Part shown: positions 1 to 53,319 of the stretch, in pieces
Position numbering within the stretch: the stretch's first letter is position 1
Layout of the letters: each line of letters opens with the position of its first letter
NCBI RefSeq assembly: GCF_000426665.1
Contig: NZ_KE384552.1
Span: 1-53,319, forward strand
Origin: Centipeda artemidis DSM 19719
Lineage (GTDB): Bacteria; Bacillota; Negativicutes; Selenomonadales; Selenomonadaceae
Length of the DNA: 53,319 bases
Direction of reading: 5' to 3'
Program-made: the position numbers and the translations under genes
The notes under the pieces: model-generated
What the model was told of the DNA's origin: nothing
The model's input: only the letters and a program-made list of their open reading frames with translations
The model's database searches: none

Positions 1-225
1 CTCCATATTCCGATTTCAAATGGGCGATGGCTTCTTCAATGCCGGCGCACGTGCGACCCGAGATGCGGATTGCGATGTAGTCGTGCGTCACCTTTTCCAC
101 AGCGGTAAATACGGCTGCGCCGCGCCCTTTTCGCGATCCGACAACGGTGTCGGCTTCCCAGTGTCCGATTTCCGTGCCTTCGTCCACAAGGGCACTTCCA
201 TTGTGGTAGAATAGGCGTAATCCAT
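1..225 (-). pseudogene. IS30-family transposase remnant, internally deleted and cut by the window edge
   Basis: Read on the minus strand, a start codon at 225-223 follows a good ribosome site (AAAGGAG) and opens with MDYAYSTTME, which looks like the start of an IS30-type transposase. About 12 codons later the sequence continues, in another frame, with GTEIGHWEADTVVG and GRTCAGIEEAIAHLKSEYG. HWEADTVVG is the hallmark first-Asp region of the IS30 DDE catalytic core, normally near residue 200. The helix-turn-helix half is therefore missing and the junction near 185-205 is out of frame, so no functional protein is made. The C-terminal end lies outside the window. Family identity is clear from the HWEAD motif; the exact deletion point is inferred. 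Confidence 0.75.
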
Positions 226-290
226 AGTGATTGCTCCTTTGCTGATGTTTTGTAGCGGAACCATTATAGCACGGGATGTCACTATGGATT
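219..290. repeat. 12-bp inverted repeat around the transposase start
   Basis: AATCCATAGTGA at 219-230 is a perfect inverted copy of TCACTATGGATT at 279-290. The first arm covers the transposase start codon (223-225), and a TATAAT-like box (minus strand, 263-268) lies between the arms. Only a transcript coming from outside would contain both arms and fold over the start codon. Several insertion sequences use this layout to avoid activation by read-through. Confidence 0.5.
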
Positions 291-333
291 TTGTTTTTGT
301 TTAGCTGTTCAACTTCATTTTACAACGAACCAC

Positions 334-660
334 ATGAAAAAAACTGCCGAACGGCAGCTTTTTTCATCTGTAATCGCATTTTTGACACTGCGTCATCATA
401 TGCCCGTGGTCTTCCTTGAAGAAAAGCCATGCCCAAATACAGATGCTTTGCAAATAGGGACGACGGAGTTGCCTTTCTCGGTCAAATCACGCGCGACTTC
501 CACTTTCCGCCGAAGAGACGTTCAGGTGCTGCACGGCTTCGACAGCGCTGCACACGCAGAGGCATATCTCTCGAGCGCCATGTTCAGCGACGATGTCGTC
601 ATCGGGCTCAAGCCGTATCTGAATGCTGCCCCCGACATACGCATCTACACCGTCGCATAA
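334..660 (+). CDS. Small ORF, C-terminal half like ABM-family proteins; possibly a remnant
   Basis: The last ~45 residues (VLHGFDSAAHAEAYLSSAMF and then a DVV..LKP...PDIRIY pattern) resemble the end of antibiotic-biosynthesis-monooxygenase-fold (ABM) proteins of about 100 residues. The first 60 residues do not look like that fold. The putative start codon sits inside a terminator hairpin (337-366), and no ribosome site is seen. The original N-terminus may have been lost by frameshift, or this may be chance coding. No neighbour supports a role. Low confidence. Confidence 0.3.
   Translation: MKKTAERQLFSSVIAFLTLRHHMPVVFLEEKPCPNTDALQIGTTELPFSVKSRATSTFRRRDVQVLHGFDSAAHAEAYLSSAMFSDDVVIGLKPYLNAAPDIRIYTVA
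335..366. terminator. Hairpin flanked by A-run and T-run
   Basis: CTGCC GAAC GGCAG with a run of A before it and a run of T after it. It could act as a terminator in either direction. It overlaps the apparent start of the small ORF at 334, which argues against that start. Confidence 0.55.
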
Positions 661-876
661 CACAAATTTCATGAGAAAGCCGCCCCCATATGGAGGGTGA
701 CTTTCTCCTATGCCCACTTTTCCGTTACGGGTCCGAGGGCGTTATCACTCCTCTTTAGATGGTCTTTGAATTCGTCTGATAGGTATCCACTGCGCCTCCT
801 TATTCTTCTCATCCAGGGAAAGCAGCTCCTCCTTGAGAAAAGGTGCCGACGGGGCAATCTTGTAATGACACTCCAT

Positions 877-914
877 GAAAAAGGGCTCCACTTTTTGAAA
901 GCAGAGCCCTTTTC
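877..914 (-). terminator. Terminator of the iron ABC operon
   Basis: GAAAAAGGGCTC and GAGCCCTTTTC form an 11-bp stem around a 15-nt loop just past the last gene of the operon (stop at 949). Read on the minus strand it is followed by a T-run. Confidence 0.7.
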
Positions 915-948
915 ATATGTTTTTTCTTATACACAAGACGTCCTGTTG

Positions 949-2013
949 TCAGTCCTTGTCCGAGTACCAGAATGGACGCAGGAGACGTACAGCACAGTTC
1001 TCTCCCTCATTCGGGCCGGACGCACGGCGCCCCTTCTGCACGCGAAGGAACTGATCTCCGATCTGAATCTGATAGTCGATGATCTCACCGAGGTAGGACT
1101 TGCGCGTTACCACGCCGCACAGGACATCGGATGCCCCCTCCTCTGCGAAGTCAATCTCAGACGGACGGCTTGCGAGCGAAATCGCCGTCTCATTGCGCAG
1201 ATTTTCCGGCGGCTCGAAGGAAGCGTCCAACACGCTTCCTTCGAGCACAGGACGGCCATCCTGCCACGATGCCTTCAGGAAGTTTGAGAGACCGATAAAG
1301 CTAAAGACGAACTTGTTGACCGGATGGTTATAGATGTTGAGCGGCGTATCAACTTGCTGCATGACGCCGTTCTTCATAACGAGAATGTTGTCCGAGAGCG
1401 CCATTGCCTCCGACTGGTCATGCGTAACATAGATGATCGAGAAGCCGTACTTCATCTGGAGTTCCTTAATCTCAAAACGCATTTCCTCGCGCAGATGCGG
1501 ATCGAGACTGGAGAGGGGCTCATCGAGCAGCATCACATCAGGATTGATGGCAAGGGCCCGCGCAAGCGCAACGCGCTGCTTGCCGCCGCCCGAGAGGAAG
1601 TCCGGGCTCTGATCTGCCGCCGAGAGGAGATTGGTCGCCTTGAGCGCCTCCGTCGAGCGCTGCTTGATCTCCTCCTCAGGGAGCTTGCGGATGCGCAGAG
1701 GGAACGCAACATTCTCATAGACCGAGAGATGCGGCCAGACGGCAAACGCCTGGAACACCATTCCGAAGTTGCGCTTCTCCGGCGGAAGGTAATGGTTCTT
1801 CTTCGGCGAAGAGAGCAGACGGTCGCCAACCCAAACCTCACCGTCGGAGAGATCCTCAAACCCGGCGACCATGCGCAGGGTCGTTGTCTTGCCGCAGCCC
1901 GACGGGCCGAGCATGGAGAAGCAGCTGCCCTTTTCGATCTCAAAATTCAGATGGTCGACGGCGGTCACGTCGCCGAACCGCTTTGTAACATTAACTAAAC
2001 GTACATACGACAT
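949..2013 (-). CDS. ABC transporter ATP-binding protein, iron(III)/spermidine type (second ATPase)
   Basis: Cytoplasmic ATPase of a binding-protein-dependent importer, 354 aa. Walker A GPSGCGKT at 36-43, Q-loop glutamine at 88, signature at 140-144, Walker B LLDEP near 162-166, switch histidine at 198 (VTHDQ), then a C-terminal TOBE-like region. The length fits the FbpC/PotA group. It starts 4 nt after the permease stop, so it is last in a four-gene operon that already has an ATPase at 3705-4796. The signature reads LSGGGKQ where LSGGQ(Q/K)Q is usual, and the other ATPase has LSGGQQQ. The two may form a heterodimer with one altered site, or be alternatives; this is inference. Substrate iron(III) is inferred from the binding protein and fused permease. 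Confidence 0.88.
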   Translation of the reverse strand: MSYVRLVNVTKRFGDVTAVDHLNFEIEKGSCFSMLGPSGCGKTTTLRMVAGFEDLSDGEVWVGDRLLSSPKKNHYLPPEKRNFGMVFQAFAVWPHLSVYENVAFPLRIRKLPEEEIKQRSTEALKATNLLSAADQSPDFLSGGGKQRVALARALAINPDVMLLDEPLSSLDPHLREEMRFEIKELQMKYGFSIIYVTHDQSEAMALSDNILVMKNGVMQQVDTPLNIYNHPVNKFVFSFIGLSNFLKASWQDGRPVLEGSVLDASFEPPENLRNETAISLASRPSEIDFAEEGASDVLCGVVTRKSYLGEIIDYQIQIGDQFLRVQKGRRASGPNEGENCAVRLLRPFWYSDKD

Positions 2014-2016
2014 GAC

Positions 2017-3708
2017 TCACATCCCCGCCTTCTTCGTAAAGTGGTTGATAATGCTCTGACCGACAATGATGATGATGAGCGCAATGCCCGCAAGCGCTGC
2101 GGACATAACGGTCTCACCGTCCTCGTTGAGTGTGTAGATCGCAACGCCGATCGTTCGCGTCGTCGGCGCATAGAGCATGATGGAGACCGTCAGCTCGCGC
2201 AGCGACGGCAGGAAGATGAGGAAGAATGCCGCAAACATGCCCGGCCGGACCAACGGCAGAACGACGTCGCGCAGCGACTGCCACATCGTCGCACCGCAGG
2301 CACGGGATGCCTCGACAAGCGAGTCGTGCACCTGCTCGAGTGCGGCAGAGTTTGCCTTCAGCGAGAATGCCATATAGCGTGCGATGTAGGCAACGAGGAT
2401 GATCCATACCGTGTTGTAAAGATTAATGCCGAACTGGCCGCTCCATGCGAGGATCACGCCGAGCGCAATGACCGAGCCGGGGACGGAGAACGGCAGCATG
2501 CCGAGGAACTCGAGAATCCCCTTCCCGCGCACCTTCATCTTGACAATGACGTAGGAGATCATGACACCGGCGAACATCGTAATGATTGCCGCGCTGAAGC
2601 CAAGCGTCACGCTGTTGAAGATCGCGTCGCGCGTAACCTTGTAGTCGAAAAGGATGAACTTATAGTTATCCAGCGACAGATTGCTGAGCGCAAACGAGAG
2701 CCCGTACGTCTTGAGACTGCCGACGAGGAAGATGACCGCCGTCGGGAGTAAAATTGTGAACGCAATATACGCGAGGCAGAAAATGAGGAGCGGATAGCGC
2801 AGGCCGCGCAGTTTCAGCTCCATCGGGCGGAAACTCTTGCCGCCGATGATCTGGTAGTGACCTGACCCGAGAATCTTCCTCTGCAGCCAGATGATGAGCG
2901 CCGCACTGATAACGAGCACCGTTGCAAGCACTGTGCCCGTACGGATTGCCTCAAAGCTTCCTCCGCTCTGGTGAATGCGTTCGTAGATCAGCGTCGGGAT
3001 GTTGTAGATGCCGTTTTCAATACCGAGAACGGCAACCGTGCCGAAATGCGCCATTGAGTAGAGCATGATGAGGAGTGCGCCCGAGAGAATACTCGGCAGC
3101 ACCAGCGGGATCGTGATCTTGCGCGTGATCGTAAAGAGCCCTGCGCCCGAGATGCGCGCCGACTCCTCCAGGGTCGGGTCCATGCGCTCGAGCGCACCGC
3201 ACACCTGAATGAATACGAACGGGAACAGATACATAATCTCCACAATACTGATGCCGTAGTAGCTGTAAATGTTGAAGATCGGTCCGGTAAAACCAAAGTT
3301 GTCAATGAAGAACTGGTTGATGAAGCCTGCATTCGGCGAGAGGAGCATCTTCCATGCGAGCGCGCCGATGAATGAGGGCAGCATGAAGGGCACAAGGAAC
3401 ATGCTCTTCATGAAGGTCTTGTGCGGCAGATCCGTGCGCGTAACCAGCCACGCAAAGAACGTACCGACAATGGTACTGCCGACCGTCGTGCAGGTCGCGA
3501 TGATCAGCGAGTTGAGAAGTGCCTGGAATGTCTCCGGTTCCTTGAGTATGTCGACCACACTCGCGAAATTAAACTCCCCGTCTGCCCAGAATGCATTGAA
3601 GAAGATCAGGAGTACTGGGAATGCAACGACAATGACAAGAATGGCAATCGCAAGGAACAGAATCAGCTGCGCCATTCCAAAACTATTTGGCTTGCTCATG
3701 GAGCTCAT
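2017..3708 (-). CDS. ABC transporter permease, FbpB-like fused double permease
   Basis: Integral membrane protein of 563 aa made of two binding-protein-dependent permease domains in one chain, as in FbpB/SfuB iron(III) importers. Two EAA-type ATPase-docking loops are visible: EESARISGAGLF in the first half and LVEASRACGATMW in the second. About 12 hydrophobic segments can be counted. The start overlaps the stop of the upstream ATPase as ATGA (3705-3708), so translation is coupled. A second ATG at 3697-3699 is possible. It would pair with one or both ATPases and the lipoprotein at 4935-5960. 2-aminoethylphosphonate and thiamine importers have related layouts, so iron remains a family-based inference. 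Confidence 0.88.
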   Translation of the reverse strand: MSSMSKPNSFGMAQLILFLAIAILVIVVAFPVLLIFFNAFWADGEFNFASVVDILKEPETFQALLNSLIIATCTTVGSTIVGTFFAWLVTRTDLPHKTFMKSMFLVPFMLPSFIGALAWKMLLSPNAGFINQFFIDNFGFTGPIFNIYSYYGISIVEIMYLFPFVFIQVCGALERMDPTLEESARISGAGLFTITRKITIPLVLPSILSGALLIMLYSMAHFGTVAVLGIENGIYNIPTLIYERIHQSGGSFEAIRTGTVLATVLVISAALIIWLQRKILGSGHYQIIGGKSFRPMELKLRGLRYPLLIFCLAYIAFTILLPTAVIFLVGSLKTYGLSFALSNLSLDNYKFILFDYKVTRDAIFNSVTLGFSAAIITMFAGVMISYVIVKMKVRGKGILEFLGMLPFSVPGSVIALGVILAWSGQFGINLYNTVWIILVAYIARYMAFSLKANSAALEQVHDSLVEASRACGATMWQSLRDVVLPLVRPGMFAAFFLIFLPSLRELTVSIMLYAPTTRTIGVAIYTLNEDGETVMSAALAGIALIIIIVGQSIINHFTKKAGM

Positions 3709-4796
3709 TCGATCACCCCTCTTTTCAGTTGATCCGCCTCAAACCAGAGCAGGTTGAGGAAACGAACTTTGCAGGCATCGCCCGCCTGGAACATCAGATT
3801 TTTACTGAGTGCAATGTGTGTCTCAACGCTCGTCCGGAGATGCGTGCCGTCGATCTCAATGAGATAGTCCATCATCGCACCGAGGAAGTTCGCACGCTTA
3901 ATCGTTCCGGTCAGCCCCTCACCCTCGCGTGCGAGCACGACATCCGACGGCCGGAATCCGCCCGCCCAGCGCTCCGCATCCCCCTCCGGGGTCTCCCAAT
4001 GGATGGGCTGGCTGCCGCTGCCGACGAGGAGCGCACCGTTCTCGCGGCGCACGTCGATGAAATTCGCAATCCCCATGAAGTTGAATACGAACGGGTTCAC
4101 CGGCTGCTCAAAGATTTCCCACGGCGTGCCGATCTGCTGTATCGCCCCGGCCTCGTCCATGATTGCCACACGGTCCGAGATCGCAAGGCCGATCTCCTGA
4201 TCGTGCGTAACATAGAGCACCGTGACATTCAGCTTGCGCTGCAGCTCCTTGATCTCAAAGCGCATCTCCTCACGCAGATTCGCATCCAGATTCGAAAGCG
4301 GCTCATCCAGAAGGAGGAGGGCAGGCTTGCCAACCAGTGCACGGGCCAGCGCAACACGCTGCTGCTGTCCGCCGGACAGCTCCGACGGCAGACGCTTCTC
4401 AAGGTCCTTCATGCCGACGATCTCGACCATCTCCATAACCCGCTCGCGAATCTCCTCTTTCGGGCGCTTTGCGATCTTCAGAGGATATCCAACATTGTCA
4501 AATACCGTCATGTGCGGCCATACGGCATAGTCCTGGAACACAAGCCCGATGCCGCGGTTCTCCGGCGGCACCTCGACCTGCGCAGCAGGATCAGTGACAA
4601 GTGTATCGTCGAGATAAATTCTGCCCGCATCCGGCGACTCAAATCCCGCGATCAGACGAAGGAGAACGGTCTTGCCGCAACCGGACGGACCGAGCAGCGT
4701 AAAGCACTCCCCTTTCTTGATCGTCAGTGACAGATTGTTCAATATACTGCGGCTTCCATAGCTCTTGCTGACATCCTCCACACGGATAATATCCAT
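3705..4796 (-). CDS. ABC transporter ATP-binding protein, iron(III) type (first ATPase)
   Basis: 363-aa ATPase beginning MDIIRVEDVSKSYGS. An upstream in-frame extension to 4877 is open but has no ribosome site, while the chosen ATG at 4794-4796 has GGGGGAGG eight bases away. It has Walker A GPSGCGKT, signature LSGGQQQRVALARA, Walker B LLLLDEP, switch VTHDQ and a C-terminal TOBE-like part. It is the second gene of the operon after the binding lipoprotein and overlaps the permease start by 4 nt. The canonical signature suggests this is the main motor subunit; the ATPase at the operon end has an altered signature. Confidence 0.9.
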   Translation of the reverse strand: MDIIRVEDVSKSYGSRSILNNLSLTIKKGECFTLLGPSGCGKTVLLRLIAGFESPDAGRIYLDDTLVTDPAAQVEVPPENRGIGLVFQDYAVWPHMTVFDNVGYPLKIAKRPKEEIRERVMEMVEIVGMKDLEKRLPSELSGGQQQRVALARALVGKPALLLLDEPLSNLDANLREEMRFEIKELQRKLNVTVLYVTHDQEIGLAISDRVAIMDEAGAIQQIGTPWEIFEQPVNPFVFNFMGIANFIDVRRENGALLVGSGSQPIHWETPEGDAERWAGGFRPSDVVLAREGEGLTGTIKRANFLGAMMDYLIEIDGTHLRTSVETHIALSKNLMFQAGDACKVRFLNLLWFEADQLKRGVIE

Positions 4797-4934
4797 ACAG
4801 ACCTCCCCCAGCCCGCAAGGCACGCGCTGTACCGGCGGGCAGCCTTTGGCACGGCGCAGTTGCCGGCCTCCACTCAAAAGGCGACGGAACGAACGAGTTC
4901 ATTCCGCCGCCTCCTTGCTTCCAAGTTTATGCGC

Positions 4935-5960
4935 TTATTTCTTGCCGATGATCTCCGTGAACTTTTTGATAGTCTCCTCTTTCTGCGGGAGAATTTCCGT
5001 ATAGTTCACCTTGATCGCACGCTGGAGCGCCTCCTCAGGTTTCGGCAGTCCGAATTTCTCAGGGATCTCAACATCGCTGCGCACCGGCAGCGTCCCCTCG
5101 TTTGCAATCATCGTCTGTGCCTCCTGACTCAGGAGGTAGTCGACGAATTTCTTCGCAGCGTCAATGTTGTTGGACTCTTTGAAGATTGCAACCGGGCTCG
5201 GAACAACAAGCAGTTCGGGCGGATATGCGAGTGCCACATGTGCACCCTTCTTCACCTTGTTGTTCGTGATGTAGTCAACGGCAAGGCAGGCAGAGAGCTC
5301 GCCCGAAGAGGTATCGTCAATGACCTGTCCGGCGCCCTTGCCGATGCGCGTCTGATTTGCGCTCAGCTTCTCAAAGAACTCCCAGCCGAACTGCTTCTGC
5401 AGGAGCGCAATGCTCATGTAGGAGGTTCCGGAGAGTGCGGGGTCAGCGATGCCGAATGCATTCGTAAATGCAGGCTGCGTGAGATCGGCCCACTGCGTCG
5501 GTGCTGACTGGATCTTGTCCGTATTGTACGCAATGCCGAGTGTGCCGAGGCGTGCCGCCGTGAACGTACCGTCGTAGTCATCGAACGGATTCAGCAGCTC
5601 GCCGAACACCGGCGTCTTGTAGTTCTCGAGAACACCGTCCGCCTTCATCTTGTAGAAGTCAGGCACTTCGCTCGTCCAGATGACATCGGCGAGAATGTGG
5701 CCGCTCTGCTTCTCTGCAGCGATCTTTGCCATCAGTTTTCCTGCACCTGCCGACTGGTAGTCGACTTCGATGTCAGGATACTTTTTCTTGAATCCTTCGA
5801 CGATGCCGCCGATCAGAGATTCCTTCATGGATGTGTAGATGACCAGCTTGTTCTTGCCGCCGCTTGCACCGCCGCTTTGCTGGGGACCGCCGCCGCACCC
5901 AACCAGCAGGACTGTACACAGAACTGCTGCCAGGAATGCGAGAATGCCTTGTTTTCTCAT
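4935..5960 (-). CDS. Extracellular solute-binding lipoprotein, iron(III)-type (FbpA/AfuA-like)
   Basis: 341 aa with a lipoprotein signal: MRK, a hydrophobic stretch and lipobox LLVGC with Cys22. The mature part begins KLVIYTSMKESLI and contains GFKKKYPDIEVDYQSAGAGK and ADVIWTSE, the pattern of family 1 binding proteins for Fe3+ and related ions. It would sit on the outer face of the cytoplasmic membrane and deliver substrate to the fused permease. First gene of the operon, with a good promoter about 110 bp upstream. Family recognition is strong; the ion is inferred, since phosphonate- and thiamine-type relatives share the fold. Confidence 0.85.
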   Translation of the reverse strand: MRKQGILAFLAAVLCTVLLVGCGGGPQQSGGASGGKNKLVIYTSMKESLIGGIVEGFKKKYPDIEVDYQSAGAGKLMAKIAAEKQSGHILADVIWTSEVPDFYKMKADGVLENYKTPVFGELLNPFDDYDGTFTAARLGTLGIAYNTDKIQSAPTQWADLTQPAFTNAFGIADPALSGTSYMSIALLQKQFGWEFFEKLSANQTRIGKGAGQVIDDTSSGELSACLAVDYITNNKVKKGAHVALAYPPELLVVPSPVAIFKESNNIDAAKKFVDYLLSQEAQTMIANEGTLPVRSDVEIPEKFGLPKPEEALQRAIKVNYTEILPQKEETIKKFTEIIGKK

Positions 5961-6070
5961 ACATTCACCTCATTTAGAAAAATCTTCCTAGCCATCGCGC
6001 TCAATTTCTTTTTCGCTTTAATCAGACGAAACACGAAGAAATCGAATGCGGCGACAAATTTGATGGATAT

Positions 6071-6099
6071 ATTATAGCAATATATGTTCGCATCGTCAA
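6071..6099 (-). promoter_or_regulatory. Promoter of the iron ABC operon
   Basis: Minus strand: -35 TTGACG (6094-6099), 17-bp spacer, -10 TATAAT (6071-6076), about 110 bp before the start codon at 5960. No other promoter-like pair is as good in this gap. Confidence 0.7.
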
Positions 6100-6120
6100 T
6101 CACTGTTGACAATGTATCTA

Positions 6121-6138
6121 TATGATATACTTATCATA
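6121..6138. promoter_or_regulatory. Perfect palindrome upstream of the iron operon promoter
   Basis: TATGATA TACT TATCATA, a 7+4+7 perfect inverted repeat about 22 bp upstream of the -35 box. The TGATA..TATCA core recalls Fur-family operators, but the spacing does not fit the 7-1-7 Fur rule. The position is also upstream of, not over, the promoter. Candidate operator only. Confidence 0.35.
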
Positions 6139-6155
6139 GATAGGCATAATTATAA

Positions 6156-6194
6156 ACTCAAACTTCGCAGATGAATAATCTGCGAAGTTTGAGT
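6156..6194 (-). terminator. Long hairpin overlapping the 3' end of the tiny ORF
   Basis: A perfect 17-bp stem (ACTCAAACTTCGCAGAT, its inverse at 6178-6194) with a 5-nt loop. On the minus strand it is followed by TTTATAATTAT, so it can terminate the short transcript from 6261. The stem contains the last codons and the stop of the small ORF. Confidence 0.6.
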
Positions 6195-6232
6195 AAAGCA
6201 GCTATAATAACCATTTTGCTAGCGCTGCCCAT
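6158..6232 (-). CDS. Tiny ORF, 24-aa hydrophobic peptide
   Basis: ATG at 6230-6232 is preceded by a very strong ribosome site (AAAGGAGG, 8-nt spacing). The peptide MGSASKMVIIAALLKL continues RRLFICEV: a short hydrophobic helix and then basic residues. A promoter-like pair TTGTTT/TATTTT with 17-bp spacing lies at 6268-6296 on the same strand, and the ORF ends inside a terminator hairpin. That gives a complete transcription unit of about 105 nt between bioA and the iron operon. Size, charge and hydrophobicity recall type I toxin or holin-like peptides, but I do not recognise a family. It could also be a leader peptide. Unknown function. Confidence 0.45.
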   Translation of the reverse strand: MGSASKMVIIAALLKLRRLFICEV

Positions 6233-6267
6233 AGTGACAGCCTCCTTTCCTAGGTACGCATTGGAGG

Positions 6268-6296
6268 AAAATACCTACATTATTTCTCACAAACAA
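6268..6296 (-). promoter_or_regulatory. Putative promoter of the tiny ORF
   Basis: Minus strand: -35 TTGTTT (6291-6296), 17-bp spacer, -10 TATTTT (6268-6273). It lies directly behind the bio-operon terminator, so the unit would be transcribed independently. An inverted pair TAGGTA/TACCTA (6251-6256 and 6271-6276) surrounds the start point. Confidence 0.4.
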
Positions 6297-6297
6297 A

Positions 6298-6328
6298 CGG
6301 CAGGAATGCGAGCTATGCATTCCTGCCG
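6298..6328 (-). terminator. Terminator of the bioY-bioD-bioA operon
   Basis: CGGCAGGAATGC and GCATTCCTGCCG form a perfect 12-bp stem with a 7-nt loop. It is followed on the minus strand by TTTGTTTG and lies 16 bp after the bioA stop. Confidence 0.85.
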
Positions 6329-6343
6329 TTTATTATGAAAACG

Positions 6344-7717
6344 CTACGCGCAAAGCTCCCGGCGTTCGGCGCTTGGCAGTACCTCTTCGAGAGACGCCTT
6401 TGCGCGATCGATTGCGATGCGCAGTTCCTCGCGCGTGATATTGAGCGCGGGGTTGAAGTAGAGGACGTCGCCGAGGGGGCGCAGGAGGAGTCCGCGGCGC
6501 AGGGCGCGCTTGTAGATCTCGTAGCCCGTGCGTCTCTGTGGGAGCGGCGTTTTCGTCTCTTTATCGGCGACCAGCTCGATGGCGTGGATCAGTCCGATGT
6601 GGCGGACCTCCCCGACATTCGGATGCGCGCCGAAGGCGTCCTGCATCTCCGCTGTCAGCCATTCTGCCGTTTCGTTCGCCCGCGCGAGGATGCTTTGCTC
6701 GCGCATGACGCGGAGCACCGCGCGTGCCGCCGCACAGCCGAGCGGGTTGCCCGCGTAGGTGTGACTGTGCATGAACGCGCGCCCCGCCGCGTAGTCCGCA
6801 TAGAATGCCGCGTAGATCTCCTCGCGCACACAGGTAATGGACATCGGCAGATAGCCGCCCGTCAACCCCTTCGAGAGACACATGATGTCGGGCGTGATGC
6901 CCGCATGGTCGGAGGCGAACATCTTACCCGTGCGCCCGAATCCCGTTGCAATCTCGTCGCAGATGAGCTTTACATCGTACGCGTCGCAGAGTGCACGCAG
7001 CTTCCTCAGATAGAGCGGCGGATAGATGCGCATCCCCGCGCAGCCCTGGAGGAGCGGCTCTACGATGATCGCAGCCGTCTCGTGCGCATGCCGGGCAAAG
7101 GCGCGCTCCGCGTGCTCGAAACACGGGCAGTCGCAGCGCTCGCGCGTCTCGCCGTACGGACAGCGATAGCAGTCGGGCGCCTCCACATGAATGTTGTCCA
7201 TCATCATCGGACGGTACATCTCGGCGAAGAGATCCATGCTCCCCACGGATAGCGCGCCGATCGTCTCTCCGTGGTACGCCTCCGTCAGGCACATGAACCT
7301 CTGTTTCTCGGGCTTTCCAGTCTGCAAATAGTACTGGAACGACATCTTGAGCGCGCACTCGACCGCCGCCGAACCGTTGTCGTTGAAGTGAAACTTCGTC
7401 AGCCCCGGCGGAACGACATCCGCCAGCTCCTCGGCAAGGCGGATCGCTCCCTCGTGGGAAAAGTTGGCAAAGATGACATGCTCAAGCGTATCAAGCTGCT
7501 CCTTGACCGCGCGGTTAATGTCCGGGTTGCAGTGCCCGAGGAGGTTTGCCCACCACGAGCTGACAATGTCGAGATATTTCTTCCCGTGAATGTCCTGCAG
7601 CCATGCGCCTTCGCCGCGCGCCACGACGATGGGCGGCAGCTCCTCATAATCCTTCATCTGCGAGCAAGGATGCCAGATGTGCGCGAGATCCCGCTCCTCC
7701 ATGGATAATGCCTTCAT
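6344..7717 (-). CDS. bioA: Adenosylmethionine-8-amino-7-oxononanoate aminotransferase
   Basis: Makes 7,8-diaminopelargonate from 8-amino-7-oxononanoate, using S-adenosylmethionine as amino donor and PLP as cofactor; third-last step of biotin synthesis. 457 aa, the usual length. Typical N-terminal HIWHPCSQMKDYE, the class III aminotransferase DEIATGFGRTGKMFA block, and PLP lysine in CLSKGLTGGYLPMS. The ATG at 7715-7717 has GAGGAG five bases upstream. Last gene of the operon, 13 bp after bioD. The genes for 8-amino-7-oxononanoate synthase and biotin synthase are not in the window. Confidence 0.97.
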   Translation of the reverse strand: MKALSMEERDLAHIWHPCSQMKDYEELPPIVVARGEGAWLQDIHGKKYLDIVSSWWANLLGHCNPDINRAVKEQLDTLEHVIFANFSHEGAIRLAEELADVVPPGLTKFHFNDNGSAAVECALKMSFQYYLQTGKPEKQRFMCLTEAYHGETIGALSVGSMDLFAEMYRPMMMDNIHVEAPDCYRCPYGETRERCDCPCFEHAERAFARHAHETAAIIVEPLLQGCAGMRIYPPLYLRKLRALCDAYDVKLICDEIATGFGRTGKMFASDHAGITPDIMCLSKGLTGGYLPMSITCVREEIYAAFYADYAAGRAFMHSHTYAGNPLGCAAARAVLRVMREQSILARANETAEWLTAEMQDAFGAHPNVGEVRHIGLIHAIELVADKETKTPLPQRRTGYEIYKRALRRGLLLRPLGDVLYFNPALNITREELRIAIDRAKASLEEVLPSAERRELCA

Positions 7718-7730
7718 TGCTCTCCTCTTT

Positions 7731-8417
7731 TCAGTGATACAGCGCCGCGAGCCGTGCCGCGTCCATGTCTAACTCCGCCGCGTTCGGCGCGACGCCGGCG
7801 ATCACGGGGACGCCCGTCATCTCCTCGATCATGCGCCGATTGTCCTCCTCCATGGGGTTGCCCGCATGATAGTTGTTGAGGATCACTCCGCGGACGGGGA
7901 TGTCTCGCCGGCGTAAATGTTCGATGGTCAAAACCGACGCATTGATCGTCCCGAGTCCCGCATCCGCGACGACGAGCGCGCCGAGATCGAGCATCTTGAT
8001 GAGATCATCCAGAATCATTTTTTGCTCCGCGTCCCAACGCAGCGGGCAGATGATGCCGCCGCTCCCTTCCATCGTCAGCAGCTCGTAGTAGTCCTTCGCG
8101 CGTGCAAAATCTGCGCGCACGCGCTCCGGATCGATGGGGTTGTCGTTCCACAGAGCCGCCAGATGCGGCGACACCGCCTCCCGGTAGACATAGGACACCG
8201 CCGCGGGACCGTCCGGCGGAATCCCCGCCGCATCCTGCACATGGCGCACATCGCCCGGCACGAGGGTGCCCTGCGCATCCGGCACCGCCCCCGAGAGCGC
8301 GGCTTTATAGTAACCCGCCCGATAGCCCGCATCGCGGAGTTTCTTCACGATCAGCCCCGTCACATAGGTTTTGCCGACGTCCGTGCCCGTCCCGACCACA
8401 AAAAGTGCTTTTCCCAT
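7731..8417 (-). CDS. bioD: Dethiobiotin synthetase
   Basis: ATP-dependent carboxylation of 7,8-diaminopelargonate to dethiobiotin, the step after BioA. 228 aa. N-terminal P-loop VGTGTDVGKTYVTG, substrate-site region YYKAALSGA, MEGSGGIICPL and the late LNNYH patch match the BioD family. The start chosen is ATG at 8415-8417, three bases past the bioY stop codon; the TTG before it is also in frame. The ribosome site is weak, so translation is probably coupled to bioY. Middle gene of the bioY-bioD-bioA operon. Confidence 0.95.
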   Translation of the reverse strand: MGKALFVVGTGTDVGKTYVTGLIVKKLRDAGYRAGYYKAALSGAVPDAQGTLVPGDVRHVQDAAGIPPDGPAAVSYVYREAVSPHLAALWNDNPIDPERVRADFARAKDYYELLTMEGSGGIICPLRWDAEQKMILDDLIKMLDLGALVVADAGLGTINASVLTIEHLRRRDIPVRGVILNNYHAGNPMEEDNRRMIEEMTGVPVIAGVAPNAAELDMDAARLAALYH

Positions 8418-8420
8418 CAA

Positions 8421-9002
8421 TTACACTTCTTTCACTTGAACATGCGCCGGCACACTCTGCCACGCTCCCGCCCGCCGGAAGCGTACGGCAAGCCACGCCG
8501 CCGCGCCGCAGATGAGGAGATCGGGCGGCGTCTGGAGGATGCCGCAGTAGAGAATCGCCGTCCAGAGCGCGATCGGCGCCTCGAGCAGATAGTTCGACGC
8601 GAGATAGAACCAACTGATGCCGATGCCGTAGACGATCGCCATCCCTCCGAGGTTTACGAGCAGCAGCCGCCGAACGCCCGGCTCCGCCGTTTGCCGCGCC
8701 CACCGCCCGCAGAAATACGCCTGCACGATGAAGCCGAGCAGATAGCCGAACGTCGGCTGAAAGAGATACCCCGGCCCCCCGCCCATCGCAAAGACCGGCA
8801 CGCCCACGAGACCGAGCAGCACATAGGCGCCGACCGCGATCGCTCCGAGCCGCGCCCCGAGCACGAGCCCCGCCAGCAGCGTAAACAGGAACTGCAAGGT
8901 GTAGACATCCGTCCCCACCGGGATGCGGATCCACGATCCCACCGTAATGAGCGCGATGAAAATCCCGCAGCGTACCAACTCTCGAACCTCCAAATGTTTC
9001 AC
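8421..9002 (-). CDS. bioY: Biotin transporter substrate-binding subunit BioY
   Basis: Membrane S-component of an ECF-type vitamin importer that binds biotin. 193 aa with about six hydrophobic segments. Typical BioY patches are VGTDVYTLQFLFTLLAGLVLG near the N-terminus and GGPGYLFQPTFGYLLGF in the middle. Start is GTG at 9000-9002 with GGAGG eleven bases upstream. The shared energising subunits (EcfA/EcfT) are not here. It is first in the operon behind a BirA-like operator, so uptake and late synthesis of biotin appear to be co-regulated by biotin. Confidence 0.95.
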   Translation of the reverse strand: MKHLEVRELVRCGIFIALITVGSWIRIPVGTDVYTLQFLFTLLAGLVLGARLGAIAVGAYVLLGLVGVPVFAMGGGPGYLFQPTFGYLLGFIVQAYFCGRWARQTAEPGVRRLLLVNLGGMAIVYGIGISWFYLASNYLLEAPIALWTAILYCGILQTPPDLLICGAAAWLAVRFRRAGAWQSVPAHVQVKEV

Positions 9003-9032
9003 AGAAACACGCCTCCTTTATTTGTTCGGTTT

Positions 9033-9062
9033 ATGATACCTCTAAATATATATTATTGTCAA
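9033..9062 (-). promoter_or_regulatory. Promoter of the biotin operon
   Basis: Minus strand: -35 TTGACA (9057-9062), 18-bp spacer, -10 TATCAT (9033-9038). The -35 box lies inside the BirA-like operator. Confidence 0.7.
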
Positions 9063-9087
9063 CAAAATTTTGAAGATTGGTTTACTA
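9055..9087. promoter_or_regulatory. BirA-type biotin operator
   Basis: Half-sites ATTGTCAAC (9055-9063) and GGTTTACTA (9079-9087) are inverted with a 15-bp gap. The known BirA operator is TTGTAAACC, about 15 bp, GGTTTACAA. The site covers the -35 box of the bioY promoter, so bound BirA would block transcription. birA itself is outside the window. Confidence 0.7.
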
Positions 9088-9143
9088 TAATTTTTCAAGT
9101 GTTTTAGACGTATCCGTTCCTATGTATCCGCATATGCACATCA

Positions 9144-9188
9144 AAAAACCGCCGCACCGCTGTTCCATGACAGGGTGGGCGGTTCTTT
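9144..9188 (-). terminator. Terminator of the chemotaxis-type gene
   Basis: ACCGCC...GGGCGGT stem with a run of T on the minus-strand side, 40 bp after the stop at 9230. Confidence 0.65.
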
Positions 9189-9229
9189 GTATACGGTACG
9201 TATGCTGTCTTCCGTACCTTAGGCTGTGC

Positions 9230-10234
9230 TTACACGTCGAATGTCTCGATCTGCCCTTTGATTGCGCGAACCTCCTCGGCAAGCTGACGTGCGACATCTG
9301 CCATTTCGTTGATCGCGTGTGTCTGCTGCTGGACGCTCGCCGCCATCTCCTCAGTGCTCGCGGCACTGTTCTGCGCGCTGCCCGCCAGCGAGCCGACGAG
9401 CGGCACAATTTCCTTGACGTTGGCAAAGATATTGGAGAGTGCATGCTCCAGGTTGCCGACGGCACGCTCCATCCGTTCAATGGATCCCGCAATATTCGTA
9501 TAGTTGTTGCGCGTCGACTCGATTGCCGCCGCTTGCGCCTCAGCAGACGACTCGACATCCCTGATACAGGTTACGGTATTCTCCGAGTCGCGCTGCAGAG
9601 CGAGAATGACGGATTTGATATCATTTGTAAAGAGGCCGGTCTGCTCTGCGAGCTTGCGCACCTCGCCCGCAACGACGGCAAATCCGCGCCCTGTCTCGCC
9701 CGCACGCGCAGCTTCGATCGCCGCATTCAGTGCGAGGAGCTGTGTCTGTTCGGCGATGGACTCAATCATCGTGCTCGCTTCGCCAATTTTTCCTGCGCTC
9801 GCATGGCTCTCCGTAACGAGGGCTGCAATACGCGCGACATTATCATTCACCTGCTTGGTCTCACGCAGCAGAGCCTCCATCGCTCGCGATCCATGCTCTT
9901 TTTCTTCGTTCACCATGCTGCTGACCTCCTTCAGGTCATGCAGCATCGTCTCATTTTCCCGCAGCGCCGTCTCAATGGACCGGATGTTGTCGTTGATATT
10001 CTGCGTGTGCATTGCCTGATCGGTCGCACCGCTTGCGATACTCTCGATGGTGCGGCTGATCTGTTCGCCGGACTCCAGAACGCTCGTATTGGAGTGACTG
10101 AGCGTCGTTGACATATCGCCGAGTGCCGCTGCACCATGCGCGAGCGAGCCGACCATCGTCTTGATCTGCGCACTGAAATCGTTCATCGTACGCGATAAAA
10201 CGAGGAGCTGTTGCATAAGTCGAAATTGACTCAT
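9230..10234 (-). CDS. Soluble methyl-accepting chemotaxis-type signalling protein
   Basis: 334 aa, almost wholly long-helix coiled coil, with the universal MCP hairpin tip ([20 protein letters not shown] and then KLAEQT) near residues 195-220. No transmembrane segment, signal peptide, PAS or Cache domain is visible, so it should be cytoplasmic. The hairpin tip would contact CheA/CheW. The C-terminus lacks an obvious CheR/CheB pentapeptide. The start is taken at ATG 10232-10234 after AAAGGA. It lies inside an inverted repeat (10208-10241). No chemotaxis gene is adjacent. The input is unknown; it may be a short protein lacking a sensor module or partner another receptor. Confidence 0.85.
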
Positions 10235-10241
10235 GCAACAG
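10208..10241. repeat. 34-bp inverted repeat over the MCP start codon
   Basis: CTGTTGCATAAGTC at 10208-10221 and GACTCATGCAACAG at 10228-10241 pair with one mismatch across a 6-nt loop. In mRNA the stem would cover the start codon and lie directly after the ribosome site. Confidence 0.5.
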
Positions 10242-10295
10242 TCCTTTTATTTATGGAAATTCACATCATCTGTATTGGTTGCTGGGTTTGCGCAT

Positions 10296-10631
10296 TTATA
10301 GACGGGCGGTAATCGCAGCCGTCAGACCAAAGATGATGCCCGGAGAATTGGCGATTACAAGCGGCCAATCGCGATGCTCTTTGAAAAATCCATATCCGAC
10401 CCACATCGTGCAGTTGATGAATGCGACGAACGGCTGAATCCAGTCTCCCTGATGACCGGACAGATTTCCAAGGATCTGCGGGATATAGGAAACGTACATA
10501 CAGATGGACAGACCGGAGGCAATTACGCCGACGATTCTCATCTTGTTTTTTTCGGCTTCCACCCCAATCTGCACAGCCTTCTCTTCCAGATGCTCCGCCT
10601 CAGCCTCTGCTTTTTTCAATACTTCTTTCAT
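10296..10631 (-). CDS. SemiSWEET-family sugar transporter
   Basis: 111 aa. After residue ~30 there are three membrane helices with the PQ-loop motif SYIPQILGN after the first and a GYGFFKEHRDWPL patch before the third. This is the bacterial SemiSWEET / MtN3 half-transporter pattern; such proteins dimerise to pass sugars. The first 30 residues form a charged helix (EAEAEHLEEKAVQIGVEAEK) that is extra compared with the usual 85-95 aa. Good ribosome site GGGAGGAAACGCGAT. Transcribed alone, not next to a sugar pathway. Substrate unknown. Confidence 0.85.
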   Translation of the reverse strand: MKEVLKKAEAEAEHLEEKAVQIGVEAEKNKMRIVGVIASGLSICMYVSYIPQILGNLSGHQGDWIQPFVAFINCTMWVGYGFFKEHRDWPLVIANSPGIIFGLTAAITARL

Positions 10632-10746
10632 ATCGCGTTTCCTCCCTCAAAACAGATGAATGATCTTTCAAGCCTCAATATTGTACCACACAATTTCTTG
10701 ACGCATACCACATTCCCCAATGTATACCGATGGAATACCGATATAT

Positions 10747-11691
10747 TCAGAACAATTCTCCCTCGGCGATACGTCCGAGGAACTCTTTCGAAGGAATGAA
10801 GAAGAGCTGCCCCTTTTCGGCGGTCGAATACTCGAGCAAACGGTCATCCTGCGTAAACATATTGGTAACCATCTGCCGTGTCACATCCCAGTGACGTGCG
10901 TAGCCGATGAAATAAGTGCCGCGCACCCCCTCGCCCGGATTGGCAAAGACGACGTTCATACGCACGATCTTGTGCTCCTCGCCATCGCGGTTGTCCTGCG
11001 AGATGATGTTGTGCGCACGCGGATCCTTCTCCTCGTCGGAGAGTTCAAGATCGCTGTATTTCCTGCGACCGACATACTTTTCCTGCACCTCGGTCGGGAG
11101 TGCCCTCCATGCGTCGAGGTCGTGAATGTATTTCTGTGCAAAGGCATAGGAACCGTTGATGAACTCCGGATCCTCTGCGCCGATGATCGCCCACTCCTTT
11201 GCCTCCTCACCGACGGGATTCTCCGTTCCGTCAATGAAGTCAATGATTGCACGTCCCTCAAGATAGTGAAAGCCATGTGTCTCATCCACCACGTCTACGA
11301 CAGGACGAAGGAAGCCCATGATCTGATCGACGACGAGGTAGCTGGTTGCCGCCTGACCCGCGCGCACATGAAGAAAGAGATCGGCAGGTGTCGCAGGTGC
11401 TGTGTGATGTGCTCCGTTTACCCCCTTGAAATCCTCCAGTTCCTTCGGCTTCTTTGCCGTTGGAAAGAGATATTCCCACGCACGGTTGCTGAACCCAAAT
11501 GAGAACTTCACCGCCTCCGGTGCGACGCGGATGTTCATCGAGCGCTGAATCGCCTCCATCCGATCCGCCATATCGGCGATGATCTCCCGCTCCTTCTCGA
11601 TATCCTCACGCTTCAGTGAGAGCATGAGGAAGATGACGCTCTCCCCCGCATCCTTGAACACATCCTGCGCCAGATTTGCATTGACCTCCAT
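10747..11691 (-). CDS. DyP-type heme peroxidase
   Basis: 314 aa from ATG 11689-11691 (GGAGGGAGACCT upstream). An open extension to 11808 lacks a ribosome site. It has the DyP GxxDG motif as FIDGTENP, the distal arginine region further on, and a proximal heme histidine in YARHWDVTRQM. The short length and absence of a Tat signal place it with the cytoplasmic B-type/YfeX-like group, which reduce peroxide and may act on porphyrins. No encapsulin gene or encapsulin-loading tail was noticed. Separate promoter likely; a TATTAT box is visible upstream near 11710. Confidence 0.92.
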   Translation of the reverse strand: MEVNANLAQDVFKDAGESVIFLMLSLKREDIEKEREIIADMADRMEAIQRSMNIRVAPEAVKFSFGFSNRAWEYLFPTAKKPKELEDFKGVNGAHHTAPATPADLFLHVRAGQAATSYLVVDQIMGFLRPVVDVVDETHGFHYLEGRAIIDFIDGTENPVGEEAKEWAIIGAEDPEFINGSYAFAQKYIHDLDAWRALPTEVQEKYVGRRKYSDLELSDEEKDPRAHNIISQDNRDGEEHKIVRMNVVFANPGEGVRGTYFIGYARHWDVTRQMVTNMFTQDDRLLEYSTAEKGQLFFIPSKEFLGRIAEGELF

Positions 11692-11785
11692 AGGTCTCCC
11701 TCCTATACCATAATACATCCTACTTCCGCTTTCATTGTACGATGTTTCTCCATGCAAGGAAAGAATAAAGGCTTGGATGTACAAT

Positions 11786-12375
11786 CTAAGTGCAACACAA
11801 TTTAGCAAAGAAAAGGACTCATAACGAGAAAACTCCTATATAATGGTGCTAGTAAGGAAAACCACAAAAGGAGGGGCACCGCTATGATCCACTACCACCA
11901 TCTTACCATTCTTGAACGAGAAAAGCTAGCAATTTATCACGCGCAGGGACTAAGCATTACCAAGATTGCTGCTCGCCTGAACCGCAACAAATCGACGATT
12001 AGCCGGGAACTCATGCGCAACCGCATCAAAGAAGATTACACACCGTTCGTAGCACAGGGGAAATATATGAAACGCCGCAAGGTGTGTAAGCCACATAGGA
12101 AGCTAGATTCTAAAGAGTTAGCACGGTTCGTAGCACGTAAATTCCTGGACCATCAATGATCCCCCGAGCAAATCTCTATGCGCCTTGCACTGGAGCGTGG
12201 AATGCCCGTCGTGAGCACTGCCACAATCTACCGTGCAATCTATGCCGGATTGTTTGATGCCGCGACGAAACGGCGATATCCTGGGGTGAACAAAGCAAAG
12301 CGGAAATTACGTCATCGCGGAAAAACACACCGCAACAAAAATACACAAGAACGCCGTGGAAAAATTATCATTCGT
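11786..12375 (+). mobile_element. 5' part of an IS30-family insertion sequence
   Basis: From about 11786 (GTGCAACACAATTTAGCA, candidate left end) through a TATAAT box (11839-11844), ribosome site AAAGGAGGGG and the transposase N-terminal half. The element stops near 12375, where the terminator of the neighbouring gene begins. No right end is present. Boundaries are approximate. Confidence 0.5.
11884..12370 (+). pseudogene. IS30-family transposase, nonsense mutation and 3' truncation
   Basis: Starts MIHYHHLTILEREKLAIYH with the helix-turn-helix ITKIAARLNRNKSTISREL, typical of IS30 transposases. The frame runs to an in-frame TGA at 12157-12159. The same frame then continues SPEQISMRLALERGMPVVS and TIYRAIY to about 12360. 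Relatives usually have HWSPEQI here, so the stop is best explained by one G-to-A change of a Trp codon. The catalytic HWEADTV half is absent: the sequence runs into a terminator after NTQERRGK. Two independent lesions mean it is dead. A separate HWEAD-containing piece is at 1-225. Confidence 0.85.
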
Positions 12376-12378
12376 ATC

Positions 12379-12429
12379 AAAAAGGCTGCCGCCTTCGTAC
12401 GTTCTTGTGTACGGAGTCGGCAGCCTTTT
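12379..12429 (-). terminator. Terminator of the 12443-13015 gene
   Basis: AAAAGGCTGCCG and CGGCAGCCTTTT pair across an imperfect inner stem, 14 bp past the stop at 12443. A-run and T-run on both sides. Confidence 0.8.
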
Positions 12430-12442
12430 CTTATACGCTTTT

Positions 12443-13015
12443 CTATACGGTGTGCTCCGCTGCAGGATCCTTTTTTCGCTTGAGACATCCAAACAGAATG
12501 AAAATCAGCTGCGCGATACAAATCGTCAGCAAGAAGCACAGAATACTGACGAAGATCGTCGAACCGTAGGGACCCATCGAATTCTGTACCCGAAACGGCT
12601 CCGGCGGCGTAAACGTGACCCGCACCCACACATAGAGGAGGTTCAGTGCCGTGAGCGAAAGAAAGGTGCCGAGCGGGATCCACAGATACTTCAGCGGGCG
12701 CCCCGCATCCCGCAGACGGCAAACGGCGAGATATAGCTGCGGCACAAGCGGCAGCGCGGGCGCAAGCGGCAGACACAGCGTGTAAACACAATAATCCACA
12801 AAATCCAATGTGTACCGATCCGGCGCGTCCGGCAGCCGCTCCGCCGCAGGCACAAAAATCGGCGCCAAAACCTGCATCATCAGCGCGGCAAGGACATCGA
12901 CAACCTCCCCCCAATGCCAGAGAATCCAAATCCCTGCCGCAGTCAAAATGCCGGAACAAAGCACATAGGGGAGCGGTGATATTCTCCGGTCAAAGACCGC
13001 GCGAAGTTTTTGCAT
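12443..13015 (-). CDS. Membrane protein of unknown function
   Basis: 190 aa from ATG 13013-13015 (AAGGAG six bases upstream; a longer frame to 13039 is less likely). Four hydrophobic segments can be seen, at roughly residues 15-40, 75-100, 110-130 and 145-175. The tail is charged (CLKRKKDPAAEHTV). No motif I recognise. It is a single gene with its own terminator, flanked by the IS30 fragment. Nothing in the neighbourhood points to a job. Confidence 0.7.
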   Translation of the reverse strand: MQKLRAVFDRRISPLPYVLCSGILTAAGIWILWHWGEVVDVLAALMMQVLAPIFVPAAERLPDAPDRYTLDFVDYCVYTLCLPLAPALPLVPQLYLAVCRLRDAGRPLKYLWIPLGTFLSLTALNLLYVWVRVTFTPPEPFRVQNSMGPYGSTIFVSILCFLLTICIAQLIFILFGCLKRKKDPAAEHTV

Positions 13016-13169
13016 CAGAGGCTCCTTCTCGTAAAGCACGGGTTTTATTCAAAGATGACCGCATATCGTCCATGCCCCCGACGAACCGACAGATTCATTT
13101 TTTTGTAAGTCCGTGCGGGCACAATGGCGCAGCATAATCCCCGCCGTGCTGTCACCGCGTGCCGCCGCA

Positions 13170-13218
13170 ACACAAAAGGGAGGCTCGCCCGCCCGAGGGG
13201 GACAATCTCCCTGTGTCG
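13170..13218 (-). terminator. Weak hairpin after the sugar-binding lipoprotein
   Basis: ACACAGGGAG and CTCCCTTTTGTGT flank a GC-rich inner stem, 13 bp past the stop at 13231. The T-run is short; a possible terminator only. Confidence 0.35.
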
Positions 13219-13230
13219 TCTCTATAAAAA

Positions 13231-14343
13231 TTACTTCACACCGAGCGCACGCGATGCCGTACCGTCAATATCGACGGTGCTGTAGTAGCCGGAATCGACG
13301 AGGACGCTCTTATAATTCGACGCGTCGACGAGTGTTCCCTTCAGCACATGCGCAGGGACGACCTTTTTCCCGTTCATGAAATTCTGCGTGTCGTTGATCT
13401 CGGGCTGCTGCTTCCCGGCGATCGCCTCGACCATCTTTGCCGTCTCGAGCGCGAGCAGACGCGTGTCCTTAAAGACGGACATCGTCTGCTCGCCCGCGAT
13501 GAGCGCCTGCACGTTCGGCAGATCGGCATCCTGCCCCGTGAGCACAGGCATCGGATGCGCCGCCGAACCGTACCCCGCGTCCTTCAGCGCGGTGAGGACG
13601 CCGAGCGCGATGGAGTCGTTCGCCGCGAGTACGGCATCGAGATTTTCGTCGCCCTCATACTGCTTAAGCAGCGCTGTCATGCGCTCCTTTGCCATCAGCG
13701 TCGCCCAGCCGGGCGTTGCGCACTGCTCCTGCGAGCGCTGCCCCGAGCGAATCGTGAGCTGCCCCTTGTCGATGTAAGGCTTCAGCACATCCATTGCACC
13801 CGCATAGAGCACCTTGGCATTGCTGTCCTCCATGGGACCCGCCGCAACCTCGAGCGTGCCCGTTTTCCCCTCCGCAAGACCGAGCCTGTCCACAATCGTC
13901 TGCGCCTGTATCTGTCCGACGGCATAGCTGTCGAATGTCACATAGTAATCGACCGCATCCGTCCCCATGAGGAGGCGGTCATAGGCGATGACGGTCACCC
14001 CCGCCTGCTGCGCGCGCTCAATCACTGGGCGGAGCACATCCCCGTCCACCGCGGCGATGACAAGCACCTTGCAGCCCTCGCCGATCATCTGCTCGAGCTG
14101 CATCTTTTGCTTTTCCGCGTCGTTGTCCGCAAACATGATGTCGACATCGAAATCGCGCCCGCGCAGCTCCGTCTCGAGATACGCGCCGTCCCGGTTCCAT
14201 CGGAGCAGCTGCTGTGCCGGCATCGCGACGCCCACCTTTGTCCCGCTGTTGTCACGCGGTACGACGTCCGTTCCGCCGCAGCCCGCGAGACTCAATATTG
14301 CAGCGACAATCCCCGCATAGAAAAAAATTCTCCCCATTCGCAT
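13231..14343 (-). CDS. Sugar-binding lipoprotein, ChvE/XylF-like, without transporter genes
   Basis: 370 aa with lipobox LSLAGC (Cys22). The mature part has KVGVAMPAQQLLRWNRDGAY, QMIGEGCKVLVIAAVDGDVL, VIAYDRLL and PVLTGQDAD, typical of periplasmic binding proteins for xylose or several sugars (ChvE group). Ribosome site GGAGGATGATGGT precedes ATG 14341-14343. A strong promoter lies at 14465-14493. No ATPase or permease is next to it; the sugar ABC genes at 15376-20070 carry their own binding protein. It could feed that importer, or serve a sensor as ChvE does. Sugar specificity cannot be read from the sequence. Confidence 0.88.
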   Translation of the reverse strand: MRMGRIFFYAGIVAAILSLAGCGGTDVVPRDNSGTKVGVAMPAQQLLRWNRDGAYLETELRGRDFDVDIMFADNDAEKQKMQLEQMIGEGCKVLVIAAVDGDVLRPVIERAQQAGVTVIAYDRLLMGTDAVDYYVTFDSYAVGQIQAQTIVDRLGLAEGKTGTLEVAAGPMEDSNAKVLYAGAMDVLKPYIDKGQLTIRSGQRSQEQCATPGWATLMAKERMTALLKQYEGDENLDAVLAANDSIALGVLTALKDAGYGSAAHPMPVLTGQDADLPNVQALIAGEQTMSVFKDTRLLALETAKMVEAIAGKQQPEINDTQNFMNGKKVVPAHVLKGTLVDASNYKSVLVDSGYYSTVDIDGTASRALGVK

Positions 14344-14464
14344 ACCATCATCCTCCTGATCCGTGTATCAAGCCTCTGCAGGAAATCCCATGGATGTACC
14401 GTGAACGATCGTATACCTTTTTCTCATTGCCCTATGTTCAGTTCGTATATATCTCTTTAATGCT

Positions 14465-14493
14465 ATCCTAGCAACCGGCATGATATTTGTCAA
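14465..14493 (-). promoter_or_regulatory. Promoter of the ChvE-like gene
   Basis: Minus strand: -35 TTGACA (14488-14493), 17-bp spacer, -10 TAGGAT (14465-14470). Confidence 0.65.
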
Positions 14494-14529
14494 GGAAAAG
14501 GGAGCGCAGGAATATACGGCATATAAAAA

Positions 14530-14560
14530 GATTGCCGCAGAACGTCTTCCTGCGGCAATC
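14530..14560 (-). terminator. Terminator after the repeat-protein genes
   Basis: GATTGCCGCAG and CTGCGGCAATC form an 11-bp stem with TTTTTAT on the minus-strand exit, 35 bp past the stop at 14595. Confidence 0.8.
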
Positions 14561-14594
14561 CTTTTCTCTCAGCACGGCAAGATACCGCTCATAT

Positions 14595-14753
14595 TTAGGT
14601 GTTTTTTGCGATGATCGCACCGATGACGGCACCCGCAATTGCAGCGGTGTTGACGCTGCCCTGCGAGTACCCGCCCCGGCGGCTGCGTTCACGGCGATCT
14701 CGATCCCGGCGTTCACGCTCGTATTCACGATCCCGGCGCGCAAGCGTGATCAT
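14595..14753 (-). CDS. Small basic ORF with glycine-zipper tail; may be the frameshifted end of the upstream gene
   Basis: 52 aa: MITLARRDREYERERRD, an Arg/Asp-rich stretch, then GGYSQGSVNTAAIAGAVIGA ending IIAKNT. The tail is a hydrophobic glycine zipper as found in small surface or outer-membrane-associated proteins. ATG at 14751-14753 is preceded by GGGGG and lies 11 bases past the stop of the upstream ORF. Either a separately translated partner or, more likely, the original C-terminus of the repeat protein, put out of frame by an indel. No family recognised. Confidence 0.5.
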   Translation of the reverse strand: MITLARRDREYERERRDRDRRERSRRGGYSQGSVNTAAIAGAVIGAIIAKNT

Positions 14754-14763
14754 ATCGCCCCCA

Positions 14764-15090
14764 TTATATTGAGTATGAAAGCGGCATATAGACGTCATCC
14801 GCCTTCTCGGCATGCACAGACTCTTCCGGATGCGCCGGCATGTGCACCTCATCCGCCTCGTCCGGCGGCATCGCCTCTTCGGGATGCGCCGGCATGTGCA
14901 CCTCGTCCGCTTCGCCCGGCGGCACTGCCTCTTCGGGATATGCCGGCACATGCACCTCGTCCGCCTCGTCTGCCGCCACTGCCGCGCGAACGGCTATATC
15001 GTCGTACGCAAATACGACGCTCCCTCCTCCATAACTCATAATACCTATCAGCATAACGGCAATATTCTTTTGCAAACGTTTTGTTATCAT
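14764..15090 (-). CDS. Secreted repeat protein, unknown function
   Basis: 108 aa from ATG 15088-15090 (AGGAAG upstream). Signal peptide MITKRLQKNIAVMLIGIMSY followed by GGGSVVFA and a likely cleavage before YDD. Residues 42-108 consist of an 18-aa acidic repeat, EADEVHMPAHPEEAMPPD and variants, three full copies plus a degenerate fourth. Export to the periplasm or surface is likely; the His/Glu/Asp-rich repeat could bind metal, but that is a guess. The frame closes just after the repeats while a glycine-zipper ORF follows in the next frame, so repeat-length change may have broken one gene. Confidence 0.6.
   Translation of the reverse strand: MITKRLQKNIAVMLIGIMSYGGGSVVFAYDDIAVRAAVAADEADEVHVPAYPEEAVPPGEADEVHMPAHPEEAMPPDEADEVHMPAHPEESVHAEKADDVYMPLSYSI
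14770..14967. repeat. 54-bp tandem repeat inside the secreted protein gene
   Basis: Three copies and a decayed fourth of a 54-bp unit (18 codons). The copies share GCCGGCATGTGCACCTC on the plus strand. All three frames of this strand stay open across it. Confidence 0.7.
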
Positions 15091-15232
15091 CTTTATCGCT
15101 TCCTTTCCAGCAGCAGCATTCTTCACTGTTCGACTTTCTGCACATAACATACGACAAGCAGATGTGATGCGATTTAGGTCGGGGTATAAGTTCCGTTAGG
15201 AATGAAGGCTTATAAAATAGTCCAAAAATAGT

Positions 15233-15272
15233 AAGCCCGCTGCACTGATATAGCTTTCAGCGCAGCGAGCTT
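15233..15272 (-). terminator. Terminator of the sugar ABC operon
   Basis: AAGCTCGCTGCGCTGA and TCAGTGCAGCGGGCTT (minus strand) pair with few mismatches, followed by ACTATTTTTGG. About 100 bp past the last permease stop (15376). Confidence 0.65.
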
Positions 15273-15375
15273 TCTGTTCGTATGGAGTTATGCCGCCGTT
15301 AAAAGACCGCACCGCGCTCTGATGGAGGCGACAGCTCCTATAACGGCAGTGCAATATCGGTGAAATCCAGTCCTC

Positions 15376-16389
15376 TCAATGTTCGCTCGCCTTTTTCTTC
15401 TCGCGCTCGCTCACGATGTGGTTGTAAATCAGGACGAAGATGAGCAGCGCGCCCCAGATAATCTGGCGGTAGAAGTTGGAGATGCTCTCGTACATGTTGA
15501 GCCAACTCGAGATCATCTGCACGATGAGGATGGCGACGATAACGCCCTTCATATTGCCCTTTCCGCCATAGGGATCGACACCGCCAAGCACCGCGATAAG
15601 GATCGCCTCCATGACGTAGGAGGCACCGTAGTCCGCCTTTGCCGAGTTGAATCGCCCGAGCATGATGATCCCCGCTGCGGCGCTGAGGAGACCGCTCAAC
15701 ATATAGTTTGCGATATAGAGCCGCACATTGCTGAACCCTGTAAACGCCGATGCTTTGACACTCGTGCCGAGCATCCGCAGCTTGTACCCGAGCGTCGTGC
15801 GCTCCATGATAAACGCAGCCGCAGCGGCGAATACGGCGAAGATGAGGAACGGCACGGGAATGCCGAGCGGCTTTGCCGCCATCCCTTTCGCGATCTCAGG
15901 GGGGAGTCCGCCGAGTGTGCTGCCGCCCGTGAGCACGACGGCACATCCCATAAAGAGTGCCTGTGTGCCTAGTGTGGCGAGGATCGGCGTGATGCCGACG
16001 CCGCCGATGAGCAGCCCGTTGAGCGCGCCACAGAGCGTACCGAAGAGGAGTGCGAGCAGGAAAACGCAGAGGATAATCGCCGTCACGGTGCCCGCATCCG
16101 TCTCCGGTGTGACGAGCAGCGGCAGCGCCTTCGCGACGAGCACGGCGGAAAGGTTTGCAATGGCGACAACGCTGAGGTCGATGCCCGCGGTATAGAGGGT
16201 AAACGCCATCGCAATCGCGAGTAATCCAAACTCGGGGAACTGCTTGCCCATCGACTGGAAATTGTTGACGCTGAGGAAGAGCGTCCCTTTGAGTACAGTA
16301 CAGATGATAAATACCGCGAGGAAAACGATACAGAGACGCGTCAGGTTCTGATCCTTTTGCATGAGGCTTCGAATGGTCGCCATGCTCAT
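15376..16389 (-). CDS. Sugar ABC transporter permease (RbsC-like), second
   Basis: 337 aa, about nine membrane helices, in the RbsC/XylH permease family. Shows GIDLSVVAIANLSAVLVAKA early, GGSTLGGLP in the middle and AILIAVLGGVDPYGGKGNMK near the end. The last is the conserved cytoplasmic loop that meets the ATPase. The start overlaps the previous permease by 4 nt (ATGA). Works with the permease at 16386, the double ATPase at 17390 and the binding lipoprotein at 18985. Two different permeases suggest a heterodimer, as in LsrC/LsrD systems; the substrate is not known. Confidence 0.92.
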   Translation of the reverse strand: MSMATIRSLMQKDQNLTRLCIVFLAVFIICTVLKGTLFLSVNNFQSMGKQFPEFGLLAIAMAFTLYTAGIDLSVVAIANLSAVLVAKALPLLVTPETDAGTVTAIILCVFLLALLFGTLCGALNGLLIGGVGITPILATLGTQALFMGCAVVLTGGSTLGGLPPEIAKGMAAKPLGIPVPFLIFAVFAAAAAFIMERTTLGYKLRMLGTSVKASAFTGFSNVRLYIANYMLSGLLSAAAGIIMLGRFNSAKADYGASYVMEAILIAVLGGVDPYGGKGNMKGVIVAILIVQMISSWLNMYESISNFYRQIIWGALLIFVLIYNHIVSEREKKKASEH

Positions 16390-17393
16390 TCCCCTCCTTT
16401 ATCAACTTGTACGGTGAGCCGCCGCGCATTTCGTTTCATCTGGATGGCGGAGATCGCAGTGCCGATGATAATGATCGCACCGGTAAAGACCTTTTGCCAT
16501 GTGGTCGAGATGTCGAGCAGAATGAGGCTGTTGTCCACGACGGTGAGCAGCGCCATGCCGAGGAGTGCCCCGAGCACCGTCCCCTTGCCGCCCTCCATCC
16601 GGACGCCGCCGAGGACGCACGCAGCGATGACCGTCATCTCCAGTCCCTCAAGATTGTTCGGATGGACGGCTAGCAGCATGGTCGAGCGCAGGACGCCGAT
16701 CAGCCCCGCCATACAGCCGGAGAAGGCGTAGATGAAGAGAATGGTCTTAAATACGCTAAATCCCGCACGCTGCGCCGCGCGCTCGTCGCCGCCGATGGCG
16801 TAGATGCCGCGCCCGAGCATCGTACGGTTGAGAATGAACCAACCGACAAAGACGAGCAGCAGCATGAAGAGGATGCCGACGGGCATGTCGGACGTCAGCC
16901 CCGAGACGGCATTGGTCGCCGAGAACAGTTTCATCTGCCCCATCTCGTAGAGCGGCGCCGTGAGCGGGTATTCGCGCGACTTGAAGACGCCCTGCATGAT
17001 GCCGAAACAGATGCTGCTTGTCCCGAGCGTTACGATGAGCGCAGGGAACCGATAGCGCGCGATGATGAATCCGTTGACGAGCCCGACGAGGAGGCCGATG
17101 CCCATTGCCGCCGCAAAGAAGGCAATAGGATTCTCTACAACCCCATCCATACGTGAGCAGACGATGAACATCGACATGGAGGCAATCGCCGGAAAGGAGA
17201 CGTCGACGCCGCCCGTGATGATGACGAACATCTCACCGATGCAGAACATCGCAGGCACCGAAAATGCACGCACGAGGTCGACCGCGTTGTTGCCCGTGAA
17301 GAACTGCCCGCTTTTCATCTCGATGGCAATGCAGAGCAGAAACAGAACGACGGTGATATAAAATTCCGTGGATGAAAAAAATCTCTTTTTCAT
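16386..17393 (-). CDS. Sugar ABC transporter permease (RbsC-like), first
   Basis: 335 aa with the RbsC-family patches VIITGGVDVSFPAIASMSMF, NGFIIARYRFPALIVTLGT and CVLGGVRMEGGKGTV. About nine to ten hydrophobic segments. The ATG overlaps the ATPase stop (17390-17393) and its own stop overlaps the next permease, so the three are translationally coupled. Together with 15376-16389 it forms the membrane channel. Closest by pattern to rhamnose/AI-2/ribose permeases. Confidence 0.92.
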   Translation of the reverse strand: MKKRFFSSTEFYITVVLFLLCIAIEMKSGQFFTGNNAVDLVRAFSVPAMFCIGEMFVIITGGVDVSFPAIASMSMFIVCSRMDGVVENPIAFFAAAMGIGLLVGLVNGFIIARYRFPALIVTLGTSSICFGIMQGVFKSREYPLTAPLYEMGQMKLFSATNAVSGLTSDMPVGILFMLLLVFVGWFILNRTMLGRGIYAIGGDERAAQRAGFSVFKTILFIYAFSGCMAGLIGVLRSTMLLAVHPNNLEGLEMTVIAACVLGGVRMEGGKGTVLGALLGMALLTVVDNSLILLDISTTWQKVFTGAIIIIGTAISAIQMKRNARRLTVQVDKGGE

Positions 17394-18892
17394 GCCGTTT
17401 CCCCTCCTTCGTGTGCAAGTCCCGCGAGTTTGCTCTCGGTGAGCCCCGCCGTATCGAGCACGGCGGATAGACGCCCCGCACGCATCACCATGACGCGGTT
17501 GCAGTTCATGAGCACCTCCGGCAGGTCGTCGGAGATGATGAGCACGGTCAGTCCCGCACGCGCGAGTCGTTTGATGAGCTCATAGATGTCGAACTTTGCG
17601 CCGATGTCAACACCGACGGTCGGTCCGTTGAGGATGAGTACCCGCAGATCAAGCGCAAGCCATTTGGCGAGGACGCATTTCTGCTGATTGCCGCCCGAAA
17701 GCGTCCCGACATTGTCATGGATGTCGTGGAGAGCGATGGAGAGTTCCTTTGTCCAATGATGCGCCATCGCATCGATCTTGCCCCGATCCACAGCGCCGAA
17801 CGCATTCGCAAAGGTCTCCCATTTGGTGGCGGATATGTTGTCGGCGATCGGCTGGCGCAGGAAAAGCCCCTCCGTCACACGATCGGACGGCAGATAGCCG
17901 ATCCCGTGTGCGATGGCATCACGGATGGAGTGGATCGTCACCTTCTCCCCATGGATACGAATCTCACCGGTCTCGGCGGCATGACGTCCGAACAGGGTCT
18001 CGGCGAGCTCCGTGCGCCCCGATCCGAGCAGTCCCGTAATGCCGACGATCTCGCCGCGCCTGAGGCTAAAGCTCACGTCCCGGAACCCGCCTGCAAGCCC
18101 CAGCCGGTGCACCTCCAGCACGGCAGGAGCGTCCTTTTCCTCGTAGGTAAACGGCTGCGCAACGATCTCGCGCCCCGTCATATAGAGTGTGAACTTATCT
18201 TGATCGAGCTCTTTCGTATCGCCCGACGCAGCGTTGCGCCCGCTGCGGAAGATGGTGTAGCGCTCGGCAATCTCAAAGACCTCGTCGAGCTTGTGCGAGA
18301 CGAATAGGACGGCGATGCCGCGCGACTGGAGCTCCCGGATGAGGCCGAAGAGTGTCCTTACCTCTTTCTTCGTGAGCCCTGTCGTCGGCTCATCCATGAT
18401 GATGAGCTTTGCATCGTTCAGCAGCGCTCGGCTGATGGCAATCATCTGCCGCATGCCGAACGTCAAATTCTCCACGAGCTCGTTGAGGTCGAGTTCGAGG
18501 TGTACCTTCGAGAGGGCGGCGCGGGCAATGTCGCGCATGCGTGCGCGGCTGACAAGTTTGCGCCCGCTTGCGACCTCCATGTTGAGCGCGAGATTTTCCA
18601 TAACCGTGAGGTTCGGGAAGAGAGAGAGATCCTGATAGATGACCTGTATCCCCTTGGCGATCGCGAGCTGCGGCGTCATGCGCTCATGGCGCTCCCCGTC
18701 GATCTCGATATACCCCGCGTCCGGCGTATAAAATCCCGAGATGATGTTGATGATCGTGGATTTCCCGCAGCCGTTCTCGCCGGCAAGACAGTGTACCTCC
18801 CCTTTTCGAATGTCGAGACTGACCCCGTCGAGCGCCTTGACACCGCCGAAATACTTTTTGATGCCCGCCGCCCTGAGCATATACTCTGACAC
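17390..18892 (-). CDS. Sugar ABC transporter ATP-binding protein with two ATPase domains (RbsA/MglA-like)
   Basis: 500 aa, duplicated ATPase. First domain: Walker A GENGCGKST, signature in LTFGMRQMIAISRALL, Walker B IIMDEPTTGL. Second domain: GITGLLGSGRTEL in place of a normal Walker A, signature LSGGNQQKCVLAKWL, then ILNGPTVGVDIGAK. An altered C-terminal P-loop and an N-terminal intact one are usual for RbsA relatives. Start taken as GTG 18890-18892 (GGAGG eight bases upstream); the frame stays open to 18928 and a later ATG (MLRAAG) is possible. Part of the lacI-led operon. Confidence 0.93.
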   Translation of the reverse strand: MSEYMLRAAGIKKYFGGVKALDGVSLDIRKGEVHCLAGENGCGKSTIINIISGFYTPDAGYIEIDGERHERMTPQLAIAKGIQVIYQDLSLFPNLTVMENLALNMEVASGRKLVSRARMRDIARAALSKVHLELDLNELVENLTFGMRQMIAISRALLNDAKLIIMDEPTTGLTKKEVRTLFGLIRELQSRGIAVLFVSHKLDEVFEIAERYTIFRSGRNAASGDTKELDQDKFTLYMTGREIVAQPFTYEEKDAPAVLEVHRLGLAGGFRDVSFSLRRGEIVGITGLLGSGRTELAETLFGRHAAETGEIRIHGEKVTIHSIRDAIAHGIGYLPSDRVTEGLFLRQPIADNISATKWETFANAFGAVDRGKIDAMAHHWTKELSIALHDIHDNVGTLSGGNQQKCVLAKWLALDLRVLILNGPTVGVDIGAKFDIYELIKRLARAGLTVLIISDDLPEVLMNCNRVMVMRAGRLSAVLDTAGLTESKLAGLAHEGGETA

Positions 18893-18984
18893 GTACGCCC
18901 CCTCCTCACATATAGATAGAATCAGCAAGAGCGCAGAAGGCGCCGGATAGGGCCTGCCGCGCTCTCACTCTCAATGGCTGACGC

Positions 18985-20070
18985 TTAGAAATTATAGTTG
19001 TCCACGTTGTCCTTGTTGATCGCGATCCAGCCCGCGCCCATAAAGAGATGCGGGTTCTCCTTGCTCACGATCAGCTTGCTGTAGGATTTGAGCCCGAGAT
19101 CGGTGCCGTTCTCAATGGCTTTGCCCTCGAGCACGCGGCGTGCCATAACGCACATCGCATAGCCGGCTTCGGCAGGATCCCAGAGTGTGATATAGGAGAG
19201 TGAGCCGTCCTTGATGAGCGCGCGGCACTCGTTCGGCATGCCCGTACCGACGACGAACACCTTGCCCTTGAGTCCCAGTTCATTGATCGCGCGCGCAACG
19301 CCCGGCGTATCCATCGAGCTCGTACCGACGAAGCCCGTCACCTCGGGATGGGACTTGAGGACTTCCTTAGCGACCTGATAGGCTTTCTCGGAGTTGTTCT
19401 CCGACTCGACGCGCTTGGGGTTGTCGAGGAGCTTCAGCCCGGGGTACTTTGCCTCCTGCTCGGCAACGGCGCCGTTCGCCCACTCGTTCTGCGAGGCATT
19501 CGTCAAATGTGCGACCATGGTCGTGTAGATGCCCTTGCCGCCCATCGACTCCTGGAGTTTATCCATGATGAACGCACCGTAGCCCGCGTTGTTGAATGCC
19601 TCGAGGTCATAGTCCACGTTCTTGCAGGTGGAGCCCTCATGCGTGATGACGATGATCCCCTTGTCGCGCGCTTCTTTCAGCACGGGGTCACACGCCGCCG
19701 GGTCGACCGGAACAACGCAGAGCGCCTGAATGTCCTGATTGATGACGTCCTGAATGACCTGCACCTGCTGTGCGGCATCCGTCGCGACGGGGCCCTTTTG
19801 GTACGCGTTGATGCCGGTATCGGCGGCAAACTGATTGACGCCCTCCTCCATCCGCGCGAACCATCCGTTCGAGGAGTCCTTGACAACGACCGCGATCTTC
19901 CAGTCCTTCTTGTCTCCCTGTTTAGCGGCGTCCGTCGCATCGACCACCTGCTTGACCTCGCTGCCGGAGGAAGCGGTCTGCTTACCGCCGTCTCCGCCGC
20001 CGCAGCCCATAACGCCCAGACAGAGCATCAGCCCTGCCGCGACGGCGGCGAATTTCTTTGATCCCTTCAT
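18985..20070 (-). CDS. Sugar-binding lipoprotein of the ABC importer (RbsB/LsrB/RhaS group)
   Basis: 361 aa with lipobox GVMGC (Cys23), then a mature domain starting KIAVVVKDSSNGWFARMEEG. Type I periplasmic binding fold with VVPVDPAACDPVLKEARDKG, VITHEGSTCKNVDYDLEAF, GTSSMDTPGVARAINELGL and ITLWDPAEAGYAM. The HEGS..NVDYD block and LWDP pattern recall the rhamnose/autoinducer-2 binding group more than plain ribose RbsB. Ligand is inferred only to class. Directly upstream of its ATPase and downstream of the RbsD-like gene. Confidence 0.9.
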   Translation of the reverse strand: MKGSKKFAAVAAGLMLCLGVMGCGGGDGGKQTASSGSEVKQVVDATDAAKQGDKKDWKIAVVVKDSSNGWFARMEEGVNQFAADTGINAYQKGPVATDAAQQVQVIQDVINQDIQALCVVPVDPAACDPVLKEARDKGIIVITHEGSTCKNVDYDLEAFNNAGYGAFIMDKLQESMGGKGIYTTMVAHLTNASQNEWANGAVAEQEAKYPGLKLLDNPKRVESENNSEKAYQVAKEVLKSHPEVTGFVGTSSMDTPGVARAINELGLKGKVFVVGTGMPNECRALIKDGSLSYITLWDPAEAGYAMCVMARRVLEGKAIENGTDLGLKSYSKLIVSKENPHLFMGAGWIAINKDNVDNYNF

Positions 20071-20100
20071 GAAAATTCTCCTTTCAGCACTCGTCGGCGC

Positions 20101-20547
20101 TTACATAACGCCTTTTTGTAAGATCACACAGCCGTACGGCCGGCGTTCCCCTGTGGAAATGGTGACAAAGGCGGTCTTTGCCTTGTCGTAGAAACTGAAA
20201 CGATCGATGAAGCCGACGCAGGATTGCCCCTTCGGCTCGTTCTTTTCGACGGCGGCGATGAACTCATCCCATACGGCGGGACGTCCGATTTCGGCGCGTT
20301 TTTCCTCCATCACGTCCATGATGAGCACGGGATGTTCCACATATTCGGTGTCGAGCGGCATGAGCTGCAGGATTGCATCCAGCATTGCAGCCGCGCCGAT
20401 GCCGTCCGCATCAACAGTGATGCCGTCCCGTGCCATCGAAACGGAGGGATAAAAATCATCCGCGATGACGACGAGATCTCCATGCCCCATATCCGCAAGC
20501 GCTTTGAGCAGCGTCGGACTGATACACGACGGAATACCTTTTAACAT
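20101..20547 (-). CDS. RbsD/FucU-family sugar mutarotase
   Basis: 148 aa from ATG 20545-20547 (AGGAGG upstream; a longer frame to 20751 is a shadow). MLKGIPSCISPTLLKALADM, GHGDLVVIADDFYPS with the family histidine, and PYGCVILQKGVM at the end are RbsD/FucU signatures. FucU-like length. These decameric enzymes interconvert anomers of ribose, fucose or related sugars after uptake. It lies between the SIS gene and the importer and thus handles the same sugar. Confidence 0.9.
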   Translation of the reverse strand: MLKGIPSCISPTLLKALADMGHGDLVVIADDFYPSVSMARDGITVDADGIGAAAMLDAILQLMPLDTEYVEHPVLIMDVMEEKRAEIGRPAVWDEFIAAVEKNEPKGQSCVGFIDRFSFYDKAKTAFVTISTGERRPYGCVILQKGVM

Positions 20548-20566
20548 AGATAGACCTCCTTTGCTC

Positions 20567-21130
20567 TCACTCGATATTGCGGTGGCGCGACTCCATGGTC
20601 TCCGGCGTCTGCCCCAGCCGCTCAGCCAGCATGATGATAATGATGTCAAACAGCAGGAAGAGATGCTGCTCGAATAAATTGCCCATCGGCTGTTCCGACG
20701 GCACGGTGCGCGGATCCGTCCCTTTATAGACGGCGGCGGGAACGAACACACAGCATTCCGCCGCCCGCGGCGTCCGCTCCTCCGGGGCGCCCGTAATGAC
20801 GAGCCGGCGCGCGCCGGTATGCTCCGCCCTATCGAGCAGATAGTCGATGTGCCCGATCCTGCCGGAGCCGTTCACCACGAGGAACAGATCGCCCGCGTGC
20901 ATCCCCGGCGTCGTGTCGTCCCACAGCCAATGCACTTCTTTGCCGAGATGCATGAGCCGCATGGCAAAGCTGCGTGCTGCAATCCCCTCGCGCCCCGCGC
21001 CCGCCACAAAGATGCGGCGTGCCGCGCACAGCTCCTCGAGGAGCGCTGCAAGATCGTCTTCACTCTGTGCTGTAAAGACCTGTTCATGCTCGTGGAGCAC
21101 ACGACGGTAAAGTTCTTCATAACGCTGCAT
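20567..21130 (-). CDS. SIS-domain sugar isomerase, 6-phospho-3-hexuloisomerase-like
   Basis: 187 aa. One sugar-isomerase (SIS) domain: RIFVAGAGREGIAARSFAMR, LVVNGSGRIGHIDYLLDRAE, and the PHI-like end with MGNLFEQHLFLLFDIIIIML. Length and these blocks match 6-phospho-3-hexuloisomerase (fructose-6-P from 3-hexulose-6-P). No hexulose-phosphate synthase is nearby, so the true substrate may be another ketose phosphate. Start ATG 21128-21130 overlaps the lacI gene end by 14 nt and has GGAGG upstream. Confidence 0.85.
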   Translation of the reverse strand: MQRYEELYRRVLHEHEQVFTAQSEDDLAALLEELCAARRIFVAGAGREGIAARSFAMRLMHLGKEVHWLWDDTTPGMHAGDLFLVVNGSGRIGHIDYLLDRAEHTGARRLVITGAPEERTPRAAECCVFVPAAVYKGTDPRTVPSEQPMGNLFEQHLFLLFDIIIIMLAERLGQTPETMESRHRNIE

Positions 21131-22154
21131 TGGGGCCTCCCCTCCATTTCTCAGAACCGCGCAGAATGAGCTCCGTCGGGATAAAGATCTCCTCCCTGCC
21201 CGTATCCGCGCTGCTTTGCATCCGCCGCACGAGCAATTTGACAGCGTCCCGCCCCATACGGCAGGTATCGCGGTCAACCACGCTCAGCGGGATGCCCGCC
21301 CAGCGGAGGAGGTCGATGTCGTCAAACCCGATCAGCGAGACATCGCTGCCGAGCCGCAGCCCCGTCTCCGTGAAGTAGCGCACGCAGCCGAGCGAGGTCA
21401 TATTGTTCGCGGAAAAAATCGCCGTCGGCGGTTCCTCCTGCTCCATGAGCATGTGCATCGCCTCATAGGCACGCTCCTGGTGGAAGTCGCCCTGCGCGAT
21501 ATAGCGTTCCTCCAAGGGGATGCCCCACTTCGAGAGTGCGGCCGCGTATCCCTGCCGGCGTTCGCTGCCGGGGCGGGAGTCCTCCGGGCCGCTGATCGTC
21601 GCGATGCGTCGGTGCCCCTCGCCGATCAGGCACTCCACTGCCGCCATCGCCCCGCGGAAGTCCTCGGAGAACACCCCGTCGAACCTGCCGTGCCTGAGGC
21701 TGCGGTCGACCAGTACAACGGGAACATGCTCTGTCTCAAAAGCGGTCAGCGCGCGGCACAGCGACTCGCTGCCCGCCTCTACGGGAATGACGAGCATCCC
21801 GCTCATGCGCTCTGCGCGCATAGACTCGAGAAAGCGGCGCTCCTTCTCCGCGCTGTCCTCGGTACTGCACAAAAAGATGTTGTACCCGTGTTTGTCCGCC
21901 GCATCGGTGATGCCGCGCAGCAGATGCGTGAAAAACGGGTTCTCAATATCGGGTACAAGAAAGCCGATGCTGCCCGTATCGCCCGTACTGAGCTTGCGCG
22001 CCACCGCATTCGGCGTATAGTCGAGCTCCGCAATCGCCTTGACCACACGGCTCTTCGTGGTCTCACGCACATACGGGCTGCCGTTCATCACGCGTGAAAC
22101 GGTCGCAGAGGAGACGCGCGCCTTTTTTGCCACGTCGTAAATGTTGACCCCCAC
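21117..22154 (-). CDS. LacI-family transcriptional regulator
   Basis: 345 aa. N-terminal helix-turn-helix NIYDVAKKARVSSATVSRVM and hinge helix NAVARKLS, then a periplasmic-binding-like ligand domain. GTG start at 22152-22154 with AAGGAG upstream. First gene of the operon lacI-SIS-RbsD-ABC. A perfect-style operator (22186-22199) lies right behind its own promoter, so it very likely represses its own operon until the sugar or its phosphate binds. It may also control the deoC operon, though no copy of this operator was seen there. Confidence 0.93.
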   Translation of the reverse strand: MGVNIYDVAKKARVSSATVSRVMNGSPYVRETTKSRVVKAIAELDYTPNAVARKLSTGDTGSIGFLVPDIENPFFTHLLRGITDAADKHGYNIFLCSTEDSAEKERRFLESMRAERMSGMLVIPVEAGSESLCRALTAFETEHVPVVLVDRSLRHGRFDGVFSEDFRGAMAAVECLIGEGHRRIATISGPEDSRPGSERRQGYAAALSKWGIPLEERYIAQGDFHQERAYEAMHMLMEQEEPPTAIFSANNMTSLGCVRYFTETGLRLGSDVSLIGFDDIDLLRWAGIPLSVVDRDTCRMGRDAVKLLVRRMQSSADTGREEIFIPTELILRGSEKWRGGPNAAL

Positions 22155-22185
22155 AATAACCGCTCCTTACCGTTGCCCTCTTTCC

Positions 22186-22199
22186 TGTAACCGATTACA
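22186..22199. promoter_or_regulatory. LacI-family operator
   Basis: TGTAACCGATTACA, a palindrome with central CG (TGTAAnCGnTTACA). It starts 5 bp downstream of the -10 box of the lacI operon promoter, a standard repression position. Confidence 0.75.
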
Positions 22200-22204
22200 A
22201 TTTT

Positions 22205-22233
22205 AGTCTATTTTATTTCTTGCAAATTGTCAA
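22205..22233 (-). promoter_or_regulatory. Promoter of the lacI-ABC operon
   Basis: Minus strand: -35 TTGACA (22228-22233), 17-bp spacer, -10 TAGACT (22205-22210). Confidence 0.7.
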
Positions 22234-22263
22234 TATATTTTTATATTACTTTCCATGTAATTT

Positions 22264-23883
22264 TCATATACTCGTATTGGAAGGAGATTCATCCCGCAGA
22301 ATCCGTGCCTCCTTCTCAACGGAGAGCGCCGTCCGGTACCGATCGATGAATCGGTCGTACCCCGCGGCGCCCGCAGGATCCGGCACGCAGACAGACGTTC
22401 GCGCCGTACCGAAGACGACATTGTCGAGGAAGTCCGGCAGCGTCCGCCCCTCCCGCGCACAGAGAGCAAAGACGGCGAGTACCGCCATGCCCCACGGACC
22501 GCCCTCATGTGCCGTCTCCATGACGGCAATGGGCACGTTCAATGCATCCGCGAGGATTTGCTGCGCGACGACGGGTGTTTTGAAGAGACCGCCGTGCGCA
22601 ATCATGCGCGTCGGGCTGACGCCCTCTTCCCGGACCAGGATCTCCATGCCGATCCGCAGCGGCGCAAACGCCGCGTAGAGCTGCGCCCGCATGAAGTTCG
22701 GCAGTGTAAACCGGCTGTGCGGCGTGCGGACAAAGAGCGGCCGCCCTTCGCGCACCTCCGTGATATGTTCGCCCGAGAGACAGGCATAGTTCAAGAGGTC
22801 GCCCGCATCCATATCCCCTATTCCTGCTGCGGCAAAGAGTTTTTGATAGAGATCGTCCGGTGTGAGCGCGGTGCCGATCGCTGCGGCAAACGAGCCAAAC
22901 AGTGCCGCCCATGCGTTAATGTCCGAAGAGCAGTTGTTCGTATGCACCATCGCAACGGGCGCACCGTCGGGCGTCATAACGATGTCGATGTCCTTATGCG
23001 CCTTGCGCAGCGGTGTCTCGAGGACGTTCATGGAGAACGCCGAGGTTCCGACGGAGATATTCCCCGTGCCCCTGCGCACGGCATTTGCCGCAACCATGCC
23101 CGTCCCGGCATCGCCCTCGGGCGGCGCCATCCGGCTGCCCGCGCGAAGCCGCCCGCTCGGATCGAGAAGCGCCGCGCCGTGCGGTGTCAGCGTTCCGGCA
23201 GGCTCCCCTGCACGCAGAACGCGCGGCAGGATATCCGCAATGTCCCACGGGAGCGCTTTCACCGCCGCAAGGCATCGAAAGGTCTCCAGCATACTGCCGT
23301 CATAGGTGCCGCTCTCCGCATCGACGGGGAACATGCCGGACGCGTCGCCGATGCCGAGCACCCGCTCTCCCGAGAGCTGCCAATGTATATAGCCCGCGAG
23401 GGTCGTTAGGAAGCCGATTTCCCCTACATGCGATTCGCCCGAGAGAACGGCATGATAGAGATGCGCGATGCTCCAGCGCTGCGGGATATGAAAGAGGAAA
23501 TACTCCGTAAGCGTATCCGCAGCCTGTGCCGTGATATTGTTCCGCCATGTGCGGAAGGGAGCGAGCTGACGCCCATCGCGGTCAAAGGCAAGATAGCCGT
23601 GCATCATGCCGCTGATCCCGACCGCGTCGATGCGCGTGAGCGGCGTTCCATAACGCGCCTGCACATCTGCCGCGAGCGCCGCATAGGCAGCGCGTACCCC
23701 TTCCCATGCCGTATTTAGGTCATACGTCCAGATACCGTTTTCTAGACGGTTCTCCCATGTATAGCTGCCGCGCGCAAGGACGCGGCAGTTCATATCCGTA
23801 AGAACCGCCTTGATCCGCGTCGAGCCAAGCTCCAGACCGAGCGCCGTTTCACCTGCGGCAATCGCCGCACGATGCGCGTCCAT
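22264..23883 (-). CDS. FGGY-family carbohydrate kinase
   Basis: 539 aa from ATG 23881-23883, with GGAGG a few bases upstream. N-terminal ATP-grasp-like phosphate loop LGLELGSTRIKAVLTDM, sugar-side motif AVGISGMMHGYLAF, RTWRNNIT, then GTGNISVGTSAFSMN and MIAHGGLFKTPVVAQQILAD in the C-terminal half, as in ribulokinase/xylulokinase relatives. Adds phosphate from ATP to a sugar or sugar alcohol. Third gene of the deoC operon. I cannot tell the sugar; the length and WRNN block are nearer to the araB-like group than to glycerol kinase. Confidence 0.9.
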   Translation of the reverse strand: MDAHRAAIAAGETALGLELGSTRIKAVLTDMNCRVLARGSYTWENRLENGIWTYDLNTAWEGVRAAYAALAADVQARYGTPLTRIDAVGISGMMHGYLAFDRDGRQLAPFRTWRNNITAQAADTLTEYFLFHIPQRWSIAHLYHAVLSGESHVGEIGFLTTLAGYIHWQLSGERVLGIGDASGMFPVDAESGTYDGSMLETFRCLAAVKALPWDIADILPRVLRAGEPAGTLTPHGAALLDPSGRLRAGSRMAPPEGDAGTGMVAANAVRRGTGNISVGTSAFSMNVLETPLRKAHKDIDIVMTPDGAPVAMVHTNNCSSDINAWAALFGSFAAAIGTALTPDDLYQKLFAAAGIGDMDAGDLLNYACLSGEHITEVREGRPLFVRTPHSRFTLPNFMRAQLYAAFAPLRIGMEILVREEGVSPTRMIAHGGLFKTPVVAQQILADALNVPIAVMETAHEGGPWGMAVLAVFALCAREGRTLPDFLDNVVFGTARTSVCVPDPAGAAGYDRFIDRYRTALSVEKEARILRDESPSNTSI

Positions 23884-23896
23884 GATGCCCTCCTTT

Positions 23897-24841
23897 CTAG
23901 GAACGTGTGTCAAAGGAAAGCGGTGCATGAGACGCAATGAACGTCTCCACCGCATCCTTCGCCGGATAGGACATCTGCGTCCCCTTCGCCGTAACGCTCA
24001 GCGCGGCAAAGGCGCTCGCCGTCTGCATCGCCGCCCGTACGTCCCCGTGCCGCACATAACAGCCAGCGAAACATCCGATAAACGCATCTCCCGCCCCCGA
24101 GGTATCAACGGCAGCAACCTTGTACGCCTCCAGGCGGTATGTCTCCCCGCCCGTCATCCAAAGGCTCCCGCGTCCGCCCATTGTGACAATGACGTTCTTC
24201 AGTCCCCGTGCAAGCAAGGTCTCGGCTGCACGCTCGATCTCCTCAACGGTCTCCGCGGGCATTCCCGTGAGGATCGCAAGCTCCGTCTCGTTCGGCACGA
24301 AGAAATCGCACGCGCACACCTTCTCTATGGAGAGATCCTTCGTCGCGGGGGCAGGATTCAGCAGGACGGGGATGCCGTGTTTCTGCCCGAAATCGATGGC
24401 ATAGTAAACGGTTTCAAGAGGAATCTCGAGCTGCAGCAGGATCATGCCGCATTTTTTCAGATCTGCCTCCGCCTCGTCGATGTCACGCGGCAGAAGGCGG
24501 TTGTTCGCGCCTTTGATGATCAGGATGCTGTTCTGTCCGCTGCGGTCGACAAAGATGGGTGCAACACCGCTCGAGCCCTCCGTTTTCCGCACATAGGTTG
24601 TGTTGACCCCGCACGCCTTAAAGTTTGCAATCGTGTTGTCAGCAAAGATATCGCTGCCGACCTTTGTCACCATCCACACGTCCGCATCGTACTTCGCGGC
24701 AGCGACCGCTTGATTCGCGCCCTTGCCGCCGCAGCCGAGTGCAAAGTCCGGCGCCTCAAGCGTCTCGCCGGGCGCCGGCATCCGATCAATATACGCGGTC
24801 AGATCCACCATGTTCGAGCCGATGACTGCGATCCTCATCAT
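23897..24841 (-). CDS. Ribokinase-family sugar kinase (ribokinase or deoxyribokinase)
   Basis: 314 aa, PfkB fold. GSNMVDLTAYIDRMPAPGET at the start, glycine-rich GCGGKGANQAVAAAK, and the catalytic-base block DTSGAGDAFIG near the end. Ribosome site GGAGGGATAC before ATG 24839-24841. Co-transcribed with deoC, 9 bp apart. Being next to deoxyribose-phosphate aldolase makes 2-deoxyribose a reasonable substrate (as for DeoK), with ribose the default for the family. Confidence 0.9.
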   Translation of the reverse strand: MMRIAVIGSNMVDLTAYIDRMPAPGETLEAPDFALGCGGKGANQAVAAAKYDADVWMVTKVGSDIFADNTIANFKACGVNTTYVRKTEGSSGVAPIFVDRSGQNSILIIKGANNRLLPRDIDEAEADLKKCGMILLQLEIPLETVYYAIDFGQKHGIPVLLNPAPATKDLSIEKVCACDFFVPNETELAILTGMPAETVEEIERAAETLLARGLKNVIVTMGGRGSLWMTGGETYRLEAYKVAAVDTSGAGDAFIGCFAGCYVRHGDVRAAMQTASAFAALSVTAKGTQMSYPAKDAVETFIASHAPLSFDTRS

Positions 24842-24850
24842 GTATCCCTC

Positions 24851-25492
24851 CTATCCTACAATATCCACGCCGCGGCTCGTGCCGATGCGCGTGGCACCTG
24901 CGGCGATCATCGCCTCCGCGTCCGCGCGCGAGCCGATACCGCCCGCCGCCTTAACGCCCATCTCCGCACCGACCGTTTCGCGCATGAGCCGGACATCCTC
25001 CACAGTCGCACCGTGCGTACTGAATCCCGTCGAGGTCTTTACGAAATCCGCCCCCGCTTCCTTGGCGAGACGGCACGCAATTTTCTTCTCCTCATCGGTG
25101 AGAAGGCAGCACTCGATAATGACCTTGACCAGTGCCTTCCCCTTGGCAGCGCTTACAACGGCGGCGATGTCCTTTTTCACATAGTCCTCGTCGCCGTCCT
25201 TCAGCATCCCGACGGCGATGACCATATCGACCTCCGTCGCACCGTCCGCGATCGCCTTTTGCGTCTCGAACGCCTTCACCTCGGTCGGTGTTGCGCCCTG
25301 CGGGAACCCGACGACGGTGCAGACCGCAACGCCCGTCCCCGCAAGCCGGTGCGCCGCATACGCAACACGAATCGGGCTGACGCAGACGGAGGCAAATCGA
25401 TATGCCTTCGCCTCGGTGAGCAGTTTGTCCAGATCCTCTTTCCGTGCATCCGTCCGCAGCAGGGTATGATCGATACACTTTGCAAGTTCCAT
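24851..25492 (-). CDS. deoC: Deoxyribose-phosphate aldolase
   Basis: Splits 2-deoxyribose-5-phosphate into acetaldehyde and glyceraldehyde-3-phosphate. 213 aa, the usual short Deo[12 protein letters not shown] at the N-terminus, VIIECCLL, the Schiff-base lysine in [14 protein letters not shown], and VKAAGGIGS. Ribosome site AGGAGG before ATG 25490-25492. First gene of the operon, under a promoter whose -10 box lies inside a palindrome (25521-25546). No nucleoside phosphorylase or phosphopentomutase is near, so it is here linked to free sugar uptake. Confidence 0.96.
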
Positions 25493-25520
25493 ACAGCTGA
25501 CCTCCTAAATTTTTAGATAT

Positions 25521-25546
25521 TTCAATGCTTAAATTGTAACATTGAA
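25521..25546. promoter_or_regulatory. Palindromic operator over the deoC promoter
   Basis: TTCAATG at 25521-25527 and CATTGAA at 25540-25546 are exact inverses; the interior is partly symmetric. It covers the -10 box TACAAT (minus, 25533-25538). The TTCAAT/ATTGAA half-sites differ from the lacI operator at 22186, so a second regulator may act here. Confidence 0.5.
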
Positions 25547-25561
25547 TCAAAAATAAGTAAA
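25533..25561 (-). promoter_or_regulatory. Promoter of the deoC operon
   Basis: Minus strand: -35 TTTACT (25556-25561), 17-bp spacer, -10 TACAAT (25533-25538). Confidence 0.5.
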
Positions 25562-25598
25562 TACAATAAATAGTCTGCACTTATAGAAAAATGATAGA

Positions 25599-25627
25599 TT
25601 GATTAGTTTTCAAAACTGTGATATTAT
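25599..25627 (+). promoter_or_regulatory. Promoter of the copper receptor gene with palindrome in its spacer
   Basis: -35 TTGATT (25599-25604), 17-bp spacer, -10 TATTAT (25622-25627). The spacer begins with AGTTTTCAAAACT (25605-25617), a perfect palindrome around C, well placed for a repressor or a MerR-like activator. Confidence 0.55.
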
Positions 25628-25683
25628 TCTATTGTTGTTAGAATCAATCTCATTTACTTGACGAATCCACAGGAGGTATTCCG

Positions 25684-27735
25684 ATGACTCGAATGACGCG
25701 CCACCGCATACTCCCACTCCTCGGTCTCTTGCCGGGGCTCGCACTGATGAGCGCACATGCTTATGCGGCGGACACGATGCACAATATGAATATGTCCGGT
25801 ATGAACGGGATGACGGGTTCTGCACCTGCGCAGGCAGTCCCGGACGAATCCTATGCGTTCACGCTGCCGGAGATCGTTGTGACGGGCTATCGCTCCGAGT
25901 CGCCGCTGACGATCGTGACCGATCCGCGCAAACCGCGCCAGCCGATCCCCGCGGCGGACGGCGGCGGCTATCTGAAATCCATCCCCGGGTTCTCCGTCGT
26001 GCGCAAGGGCGGCATCGGCGGCGATCCGATGATGCGCGGCATGGGCGGTTCGCGCATGGTGATGCAGATGGACGGCATGAGCATGGCGGGCGGCTGCCCG
26101 AACCGCATGGATCCGACGGCGACGTACGCGTTCCCGGAGACATACAGCCGCATCATCGTGAACAAAGGACCGCAAAGCGTGCGCTACGGCGCGAGCATCG
26201 CGGGCAGCGTCATCTTTGAGCGCGAGACGGAGCGGTTCGAGAAACCGGGCGTGCGCGGCAACATCTCGCTGATGGGCGCCTCCAATCACCGTTTTGACGA
26301 GATCGTCGATGTCACAGCGGGAGGCAAAGAGGGCTATGCGCGCTTCATCCAGACGCGCAACTATTCGCAGGACTACAAGGACGGTGACGGGAACCGCATT
26401 CACTCCGGCTACGGGCGACACAGCCTTTCAGGCATCATCGGTCTGACCCCCGACCGGGACACGCTGTTCGAGGTCGCCTATGATTCCAGCCGCGGCTGGG
26501 GCAAGTTCGCTCACGGCATGATGGACGGGAGCAAGTTCGACCGCGACAGCTGGGCAGTGAAGTTCGAGCGTGCGCATATGTCTCCTGTGGTTGAAAAGCT
26601 CACGCTGAATTTTAACCACGCCGACATCGATCATCTCATGGACAACTATACGTTCCGCAAGGGCATGATGGGTATGGATGTCAAGCGCCGTCAGTACGGT
26701 GTGCGCACCGTCGCCGATCTGAAGTTTTCCCCGCGCACGATGGGTGCCGTCGGCATCGAGCTGGCACAGCAGGAGCACGCCTTTGCCCGCGCGATGAAGA
26801 ATATGCCGCGCGCACCGTTCTCCACCGATATGACGATCAAGAATCTCGGCATGTTCTTCGAGTACAGCCGTGAGATGAAGGAGCGCGACCGCCTAAAGGC
26901 AGGTCTGCGCTGGGATCGCACGACGGATCACTACCATCCGTACAGGGGGTGGCAGTCGGGCACGACCACCGACAACATGATGAGCGGCTTTATCCGCTGG
27001 GAACACACGGCAAAATCACAGCCGCTCACATTCTACATCGGTCTTGGTCACGCGGAGCGTCCCGCCGACTACTGGGAAGCGTATCACACATGGAACGTGC
27101 ACCATAATCTTTCCACGCGCCCAAAGAAGGAACGCAATACGCAGCTCGACCTCGGCTGGGTCTACGGCGGCGAGAAGAACAGCGGCAGCCTCTCCCTCTT
27201 TTACAGTCATGTGCAGGACTTCATCCTGCGCCGCCCTGCAAACGACTACGCGAACGTGAATGCGCGGCTCTACGGGTTCGAAGCGGACTATACGCACAGT
27301 TTCTCCGATGCATTCTCCATGAACGCCGCGCTCGCCTACACGCGCGGCGACGACCGCACGAACGACGCAGCGCTCCCGCAGATCGCACCGCTCGAGGCAA
27401 ATCTCACGGCGAAGTACGCACACGGCAAGGCCGAGGCAAATGCCGTCTGGCGGCTCGTTGCCCGGCAGAACCGCTTCCACACGGGCTACGGCAGCGTCAC
27501 GGGGACGGACAGCGGCGCAGCGGGCGGATTCGGCATTCTCTCACTGAGTCTCGCCTACCGCCCCGACACGAACCTCACGTTCTCTCTTGGCGTCGACAAC
27601 CTCTTTAACAAGACCTACAGTGAGTTCGTCAACCACACGGAGCTGGCGGATGTCGCGGGTTTTGCGCCGCCCTCTAAGGCGCATATCAACGAGCCGGGGC
27701 GCACCGTATGGTTCAAGACCAATTATCGGTTCTAA
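25684..27735 (+). CDS. TonB-dependent outer-membrane copper receptor (OprC/NosA-like)
   Basis: 683 aa. Signal peptide ending AHAYA, then a Met/His-rich stretch MHNMNMSGMNGM and a TonB-box-like EIVVTGYR. The plug has GGIGGDPMMRGMGGSRMVMQ, MDGMSMAGGCPNRMD and VNKGPQSVRYG, the signature of the OprC/NosA copper-receptor family; a beta-barrel follows and ends in aromatic Phe (KTNYRF). It would bind copper outside and pass it to the periplasm using TonB energy. TonB/ExbBD are not in the window. Proof that the cell has an outer membrane. AGGAGG upstream of ATG 25684. Confidence 0.93.
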   Translation: MTRMTRHRILPLLGLLPGLALMSAHAYAADTMHNMNMSGMNGMTGSAPAQAVPDESYAFTLPEIVVTGYRSESPLTIVTDPRKPRQPIPAADGGGYLKSIPGFSVVRKGGIGGDPMMRGMGGSRMVMQMDGMSMAGGCPNRMDPTATYAFPETYSRIIVNKGPQSVRYGASIAGSVIFERETERFEKPGVRGNISLMGASNHRFDEIVDVTAGGKEGYARFIQTRNYSQDYKDGDGNRIHSGYGRHSLSGIIGLTPDRDTLFEVAYDSSRGWGKFAHGMMDGSKFDRDSWAVKFERAHMSPVVEKLTLNFNHADIDHLMDNYTFRKGMMGMDVKRRQYGVRTVADLKFSPRTMGAVGIELAQQEHAFARAMKNMPRAPFSTDMTIKNLGMFFEYSREMKERDRLKAGLRWDRTTDHYHPYRGWQSGTTTDNMMSGFIRWEHTAKSQPLTFYIGLGHAERPADYWEAYHTWNVHHNLSTRPKKERNTQLDLGWVYGGEKNSGSLSLFYSHVQDFILRRPANDYANVNARLYGFEADYTHSFSDAFSMNAALAYTRGDDRTNDAALPQIAPLEANLTAKYAHGKAEANAVWRLVARQNRFHTGYGSVTGTDSGAAGGFGILSLSLAYRPDTNLTFSLGVDNLFNKTYSEFVNHTELADVAGFAPPSKAHINEPGRTVWFKTNYRF

Positions 27736-27836
27736 GACGGTATAAGAAAAATATCGTTCCGAGGCTTGTCATTCGGAAATGAACGTGCTGCAATGCAGTC
27801 AGCCAAAAGTGAAACAGTGTCAATGGCACAAAAAGT

Positions 27837-27868
27837 GCCCCCCTAGGAGCGCCAACTCCTAGGGGGGC
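27837..27868 (+). terminator. Terminator of the copper receptor gene
   Basis: GCCCCCCTAGGAG and CTCCTAGGGGGGC form a perfect 13-bp stem with a 6-nt loop, followed by TTCTCATTTT. About 100 bp past the stop. The rest of the 27736-28063 gap holds only this and the next promoter. Confidence 0.85.
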
Positions 27869-27999
27869 TTCTCATTTTGTGGTTGAGCATCCGAGGCTAG
27901 TTGCCGTGGAAGAAGGTTCTGTGTTTCGGATTTTTCGGGCGGCAACGGAGAGCGTACAGCAAATTTTATCATCTGCCGCAAAAGTATCCCGCGCCGCCT

Positions 28000-28027
28000 T
28001 TCACTTTTGTCCGCGGTATGTTATAAT
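28000..28027 (+). promoter_or_regulatory. Promoter of the 28064 gene
   Basis: -35 TTCACT (28000-28005), 16-bp spacer, -10 TATAAT (28022-28027). Confidence 0.55.
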
Positions 28028-28063
28028 GATTTTAATTTCAACTGCGGCAGGAGGTGATTGGTC

Positions 28064-28498
28064 GTGACAGAGGCGGCCAAAGCATTCGAGGAATACATCA
28101 AGAAGGAAAACATCACGGGCTTTCAGATTCGTGAGCCGGGCGATGAGCGCCAAACCACCGTCTTTGAGAGCGAACTCGAAATCGAGAGACGCCGTCTCCC
28201 GATCCTCGTCATCATCGACGCCACCGCGTACGCAACCGTGCGCATCCGCCTCGCGCAGAACGCCGTCGACGACACGAACGCCATGCTCCTCACCGGCTGG
28301 CTCATGCGGCAGAACCAGGACAGCCGCCTCGTGAAGTTCTACCTCACCTCCGACACGACCATCATCGCCGACGTCGTCGTACCGCATGCGCCCGAGCAGT
28401 TCGATCCCGACGTTATGGGGAGCGTTCTGCGCGTCTTTGTCCGCGACATCACCGCCCTCATGCCCGAGCTCATCCAGCTCCTGCCCGAGGCGGAATGA
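28064..28498 (+). CDS. Conserved-looking cytoplasmic protein of unknown function
   Basis: 144 aa from GTG 28064-28066, eight bases after GGAGGT; an in-frame TTG at 28058 is too close to the ribosome site. No signal or membrane segment. Mixed alpha/beta pattern: an N-terminal helix, strands around TTVFESELEIE and LPILVIIDATAY, then MLLTGWLMRQNQDSRLVKFY and an acidic C-terminal helix. This resembles the YbjN / secretion-chaperone-like fold in outline, which is only a guess. Single gene with its own promoter, next to tRNA-Gly. Confidence 0.75.
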   Translation: MTEAAKAFEEYIKKENITGFQIREPGDERQTTVFESELEIERRRLPILVIIDATAYATVRIRLAQNAVDDTNAMLLTGWLMRQNQDSRLVKFYLTSDTTIIADVVVPHAPEQFDPDVMGSVLRVFVRDITALMPELIQLLPEAE

Positions 28499-28502
28499 AC
28501 GA

Positions 28503-28531
28503 TTGACAAAATGCCGGGTGTCTGCTATCAT
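28503..28531 (+). promoter_or_regulatory. tRNA-Gly promoter
   Basis: -35 TTGACA (28503-28508), 17-bp spacer, -10 TATCAT (28526-28531), starting 5 bp after the stop of the preceding gene. Confidence 0.75.
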
Positions 28532-28541
28532 GTAGAACATC

Positions 28542-28615
28542 GCGGGCATAGTTCATCGGTAGAATGAAAGCTTCCCAAGCTTTAGAGGTGGGTTCGACTC
28601 CCATTGCCCGCTCCA
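28542..28615 (+). tRNA. tRNA-Gly (anticodon CCC)
   Basis: Full cloverleaf: acceptor GCGGGC pairing with GCCCGC, D-arm with GGTAG, anticodon stem AAAGC/GCTTT around loop TTCCCAA, T-arm GGTGGGTTCGACTCCCATT, and an encoded CCA end. Anticodon CCC reads GGG codons, sensible in a GC-rich genome. Confidence 0.95.
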
Positions 28616-28627
28616 TAGGAAATAATA

Positions 28628-28652
28628 AGCCGTCCGTTTGGACGGCTTTTTT
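28628..28652 (+). terminator. tRNA-Gly terminator
   Basis: AGCCGTCC GTTT GGACGGCT followed by TTTTT, 13 bp after the tRNA. Confidence 0.85.
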
Positions 28653-28769
28653 CGTATATTTTCATATCGTAGATATACGCCATCAGCAAGAACCGAAGCA
28701 TCGAAACTCGTCACATCACTAGTTAAATGGAAATGCTCACATGCCCCCCCTTCTTTCCTGCGACCGGAT

Positions 28770-29219
28770 TCATGATACAAAAACCGTATAGAGTCCGCCG
28801 ATGACCATCCCGAGCGGCAGCGGCCAAATCCAATATGTGCCGCGCGTCAGCCAAAGGCTGAGGGAGCGATGCCGCGCATCCAGCGGAGGCAATTCACCAA
28901 GAGCAGTTCCTTTCAGATAGCGCCGATACCGGCAGCCCGGGTACCAACTAGTTAAGAGTGTGCATCCTATATAGAACGTAAGCAATCCGCTCCCGGCATC
29001 CGTTAAATGTCGCGGCAGGATAAAATCGGCGTCAAATCCCCATAGCGCCAACATCCCCGCGGCAAGCGTCTGCCCGATGAGCCAGCATACCGCCTGCCTG
29101 CTGACACGCCCCTCCCGCTGCGCCGCCCGCGCACGGTACGTCAGCCGGCCGAGGCCGACGGACATACCGAGAAACAAAGATAACCAAAGCGCCGCAAAAA
29201 TCATCCACATAGCGCTCAT
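28770..29219 (-). CDS. Small membrane protein, paralogue 1 of a tandem family
   Basis: 149 aa from ATG 29217-29219, behind GGGAGGAGGG (spacing is tight; the ATG four codons on is also possible). Four hydrophobic segments. Conserved cytoplasmic block between helices 3 and 4, CRYRRYLKGTALGELPPLDA, is shared with the two neighbours upstream (RRYIRYLK..LPPMDAEH and RRYLKYLE..LPAMDRK). No known family recognised. Last of the tandem set, 36 bp after paralogue 2. Confidence 0.7.
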   Translation of the reverse strand: MSAMWMIFAALWLSLFLGMSVGLGRLTYRARAAQREGRVSRQAVCWLIGQTLAAGMLALWGFDADFILPRHLTDAGSGLLTFYIGCTLLTSWYPGCRYRRYLKGTALGELPPLDARHRSLSLWLTRGTYWIWPLPLGMVIGGLYTVFVS

Positions 29220-29254
29220 CCCTCCTCCCGGCGATACATTTTTCTCACGAACAG

Positions 29255-29695
29255 CTACAGCGATGCGGCGACCATCAATATCCCGATCAGCATGACGAGC
29301 CCCCCGATAGGCCATATACAGAACCCATGCATTAAATATCCGTAGGAACGATAATGTTCCGCATCCATCGGAGGCAGATCATGCATATCCGTCCGCTTCA
29401 AATAGCGAATATACCTTCGATCCGTATACGATCCAATAAAAATTACACTCCCCATGCAAAAAACAAGCATTCCTCTCGCCGTCCCCGTTTGCATAAAGGG
29501 CGCCGTCCGGATCAGCGAATCCAAAAGGCCTAAAATCAGCACGATGACGATACCGTATAGCCGTCCCGCCATACGACAGAGCCTCCGTCCGCTGACCCGC
29601 CCTTCCCGATAATAGCCGACGAACCTGCACAGCCGCCGACCATAGAGGAACGTCCCCGCTGCAACGAGCAGAATACATAAAATATTTCCCCACAT
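29255..29695 (-). CDS. Small membrane protein, paralogue 2 of a tandem family
   Basis: 146 aa, four hydrophobic segments, ribosome site GGGGAGGGAGG before ATG 29693-29695. Block DRRYIRYLKRTDMHDLPPMD followed by AEHYRSYGYLMHG matches paralogues 1 and 3. An early basic loop RRLCRFVGYYREGRVSGRRL matches RAAQREGRVSRQAV of paralogue 1, so the whole protein is homologous. Unknown function; probably a small inner-membrane protein. Confidence 0.72.
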   Translation of the reverse strand: MWGNILCILLVAAGTFLYGRRLCRFVGYYREGRVSGRRLCRMAGRLYGIVIVLILGLLDSLIRTAPFMQTGTARGMLVFCMGSVIFIGSYTDRRYIRYLKRTDMHDLPPMDAEHYRSYGYLMHGFCIWPIGGLVMLIGILMVAASL

Positions 29696-29824
29696 GGGAA
29701 CCTCCCTCCCCGCTCCTGGTCATACGGTATTTCCTTCAGAATATCCCTTGATCGTCGCGCTGGCAATTGAAAAAAGGTGCCCTCACTCATGCATGCCGCT
29801 CCGACATAAAGTGCCGAGCGCGCG

Positions 29825-30035
29825 TCACCGCCCCATCTGCTCCATATACGCACGTGTCTCCCTCACAACGACGTCCGAAAGCGCGAGCAGGGCGATGGGG
29901 TTTAGGATCGCCCCGGAACCGTTGACGATGTCGGCGGACACCCAATCGCCTCGAGTTTGAGGAACGCGCCGAGCACAATGTGCATGATAAAGACGAGGCG
30001 GTACCGGGGCGTATGCCTCCGTGCCCATCATCCCT
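29825..30035 (-). pseudogene. C-terminal fragment of an AGCS amino-acid symporter gene
   Basis: Contains ADIVNG..AI.NPIALLALSD and VVVRETRAYMEQMGR, and in the next frame RLVFIMHIVLGAFLKLEAIG. The intact symporter at 31749-33089 reads VVFIVLIALGAFLKLEAIW, then ADIVNGLMAIPNLIALLALS and GVVVRETRKYMEKQD. A one-base change in frame occurs at the W codon. It is a duplicated tail of that gene, about 65 codons, with no start. Marks a past recombination between the paralogues of the small membrane family. Confidence 0.8.
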
Positions 30036-30037
30036 CC

Positions 30038-30645
30038 CTACCGCTGTAACACAACAAAAAGAAGGGGCTGTAACGAAATACTACAAACAAAGATTGGGTA
30101 CATATCAGCCGGAAGCCCTGTATTTATTGCATAAGAAAAGGACTGTAACGAAAGTGCGAAAAACGCTATTTCGTTACAGTCCCCAATTCCACTTATCATA
30201 ATGCTGCTTATTTTTAGAACGATACTCAAAAGGATCAGAATCCCGCCGAGCCACAATAATGCAAAACCTTTATACAAGCTGTCTTCGAACATCCTGCGGG
30301 AGGACAGCTTACGATCCATCGCGGGAAGGTCGTCCGGAGCAGTAGCTTCCAGGTATTTCAGATATCTTCGTGCCGTATGCCCGACAAGAACAGACGCGCC
30401 TCCTATAGAAAAAATCCATACGAGAAACGCTGTATCCTTCGATGTAAAACCAAATAAAAGGTCTCCCGAGCTACAGCAACTGAAAAAAGTCCCGCAAGCA
30501 CTAAAACATAGATCAGTATTCCCATATAATAAACTGCGAGCTGTCCGCTTGCCGCCCCTTTTTTATGTTGGCGGCATCCATGCACAAACAGCGCGACGAA
30601 GATAAAAATAATCACCCATGCCCCTATGATATATTCTACATTCAT
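30038..30645 (-). pseudogene. Small membrane protein, paralogue 3, frameshifted
   Basis: Starts MNVEYIIGAWVIIFIFVALF and runs to LVLAGLFS; after a run of six A/T (30483-30488) the homologous reading continues one frame over with TARRYLKYLEATAPDDLPAM and DRKLSSRRMFEDSLYKG. Without the shift the frame closes at 30403. The C-terminal part reads on through a terminator hairpin (30140-30182) to a stop at 30038, so the natural end also seems lost. No good ribosome site before the ATG. Probably a decayed copy; a programmed slip at the homopolymer or a sequencing error are alternatives. Confidence 0.65.
30064..30182 (-). terminator. Large hairpin with an extra copy of one arm
   Basis: GGACTGTAACGAAA (30140-30153) and TTTCGTTACAGTCC (30169-30182) make a perfect 14-bp stem, followed on the minus strand by TTTTCTTAT. 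A further copy GGGGCTGTAACGAAAT (30064-30079) can pair with the right arm instead. Likely terminator; the extra copy is unexplained. Confidence 0.55.
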
Positions 30646-30716
30646 GAGGGATTCTTATCTTTTGCCGAGATCCTTTTTAATTTTTACGCTGTTTTTTAGG
30701 ATCGTCATACGGATTT

Positions 30717-31682
30717 TCAGCGATTAACGACGTTCTGCGGATGCCCTTCAATGAACGATCGCACGTTGTCTGCGGTGATCTGCATGATGCGTTCGCGGGC
30801 TTCCTTTGTCGCCCACGCGATGTGCGGGTTGATGATGCAGTGTGGGGCGTTGAGCAAAGGATTGTCCGCGGTGATGGGCTCTGCGGATACGACGTCGACC
30901 GCCGCCCATGCAACCTTGCCGCTCCTGAGGGCGGCGGCGAGATCCTGCTCGACGATGAGCTGTCCGCGCCCGTTGTTGACGATGATCACGCCGTCCTTCA
31001 TCCGGGCGATCGCCGCCGCGTCGACGATCCCTTCGGTCGCGGGCGTCAGCGGGCAGTGGAGGAAGATGAAATCTGAGCGCGCAAAGAGCGTATCGAGCGG
31101 CACATAGTCCGCGACGGCGCGCCCCTCGTCCGTCTCGGTGCGGCTGTAGGCGATGACGTTCACGTTCAGCGCGCGCAGGACGCGCGCGGTGGCTCTGCCG
31201 ATGCACCCAAGTCCGATGATGCCCGCGGTCTTGCCGCTGACCTCGATGAGGGGACGCTGCCAATAGCAAAAATCGATGCTGGACGTCCATTCGCCCGCAT
31301 GGACGGAGCGGTCGTGATGCCCGACCTGCGAGCACGCCTCGAGGAGGAGTGCGATTGCATTCTGACTTACATTGTCCGTACCGTAGCCGGGTACATTCAT
31401 GACATCGATATTCTTTTTGCGTGCATAGGCAGCGTCGACTGTGTTGTATCCCGTAGCGAGTACGGCAACGGCACGCAGGTTTGGACAGGCATCCATGGTT
31501 GCGGGGCTAATCGGCGTCTTGTTGATGACGATGATCTCGGCGTCGCCGATGCGCTCAGGGATGAGCGGCGATTCGTCGTACGATGTGCGGTCGTAGACCG
31601 TGAGGTCGCCGAGTGCCGCGAGGGGCGCCCAGCTGATGTCGCCCGGATTCTCCGTATATCCGTCCAAAACAACGATCTTCAT
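30717..31682 (-). CDS. D-2-hydroxyacid dehydrogenase, glycerate-dehydrogenase-like
   Basis: 321 aa from ATG 31680-31682 (AGGAGG upstream). NAD(H)-dependent reduction of 2-keto acids to D-2-hydroxy acids. Rossmann motif AGIIGLGCIGRATARVL, catalytic Arg in VNNGRGQLIVEQDL, later Glu in VVSAEP and catalytic His in NPHIAWATKEARERI. The PGYGTDNVSQNAIALLLE block is near the hydroxypyruvate/glycerate group. It follows the AGCS symporter by 66 bp, perhaps the same transcript, which may link amino-acid uptake to keto-acid reduction; that is inference. Confidence 0.9.
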   Translation of the reverse strand: MKIVVLDGYTENPGDISWAPLAALGDLTVYDRTSYDESPLIPERIGDAEIIVINKTPISPATMDACPNLRAVAVLATGYNTVDAAYARKKNIDVMNVPGYGTDNVSQNAIALLLEACSQVGHHDRSVHAGEWTSSIDFCYWQRPLIEVSGKTAGIIGLGCIGRATARVLRALNVNVIAYSRTETDEGRAVADYVPLDTLFARSDFIFLHCPLTPATEGIVDAAAIARMKDGVIIVNNGRGQLIVEQDLAAALRSGKVAWAAVDVVSAEPITADNPLLNAPHCIINPHIAWATKEARERIMQITADNVRSFIEGHPQNVVNR

Positions 31683-31748
31683 GCGCAGTCCTCCTATGAG
31701 ATTGTTTCGGTCATATTCCTTCTCCATAGGATTCGACGACGCCCGCGC

Positions 31749-33089
31749 TCAGTCCTGCTTTTCCATGTATTTCCGCGTCTCGCGGACGACGACGCCCGAG
31801 AGGGCGAGCAGGGCGATGAGGTTCGGGATCGCCATGAGTCCGTTCACGATGTCGGCGAGAATCCAAATCGCCTCGAGTTTCAGAAATGCGCCGAGCGCGA
31901 TGAGTACGATAAAGACGACGCGGTACGGGAGGATGCCGCCGCGCCCCGCGAGATAGACGACGGCGCGCTCGCCGTAGTAGTTCCAGCCGAGAATTGTGGT
32001 AAATGCGAAGAGGGCGAGCGAAACGGTGAGAAGCACACCGCCGACCGCGCCGTAAAAGCTCGTGAACGCCGCGCCCGTCATGGCGGCGCCCGCCGTGTCC
32101 CCGTTCCATGCGCCCGTGAGTACAAGAACCAGTCCGGTCATAGAGCATATAATGATGGTGTCAATGAATGTGCCGGTCATAGAGACAAGTCCCTGCTCGG
32201 CGGGTTCGTTGGTCTTTGCCGCAGCCGCCGCGATCGGTGCGGAGCCAAGTCCCGATTCGTTCGAGAATACGCCGCGCGCGATGCCGTTTTTCATCGCCAT
32301 CATGACGGTCGATCCTGCAAAGCCGCCCGCAGCCGCCGTTCCGGTAAAGGCGCCATCAAGGATGAGCGCGATCGCGCCGGGGATCTCGCCGAGATGCGCG
32401 AGGATGATGCCGAGGCAGATGACGACGTAGAGCGCCGCCATAAAGGGGATGACGCGCGCCGCGACCGCTGCGATGCTCTTGAGCCCGCCGATGGTGATGG
32501 CGGCGATGACGAGCGTCAGCGCGATGTCCGTATAGAGACGCGGCACGCCGAACGACAGCTCCACCGAGTCCACGATCGCGTTGACCTGCGGGAACGTGCC
32601 GATGCCAAAGAACGCGACGAGGACGGTTGCTGCGGCAAAAAACGCGGCAAGCGGGCGGTATTTCTCTCCCATGCCGCGCCGGATGTAGTACATGGGGCCG
32701 CCCGCGATCTCGCCGCGCGCGTCCGTTTCGCGGTATTTGACGGCGAGCAGCCCCTCGGCGTATTTCGTCGCCATGCCGAAGAACGCCGCCGTCCACATCC
32801 AAAAGATCGCGCCGGGGCCGCCGACCTGCACCGCCGTCGCAACGCCGACGATGTTGCCCGTGCCGATGGTCGCGGCGAGTGCGACGCAGAGTGCCTTAAA
32901 GCTCGATATGTCACCGAGCCCCCGGCTCTTTGCTCGGAGAATCAAGCGCAGCGCCTGCGGCAGACGGACGACCTGGATCAGCGAGAGCCGCACGGTCAGC
33001 AGAATGCCCGTGCCGACAAGGAGCACGATGAGCGGCGCGCCCCAGAGAAAGGAGTCGATCGCATTTAGGATGGGAAGAAAGGATTCCAT
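31749..33089 (-). CDS. Sodium:alanine/glycine symporter (AGCS family)
   Basis: 446 aa, about 10-11 membrane helices. Starts MESFLPILNAIDSFLWGAPL with GGAGG upstream. AGCS signatures are GTGNIVGVATAVQVGGPGAI, FWMWTAAFFGMATKYAEGLL and NESGLGSAPIAAAAAKTNEP. Imports small neutral amino acids with Na+ in the cytoplasmic membrane. Upstream of the hydroxyacid dehydrogenase. Its tail is duplicated as a dead fragment at 29825-30035. Confidence 0.94.
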   Translation of the reverse strand: MESFLPILNAIDSFLWGAPLIVLLVGTGILLTVRLSLIQVVRLPQALRLILRAKSRGLGDISSFKALCVALAATIGTGNIVGVATAVQVGGPGAIFWMWTAAFFGMATKYAEGLLAVKYRETDARGEIAGGPMYYIRRGMGEKYRPLAAFFAAATVLVAFFGIGTFPQVNAIVDSVELSFGVPRLYTDIALTLVIAAITIGGLKSIAAVAARVIPFMAALYVVICLGIILAHLGEIPGAIALILDGAFTGTAAAGGFAGSTVMMAMKNGIARGVFSNESGLGSAPIAAAAAKTNEPAEQGLVSMTGTFIDTIIICSMTGLVLVLTGAWNGDTAGAAMTGAAFTSFYGAVGGVLLTVSLALFAFTTILGWNYYGERAVVYLAGRGGILPYRVVFIVLIALGAFLKLEAIWILADIVNGLMAIPNLIALLALSGVVVRETRKYMEKQD

Positions 33090-33163
33090 GGCGCATACCT
33101 CCAAAAAAATGAAAATATGCGTGTATCATATCAAAGATTGGCGCGAATGTCCATGTATACAAA

Positions 33164-33199
33164 AAGACCTCTCTCCGGCAAGCGGACAAGAGGTCTTTG
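33164..33199 (-). terminator. Terminator of paralogue A
   Basis: AAAGACCTCT and AGAGGTCTTT stem with inner CCG/CGG, then a T-run on the minus strand. Near-copy of 33777-33813. Confidence 0.8.
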
Positions 33200-33209
33200 A
33201 TCGTCGGCA

Positions 33210-33608
33210 CTACACCGCCCTATTGACCAGTGCGGCAACGGCGCCTGCGCCCTGTGCTGCGCGAGAGGCAAGCAGGGACGCACGCCCGGGGGAGGTATCC
33301 GGATGCGGGTATCCCGCAATGCTGCGCAAGAGCCGGCGCTGCGCGGCTGCATTCGCCCCGCGCATGTGAGTCTCCGATATGAGCTGCTGCCCACGGTAAA
33401 CCTGCACAAGAACCGAACCATCCGTGAGGAGACGCGTAAAGACGGCATCGCCCTCCGCCTCGGCGGAATGATTCGTTTCCGCAGGCTTAGAGCGCCTAAA
33501 ATCCTCCAGGGCATCCTCGAATGCGCCCGAAGTTCCTTTCTGTGCAGCACGCTGCACCGGTTTCACCGGCGATACAACGCGGTCGACATCAATTTTGTCA
33601 AGTACCAT
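33210..33608 (-). CDS. Unknown protein, paralogue A
   Basis: 132 aa from ATG 33606-33608 (GGAGG eight bases upstream). No signal or membrane segment; the C-terminus is Ala-rich. Shares with its neighbour (33829-34251) the block EGDAVFTRLLTDGSVLVQVY, RGQQLISETHMRG and the end LLASRAAQGAGAVAALV. The strand-rich middle followed by a low-complexity Ala helix suggests a structural or regulatory role. I do not recognise the family. Own terminator, so separately transcribed. Confidence 0.65.
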   Translation of the reverse strand: MVLDKIDVDRVVSPVKPVQRAAQKGTSGAFEDALEDFRRSKPAETNHSAEAEGDAVFTRLLTDGSVLVQVYRGQQLISETHMRGANAAAQRRLLRSIAGYPHPDTSPGRASLLASRAAQGAGAVAALVNRAV

Positions 33609-33776
33609 CAAGGTCTCCTCCTTTCACGGATGCGATTATTCTGTGCATCTTGTAAATAGTATCGGGGATATAGGTTAAGTCTTGCTTTGTAGAATGTTAT
33701 GATACCATTTATAATTTATATGTCGTTAAAGTTAATGTATCCATCATACGCATCTTCATACGTCTAAATAAGTACA

Positions 33777-33813
33777 AAAGACCTCTTATCCGGTCATCGG
33801 ATAAGAGGTCTTT
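33777..33813 (-). terminator. Terminator of paralogue B
   Basis: Perfect 16-bp stem AAAGACCTCTTATCCG / CGGATAAGAGGTCTTT with a 5-nt loop, then TTTTG on the minus strand. Confidence 0.85.
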
Positions 33814-33828
33814 GTTGGCTTTTGCGAT

Positions 33829-34251
33829 TTACATTACCGTGTTCATCACGGCTGCCGCCGCTCCCATTGCGCCCTGTGCGGCGCGTGAGGCGAGCAGAGG
33901 ATTTTGCGCGGCTTCGTCCGCTTTCTGTGCGATCGTTTCAACCTGCGTGCTCAGGATTTCCTTGCCCGCCGCGGGATCGGAGCCGCGCGTCATATTCTCC
34001 GAGATGAGCTTTCCCTCGCGGAAGATCTGCACGACGACCGATCCGTCGGCGAGGATCCGCGTGACGACGGTATCGCCCTCGGCGTCCTCCCGGCTGCGGC
34101 TGTTGGCGGGCTTCGCCTCGCGCATATTTTGCAGCATACGCGCAAATGTGTCGCTCGTGTCCTCGCTCTGCGCGGTGCGGCGTACGGGAGACGTCGCCGT
34201 GGCTGCCACAGCACGCGCGCCGCGTCCGGGATACAGCTTTTCAAATTCCAT
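33829..34251 (-). CDS. Unknown protein, paralogue B
   Basis: 140 aa. MEFEKLYPGRGARAVAATAT, a disordered start, then DTFARMLQNMREAKP, EGDTVVTRILADGSVVVQIF, REGKLISENMTRG and the Ala-rich tail SRAAQGAMGAAAAVMNTVM. Aligns over most of its length with paralogue A. Ribosome site GGAGGG before ATG 34249-34251. Both lie upstream of near-identical terminators, so a whole-unit duplication is likely. Function unknown. Confidence 0.7.
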   Translation of the reverse strand: MEFEKLYPGRGARAVAATATSPVRRTAQSEDTSDTFARMLQNMREAKPANSRSREDAEGDTVVTRILADGSVVVQIFREGKLISENMTRGSDPAAGKEILSTQVETIAQKADEAAQNPLLASRAAQGAMGAAAAVMNTVM

Positions 34252-34409
34252 CGTTTTCCCTCCTTTCGCGCTCCTGCAAATTTTTCGCTTCCTTTGATCA
34301 TATCATCGGAATTTTTCACATAGAGTTTAAGTAAGAATTTGCTGAGCGAGCAGCATTGTGTTTTGCTTCGCAGCACCATATAATGAACGCATGGAATGGA
34401 GGAATACCA

Positions 34410-35450
34410 ATGAGTAAAACGAATCGTCCCGGCTTTACGTCGGACTATATGGAGGGGGCGCACCCGACGATTCTGCAGCGTCTCGTCGAGACGAATATGG
34501 TGCAGGCGGCGGGCTACGGCTGCGATGAATTTTCCGAGGCGGCGCGTGAAAAAATCCGCGCAGCGTGCGGCGCGCCCGATGCGGAAATCCACTTCCTCGC
34601 AGGCGGGACGCAGACGAACATGACGGTGATTTCGGCGATGCTGCGCCCCTATCAGGGCGTCGTTGCGGCGGAGACGGGACACATCGCGCTGCACGAGGCT
34701 GGCGCGATCGAGCGCGGCGGGCACAAGGTACTCGCGCTGCCTGCCGTGGACGGGAAACTCACGGCGGAGGCTGTCGCTGCGTGTCTTTCGGCCTATGCGG
34801 ACGATGAGAACCGCGACCACATGGTGATGCCCGGCATGGTCTATGTCACGCACCCGACGGAGTACGGCACGCTCTACACGCGCGCGGAGCTGACCGCCAT
34901 CAGCGAAATCTGCCGCGCACACGGCGTGCCGCTCTTCCTTGACGGCGCGCGCCTGGCGTACGCGCTCGGCTGCGGCGCGAACGATGTGACGCTCCCGGAC
35001 ATCGCGCGGCTGACGGATGTGTTCTACATCGGCGGGACGAAGTGCGGCGCGCTCATCGGCGAGGCGGTCGTCTTCCCTCAGCCGGGAACGGTGCCGCATT
35101 TCTTCTCCATCGTGAAACAATGCGGCGCGCTTCTCGCGAAGGGACGCCTGCTCGGCATCCAGTTCGACACGCTCTTCACGGACGATCTCTATCGGCGCTG
35201 CGGAGCGCACGCGATCGCTGGCGCCGACCGCATCCGTACAGCGCTCCGGGAACGCGGCTATCGGTTCGCATGGGAAACGCCGACGAATCAGATTTTCCTC
35301 GTGCTGAGTTCCGCGGAGCGGGAGCCCCTCGAACGCGATGTGCAGATCGATTTCTGGGAGAAGGTCTCGGACGAGACGACCGTCATGCGCATCGCCACGA
35401 GCTGGGCGACGCGCGCCGAGGATGTCGACCGGCTGATCGCAGTACTGTAA
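34410..35450 (+). CDS. Low-specificity threonine aldolase / beta-eliminating lyase family
   Basis: 346 aa from ATG 34410-34412 (GGAGG upstream). PLP enzyme, fold type I, splitting L-threonine or allo-threonine into glycine and acetaldehyde. FTSDYMEGAHPTILQRL start, HFLAGGTQTNMTVISAML, ETGHIALHEAGAIE, VPLFLDGARLAYALG and PLP lysine in YIGGTKCGALIGEA. The length and blocks fit the LtaE group. Monocistronic with a hairpin at 35600-35625. Tryptophanase-like relatives are excluded by length. Confidence 0.92.
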   Translation: MSKTNRPGFTSDYMEGAHPTILQRLVETNMVQAAGYGCDEFSEAAREKIRAACGAPDAEIHFLAGGTQTNMTVISAMLRPYQGVVAAETGHIALHEAGAIERGGHKVLALPAVDGKLTAEAVAACLSAYADDENRDHMVMPGMVYVTHPTEYGTLYTRAELTAISEICRAHGVPLFLDGARLAYALGCGANDVTLPDIARLTDVFYIGGTKCGALIGEAVVFPQPGTVPHFFSIVKQCGALLAKGRLLGIQFDTLFTDDLYRRCGAHAIAGADRIRTALRERGYRFAWETPTNQIFLVLSSAEREPLERDVQIDFWEKVSDETTVMRIATSWATRAEDVDRLIAVL

Positions 35451-35599
35451 ACACTGGGCTTTCTGAATGGGAGGCACACCACCGGAACTACCGTGCGGCA
35501 GCAGCACGCTATCCTGTACCGTTCCCCGGAGAGGAAGTCCCCTGCGATAATTTTATTGCACGTTTATAGAACGCCGCTTTGCGGTTTTCCCACACAACA

Positions 35600-35625
35600 A
35601 AAAGACACGCTGCATGCGTGTCTTT
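35600..35625 (+). terminator. Terminator after the threonine aldolase gene
   Basis: AAAGACACGC and GCGTGTCTTT form a 10-bp stem. It ends just before the toxin promoter. Confidence 0.65.
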
Positions 35626-35700
35626 CCACTGATATAATGTGTACAGGCGCTGCCACAGCGGTAGGCGGTCGAATCTTGCCCCTAGAGAGGGGCGATGCTT

Positions 35701-35769
35701 ATGGAGCTCTACGATTTTTTATCGTTGGTTTTCCTCGTTATAATTTGCATTGTAGCGTTACGAGCATAA
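35701..35769 (+). CDS. Type I toxin, Fst/holin-like 22-aa membrane peptide
   Basis: MELYDFLSLVFLVIICIVAL then RA. Single hydrophobic helix after a short acidic start, like Fst/holin-like toxins (M..YE.....). Ribosome site AGAGGGG eight bases upstream; an in-frame ATG two codons earlier (35695) is possible. Would insert in the membrane when not silenced. Nearly parallel to the peptide at 43259-43327 (MSIYEFYTFIVLLIILILAV). The stop codon overlaps the terminator stem. Confidence 0.7.
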   Translation: MELYDFLSLVFLVIICIVALRA

Positions 35770-35809
35770 GAATCCCCGCCTCTAGTCTCCAGCTCTAGGC
35801 GGGGTTCTT
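35768..35809. terminator. Shared bidirectional terminator of type I TA locus 1
   Basis: AAGAAtCCCCGCCT and AGGCGGGGtTCTT pair around a 15-nt loop. Both RNA I (plus) and RNA II (minus) end here, as in par loci. The CCCCGCCT/AGGCGGGG core is identical in locus 2. Confidence 0.75.
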
Positions 35810-35892
35810 CCCGATTAAGTGTTTGGGGCTGACCGTCTGCCGGCAGCGCCTTTTTCTATGCTCATTATAGCTTTTCCCCGGAGCTTCGTCAA
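35770..35892 (-). ncRNA. Antitoxin RNA (RNA II) of type I TA locus 1, with promoter
   Basis: Minus-strand promoter: -35 TTGACG (35887-35892), 17-bp spacer, -10 TATAAT (35864-35869). RNA starts near 35857, soon reads AGGCGCTGCC (plus 35842-35851) and ends at the shared terminator. The direct repeat with RNA I plus the complementary terminator allow pairing at both ends. The -35 box begins 5 bp after the stop codon of the ABC permease (35897). Confidence 0.65.
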
Positions 35893-35896
35893 GCCC

Positions 35897-37003
35897 TCAC
35901 CCGACGGAGCGCTTGAACTTGCGGACGGCGACGCCGAAAAAGAGGAGTGTAAAGCCCGCGAGGAAGAGGGTCTGATGCCAGAGCGCGGCGATGCCGCCGC
36001 CCTTGAGAAAGATCATGCGCTGGATCTCGATGTAGTGGGTCATGGGGATGGCGAGGCTGATGTATTGAAAAATCGCCGGCATGGCATCGCGCGGAAACAT
36101 GAATCCCGAGAGGAGAACGGCGGGCAGGAGGGTCGCGAGGCTGAGAAGCCCCGCCTGTAACTGGCTGCGCGCGAGTGAGGAGATCATGAGTCCCATCGTG
36201 AGGGAGGCGAGCAGGAACAGGGTCGTGAGCGCATAGAGGAGCGGAATGCTCCCGCGCAGCGGTACGCCGAACACAGCAAGCGCAACGATGATCGAGACGG
36301 TTGCCTGGATATAGCCGAGGGCGATGTACGGCAGTATCTTTCCAACGAGCAGCTCCCACACATGCAGCGGTGTGACAAGAAGCTGCTCCAGCGTGCCTGT
36401 CTCGCGCTCGCGCACGATCGCCATTGAGGTCATGAGCACCATCGTGAGACTGAGGATGATGCCCATAAGCGCGGGCAGCATGTAGTAGGCGGTGACGGCA
36501 TCCGGGTTGTACCACGCACGGATGCGCACATCGTACGCGGGCGTGATCGCCGGTGTGCCGCGCGCGGCAACGGGTCGGACGTGTATGCCGAGCCCTGTAA
36601 GCGCAGCGATCGCAGAGGTCGACCCGATAGAGTCGGAAGCGTCCACGATCGCCTGAATCGGCACCGTCCGCCCCCGGTTTGCCTCCGCCGTGAGATCAGG
36701 CGGGAAAACGATGCCGATGCGTGCATCCCCGTTTTGAATCCGCTCATCAAGCTCCTCATAGCTGTAGGCGATATAGCGCAGGTCAAAATACCCGCTCGCC
36801 GTCATGGCCGCAAGGAAACTGCGGCTCTCCTCACTCCGCGACTGGTCGAACACGACGGTCGACTGATGCTTCACATCCGTACTGATTGCCATCCCGAACA
36901 CGATGAGATAGACGAGCGGCAGGAGGAAGGTCACACCGATCGTCATGGGGTCGCGCCGCATCTGTATCAGCTCCTTGCGCAGGAGCGCAACAATGCGCAT
37001 CAT
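35897..37003 (-). CDS. ABC-2 type exporter permease (YhhJ/YbhR-like)
   Basis: 368 aa. First helix near residues 20-40 after MMRIVALLRKELIQMRRDPM, a large periplasmic loop (about 45-175) with VVFDQSRSEESRSFLAAM, then five helices including RERETGTLEQLLVTPL, the conserved coupling block of ABC-2 permeases. Starts 4 nt after the ATPase stop; ATG ATG tandem, either usable. Third gene of an HlyD-ATPase-permease exporter of the YhiI/YhiH/YhhJ type. No terminator before the antitoxin promoter, so read-through into RNA II is expected. Confidence 0.9.
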   Translation of the reverse strand: MMRIVALLRKELIQMRRDPMTIGVTFLLPLVYLIVFGMAISTDVKHQSTVVFDQSRSEESRSFLAAMTASGYFDLRYIAYSYEELDERIQNGDARIGIVFPPDLTAEANRGRTVPIQAIVDASDSIGSTSAIAALTGLGIHVRPVAARGTPAITPAYDVRIRAWYNPDAVTAYYMLPALMGIILSLTMVLMTSMAIVRERETGTLEQLLVTPLHVWELLVGKILPYIALGYIQATVSIIVALAVFGVPLRGSIPLLYALTTLFLLASLTMGLMISSLARSQLQAGLLSLATLLPAVLLSGFMFPRDAMPAIFQYISLAIPMTHYIEIQRMIFLKGGGIAALWHQTLFLAGFTLLFFGVAVRKFKRSVG

Positions 37004-37007
37004 CTCC

Positions 37008-37922
37008 TCACCCCCTTTGCTGTCGGTCGTAATAGATGAAGACATCCTCCATCGAGAGTGCTGCGGGCTGTGCCTGCACCTCCGACGGCACTTCCGCGCC
37101 CCTTGGGATGAGCGCACGCACCTGGCGTCCGAACACATAAACCTCGTCATACTGCGCATGTGCCGCACGCAGCGCGGCCTCCGCCTCTCCCGTGCTCTCA
37201 TAGGGCAAAACGAACAGGCGCGCCGGCAATTCATCCTTGAGCTCGGCGGGCGAACCCGCGGCAATCTTGCGCCCCGCCTGTAAAAAGGCGATCTCATCGC
37301 AGTGTTCCGCCTCGTCCATGAAATGTGTCGTGACAAAGACAGTCGTGCCCTCGCCGCCCGCCATCTCCGAGAGCAGGTTCCAAAAGAGCCGCCGCGACGT
37401 AGGATCGACGGCAGACGTCGGTTCGTCAAGGACGAGCAGTGCCGGACGGTGCAGGATCGCACAGCCGAGTGCGAGACGCTGCTTCTGCCCGCCCGAGAGC
37501 CCGCCTGCGAGGATGTCCCGCTTTTCAACCAGCTGCATCTGCGCGAGCACGTCCGCGCAGCGGCATCGGCGCTCCTCTTTCGCAAGGCCGTAGAGCCCGC
37601 CGTAGAACATCATATTCTCCCACACCGTAAGGTTCTCATAGAGACTGAAGCGCTGCGACATATAGCCGATCGACTGTTTCACCCGTTCAGGGTGTACGGC
37701 TGTATCGCAGCCGAGGACGAGCGCTGTGCCGTGCGTCGGGGAGAGCAGCCCGCAGATCATGCGGATCGCGGTGGATTTTCCCGAGCCGTTCGACCCAATG
37801 AAACCAAAGATCGAGGCGCGCCGCACGGTAAGGTTCAGCCGATCGACGGCCGTATAGCTGCCGAATACGCGAGTGAGGTCGTGCGTCTCGATGACGGCGC
37901 CTTCGGATATTTTATCTTGCAT
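37008..37922 (-). CDS. ABC exporter ATP-binding protein (YbhF/YhiH-like)
   Basis: 304 aa. Walker A GSNGSGKST, signature LSGGQKQRLALGCAIL, Walker B LLVLDEPTSAVD, switch VTTHFMDEAEH, and a C-terminal extension ending MEDVFIYYDRQQRG as in CcmA/YbhF-type ATPases. Start overlaps the HlyD gene end by 11 nt. Drives the ABC-2 permease next to it. Substrate unknown; similar systems export hydrophobic drugs or cell-surface compounds. Confidence 0.92.
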   Translation of the reverse strand: MQDKISEGAVIETHDLTRVFGSYTAVDRLNLTVRRASIFGFIGSNGSGKSTAIRMICGLLSPTHGTALVLGCDTAVHPERVKQSIGYMSQRFSLYENLTVWENMMFYGGLYGLAKEERRCRCADVLAQMQLVEKRDILAGGLSGGQKQRLALGCAILHRPALLVLDEPTSAVDPTSRRLFWNLLSEMAGGEGTTVFVTTHFMDEAEHCDEIAFLQAGRKIAAGSPAELKDELPARLFVLPYESTGEAEAALRAAHAQYDEVYVFGRQVRALIPRGAEVPSEVQAQPAALSMEDVFIYYDRQQRG

Positions 37923-38904
37923 GATGCCAGTCCAAATCTACATCAGCCGGCATGCCCGGCTTCAGCGCGCCGTCCTCGTTGTGCACCGCGACCTTAACCG
38001 CAAAGACAAGATTGGCACGCTCGTCCTTCGTGATGCTCTGACGCAGTGTGTACTCGGCCGCATCGCTGATCTCCTTGATCGTCCCGTTGAGCGGTTCCGC
38101 ACGGCCATCGATGTAGACAAGCGCCGCATCCCCGATGCGCAGATCGCCGAGGACGTCGGTCGTCACATAAACCTTCACCCAAACGTCCTGCGGGTCGATG
38201 ATGGTCGCGAGCGCCGCGCCCGCACGGACGTACTCACCCGGCTCATAGTTCTTCGTAAGGACGACACCGTCCGCGGGTACGCTGACCGTGAGGTCGCCGA
38301 CCGCAGCGTCGTCGATCGCGAGGATCGCCTGCTGTCGCTTCACATCCTCGGCGGCCATGCGGATATCCTCGGGGCGGCTGCCATTTTTGAGAAGCGCTTC
38401 CTGCTGCTCGGCAGCGCGCAGATTTGCCTCGGATGCCTCCCGTTCCTCACGCAGGGCATCGAATGCCTGCGGTGCGATCGCTCCCTCCGCGAGGAGCTGT
38501 GCCCCACGTTCATAGTCTGCCGCCGCCTTATCCGCTGCCGCGCGTGCCGCCCGCGTGCGTGCCGCCGCCGCAGAGATATCCTCCGCCCGGCTGCCGTGCA
38601 CCGCACGGTCGAGATGTGCCTGTGCGTATGCCAGTGCCGCCTCATCCCGCAGCCGTGCTGCCATAAGATCATTGCGCCGGATGCGTGCAGCAATATCCCC
38701 TTGATGTACCTCCATCCCCTCCGTGAGCAGCAGCTCCTCAATGGTTCCGCTCTCCTTCGCACTGATGTCGATGCGCGTTGCTTCAACTGTGCCCGTGAGG
38801 AGATTCGTCCGTGCTGTCTGCGCACTGTAAGAGCGGTAGGCGATCACAGACAGTATGATGACCGCGATAAGAATGAGCGCAATACGTATGTGTTTTAGTT
38901 TCAT
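37912..38904 (-). CDS. HlyD/EmrA-family periplasmic adaptor
   Basis: 330 aa from the ATG at 38902-38904; an ATG three codons earlier sits directly on the AAAGGA ribosome site and is less likely. One N-terminal membrane anchor (IALILIAVIILSVIAY), then GTVEATRIDISAKESGTIEE lipoyl half, a long Ala-rich coiled-coil hairpin (about 85-200), the second lipoyl half VPADGVVLTKNYEPGEYVRA and a beta-barrel. YbhG/YhiI-like. Bridges the inner-membrane exporter towards the outer membrane; no TolC gene here. First gene of the exporter operon, promoter likely at 38976-39002. Confidence 0.9.
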   Translation of the reverse strand: MKLKHIRIALILIAVIILSVIAYRSYSAQTARTNLLTGTVEATRIDISAKESGTIEELLLTEGMEVHQGDIAARIRRNDLMAARLRDEAALAYAQAHLDRAVHGSRAEDISAAAARTRAARAAADKAAADYERGAQLLAEGAIAPQAFDALREEREASEANLRAAEQQEALLKNGSRPEDIRMAAEDVKRQQAILAIDDAAVGDLTVSVPADGVVLTKNYEPGEYVRAGAALATIIDPQDVWVKVYVTTDVLGDLRIGDAALVYIDGRAEPLNGTIKEISDAAEYTLRQSITKDERANLVFAVKVAVHNEDGALKPGMPADVDLDWHHAR

Positions 38905-38975
38905 CCGGTTCATCCTTTCTAGGGCGATAAATATACTCTCTTGTTGGTATAATAATTACTGAATTAATAGAAAAT

Positions 38976-39002
38976 ATTATAGCATACGATTTTAAGGGGC
39001 AA
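38976..39002 (-). promoter_or_regulatory. Putative promoter of the exporter operon
   Basis: -10 TATAAT (minus, 38976-38981) and a weak TTGCCC at 38997-39002 with only 15 bp between. A small palindrome CTAATTTTCGATTAG lies just upstream (39006-39020) and could be an operator. Confidence 0.4.
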
Positions 39003-39148
39003 TCACTAATTTTCGATTAGATATGCGGATCAACATATTACATATACGCCTATGCACGCTAAACCACGCTTCACGATTGACAGCACGAGGTGCGCGTCAT
39101 ATAATGGATACAGAAGCTTTCACAACACTCCCGAAAGGAGCGTGCACC

Positions 39149-40243
39149 ATGAAGAAGATGCTCACTCTGCTCGTGTTGGCGGTTTTCCTGCTCAGCGCTG
39201 CGGGCTGCGGCTCTGCACAGGAAGCCGATGTGCCGGCACAACATGCGACGGCAAATGCCCAGTCGGCTCCCCCTGCGCTAAAAACGAAAGTACTCTTCAT
39301 CAACACAAGCCGTGACCCAAACGGCAATACGTACAAGATGGGAGAAGCGTTCCTCGCCGGCGTTCCGCACGACACGCTCTTTCTGAACGACTACAAAATC
39401 TACCAGCTCGGCCAGCACTATGACGACGACCGGCTCACCGACGTTCTTGCGGCGACAGAGCAGGCGGATACCATCGTCATCGGCACGCCCGTCTACTGGC
39501 ACACGATGAGCGGCGCGCTCAAGACCTTCATCGACCGCACCGTCCTCTTCCTTCATGGCGGCGGCTATATTGGGGGGCTGCACGGTCGGTATCTCGACTG
39601 GGGGCTGCATCAAGGCGACCTCGCGGACGCCGGCACGCTCTTTGCCGTGGATTATCGTCTCGCACCCGAGCACACCTATCCTGCGGCGCTTGAGGACGCC
39701 GTGACCGCCTATCGCGCGATTCTAAAAGAGGGAACCGATCCCCGGCAGATCGTACTCGTCGGCGACTCCGCCGGCGGGAACCTCGCCGCAGCGCTGCTCC
39801 TCTCTCTGCGCGACAACAAGATGCCGCTGCCAAAGGCGGCCATCCTCATATCGCCATGGGGCTATCTCGGCAGTGACCTGCCGTCGCATGTGAACAACAT
39901 CCCGAAGGATCAGGTGCTCGGCGCAAAGAACGTCCGCCTCGGCGGCGAGGTCGCCCATCCGTCCTATCGTAAGGATGCGCCCGTCACCGATCCGTACATC
40001 TCCCCCGTCTACGCCGACCTCACGGGGCTGCCGCCCATGCTGATCACTGCAGGCGGCGACGAACTCTTCCTCGACGACGCAGCGCTCCTCGCGGCACACG
40101 CGACGGCTGCGGGCGTCCCCGTGCAGTTTACCATCTACCCGCGCATGTCGCACGACTGGACGCTCCTCCTGCCGGAGCTGCCCGAATCCGCCGCGATGGA
40201 CGCGGAAATCCGGCAGTTTGTCGATGCGCAGCTGAAAAGGTGA
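39149..40243 (+). CDS. Chimeric lipoprotein: flavodoxin-like domain fused to alpha/beta-hydrolase (esterase)
   Basis: 364 aa from ATG 39149-39151 (AAAGGAG upstream). Lipobox LLSAAGC with Cys20. Residues 46-131 are the first part of an NADPH-dependent FMN reductase/flavodoxin fold: VLFINTSRDPNGNTYKMGEA and IGTPVYWHTMSGALKTFIDR. At residue 132 it switches to an HSL-type esterase: FLHGGGYIGG oxyanion motif, VDYRLAPEHTYPAALED, GDSAGG (Ser207), GGDELFLDDA and a catalytic His in SHDW. The flavodoxin lacks its last strands and the hydrolase its first ones and cap. A deletion joining two neighbouring genes in frame is the simplest reading. Activity of either half is doubtful. Confidence 0.8.
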   Translation: MKKMLTLLVLAVFLLSAAGCGSAQEADVPAQHATANAQSAPPALKTKVLFINTSRDPNGNTYKMGEAFLAGVPHDTLFLNDYKIYQLGQHYDDDRLTDVLAATEQADTIVIGTPVYWHTMSGALKTFIDRTVLFLHGGGYIGGLHGRYLDWGLHQGDLADAGTLFAVDYRLAPEHTYPAALEDAVTAYRAILKEGTDPRQIVLVGDSAGGNLAAALLLSLRDNKMPLPKAAILISPWGYLGSDLPSHVNNIPKDQVLGAKNVRLGGEVAHPSYRKDAPVTDPYISPVYADLTGLPPMLITAGGDELFLDDAALLAAHATAAGVPVQFTIYPRMSHDWTLLLPELPESAAMDAEIRQFVDAQLKR

Positions 40244-40295
40244 ATTGCGCAGGTAATCATAAACATGCTATACTCATTATAAAGGAGATGAGTAT

Positions 40296-40562
40296 ATGCC
40301 CGAATTAAGCCGATTTTTTGGCATCGTTGTAAAGATGATTTTCAAAGATAACAATCAGCACCATAAACCGCATGTGCACGTTTACTTTAATGAATATGAG
40401 GCATCCATCGGAATTGATGGCGAACTCCTTGCCGGCAGCATCCCTGTCAAACAGTTGCGGCTCATTGAGGCGTGGCTCGCCATTCATGAGGATGAATTAT
40501 ATGCCGCATGGAACAATGCGGTACGTGGTCTGGCATTCGACAAAATCGATCCGCTCAGATAA
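40296..40562 (+). CDS. DUF4160-family protein
   Basis: 88 aa. MPELSRFFGIVVKMIFKDN followed by HHKPHVHVYFNEYEASIGID matches the DUF4160 pattern (HxPHxHV...). Ribosome site AAAGGAG eight bases before ATG 40296. Followed 14 bp later by a DUF2442 gene. The pair is widely found together and has been proposed as a toxin-antitoxin-like module; activity is not shown here. Confidence 0.85.
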   Translation: MPELSRFFGIVVKMIFKDNNQHHKPHVHVYFNEYEASIGIDGELLAGSIPVKQLRLIEAWLAIHEDELYAAWNNAVRGLAFDKIDPLR

Positions 40563-40576
40563 GGGAGACAAGAGAT

Positions 40577-40876
40577 ATGTATATCGTCAACGGTATTGCC
40601 TATGCGGGAGAACAGAAGCCTGTGCTGCGCGTCAGCGGCGTGCGTCCGCTGGATGATTTCCGCCTGTGGGTGCGGTTCAGTACTGGCGAGGCGAAGATTT
40701 TCGACTGCAAGCCGCTGTTTGATCTGCCGATCTTCGCCCCGCTGCGCACACCGGAGACATTTCGCGCTGTCTATATTGACTATGGCGTCCCGACATGGAA
40801 CGACGGCACAATCGACCTCTCGCCCGAGACGCTGTATGACGAGGGCGCCCCGGTGCAGGAAGCGAATCCTGCATAA
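40577..40876 (+). CDS. DUF2442-family protein
   Basis: 99 aa from ATG 40577-40579 (AAGGGAG upstream). VRPLDDFRLWVRFSTGEAKI, FDCKPLFDLPIFAPLRTPE and VPTWNDGTIDLSPETLYDEG are the DUF2442 pattern. Partner of the DUF4160 gene upstream and followed by a terminator. Likely cytoplasmic; no DNA-binding motif visible in this short form. Confidence 0.85.
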   Translation: MYIVNGIAYAGEQKPVLRVSGVRPLDDFRLWVRFSTGEAKIFDCKPLFDLPIFAPLRTPETFRAVYIDYGVPTWNDGTIDLSPETLYDEGAPVQEANPA

Positions 40877-40901
40877 TCTCCGCACGCGAATTGCATAAGA
40901 A

Positions 40902-40939
40902 AATCCCCTAGGAGCGGCGCCCACGCTCGCTAGGGGATT
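40902..40939 (+). terminator. Terminator of the DUF4160/DUF2442 operon
   Basis: AATCCCCTAGgAGCG and CGCTcgCTAGGGGATT pair, 25 bp past the stop. Confidence 0.7.
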
Positions 40940-41084
40940 CGTCGTTTCGTGACAGGATGTCAGTCGCCCTTGCCCTACGCATAGTATAGCATTTCCGAGA
41001 CGAAAGTCACGTCCGCCCCCACTCATGAACCGAATGTCGCTATGCGCCAAAATCCCGCGTCTTCCCCTCCCACCGCAACCTAAG

Positions 41085-41206
41085 TGACAGTCAAGTTTGG
41101 ATGCACGGCTAGGAATGAGGAGAATGCGAGCGACGGCGTAGTCAAAAGCTACTCCTAGCGAAGCATTCGACGATATGACACCGCCGTGCACCAAGATCAG
41201 CTGTCA
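41085..41206. repeat. Nested inverted repeat, cruciform-like
   Basis: Successive arms pair around one centre: TGACAG/CTGTCA (41085-41090, 41201-41206), GGATGCACGGC/GCCGTGCACC (41099-41109, 41183-41192), GAATGC/GCATTC (41122-41127, 41163-41168), GTAG/CTAC (41138-41141, 41149-41152). The outermost arm includes the mnmG stop codon. Apart from this and the terminator at 40902 I see nothing in the 40877-41203 gap. Confidence 0.5.
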
Positions 41207-43084
41207 CGCCTCCCTTCGAGCTTTCTCGAGATAAACCAGCAGCACCGAAACATCCGCCGGCGACACACCGCTGATGCGGGACGCCTGCCCGATGGAGTGC
41301 GGACGAACGGCGGCGAGTTTTTCCTGCGCCTCAAGACGCAGGCTCGTAATAGCGGCGTAGTCGATCTCTTCCGGGATACGGCGCCGTTCGAGCCGCTCCA
41401 TGCGCGCGATCTGCTCCCGCTGTTTGCGGATATAGCCGTCGTAGCGCACGGTGATCTCGACTTCTTCCTTTACATCGTCCGCGAGTATTGGGAGGTCAAA
41501 GATGCGTGCGAGCACATCGTAGCTGCCCTCGCGGCGCAGGAGCGCGGCGAGATTCATCGGCGTGCGCAGAGGGAGAAGTCCCGCATCCGCAAGCCGCCCT
41601 TCCGTCGCCGCGTCAGGCGTGAGTTTCGTCGTCTCAAGGAGATGCAGTGCCGCCTCGATGGCGTCGCGTTTCGCGGTAAACTTCGCCCAGCGCGCATCGC
41701 TCACGAGCCCGATCTCGTGCCCGACGGGCGTCAGACGCAGATCGGCATTGTCCTGCCGCAGGATCAGCCGATACTCGGCGCGGCTCGTCATCATGCGGTA
41801 GGGCTCCTCCGTTCCCTTCGTCACGAGATCGTCGATGAGAACCCCGATGTAGCCGTCGCTGCGCCCGAGGATGAGAGGTTCCTCGCCTGCAATCTCCCTC
41901 GCGGCGTTGATGCCCGCGATCAGCCCCTGCGCCGCCGCCTCCTCGTAGCCGCTCGTACCGTTCGCCTGTCCGCAGCTATAGAGCCCCGCAACGCCTTTGA
42001 CGGCAAGTGACGGTTCGAGTCCAAGAGGGTCAAAACAATCGTACTCGATGGCGTAACCGGGGCGCATGATGCGTGCGCGCTCCAGCCCCGCAATCGTCCT
42101 GAGAAATTCCTCCTGCACGTCGGTCGGCAGACTTGTAGACATCCCCTGCACATACAGCTCATTGGTATGCAGCCCCTCGGGTTCGAGGAAGAGCTGATGC
42201 CGCTCCTTGTCGGGAAAGCGCGCGATCTTCGTCTCAACGGAGGGACAGTAGCGCGGCCCGATGCCCTCGATGACGCCGTTTGCCATCGGCGCGCGGTGGA
42301 GATTCACGCGGATGACCTCGTGCGTCGCGGCATTGGTATAGGTGAGGTAGCAGCGCACCTGCTCTTTTGGCATCTCCTCGGTCATAAAGGAAAAGGGCGG
42401 CGCGCTCTCCTCCCCCTCCTGCACCTGCGTCCGAGCAAAGTCGACCGTACGTGCATCCACACGTGCGGGCGTACCGGTCTTGAACCGCATGATTTTGAGC
42501 CCCAACGCCCGCAGGGAATCCGAGAGCTGCATCGCGGGGCGCTGTCCGTTTGGACCGCCGTCGTAGATGGTTTCGCCGAGGATAATGCGTCCGCGCAGAT
42601 ATGTCCCCGTCGCAAGGATGACGGCGCGCGCGGTGATCCGCTCCCCCGTCTCACAGCGGATGCCCGTGACGCGTCTGCCGTCCTCCGTCTCCTCGCTCAG
42701 CAATTCCGTTACAAGAAGCTGACGCACATCGAGGTTCGGCGTATTTTCGAGCGTTTCTTTCATGATGCGCTGATAGAGAAATTTATCCGCCTGCATCCGG
42801 AGCGCGTGGACGGCGGGCCCTTTACCCGTGTTGAGCAGACGCCGCTGGATGGACGCCCTGTCCGCCGCGATGCCCATCTCGCCGCCGAGCGCATCGATCT
42901 CGCGCACGAGGTGGCTCTTGCCGGGTCCGCCGACGGACGGGTTGCAGGGCATCATCGCGATGTTGTCGAGCGAAAGCGTCACGCAGAGCGTACGCCGCCC
43001 GAGCCGCGCCGCTGCGAGCGCCGCCTCGACACCCGCGTGCCCCGCACCGACGACGATGATGTCGTAATCTGTCGTGCTGTTCAT
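41204..43084 (-). CDS. mnmG: tRNA uridine-5-carboxymethylaminomethyl modification enzyme MnmG
   Basis: With MnmE, adds the (carboxy)methylaminomethyl group to C5 of wobble uridine 34 of several tRNAs, using FAD, methylenetetrahydrofolate and glycine/ammonium. 626 aa, normal. FAD motif [40 protein letters not shown] with the catalytic Cys region, [10 protein letters not shown] and the C-terminal [19 protein letters not shown] MnmE-binding helices. Start at ATG 43082-43084 with GGAAGG upstream. In the common order mnmE-mnmG, but a toxin-antitoxin locus separates them here. Confidence 0.97.
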
Positions 43085-43258
43085 AATTCCTTCCAAAGTT
43101 TTCCGGTTGATTCAGACAAGAAAAAATCCGTCCCGGCGGACGGCTATAAGTATGATAAAACATAAACTTGCACACTATGTTTCATTCTGGTATACTACGA
43201 ACAAGCGTTGCCATCACAGGTAGGCGGTCAATTCTCGCCCCCGAAAGGGGGTATATAT

Positions 43259-43327
43259 ATGAGTATATATGAATTCTACACGTTCATCGTGTTGCTCATT
43301 ATACTGATCCTTGCGGTCAAACAATAA
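43259..43327 (+). CDS. Type I toxin, Fst/holin-like 22-aa membrane peptide
   Basis: MSIYEFYTFIVLLIILILAV then KQ. One hydrophobic helix with a polar YEFY start and a basic end, matching the Fst/holin-like toxin pattern. Ribosome site AAAGGGGG six bases upstream. Same length as the peptide at 35701 and aligned residue by residue at the start (M..YEF/YDF). Sits on the plus strand between mnmG and mnmE, which run on the minus strand. Confidence 0.75.
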   Translation: MSIYEFYTFIVLLIILILAVKQ

Positions 43328-43336
43328 ATGAGAAAG

Positions 43337-43369
43337 CCCCGCCTTAAAGCTACCAAACTGCAGGCGGGG
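43337..43369. terminator. Shared bidirectional terminator of type I TA locus 2
   Basis: CCCCGCCT and AGGCGGGG pair around a 17-nt loop; core identical to locus 1. Confidence 0.7.
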
Positions 43370-43459
43370 ATACTCGACTTTCGGTAAATAGGGGCTGCCG
43401 TTTATCGGCAACGCCTATTTTTATGCTCTTATTTTACCATCCAACATATATTTCGTCAA
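43337..43459 (-). ncRNA. Antitoxin RNA (RNA II) of type I TA locus 2, with promoter
   Basis: Minus-strand -35 TTGACG (43454-43459), 17-bp spacer, -10 TAAAAT (43431-43436). RNA soon reads AGGCGTTGCC (plus 43407-43416), a repeat of the RNA I leader, and ends at the shared hairpin. The -35 box begins 7 bp after the mnmE stop, as locus 1 sits 5 bp after a permease stop. Confidence 0.65.
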
Positions 43460-43465
43460 GCGTCC

Positions 43466-44851
43466 CTACTTCCCGATGCAGAACTCGCTGAAGATCTTGT
43501 CGATGAGGTCGGTGTCTGCCGTTTCGCCCAATATTTCGCCGAGGATCTCGTACGCGGCGCGCAGGTCGATGGATACAAAGTCCGTGCCCATGTCCGCTGC
43601 AAGCGTCTCCTGCGCCGTCCGCAGATGCTCTGCCGCACGGCGCAGTGCCTCCGTCTCGCGCTCCACGTTCGGGAGCGCGCCGTCGCTGAGGTCTCCTTCC
43701 ATACGCCGGACGATCTCCGCAATCGCGCGGCGCAGGTCGTCCAGCCCCGTCCCAGCCTGTGCCGAGATAACGAGCACGGGCGCATCGAGCATCGAGAAAT
43801 CCGCCGCTGTGAGGACAGAATCGCGATCCTCCTTGTTGCAGAGGACAATCATCTCCGCCGCGCAGTTCCGGAGACGCACGATCAAGTCCTCGTCCTCCGG
43901 CGTAAGCGGAGCCGCCCCGTCAAAGACGGCGAGAACGAGCTCGGCATCGGCGAGGTGGCGCTCCGTCCGCGCGACGCCGATCTGCTCAACGGCATCCTCC
44001 GCCGCGCGCAGTCCCGCCGTATCGAGCAGACGCAGAGGGATGCCCTCGATCATGATCTGCTCCTCGATCACGTCGCGCGTCGTCCCCGGCACATCCGTCA
44101 CGATGGCACGCTCCATGCCGAGCAGGGCGTTGAGGAGACTCGATTTCCCGACGTTCGGTCGCCCGACGATCACGGTCTTCATCCCCTCGCGCAGAATGCG
44201 TCCTGCATCCGCCCCTTCGAGCAGCCGCGCGACATCCGCGGATGCCGCTGCGATATCTGCCGCGAGCGCCCCTGTTCGTGCCTCCGGAATATCGTCCTCA
44301 GGGAAATCAATCCCCGCCTCGATGTGTGCGATTGCCCCGAGGAGACGCGTACGGATCCCCGCAATTTTCTCCGCGAGCGCCCCCGCCATACGCTCCCGCG
44401 CCGCACGCACCGCACGCGCGCTCTTTGCAGAGATCAGCTCCATCACGCCCTCGGCGCGCGAGAGATCGAGCCGCCCATTCAGGAAGGCGCGCTTTGTAAA
44501 CTCACCCGCCTCGGCAGGTCTTGCCCCCGCCTCCCATGTACGCAGCAGCACCTCACGCAGAACGAGCGTCCCGCCGTGGCATTGGAGCTCTGCGGTATCC
44601 TCGCCCGTGTAGGAATGCGGCGCGCGCATATAGAGCAGCACGCACTCGTCGATCACCGTACCGTCCGCCGCCACGATATCCCCGTAGCGCGCCGTATAGG
44701 GCTCGATGCCCTCAAGCCGCCCGCCGCGTGCAGGACGGAACACCGCGCGCGCCACATGCAGCGCATCCGCCCCGCTCACACGGACGATTCCAATGCCGCC
44801 CGCCCCCGGCGGCGTTGCGATCTGACTGATGGTATCGCGCTCTCCTCGCAT
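43466..44851 (-). CDS. mnmE: tRNA modification GTPase MnmE
   Basis: GTPase partner of MnmG in U34 modification. 461 aa. N-terminal folate-binding domain (ATPPGAGGIGIVRVSG), helical domain, an inserted G domain with GRPNVGKSSLLNALLG, DVPGTTRD, LDTAGLR and LCNKED, and the obligatory C-terminal FCIGK containing the catalytic cysteine. Start placed at ATG 44849-44851 (GGAG five bases upstream; the ATG just before it is closer than usual). No terminator is seen between its stop and the antitoxin promoter. Confidence 0.97.
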   Translation of the reverse strand: MRGERDTISQIATPPGAGGIGIVRVSGADALHVARAVFRPARGGRLEGIEPYTARYGDIVAADGTVIDECVLLYMRAPHSYTGEDTAELQCHGGTLVLREVLLRTWEAGARPAEAGEFTKRAFLNGRLDLSRAEGVMELISAKSARAVRAARERMAGALAEKIAGIRTRLLGAIAHIEAGIDFPEDDIPEARTGALAADIAAASADVARLLEGADAGRILREGMKTVIVGRPNVGKSSLLNALLGMERAIVTDVPGTTRDVIEEQIMIEGIPLRLLDTAGLRAAEDAVEQIGVARTERHLADAELVLAVFDGAAPLTPEDEDLIVRLRNCAAEMIVLCNKEDRDSVLTAADFSMLDAPVLVISAQAGTGLDDLRRAIAEIVRRMEGDLSDGALPNVERETEALRRAAEHLRTAQETLAADMGTDFVSIDLRAAYEILGEILGETADTDLIDKIFSEFCIGK

Positions 44852-44958
44852 CATAGCTCCTTTATCCTATCGTCAAAAAAAGCAGCCCGCGGCTGCGCTG
44901 TTCCTGTGCACATTATACTGCCGCCCCGCCCAAACTGCAAGCATCGCCACGCAGTCCT

Positions 44959-45273
44959 TCAATCCCGCTCCGCAGTTATTTTCCTCCACAAGAGGCGCAC
45001 AATATACAGGATAGAGGCGCATGCGGCAACGACCAGGATCAGTACCACAAACGCGGTATGAAGTCGGTTCCATAGGGTGACGCCAAAGAGAACCAGCCCC
45101 ATACAGTTCATCGGGAACAGAACCATGACGATGAGGATCGTATGGTGCGATTGGCATTTGCCTAATTTTTTCAGCGCTGCATTGAGCAGCAGCATAACGC
45201 CCGTGCCAATCACAGTGTTCCCTATTATGGTTCCTACCATAAATCCCAATTCATAGGGCGTAAGATGATCCAT
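44959..45273 (-). CDS. Small membrane protein of unknown function
   Basis: 104 aa, three hydrophobic segments at about 10-32, 45-65 and 70-92, with a basic loop (KKLGKCQSHH) and basic tail (LLWRKITAERD). Ribosome site AAAGGGGA before the ATG at 45271-45273. No family recognised. Between mnmE and the MFS gene, separately transcribed from the latter by a terminator. Confidence 0.65.
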   Translation of the reverse strand: MDHLTPYELGFMVGTIIGNTVIGTGVMLLLNAALKKLGKCQSHHTILIVMVLFPMNCMGLVLFGVTLWNRLHTAFVVLILVVAACASILYIVRLLWRKITAERD

Positions 45274-45376
45274 ATGCTTCGTCCCCTTTCATGGATCCAG
45301 CGGCCTTATATATCTGATTATAGCACATTCCCTCGCAATATTTCAGCGATGCTTTATGCCGCCGTCCTCACAGCAC

Positions 45377-45421
45377 AAAACCGCCGCACCTTAGCTTTTC
45401 CACTAAGATGCGGCGGCTTTT
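45377..45421 (-). terminator. Terminator of the organophosphate transporter gene
   Basis: AAAACCGCCGCA and TGCGGCGGCTTTT with an inner CTTAG/CTAAG stem; T-run on both exits. 18 bp past the stop at 45439. Confidence 0.85.
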
Positions 45422-45438
45422 CTATATTAGGAGAGAGG

Positions 45439-46767
45439 TTATGCCTTTGCCCTTTTCCCGCCCATGGTCATGAACAGGAAGAAAATGGCGAGGACGCAGG
45501 AGGTGAGGAGGCTGATGAAGCCGCCCGTCCATCCGAAGTGATCGACGACGAATCCCATGTAGACGCCGGCGAACGCAGAGCCGACGATGTAGCCCATGAG
45601 TCCGGTGAGCCCTGTGGCGCCGCCGGTTGCAACGCGCGGCACCATGTCGGCAGCCTGCAGGCCGATCATCATGACGGGACCGTAGATGAGGAAGCCGATG
45701 GCGATGAGGGCGAGGTTGTCGACGAGGATATTGCCGGGCGGGTTGAACCAGTAGACGAGGATGGCGACGATGACGAGCGCCATGAAGATCATGGTCGCGG
45801 GCGCGCGCCGTCCGCGGAAGACGCGGTCGCTGAGGTAGCCGCTCACGAGCATTCCGGGGATGCCCGCCCATTCATAGAGGAAGTACGCCCAGCGCGAGCT
45901 CTCCTTGCTGAATCCTTTGATGGCAGCGAGGTAGGTCGGCGCCCAGTCGACGACGCCGTAGCGGATGAAGTAGACGAAGATGTTCGCGATGGCAAGATAC
46001 CAGAGGAGTTTGTTCTTGAGGACGTACTTCATGAGTACTTCCTTTGCCGTCATTTGCTTCTCCATGACGGCGCCGTGCTCTTTCGGGTAGTCGTTCTTGT
46101 ACTCCTCGATGGGCGGCAGTCCGCAGGACTGGGGCGTGTCGCGCAGGAGGAAAAAGGTGAGGATCGCGAGCGCGATGGAGATCATCGCGGGGAAGAAAAA
46201 GATGCTGTTCCACGTGCCAAAGATGGCGATGCCGATGGTCGCGAGCGGCGCGATGAGCCCGCCGCCGAGGTTGTGCGAGACGTTCCACCATGACCACCAC
46301 GCGCCGCGCTCTGTCTGGGAGAACCATGTGACCATGGTCTTTGCATACGGGGGATAGCCCATGCCTTGGAACCATCCGTTCATAAAGCTCAGCGCGCACA
46401 TGATGGGGATGCTGGTCATGACGCCCGGCACGACGCCGAACGCGAGGGTGACGAGCGCGCTGAGGAGAAGTCCGACGGTCGCAAAATACTTCGGATTCGA
46501 CCGGTCGGAGATGTTCCCCATGACGAATTTGCTGACGCCGTACGCGACGGAGAGCATGGTAAGGACGATGCCGAGATCCGCCTTCGAGTAGCCGTAATCC
46601 TGTATCATGTACGGGATCGCAAGGCTGAAATTCTTGCGGATGAGGTAAAATGTCGCATAGCCGATGAACGTGCCGAGGAACACCTGCCGGCGGATCGATT
46701 TGTACCGCTCGTCAACGAGGTGCGCGGGCAGCCGCTCGATATGCGGTGCGGGGGAAAAGATGGACAT
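45439..46767 (-). CDS. Organophosphate:phosphate antiporter, UhpT/GlpT-like MFS transporter
   Basis: 442 aa, twelve membrane helices. ATFYLIRKNFSLAIPYMIQD, GNISDRSNPKYFATVGLLLS, GMGYPPYAKTMVTWFSQTER and GAWWSWWNVSHNLGGGLIAP are the organophosphate:Pi antiporter signature, with the family arginines. Takes up sugar phosphates or glycerol phosphate in exchange for Pi. It is directly downstream of a response regulator, histidine kinase and PhnD-like protein in the same direction, separated by 141 bp containing a TATACT box. Hexose-phosphate is the likely class; exact substrate unknown. Confidence 0.92.
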   Translation of the reverse strand: MSIFSPAPHIERLPAHLVDERYKSIRRQVFLGTFIGYATFYLIRKNFSLAIPYMIQDYGYSKADLGIVLTMLSVAYGVSKFVMGNISDRSNPKYFATVGLLLSALVTLAFGVVPGVMTSIPIMCALSFMNGWFQGMGYPPYAKTMVTWFSQTERGAWWSWWNVSHNLGGGLIAPLATIGIAIFGTWNSIFFFPAMISIALAILTFFLLRDTPQSCGLPPIEEYKNDYPKEHGAVMEKQMTAKEVLMKYVLKNKLLWYLAIANIFVYFIRYGVVDWAPTYLAAIKGFSKESSRWAYFLYEWAGIPGMLVSGYLSDRVFRGRRAPATMIFMALVIVAILVYWFNPPGNILVDNLALIAIGFLIYGPVMMIGLQAADMVPRVATGGATGLTGLMGYIVGSAFAGVYMGFVVDHFGWTGGFISLLTSCVLAIFFLFMTMGGKRAKA

Positions 46768-46796
46768 ACCGCTTCATCTCCTTTGTGTGTTTTTCA

Positions 46797-46815
46797 TCTG
46801 TAATTAGTATACAGA
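46797..46815. promoter_or_regulatory. Inverted repeat over the transporter promoter
   Basis: TCTGTA (46797-46802) and TACAGA (46810-46815) flank a minus-strand TATACT (46806-46811) about 40 bp before the transporter ATG. Candidate -10 box and regulator site; no good -35, consistent with activator dependence on the adjacent response regulator. Confidence 0.4.
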
Positions 46816-46908
46816 ATGAAAAATCGGGAGACCATCGGCAAAGTTCTTCTTTTTCATCAGATTTTCAGAGAAAAATTCCGCCCCTGCATCAGGAAAATTC
46901 TGATGGGA

Positions 46909-47562
46909 CTATACGCCCGGTGTCTGTAACAATCCGTGGCGGATGGCGAGTGCGACGAGGTCGCTGCGGCGGCTGCATCCGAGTTTTTCGTAGATGTGCG
47001 TCTTGTGCGTGTCGACGGTCTTGCCGCTCAGGTGGAGCTGCTCTGCGGTCTCGGTGACTGTGTAGCCGCGGATGAGGCGGTCGAACACCTCTTTTTCGCG
47101 CTCGGTGAGACGTGCGCGCGGGTCTTCCTCGGCGTCCCCGGGGCGGCTGAACATGGCGGCGAGGAGCGACTGCTGTGCGTTCGGGCTGAGGTAGCGGCGT
47201 CCCTCGGCGAGGGCGTGCAGGGCGTCGAAGAGTTCGTCGTCCGCCGAGGTCTTTGGGAGATAGCCCATCGCGCCCGACTGCATCGCCTTGTAGATGTATT
47301 CCTCATCCTCGTGCATACTGAGGACGAGGATCTTCACGGCGGGATACTGCGCGCCGATGGCGCGGATGGCGGCAAGCCCGCCCATGCCGGGCATGGAGAT
47401 GTCGAGGATCACGAGGTCGACGGGCGTCTCCCTCAGCAGCGCGAGCGCTTCCTCTGCGCTGCCCGCCTCGGCGGTGACGCGGTAGTCGCGCGCGTTCTTC
47501 AGCAGGAGCTTGATCCCCGCGCGGATCAAGAGGTGATCGTCGATGATCATCAGGTTCATCAT
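46909..47562 (-). CDS. NarL/FixJ-family response regulator
   Basis: 217 aa from ATG 47560-47562, overlapping the kinase stop by 4 nt. Receiver domain with the acidic pair in LMIIDDH, phospho-acceptor Asp in LVILDISMPGMGGL and Lys in YLPKTSADD, then a LuxR-type helix-turn-helix LTEREKEVFDRLIRGYTVTE and KTVDTHKTHIYEKLG. A longer frame to 47829 is a shadow. Expected target: the transporter gene just downstream, as UhpA controls uhpT. Confidence 0.95.
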   Translation of the reverse strand: MMNLMIIDDHLLIRAGIKLLLKNARDYRVTAEAGSAEEALALLRETPVDLVILDISMPGMGGLAAIRAIGAQYPAVKILVLSMHEDEEYIYKAMQSGAMGYLPKTSADDELFDALHALAEGRRYLSPNAQQSLLAAMFSRPGDAEEDPRARLTEREKEVFDRLIRGYTVTETAEQLHLSGKTVDTHKTHIYEKLGCSRRSDLVALAIRHGLLQTPGV

Positions 47563-48938
47563 GTGCGCGCCCCCTTTGTGCGAAATTCGATGCGGTAGAC
47601 GGTCGCCCAGTCGGGCGGCTCGCTGCCGATCTCCATGCGTCCCGCGAGCAGGCGGACGCGTTCCTCGATGCCGTAGATACCCATGTGGTTCTCGCGGCGT
47701 GCGGCACGCATCCGCTCGCCCGTGATGCCGACGCCGTTGTCCTTGACCCACAGGGTGATGCGCTCCCCGACGTCCAGGCGGACGAGTGCGCGCGTCGCGC
47801 CTGCGTGGCGGATGATGTTCGTGAGACATTCCTGCACGATGCGGTAGACGGCAAGGCTCTCGACGTCGCTGAGCGTGCCCTCGATGCGACAGGAGAGTGT
47901 GATCTCGGGCGCATCGCCGCCGCGGTAGTCGTGGACGAGCTTTTCCAGCGCCGCCTCGATGCCGAGCTCGTCGAGCGCGGGCGGGCGCAGCTCCACGGCG
48001 AGACGGCGGAGTTTCGTCAGGGTATCGGCGGTCTCGTCGCGAATGGCGAGGAGCGCCTTTTGCATATTTTCATCCGCGGTCTCGTTGGCGAGCGCGCGCA
48101 GGGAGAACAGGAGCGCGGTCAGCGTCTGCCCGGTCTCGTCGTGCAGCTCCATCGCGATGCGCTTGCGCTCCTCCTCCTGCGCGGTGATGATGTGGCGGAT
48201 CAGGCGGGTGCGCTCGCGCGCGCCTTCTTTCAGGTGCTCCTCCATGCGGTTCATGGCGTTCGCGAGACGTCCGATCTCGTCCGACGAGGAGAGCGCGATG
48301 CTGCGCGGGGAGAAATGCCCCTTTGAGATGTGCTCGGCGCGCTCCATGAGGTGAAAGAGCGGGCGCGTGAGGATTTCGGACAGGCGGAAAATGAGCAGCG
48401 TCGCGAGCAGCAGGATGCCGAGCGTGATGCCGCTGAGCTTAAATAGGTTTGTTTTCAAGAGCCCCGCGAGTGCGTCCTCACTCACGCCGACACGCACCGT
48501 GCCGAGCGCGCCGCCCTCGATGGGCGTGCTGACGTCGCGGATGCGCCCGCGGTCGGTGCGAATCTCCATGACGTCGGGTTCTTCGCCCGCCGCCGGGTGC
48601 AGTTCGCGCAGGTGGAGCGGCATTCCCTTCGAGAACGTATGCGCCATGACGCGCCCCTGCTCGTCGAGGAGGAAGATATATGCGACGAAATCATTGTTGC
48701 GCTTCGTCGTGTGGATGAGTTCTTCGAGGGCAAAGAGATTGCCCGTTTGGATCGCCTCGCTGCTCAGCTCCGCCACCTCGACGGCAACGCTCGTACCGCG
48801 CCGCTCAAGCGATGCGCGCATGACGTCCGAGATCGTCGACCAAAAGAGCAGCCCCGTCAGGAGGGCAAAGAGGAGCACGATTGCCATCATGACGGCGGTC
48901 AGTTTCCCCGCAATGCGGAGTTTTGCAAACCAGCGCAT
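47559..48938 (-). CDS. Sensor histidine kinase, NarX/UhpB type (HisKA_3)
   Basis: 459 aa. Membrane helix near 10-32, periplasmic region to about 150, a second helix (LSGITLGILLLATLLIF), HAMP linker, then dimerisation box AMELHDETGQTLTALLFSLR with the phospho-His, and an ATPase domain with VRIVQE/NNIIRHA-like N box and WVKDNGVGI. Part of a three-component sensor: the binding protein gene ends at this ATG (1-nt overlap) and the regulator overlaps its stop. It likely reads the PhnD-like protein in the periplasm. Confidence 0.93.
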   Translation of the reverse strand: MRWFAKLRIAGKLTAVMMAIVLLFALLTGLLFWSTISDVMRASLERRGTSVAVEVAELSSEAIQTGNLFALEELIHTTKRNNDFVAYIFLLDEQGRVMAHTFSKGMPLHLRELHPAAGEEPDVMEIRTDRGRIRDVSTPIEGGALGTVRVGVSEDALAGLLKTNLFKLSGITLGILLLATLLIFRLSEILTRPLFHLMERAEHISKGHFSPRSIALSSSDEIGRLANAMNRMEEHLKEGARERTRLIRHIITAQEEERKRIAMELHDETGQTLTALLFSLRALANETADENMQKALLAIRDETADTLTKLRRLAVELRPPALDELGIEAALEKLVHDYRGGDAPEITLSCRIEGTLSDVESLAVYRIVQECLTNIIRHAGATRALVRLDVGERITLWVKDNGVGITGERMRAARRENHMGIYGIEERVRLLAGRMEIGSEPPDWATVYRIEFRTKGART

Positions 48939-49843
48939 CAGATCCCCTCTTCCGGTGAAAACTGCGGGTAAAGCTCGGGCTGCGGCGGAACGAACCGGTC
49001 GATGAGCAGATGCTGCATCGCTTCTTTTGCCTCGGCATCCTCATTCAGATGGAGCAAAATCTCCTGTACCGCATCCGCATCCCTCAGATCGCGTCGCGCG
49101 ACGACGGGGCCCATCCCGCTGCCGGGCAGCGCCTCAAGCAGGCGGATCTTATCGAGGATCGCAGGCGCATTCACGCGGTAATAGTCATAGGTGAGACTCG
49201 CGATGACGCCGCCGTCCACGAGCCCGTCCGCGACGGCGCGCAGCGAATCGTCGTGACTATAGGTAAAGTAGTACGAGCCGAAGAAATGCTCGGGATCTTC
49301 GCCCATTGTGCGCAGGCGCGCCCGCAGCTCGATGTAGCCGGAGTAACTGAGGGGATCGACATAGACGAACCGCCGCCCGCGCAGATCGCTCAGCGCCTGT
49401 GCGGGAGAGGTGCGCGGAACGATAATGTACGAAAAATAGCGGTTCGCCCCGTCCCGCTCCGGCATCGCGAGCAGGCGGACATCCTCCTTTTTCCCGTAGA
49501 CCATGTACGCCCCGCTCGACAGGAACGCAACGTCGGCGTCGCCGCGCGCGAGGAGTTGATTGATCTCCGCGTAGCTGCGGCGGTGCAGCAGGAGCACCGG
49601 GCGCCCGAGGAGCCGCCCGATGCTGCGCACCATCGCGTGCTGATATTCGTCCGTCGTTTGATGGTTCAGCACCGAGATCATCGCGATCCGCAGCGGCTGC
49701 TCGCGCAGCTCGATCTTATACCCCGGGATCGCCTCCACCCGGTCAAAATAGACCTGTATCCGCTCCTCCGAGAGCGTGTGAACGAGGACGGCGGCGAGTA
49801 CCGCCAGCACTGCCCCGACGAAGATATATTGCCGTACTCGCAT
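48938..49843 (-). CDS. PhnD-like periplasmic binding protein, probable sensor (HptA-like)
   Basis: 301 aa. N-terminal signal/anchor VRQYIFVGAVLAVLAAVLV, no lipobox. Phosphate/phosphonate-binding fold with RRSYAEINQLLARGDADVAF, LSSGAYMVYGK, YVDPLSYSGYIELRARL and VADGLVDGGVIASLTYDYY. First gene of the sensor operon. In staphylococcal HptARS a protein of this type senses extracellular phosphate/hexose phosphate together with a kinase and controls a UhpT transporter. The same gene set here supports that role. No ABC transporter genes are present. Confidence 0.85.
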   Translation of the reverse strand: MRVRQYIFVGAVLAVLAAVLVHTLSEERIQVYFDRVEAIPGYKIELREQPLRIAMISVLNHQTTDEYQHAMVRSIGRLLGRPVLLLHRRSYAEINQLLARGDADVAFLSSGAYMVYGKKEDVRLLAMPERDGANRYFSYIIVPRTSPAQALSDLRGRRFVYVDPLSYSGYIELRARLRTMGEDPEHFFGSYYFTYSHDDSLRAVADGLVDGGVIASLTYDYYRVNAPAILDKIRLLEALPGSGMGPVVARRDLRDADAVQEILLHLNEDAEAKEAMQHLLIDRFVPPQPELYPQFSPEEGI

Positions 49844-49874
49844 CGCGTCCCCTCCTTTGGCTTTTCCCTTGCCT

Positions 49875-50336
49875 TTACTTCTTGCGCGCCTTCCCGGTCA
49901 GTGTCTCGATGTGCAGGCAGAGCGCCGCCGTCCGGTGCAGATTCGCGGCGATGTAGCGACGCCCCGCCCGCATATAGTCCGCGCTGTATTTCACGAGGAG
50001 ATGTTCGAGCGCGGCTGTCTTTGCCGCCTCCTCCGTGATCTCCTCCATGCGCCCCGCCGCGATCACCGACCAATAAATCGTCGCGAACTGATCCGGCAGC
50101 ACCTGCGTATCCGTCACAGCGGTAAAGACCGCGCGGCTATGATGCGCCATGCAGTCCATCTTCGCGCCGCCCTCCGTCGTCCCATGGAAATAGATCGTGT
50201 CCCCGACCGCCGCATAGCTCATCGGCACGGCATACGGCGCGCCGTCCGCCGTCACGAGCGAGAGCACACCGTACTCTGCCCGCCGCAGCACCTCGCGCGC
50301 CTCCGCCTCCGTCAGCTCCCTGTCTTTTCGTCTCAT
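49875..50336 (-). CDS. Pyridoxamine-5'-phosphate-oxidase-family flavoprotein (Nim-like)
   Basis: 153 aa from ATG 50334-50336 (GAGAGGG upstream). RRAEYGVLSLVTADGAPYAV and PMSYAAVGDTIYFHGTTEGG then KMDCM are the split-barrel FMN-binding pattern of the NimA/PNPOx-like group. These reduce or bind small flavin substrates; some confer nitroimidazole tolerance, which cannot be claimed here. Not a true pyridoxine biosynthesis enzyme by length. 31 bp upstream of the sensor operon start. Confidence 0.88.
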   Translation of the reverse strand: MRRKDRELTEAEAREVLRRAEYGVLSLVTADGAPYAVPMSYAAVGDTIYFHGTTEGGAKMDCMAHHSRAVFTAVTDTQVLPDQFATIYWSVIAAGRMEEITEEAAKTAALEHLLVKYSADYMRAGRRYIAANLHRTAALCLHIETLTGKARKK

Positions 50337-50360
50337 TTTCGATTCCCTCTCATCGTGCAG

Positions 50361-50387
50361 AAAAACAGCCCGCCGCGACGGCAGGCT
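50361..50387 (-). terminator. Terminator after the 38-aa ORF
   Basis: AGCCTGCCG and CGGCGGGCT pair around 3 nt and are followed by GTTTTT on the minus strand, 19 bp past the small ORF stop. Confidence 0.65.
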
Positions 50388-50405
50388 ATACGAACCAATC
50401 ACCAT

Positions 50406-50522
50406 TCAACGTTGCAGAAATGCGGCATATTTGAGCCGGTAAGCCGCAAGCCGGACATCTCCAGGGATCACGCCCCCCACCTTCCTTCGCAGGAACGAAA
50501 TAGTGTCAAAATCCCACTCCAC
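50406..50522 (-). CDS. Small protein of 38 aa, unknown function
   Basis: GTG 50520-50522 six bases after AGAGAGGG. Peptide MEWDFDTISFLRRKVGGVIP and GDVRLAAYRLKYAAFLQR: an acidic amphipathic start and a basic helical end, no membrane segment. It has its own promoter-like pair (TTGCAA, 17 bp, TAAAAT at 50540-50568) and terminator, hence a full unit between the secreted protein gene and the PNPOx gene. No family recognised. Balanced composition suggests a real small protein. Confidence 0.5.
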   Translation of the reverse strand: MEWDFDTISFLRRKVGGVIPGDVRLAAYRLKYAAFLQR

Positions 50523-50585
50523 AGCATGCCCTCTCTCGATTTTATTTTACTGGATTGTTGCTCTTCTTGCAAGAATCAGCACAAT

Positions 50586-50631
50586 AAAACCTCCCGCTGC
50601 AGCTCTTTCTATTTTACAGCAAGAGGTTTTT
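50586..50631 (-). terminator. Terminator of the secreted protein gene
   Basis: AAAACCTCttGCTG and CAGCgggAGGTTTT pair with a long loop and TTTTAT exit on the minus strand. Confidence 0.7.
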
Positions 50632-50677
50632 TCATGGTCAATTATTTAGAACACCGTCCAATGGAACCCTTTCAGAA

Positions 50678-51343
50678 CTATTGGATTGTAATCGCGACGC
50701 CGTGCGGTTTCTCCGGATTCATCGCTTCCGGCAGTTCATCAATCGTAACGTTGAGATCCGTATCAGCCGCAACCTTTGCTTCAAAAACCGATCCCTCAGG
50801 AAACGATACATTTGCCCCCCTCATGAGTGCACCTCCGAGAATACTGACCACAGCGACGACAGCAACAGCACCGCCATCGTTGTGTCTCTTCCGCTCAGCA
50901 GTGTATTCAAGCGGAATCTCCACGCCATTGACAGCCTTTACACTATCCACAGTGAACTCTAGTTTTCCCGCACGGCCAAACATACCGGATCTCGTGACGC
51001 GCGTGACTTTCGCAAACACCTTCGCCCCGGCCGGTACAACAACCACGCCATTGACGATTAAATTCTCTGCTAACTTCAAGGGAACCATATCCCCTTTGCG
51101 AGCTCTTTTGGATGTCAGTTCACTGGTCAAAATAACGGATAAAACGGTATCCTTTGGAATATATGCGTGGTCTTTAGGGATTTTAGAAATGACAGGCTTG
51201 CCCCCATCCAAAGACGGCTTAAACGGCTCCCATGTACCTGTCTCATGAGTACGCTGCACAGGCTCAGCAGCAAAGGCAGGCACAGCAGTGGACAGAGTTG
51301 CGGCACATAGTCCAAGTGCCATTGTTTTCTTAAATTTTCTCAT
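50678..51343 (-). CDS. Secreted protein of unknown function
   Basis: 221 aa from ATG 51341-51343 (GGAAAGG upstream; a GTG just before is in frame). Signal peptide MRKFKKTMALGLCAATLSTA with cleavage after AFA. Mature part is strand-rich: LSVILTSELTSKRARKGDMV, VVVPAGAKVFAKVTRVTRSG, then a Gly/Ala stretch AVAVVAVVSILGGALMRG. The pattern of a gated SAF-like barrel with polar loops recalls periplasmic proteins that modulate envelope assembly, but no family is recognised. AT-rich palindromic promoter region upstream (51390-51410). Confidence 0.65.
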   Translation of the reverse strand: MRKFKKTMALGLCAATLSTAVPAFAAEPVQRTHETGTWEPFKPSLDGGKPVISKIPKDHAYIPKDTVLSVILTSELTSKRARKGDMVPLKLAENLIVNGVVVVPAGAKVFAKVTRVTRSGMFGRAGKLEFTVDSVKAVNGVEIPLEYTAERKRHNDGGAVAVVAVVSILGGALMRGANVSFPEGSVFEAKVAADTDLNVTIDELPEAMNPEKPHGVAITIQ

Positions 51344-51470
51344 CACGGTATCCTTTCCTGAACAAAATATCCAAATATTGAGCTAAATATATTATAATAT
51401 TATTTTCACTTTAGGTCAAGACGTTCTATATACAAAATCATCTGCCTACTTGATACGCTCTATCCCTTCC

Positions 51471-52094
51471 TTATCTCTTCCATAGCTCCCTATAAAATGC
51501 CGCCTTGCCCCGGAGGACGTCGCCACCGCGCGTGCCGTCCGCCGTCCACGGCGCGAACGCGGGGCTCTCGGGCGTGCCGAGATACTCGAGATCCCAACGC
51601 TCGCAGGTCGAGCGCGGTCCATAGGGCGCGTGTGCGTACACGCCGTCCTCATTATCCGCCGCCTCCCCGTGCGTCATGATGCGTTCCTTGTCGATCGTCA
51701 GCCAAAGCCCGCCCGCAAGCGCGGCAACCGTCTGTGCCGCCGCCTCGATCTGCGCGCCCGTCGGCGGCTCATCCCCGAGACGCGAGGTCGTTGCCCCATA
51801 GGCGCAGAGGAGCGCGATGCTCACGCTCCCGCTGTTGCGCATGTAGGTCGCGGCGCGCAGTGCATCGAGCGCACCGTCCCCCACGACATAGACGCCGCCG
51901 TCCACATCAATCTGCACATGATAGTCCGCAAAGAACTGCCCATAATGCCCCGCCGTCCAGTGCAGGTACAGCTTCGTCTCGCGATTATATCGTGCCGCCG
52001 CATCACGAAGCGCGACGCGGTATGCCGCGCCGAGCGACACGAGATCATATAGCGTCACACGCGTCATCGCCGCACGCGGGAGTACGCCGCTCAT
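51471..52094 (-). CDS. N-acetylmuramoyl-L-alanine amidase, phage endolysin type
   Basis: 207 aa, Amidase_2 (T7-lysozyme-like) domain. Zinc ligands expected in KLYLHWTAGHYGQ, and in the later ITHGEAAD-like block (MTHGEAADNEDGVYA); SVSIALLCAYGA and IEAAAQTVAALAG lie between, RWDLEYLGTPES near the end. No signal peptide, as usual for endolysins helped by a holin. The start overlaps the holin-like gene as ATGA (52091-52094). Cleaves the amide bond between muramic acid and the stem peptide. Confidence 0.85.
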   Translation of the reverse strand: MSGVLPRAAMTRVTLYDLVSLGAAYRVALRDAAARYNRETKLYLHWTAGHYGQFFADYHVQIDVDGGVYVVGDGALDALRAATYMRNSGSVSIALLCAYGATTSRLGDEPPTGAQIEAAAQTVAALAGGLWLTIDKERIMTHGEAADNEDGVYAHAPYGPRSTCERWDLEYLGTPESPAFAPWTADGTRGGDVLRGKAAFYRELWKR

Positions 52095-52420
52095 CGTTGC
52101 ATCTCCTGCTTGTTAATGCCCTGCGGCACTTGAATCATCCGTCCTGAATGCGGTGCAGATACGTCGCGCGTCCGGTCGTCTTTCTCGCACACAGTGTGCC
52201 GCACATCTGCCCCCGCATCATCTGAGAACACAGTATTTTTGTGCCGCATCTCCTGCGACACGCATTCCTCCCGCCCGGCAACCGTCCGCCCGAGAAACCC
52301 GATCAGCCCCGCGGCGATATTGCTCGTCAGCTCCGCGCTCCCGTAGAACACTGACAGAATCGCAAGCGCGACCAGCCCCGTCCCCACCATCCAATCCACA
52401 CGCGGCAATTTTTCATGCAT
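52091..52420 (-). CDS. Holin-like small membrane protein
   Basis: 109 aa. Charged start MHEKLPRVDW, a hydrophobic region MVGTGLVALAILSVFYGSAE followed by LTSNIAAGLIGFLGRTVAG, then a long polar tail. Two membrane segments directly before an endolysin gene, translationally coupled, are the usual holin/endolysin layout. The tail is longer than in small holins. No other phage genes are near, so this is an isolated lysis cassette (prophage remnant or domesticated). Confidence 0.6.
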   Translation of the reverse strand: MHEKLPRVDWMVGTGLVALAILSVFYGSAELTSNIAAGLIGFLGRTVAGREECVSQEMRHKNTVFSDDAGADVRHTVCEKDDRTRDVSAPHSGRMIQVPQGINKQEMQR

Positions 52421-52507
52421 ATGATTTGCTCCTTTCTTTTCCTACCGGCTCAGGTACATATACTGCCTATGTACCTGCATGAAGCGCGGAAAAGAAGAGG
52501 TGCGCAT

Positions 52508-52549
52508 AAAAAGAGGTTCTGTACGAAATAGGTACAGAACCTCTTTTTT
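52508..52549. terminator. Strong bidirectional terminator
   Basis: AAAAGAGGTTCTGTAC and GTACAGAACCTCTTTT form a perfect 16-bp stem with a 7-nt loop. It lies between the CRISPR trailer and the holin gene and would stop the array transcript coming from the right. Confidence 0.85.
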
Positions 52550-52638
52550 GAACGTATAAAAATTTGTCGTTGCAGGGACACATTACATGTACCGCGCCCT
52601 CCGCAACGAGAGACGCGCGTTGATACAACAGCTCCGAG

Positions 52639-53319
52639 GCATAAAAACCGTGAACAGTATTCGCCTGTGCAACATGACTTCTACGGAGGGCAGAGCATTC
52701 CTCACATGTTTCAATACCGCAAGCGGTATTCGCCCGTGCAACCACTCTTTGATTTCGATGAGGCGAACATCTCGTAGTTTCAATACCGCAAGCGGTACAT
52801 ATCCTCGCAAATGCTACGCAATATACCGCCCTCGTAGGGGCACGGCGTGCCGTGCCCTTGATCGATATACGGCGGCATAGCAAAGCGAACAACACCTAAC
52901 AACTAGCGTCTCTACGCCGATACATACCAACATAGAACGACAGAAACCGCTATCAAGGATTCCACGACGCCCGCCGTCTCCATGCATCGCACAAAACGAT
53001 AGGCGCGCATGGATCGCACGTGGGCACGGCACGCCGTGCCCCTACAGCGCGCGCGTAAATCAATGGTTTCCACCGGGCGCAAAACCGCAAGCGGTATTCG
53101 CCTGTGCAACGGGAGCGTAGAGGCGGGACTGCCAAATATTACGGGGTTTCAATACCGCAAGCGGTATTCACCTGTGCAACAGCGGTTTTGGATCCTTGTC
53201 CTTCGCCGAAACAGAGTTTCAATACCGCAAGCGGTATTCGCCTGTGCAACATCATGAGATTTGAGCGTCCTGCGGGGCGCTTTTGTTTCAATACCGCAAG
53301 CGGTATTCGCCTGTGTAAC
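52639..53319 (-). CRISPR. CRISPR array, trailer end, cut by the window edge
   Basis: Seven 35-bp repeats at 52639, 52708, 52777, 53076, 53146, 53216 and 53285, with spacers of 34-35 bp. Read on the minus strand the repeat is GTTGCACAGGCGAAT, a AATACCGC/GCGGTATT palindrome, and the end ATTGAAAC, a common 3' handle; so transcription is probably right to left. Repeats at 52639, 52777 and 53076 are decayed, which marks this side as the old trailer end. Leader and cas genes lie beyond the right edge. Between the third and fourth repeats a 264-bp stretch contains an inserted element. Confidence 0.92.
52834..53045. mobile_element. MITE-like element inserted in the CRISPR array
   Basis: 212 bp bounded by perfect 24-bp inverted repeats: the left end starts GTAGGGGCACGGCGTG (52834-52857), the right end finishes CACGCCGTGCCCCTAC (53022-53045). 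The interior has no ORF that could be a transposase. No clear target duplication is seen at the flanks. The flanking repeats (52777 and 53076) are the decayed ones. Confidence 0.8.

Follow-up and report, generated by a model that had tools for sequence, protein, structure and literature searches.

The window analyzed here is a stretch of 53,319 nucleotides from Centipeda artemidis DSM 19719 (contig NZ_KE384552.1). At 39149-40243 it contains a single open frame of 364 amino acids, running from an ATG at 39149 to a TGA that ends at 40243, in which the front of a flavodoxin lipoprotein continues directly into the back of an HSL-type esterase. A first-pass annotation of the sequence left two readings of this frame, namely a fresh deletion fusion or a new enzyme that a newly acquired signal anchors outside the cell. 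Our comparisons favor, with a probability of about 0.7, a deletion between neighboring genes that made the frame and left a young chimera on its way to loss, with an impaired or inactive product. The fusion looks like a fairly young accident of one lineage and not an established new enzyme. It is ordinary in kind, and the literature search found nothing on such a flavodoxin-esterase fusion.

Domain organization of the fused frame

The closest relative with the locus is Selenomonas sp. F0473 (NZ_JH992902.1; flavodoxin at 4001-4597 of the locus L053). The parts of the frame and its downstream neighbors are listed below.

39149..40243, forward strand: fused frame, 364 amino acids plus stop, carried at E <= 1e-20 by one of the 380 class genomes
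39149..39208, forward strand: predicted signal peptide with a lipobox-type end (LLSAAGC, Cys20), by pattern match
39281..39538, forward strand: residues 45-130, the beginning of a flavodoxin/FMN_red domain whose last third is gone; Pfam FMN_red 1-97 of 152
39533..39541, forward strand: join region around GACCGC (Asp-Arg), 39538 being the last position of identity with the F0473 flavodoxin
39539..40240, forward strand: residues 131-364, an HSL-type esterase that starts at the HGGG strand and runs to the C-terminus; Pfam Abhydrolase_3 1-209 of 210
40106..40243, forward strand: esterase-end stretch that also survives in F0473 behind the flavodoxin stop codons, by DNA comparison
40296..40562, forward strand: DUF4160 gene directly 3' of the fusion and in the same place in F0473, by Pfam and comparison with F0473
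40577..40876, forward strand: DUF2442 gene, position identical in F0473; the Pfam query started two codons earlier, at 40571

Pfam assigns residues 46-132 of the fusion to FMN_red, covering profile positions 1-97 of 152 and therefore a truncated domain, and residues 132-338 to Abhydrolase_3, covering positions 1-209 of 210. A complete Rossmann-like domain (PF03358) is thus not present, and the profile is followed to position 119 in the intact F0473 flavodoxin and to 128 in the intact protein L098 of Colibacter massiliensis. The esterase half carries the HSL/family IV (PF07859) motifs HGGG, GDSAG, and a late His (MSHDW). Ser207 and His335 are its catalytic residues by position, and Asp304 is, from the family motif, presumably the catalytic acid. 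The N-terminal cap and complete sheet of HSL enzymes are missing, as the esterase part begins at the strand before HGGG. The fusion scores 192.6 bits against the NCBIfam model NF058651 (GESAG_HSLs; cut-off 430), a miss that is uninformative on truncation, and Rfam gave no match in 37500-42000. The open frame, the Pfam assignments, and the catalytic motifs confirm the first-pass description of an in-frame chimera of a flavodoxin lipoprotein and an HSL-type esterase. The profile coverage, set beside the complete F0473 protein of 198 amino acids, likewise bears out its statement that the first domain lacks its last strands.

The corresponding locus of Selenomonas sp. F0473

When 100 related genomes were searched, the whole fusion protein was listed solely in the window's own genome, and one genome of the same genus, F0473, matched residues 1-132 at 77% and then residues 305-364 at 73%, across two stop codons. 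The two loci are colinear over nearly 8 kb, in four blocks of 84.8-90.5% DNA identity. In F0473 the flavodoxin gene is complete (198 amino acids, stop at 4595-4597 of L053), and its protein is 78% identical to fusion residues 1-130. Directly after its two stop codons, and in frame with it, lies an esterase end of ~47 residues, which ends in the same last residues as the window, QFVDAQLKR. Between these shared parts, window positions 39539-40105 (567 bases, the bulk of the esterase half) stand against 216 bases in F0473, most of which belong to the remainder of the flavodoxin gene.

The match to the F0473 flavodoxin DNA stops after R130 (ATCGACCGC, window 39538). A switch at residues 131/132 had been proposed; the change of family is upheld by Pfam, but the exact point is not, because residues 129-130 (Asp-Arg) fit both families and blur the boundary. 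The pair DR occurs at the junction position in 3 of 18 intact esterases, including the two most similar ones: L002 reads TDRIVFFLHGGG with Asp-Arg coded GACCGA, L003 reads ADRILLFFHGGG with GATCGA, and L006 reads NDRVVLQFHGGG with GACCGT. Since Asp-Arg at this place is common to the nearest esterases, a direct repeat some 5-6 bases long may have guided the deletion, perhaps by slippage between GACCGC-like repeats encoding Asp-Arg in both genes, one copy having presumably stood in the lost esterase front. Among direct repeats of at least 14 bases in 37900-41900 none is placed at the junction; a repeat scan of the window is blind to the proposed repeat, as one copy is gone.

Comparing the esterase remnant of F0473 with the window gives 5 changes among 96 amino-acid-changing sites and 7 among 30 silent ones (Fisher p = 0.0075; small counts). 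These mostly silent differences suggest that selection acted on the esterase end, in one lineage or both, during some of the period after they separated. At the protein level 5 of 42 residues differ (323, 332, 336, 337, and 339). Three or more of the four nearest relatives share the window's residue at 323, 336, and 337, where the F0473 residue is absent from all 37 esterases compared. At 339 three of the four read as the window does and the fourth as F0473 does, and at 332 both are unlike the esterase family.

Occurrence of the fusion and of its parts

The fusion is present in 1 of 14 genomes of the genus and, at E <= 1e-20, in 1 of 380 genomes of the class (its own included), with none among the 379 others. 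In this class-wide search the best five candidates per genome were scored, and 234 of the 380 genomes had completeness of 90% or more and contamination of 5% or less. Flavodoxin matches extend at most 40 residues past residue 131 (G022, 43-171, in a frame of 161 amino acids), and esterase matches start at residue 104 or later. An established fusion family, which the first-pass annotation had named as the finding that would count against a fresh event, is therefore rejected, as only the window's protein matches both halves at E <= 1e-20. The whole fusion protein against the genome contigs gave 131 pattern stretches and no relative.

The flavodoxin part has few close relatives. The F0473 flavodoxin matches 11 of 189 genomes of the family at E <= 1e-10; the close form is in the window's genome (78%) and F0473, and the other matches are at 36-46%. 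A contig search with the flavodoxin alignment returned two loci, those of F0473 and Colibacter massiliensis (L054; protein L098). The Colibacter flavodoxin lipoprotein is intact and standalone, with 204 amino acids from the first Met and 66% identity to the F0473 query in the best segment, and no esterase match was found in the 10 kb read at its locus. Both proteins share with the fusion the same kind of signal and the first 130 residues. They are complete, however, whereas the fusion has an esterase in place of the last third. Some other flavodoxins of the family (L044, L046, L047, and L052) lie beside a different alpha/beta-hydrolase-like frame with a GGSAGAR motif, named by eye, and some of these also have an aldo/keto-reductase-like frame, again by eye from the list of open reading frames.

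Two intact adjacent genes, which had been suggested as a check in close relatives, were not found in the loci read. A close flavodoxin beside a close esterase occurs in none of 20 fetched stretches, and L092, L093, and L101 have weak flavodoxin-like matches (25-38% identity) ~2.5-3.5 kb from a close esterase.

Relocation of the missing parts was also considered and was not seen in the window's genome. As controls, the 68-residue end of the F0473 flavodoxin recovers the gene it comes from (E 3.2e-42) and another F0473 flavodoxin (1.5e-8); it has no match in the window's genome. The first 103 residues of L002 recover its own genome (G020) together with G051, G239, and G013 (E 8.3e-18 to 8.3e-5), and again have no match in the window's genome. 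Being absent from the assembly, these parts were lost rather than relocated, except if a gap between contigs hides them.

Proposed deletion history

The claim of a fresh deletion fusion is well supported by F0473, in which an intact flavodoxin is followed by a 3' esterase remnant at the same place, with synteny at about 85-90% DNA identity on both sides. The two genes would have stood complete and in tandem in the common ancestor. A deletion in the window's lineage would then have joined the flavodoxin front in frame to the esterase back, at the cost of some 0.5 kb or more: the stop and the last 68 codons of the first gene, ~100 codons of the second, and anything between. F0473 would independently have lost most of the esterase gene, so that each lineage would have had a deletion of its own. 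The flavodoxin's signal would direct the product of the fusion to export and a lipid anchor. This product would most likely work poorly or not at all, since both halves lack parts of their folds: the flavodoxin its last third, the esterase its lid and first two strands.

Possible activity of the esterase half

Retention of function is unlikely. The fusion would then be a working esterase in which the flavodoxin strands or the linker prop up the truncated sheet, so that short esters are hydrolyzed by an enzyme tethered to the membrane by lipid. The esterase half is 61% identical to L002 and 58% to L003, and intact standalone esterases of 323-349 amino acids are found in all 18 loci read. Of the 47 columns without variation across the other 18 sequences, the esterase half retains 46, and the first-pass statement that the esterase triad and oxyanion motifs remain is sound. 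Moreover, the frame is open and without decay, and the tree tip of the esterase half (0.35) compares with 0.35 for L002 and 0.44 for L003. The residues at 323, 336, and 337, family-like in the window and departures in F0473, favor a working enzyme too, and 339 leans the same way. On the other hand, the same conservation is expected of a young deletion, and the fusion is known from a single lineage. In L004, L005, and L006, GGYE stands at the expected position of the catalytic Asp (GGDE in the window), so the catalytic acid of those relatives may be another residue.

A fold search gives 37-39% identity to entries for the solved relatives EstD11, Est8, and EstE5. These proteins, like L002 and L003, share HGGG, GDSAG, and the C-terminal His with the fusion; in contrast to all of them, the fusion lacks its own esterase signal, the cap helix, and the first two strands. 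The model of L003 (mean pLDDT 91.3; alignment of 32 of 36 rows, L012, L015, L093, and L100 left out) has helix 40-58 and the strands 74-81 and 84-91 ahead of strand 99-103 and HGGG. The esterase part of the fusion starts at strand 130-135, the counterpart of L003 strand 99-103. The cap helix and the two strands that precede the HGGG strand in the L003 model are thus missing from the fusion, in agreement with the first-pass view that the second domain is without its first strands and cap, and their loss weighs against activity. EstA1 of Alteromonas sp. 39-G1, also a family IV esterase shortened at the N-terminus, is reported to be active without 20 or 54 N-terminal residues (PMC9728341). Those cuts took away the signal, or 54 residues picked with the solved MGS-MT1 as the reference (PMC9728341). 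Unlike these forms of EstA1 (PMC9728341), the fusion, judging from the L003 model, would also lose two strands of the core sheet.

The fusion model (mean pLDDT 86.8; alignment of 48 of 50 rows, the flavodoxin rows L051 and L093 left out) has confident halves. Block means are 93-99 in the esterase half, with 82 for the last four residues, and about 60 in the blocks covering 111-130, up to the junction. The high values in the esterase half agree with a working enzyme, but they derive from the esterase rows of the alignment and carry nothing on activity, and the stretch of about 60 before the junction counts against it. Because the alignment held the halves separately, the fusion itself excepted, the model is no proof of a folded whole.

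Neighboring genes and putative insertion of the stretch

In the window, hlyD and mnmG are 2,290 bases apart (38914-41203). Among the nine other same-genus hlyD loci, four have mnmG ~200-290 bases off, with the flavodoxin-to-DUF2442 stretch absent, and in the remaining five mnmG lies beyond the fetched stretch. As hlyD and mnmG are nearly adjacent in these four loci, the flavodoxin-esterase-DUF4160-DUF2442 stretch is probably an insertion or acquired island in the window/F0473 lineage. Tree placement concerns the esterase half in particular: in the tree, drawn open, it groups (88/74) with L002, L003, L083, and L084, the last two being from two genomes of another family. Its own genus's esterases stand apart, pointing to horizontal transfer or an old paralogue.

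Silent divergence (dS) between the window and F0473 is 0.59 for hlyD, 0.44 for the ABC ATPase, 0.60 for the flavodoxin front, 0.46 for mnmG, and 0.52 for DUF2442, against 0.28 for the esterase remnant and 0.14 for DUF4160. The low values of the remnant and DUF4160 make recombination or exchange between the two lineages possible. The DUF4160 gene itself (40296-40562) has far fewer silent changes than its neighbors, by local recombination or constraint at the DNA level.

It is thus conceivable, if quite improbable, that there was never an intact tandem pair, and that a block of partial esterase, DUF4160, and DUF2442 was inserted or exchanged with different left ends. The absence of the stretch from the four same-genus loci speaks for such a block, as does the lower dS of the remnant and DUF4160 relative to hlyD, flavodoxin, and mnmG. 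Against it, the changes in the esterase end are mostly silent, which is unexpected if both lineages have had only a dead fragment from the split onward; this argument uses small numbers, and much of the pattern could come from selection confined to the window's lineage.

Export and lipid anchor

The fusion has a signal followed by a lipobox pattern ending at Cys20, as in a bacterial lipoprotein (predicted; the pattern is, as we take it, that of PROSITE). Among the flavodoxins, the F0473 protein and L096 fit the pattern and the Colibacter protein L098 does not; among the 18 intact esterases none fits. All 18 esterases nevertheless have a hydrophobic N-terminal stretch in a hydropathy scan (peak over 12 residues 1.78-2.75; no set threshold, first ATG taken as start, not a signal predictor). 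Export of the esterase half is therefore probably not new, and the change would be from exported to lipid-anchored. A gain of export as the novelty is set aside on the same 18 of 18. Of the claim that the esterase gained a signal it did not have before, the lipid anchor would be new and the gain of export is weak. The case for a new enzyme anchored outside the cell is correspondingly weak, with the predicted lipid anchor as its one new feature. A newborn enzyme, close to its originating deletion, in which half a flavodoxin completes the truncated esterase sheet and a free enzyme has become lipid-tethered, is very doubtful.

Assembly of the junction region

An assembly error that wrongly joined two genes would suit a draft of 35 contigs and a fusion seen in one genome only, but it is hardly credible, since the junction lies ~39 kb inside a contig of 145,788 bases, the region has no second long copy, the missing gene parts are absent though the same queries match control genomes, and F0473 shows a deletion affecting these two genes as well. 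A 200-base segment around the junction occurs once at full length in the assembly; its 41 other matches are all short, the best of 27 bases at 89% (E 0.005). The position deep in the contig and the lack of a second long copy thus make an error at the junction, the other objection raised by the first-pass annotation, unlikely.

Implications

The fusion would be a clean example of a chimeric gene made by deletion, and the event can be reconstructed because F0473, a sister species, keeps one gene whole and the tail of the other. An active product would offer a natural test of the minimal HSL fold needed for catalysis; otherwise the fusion is mainly an issue of annotation, as either half could give the protein its name.
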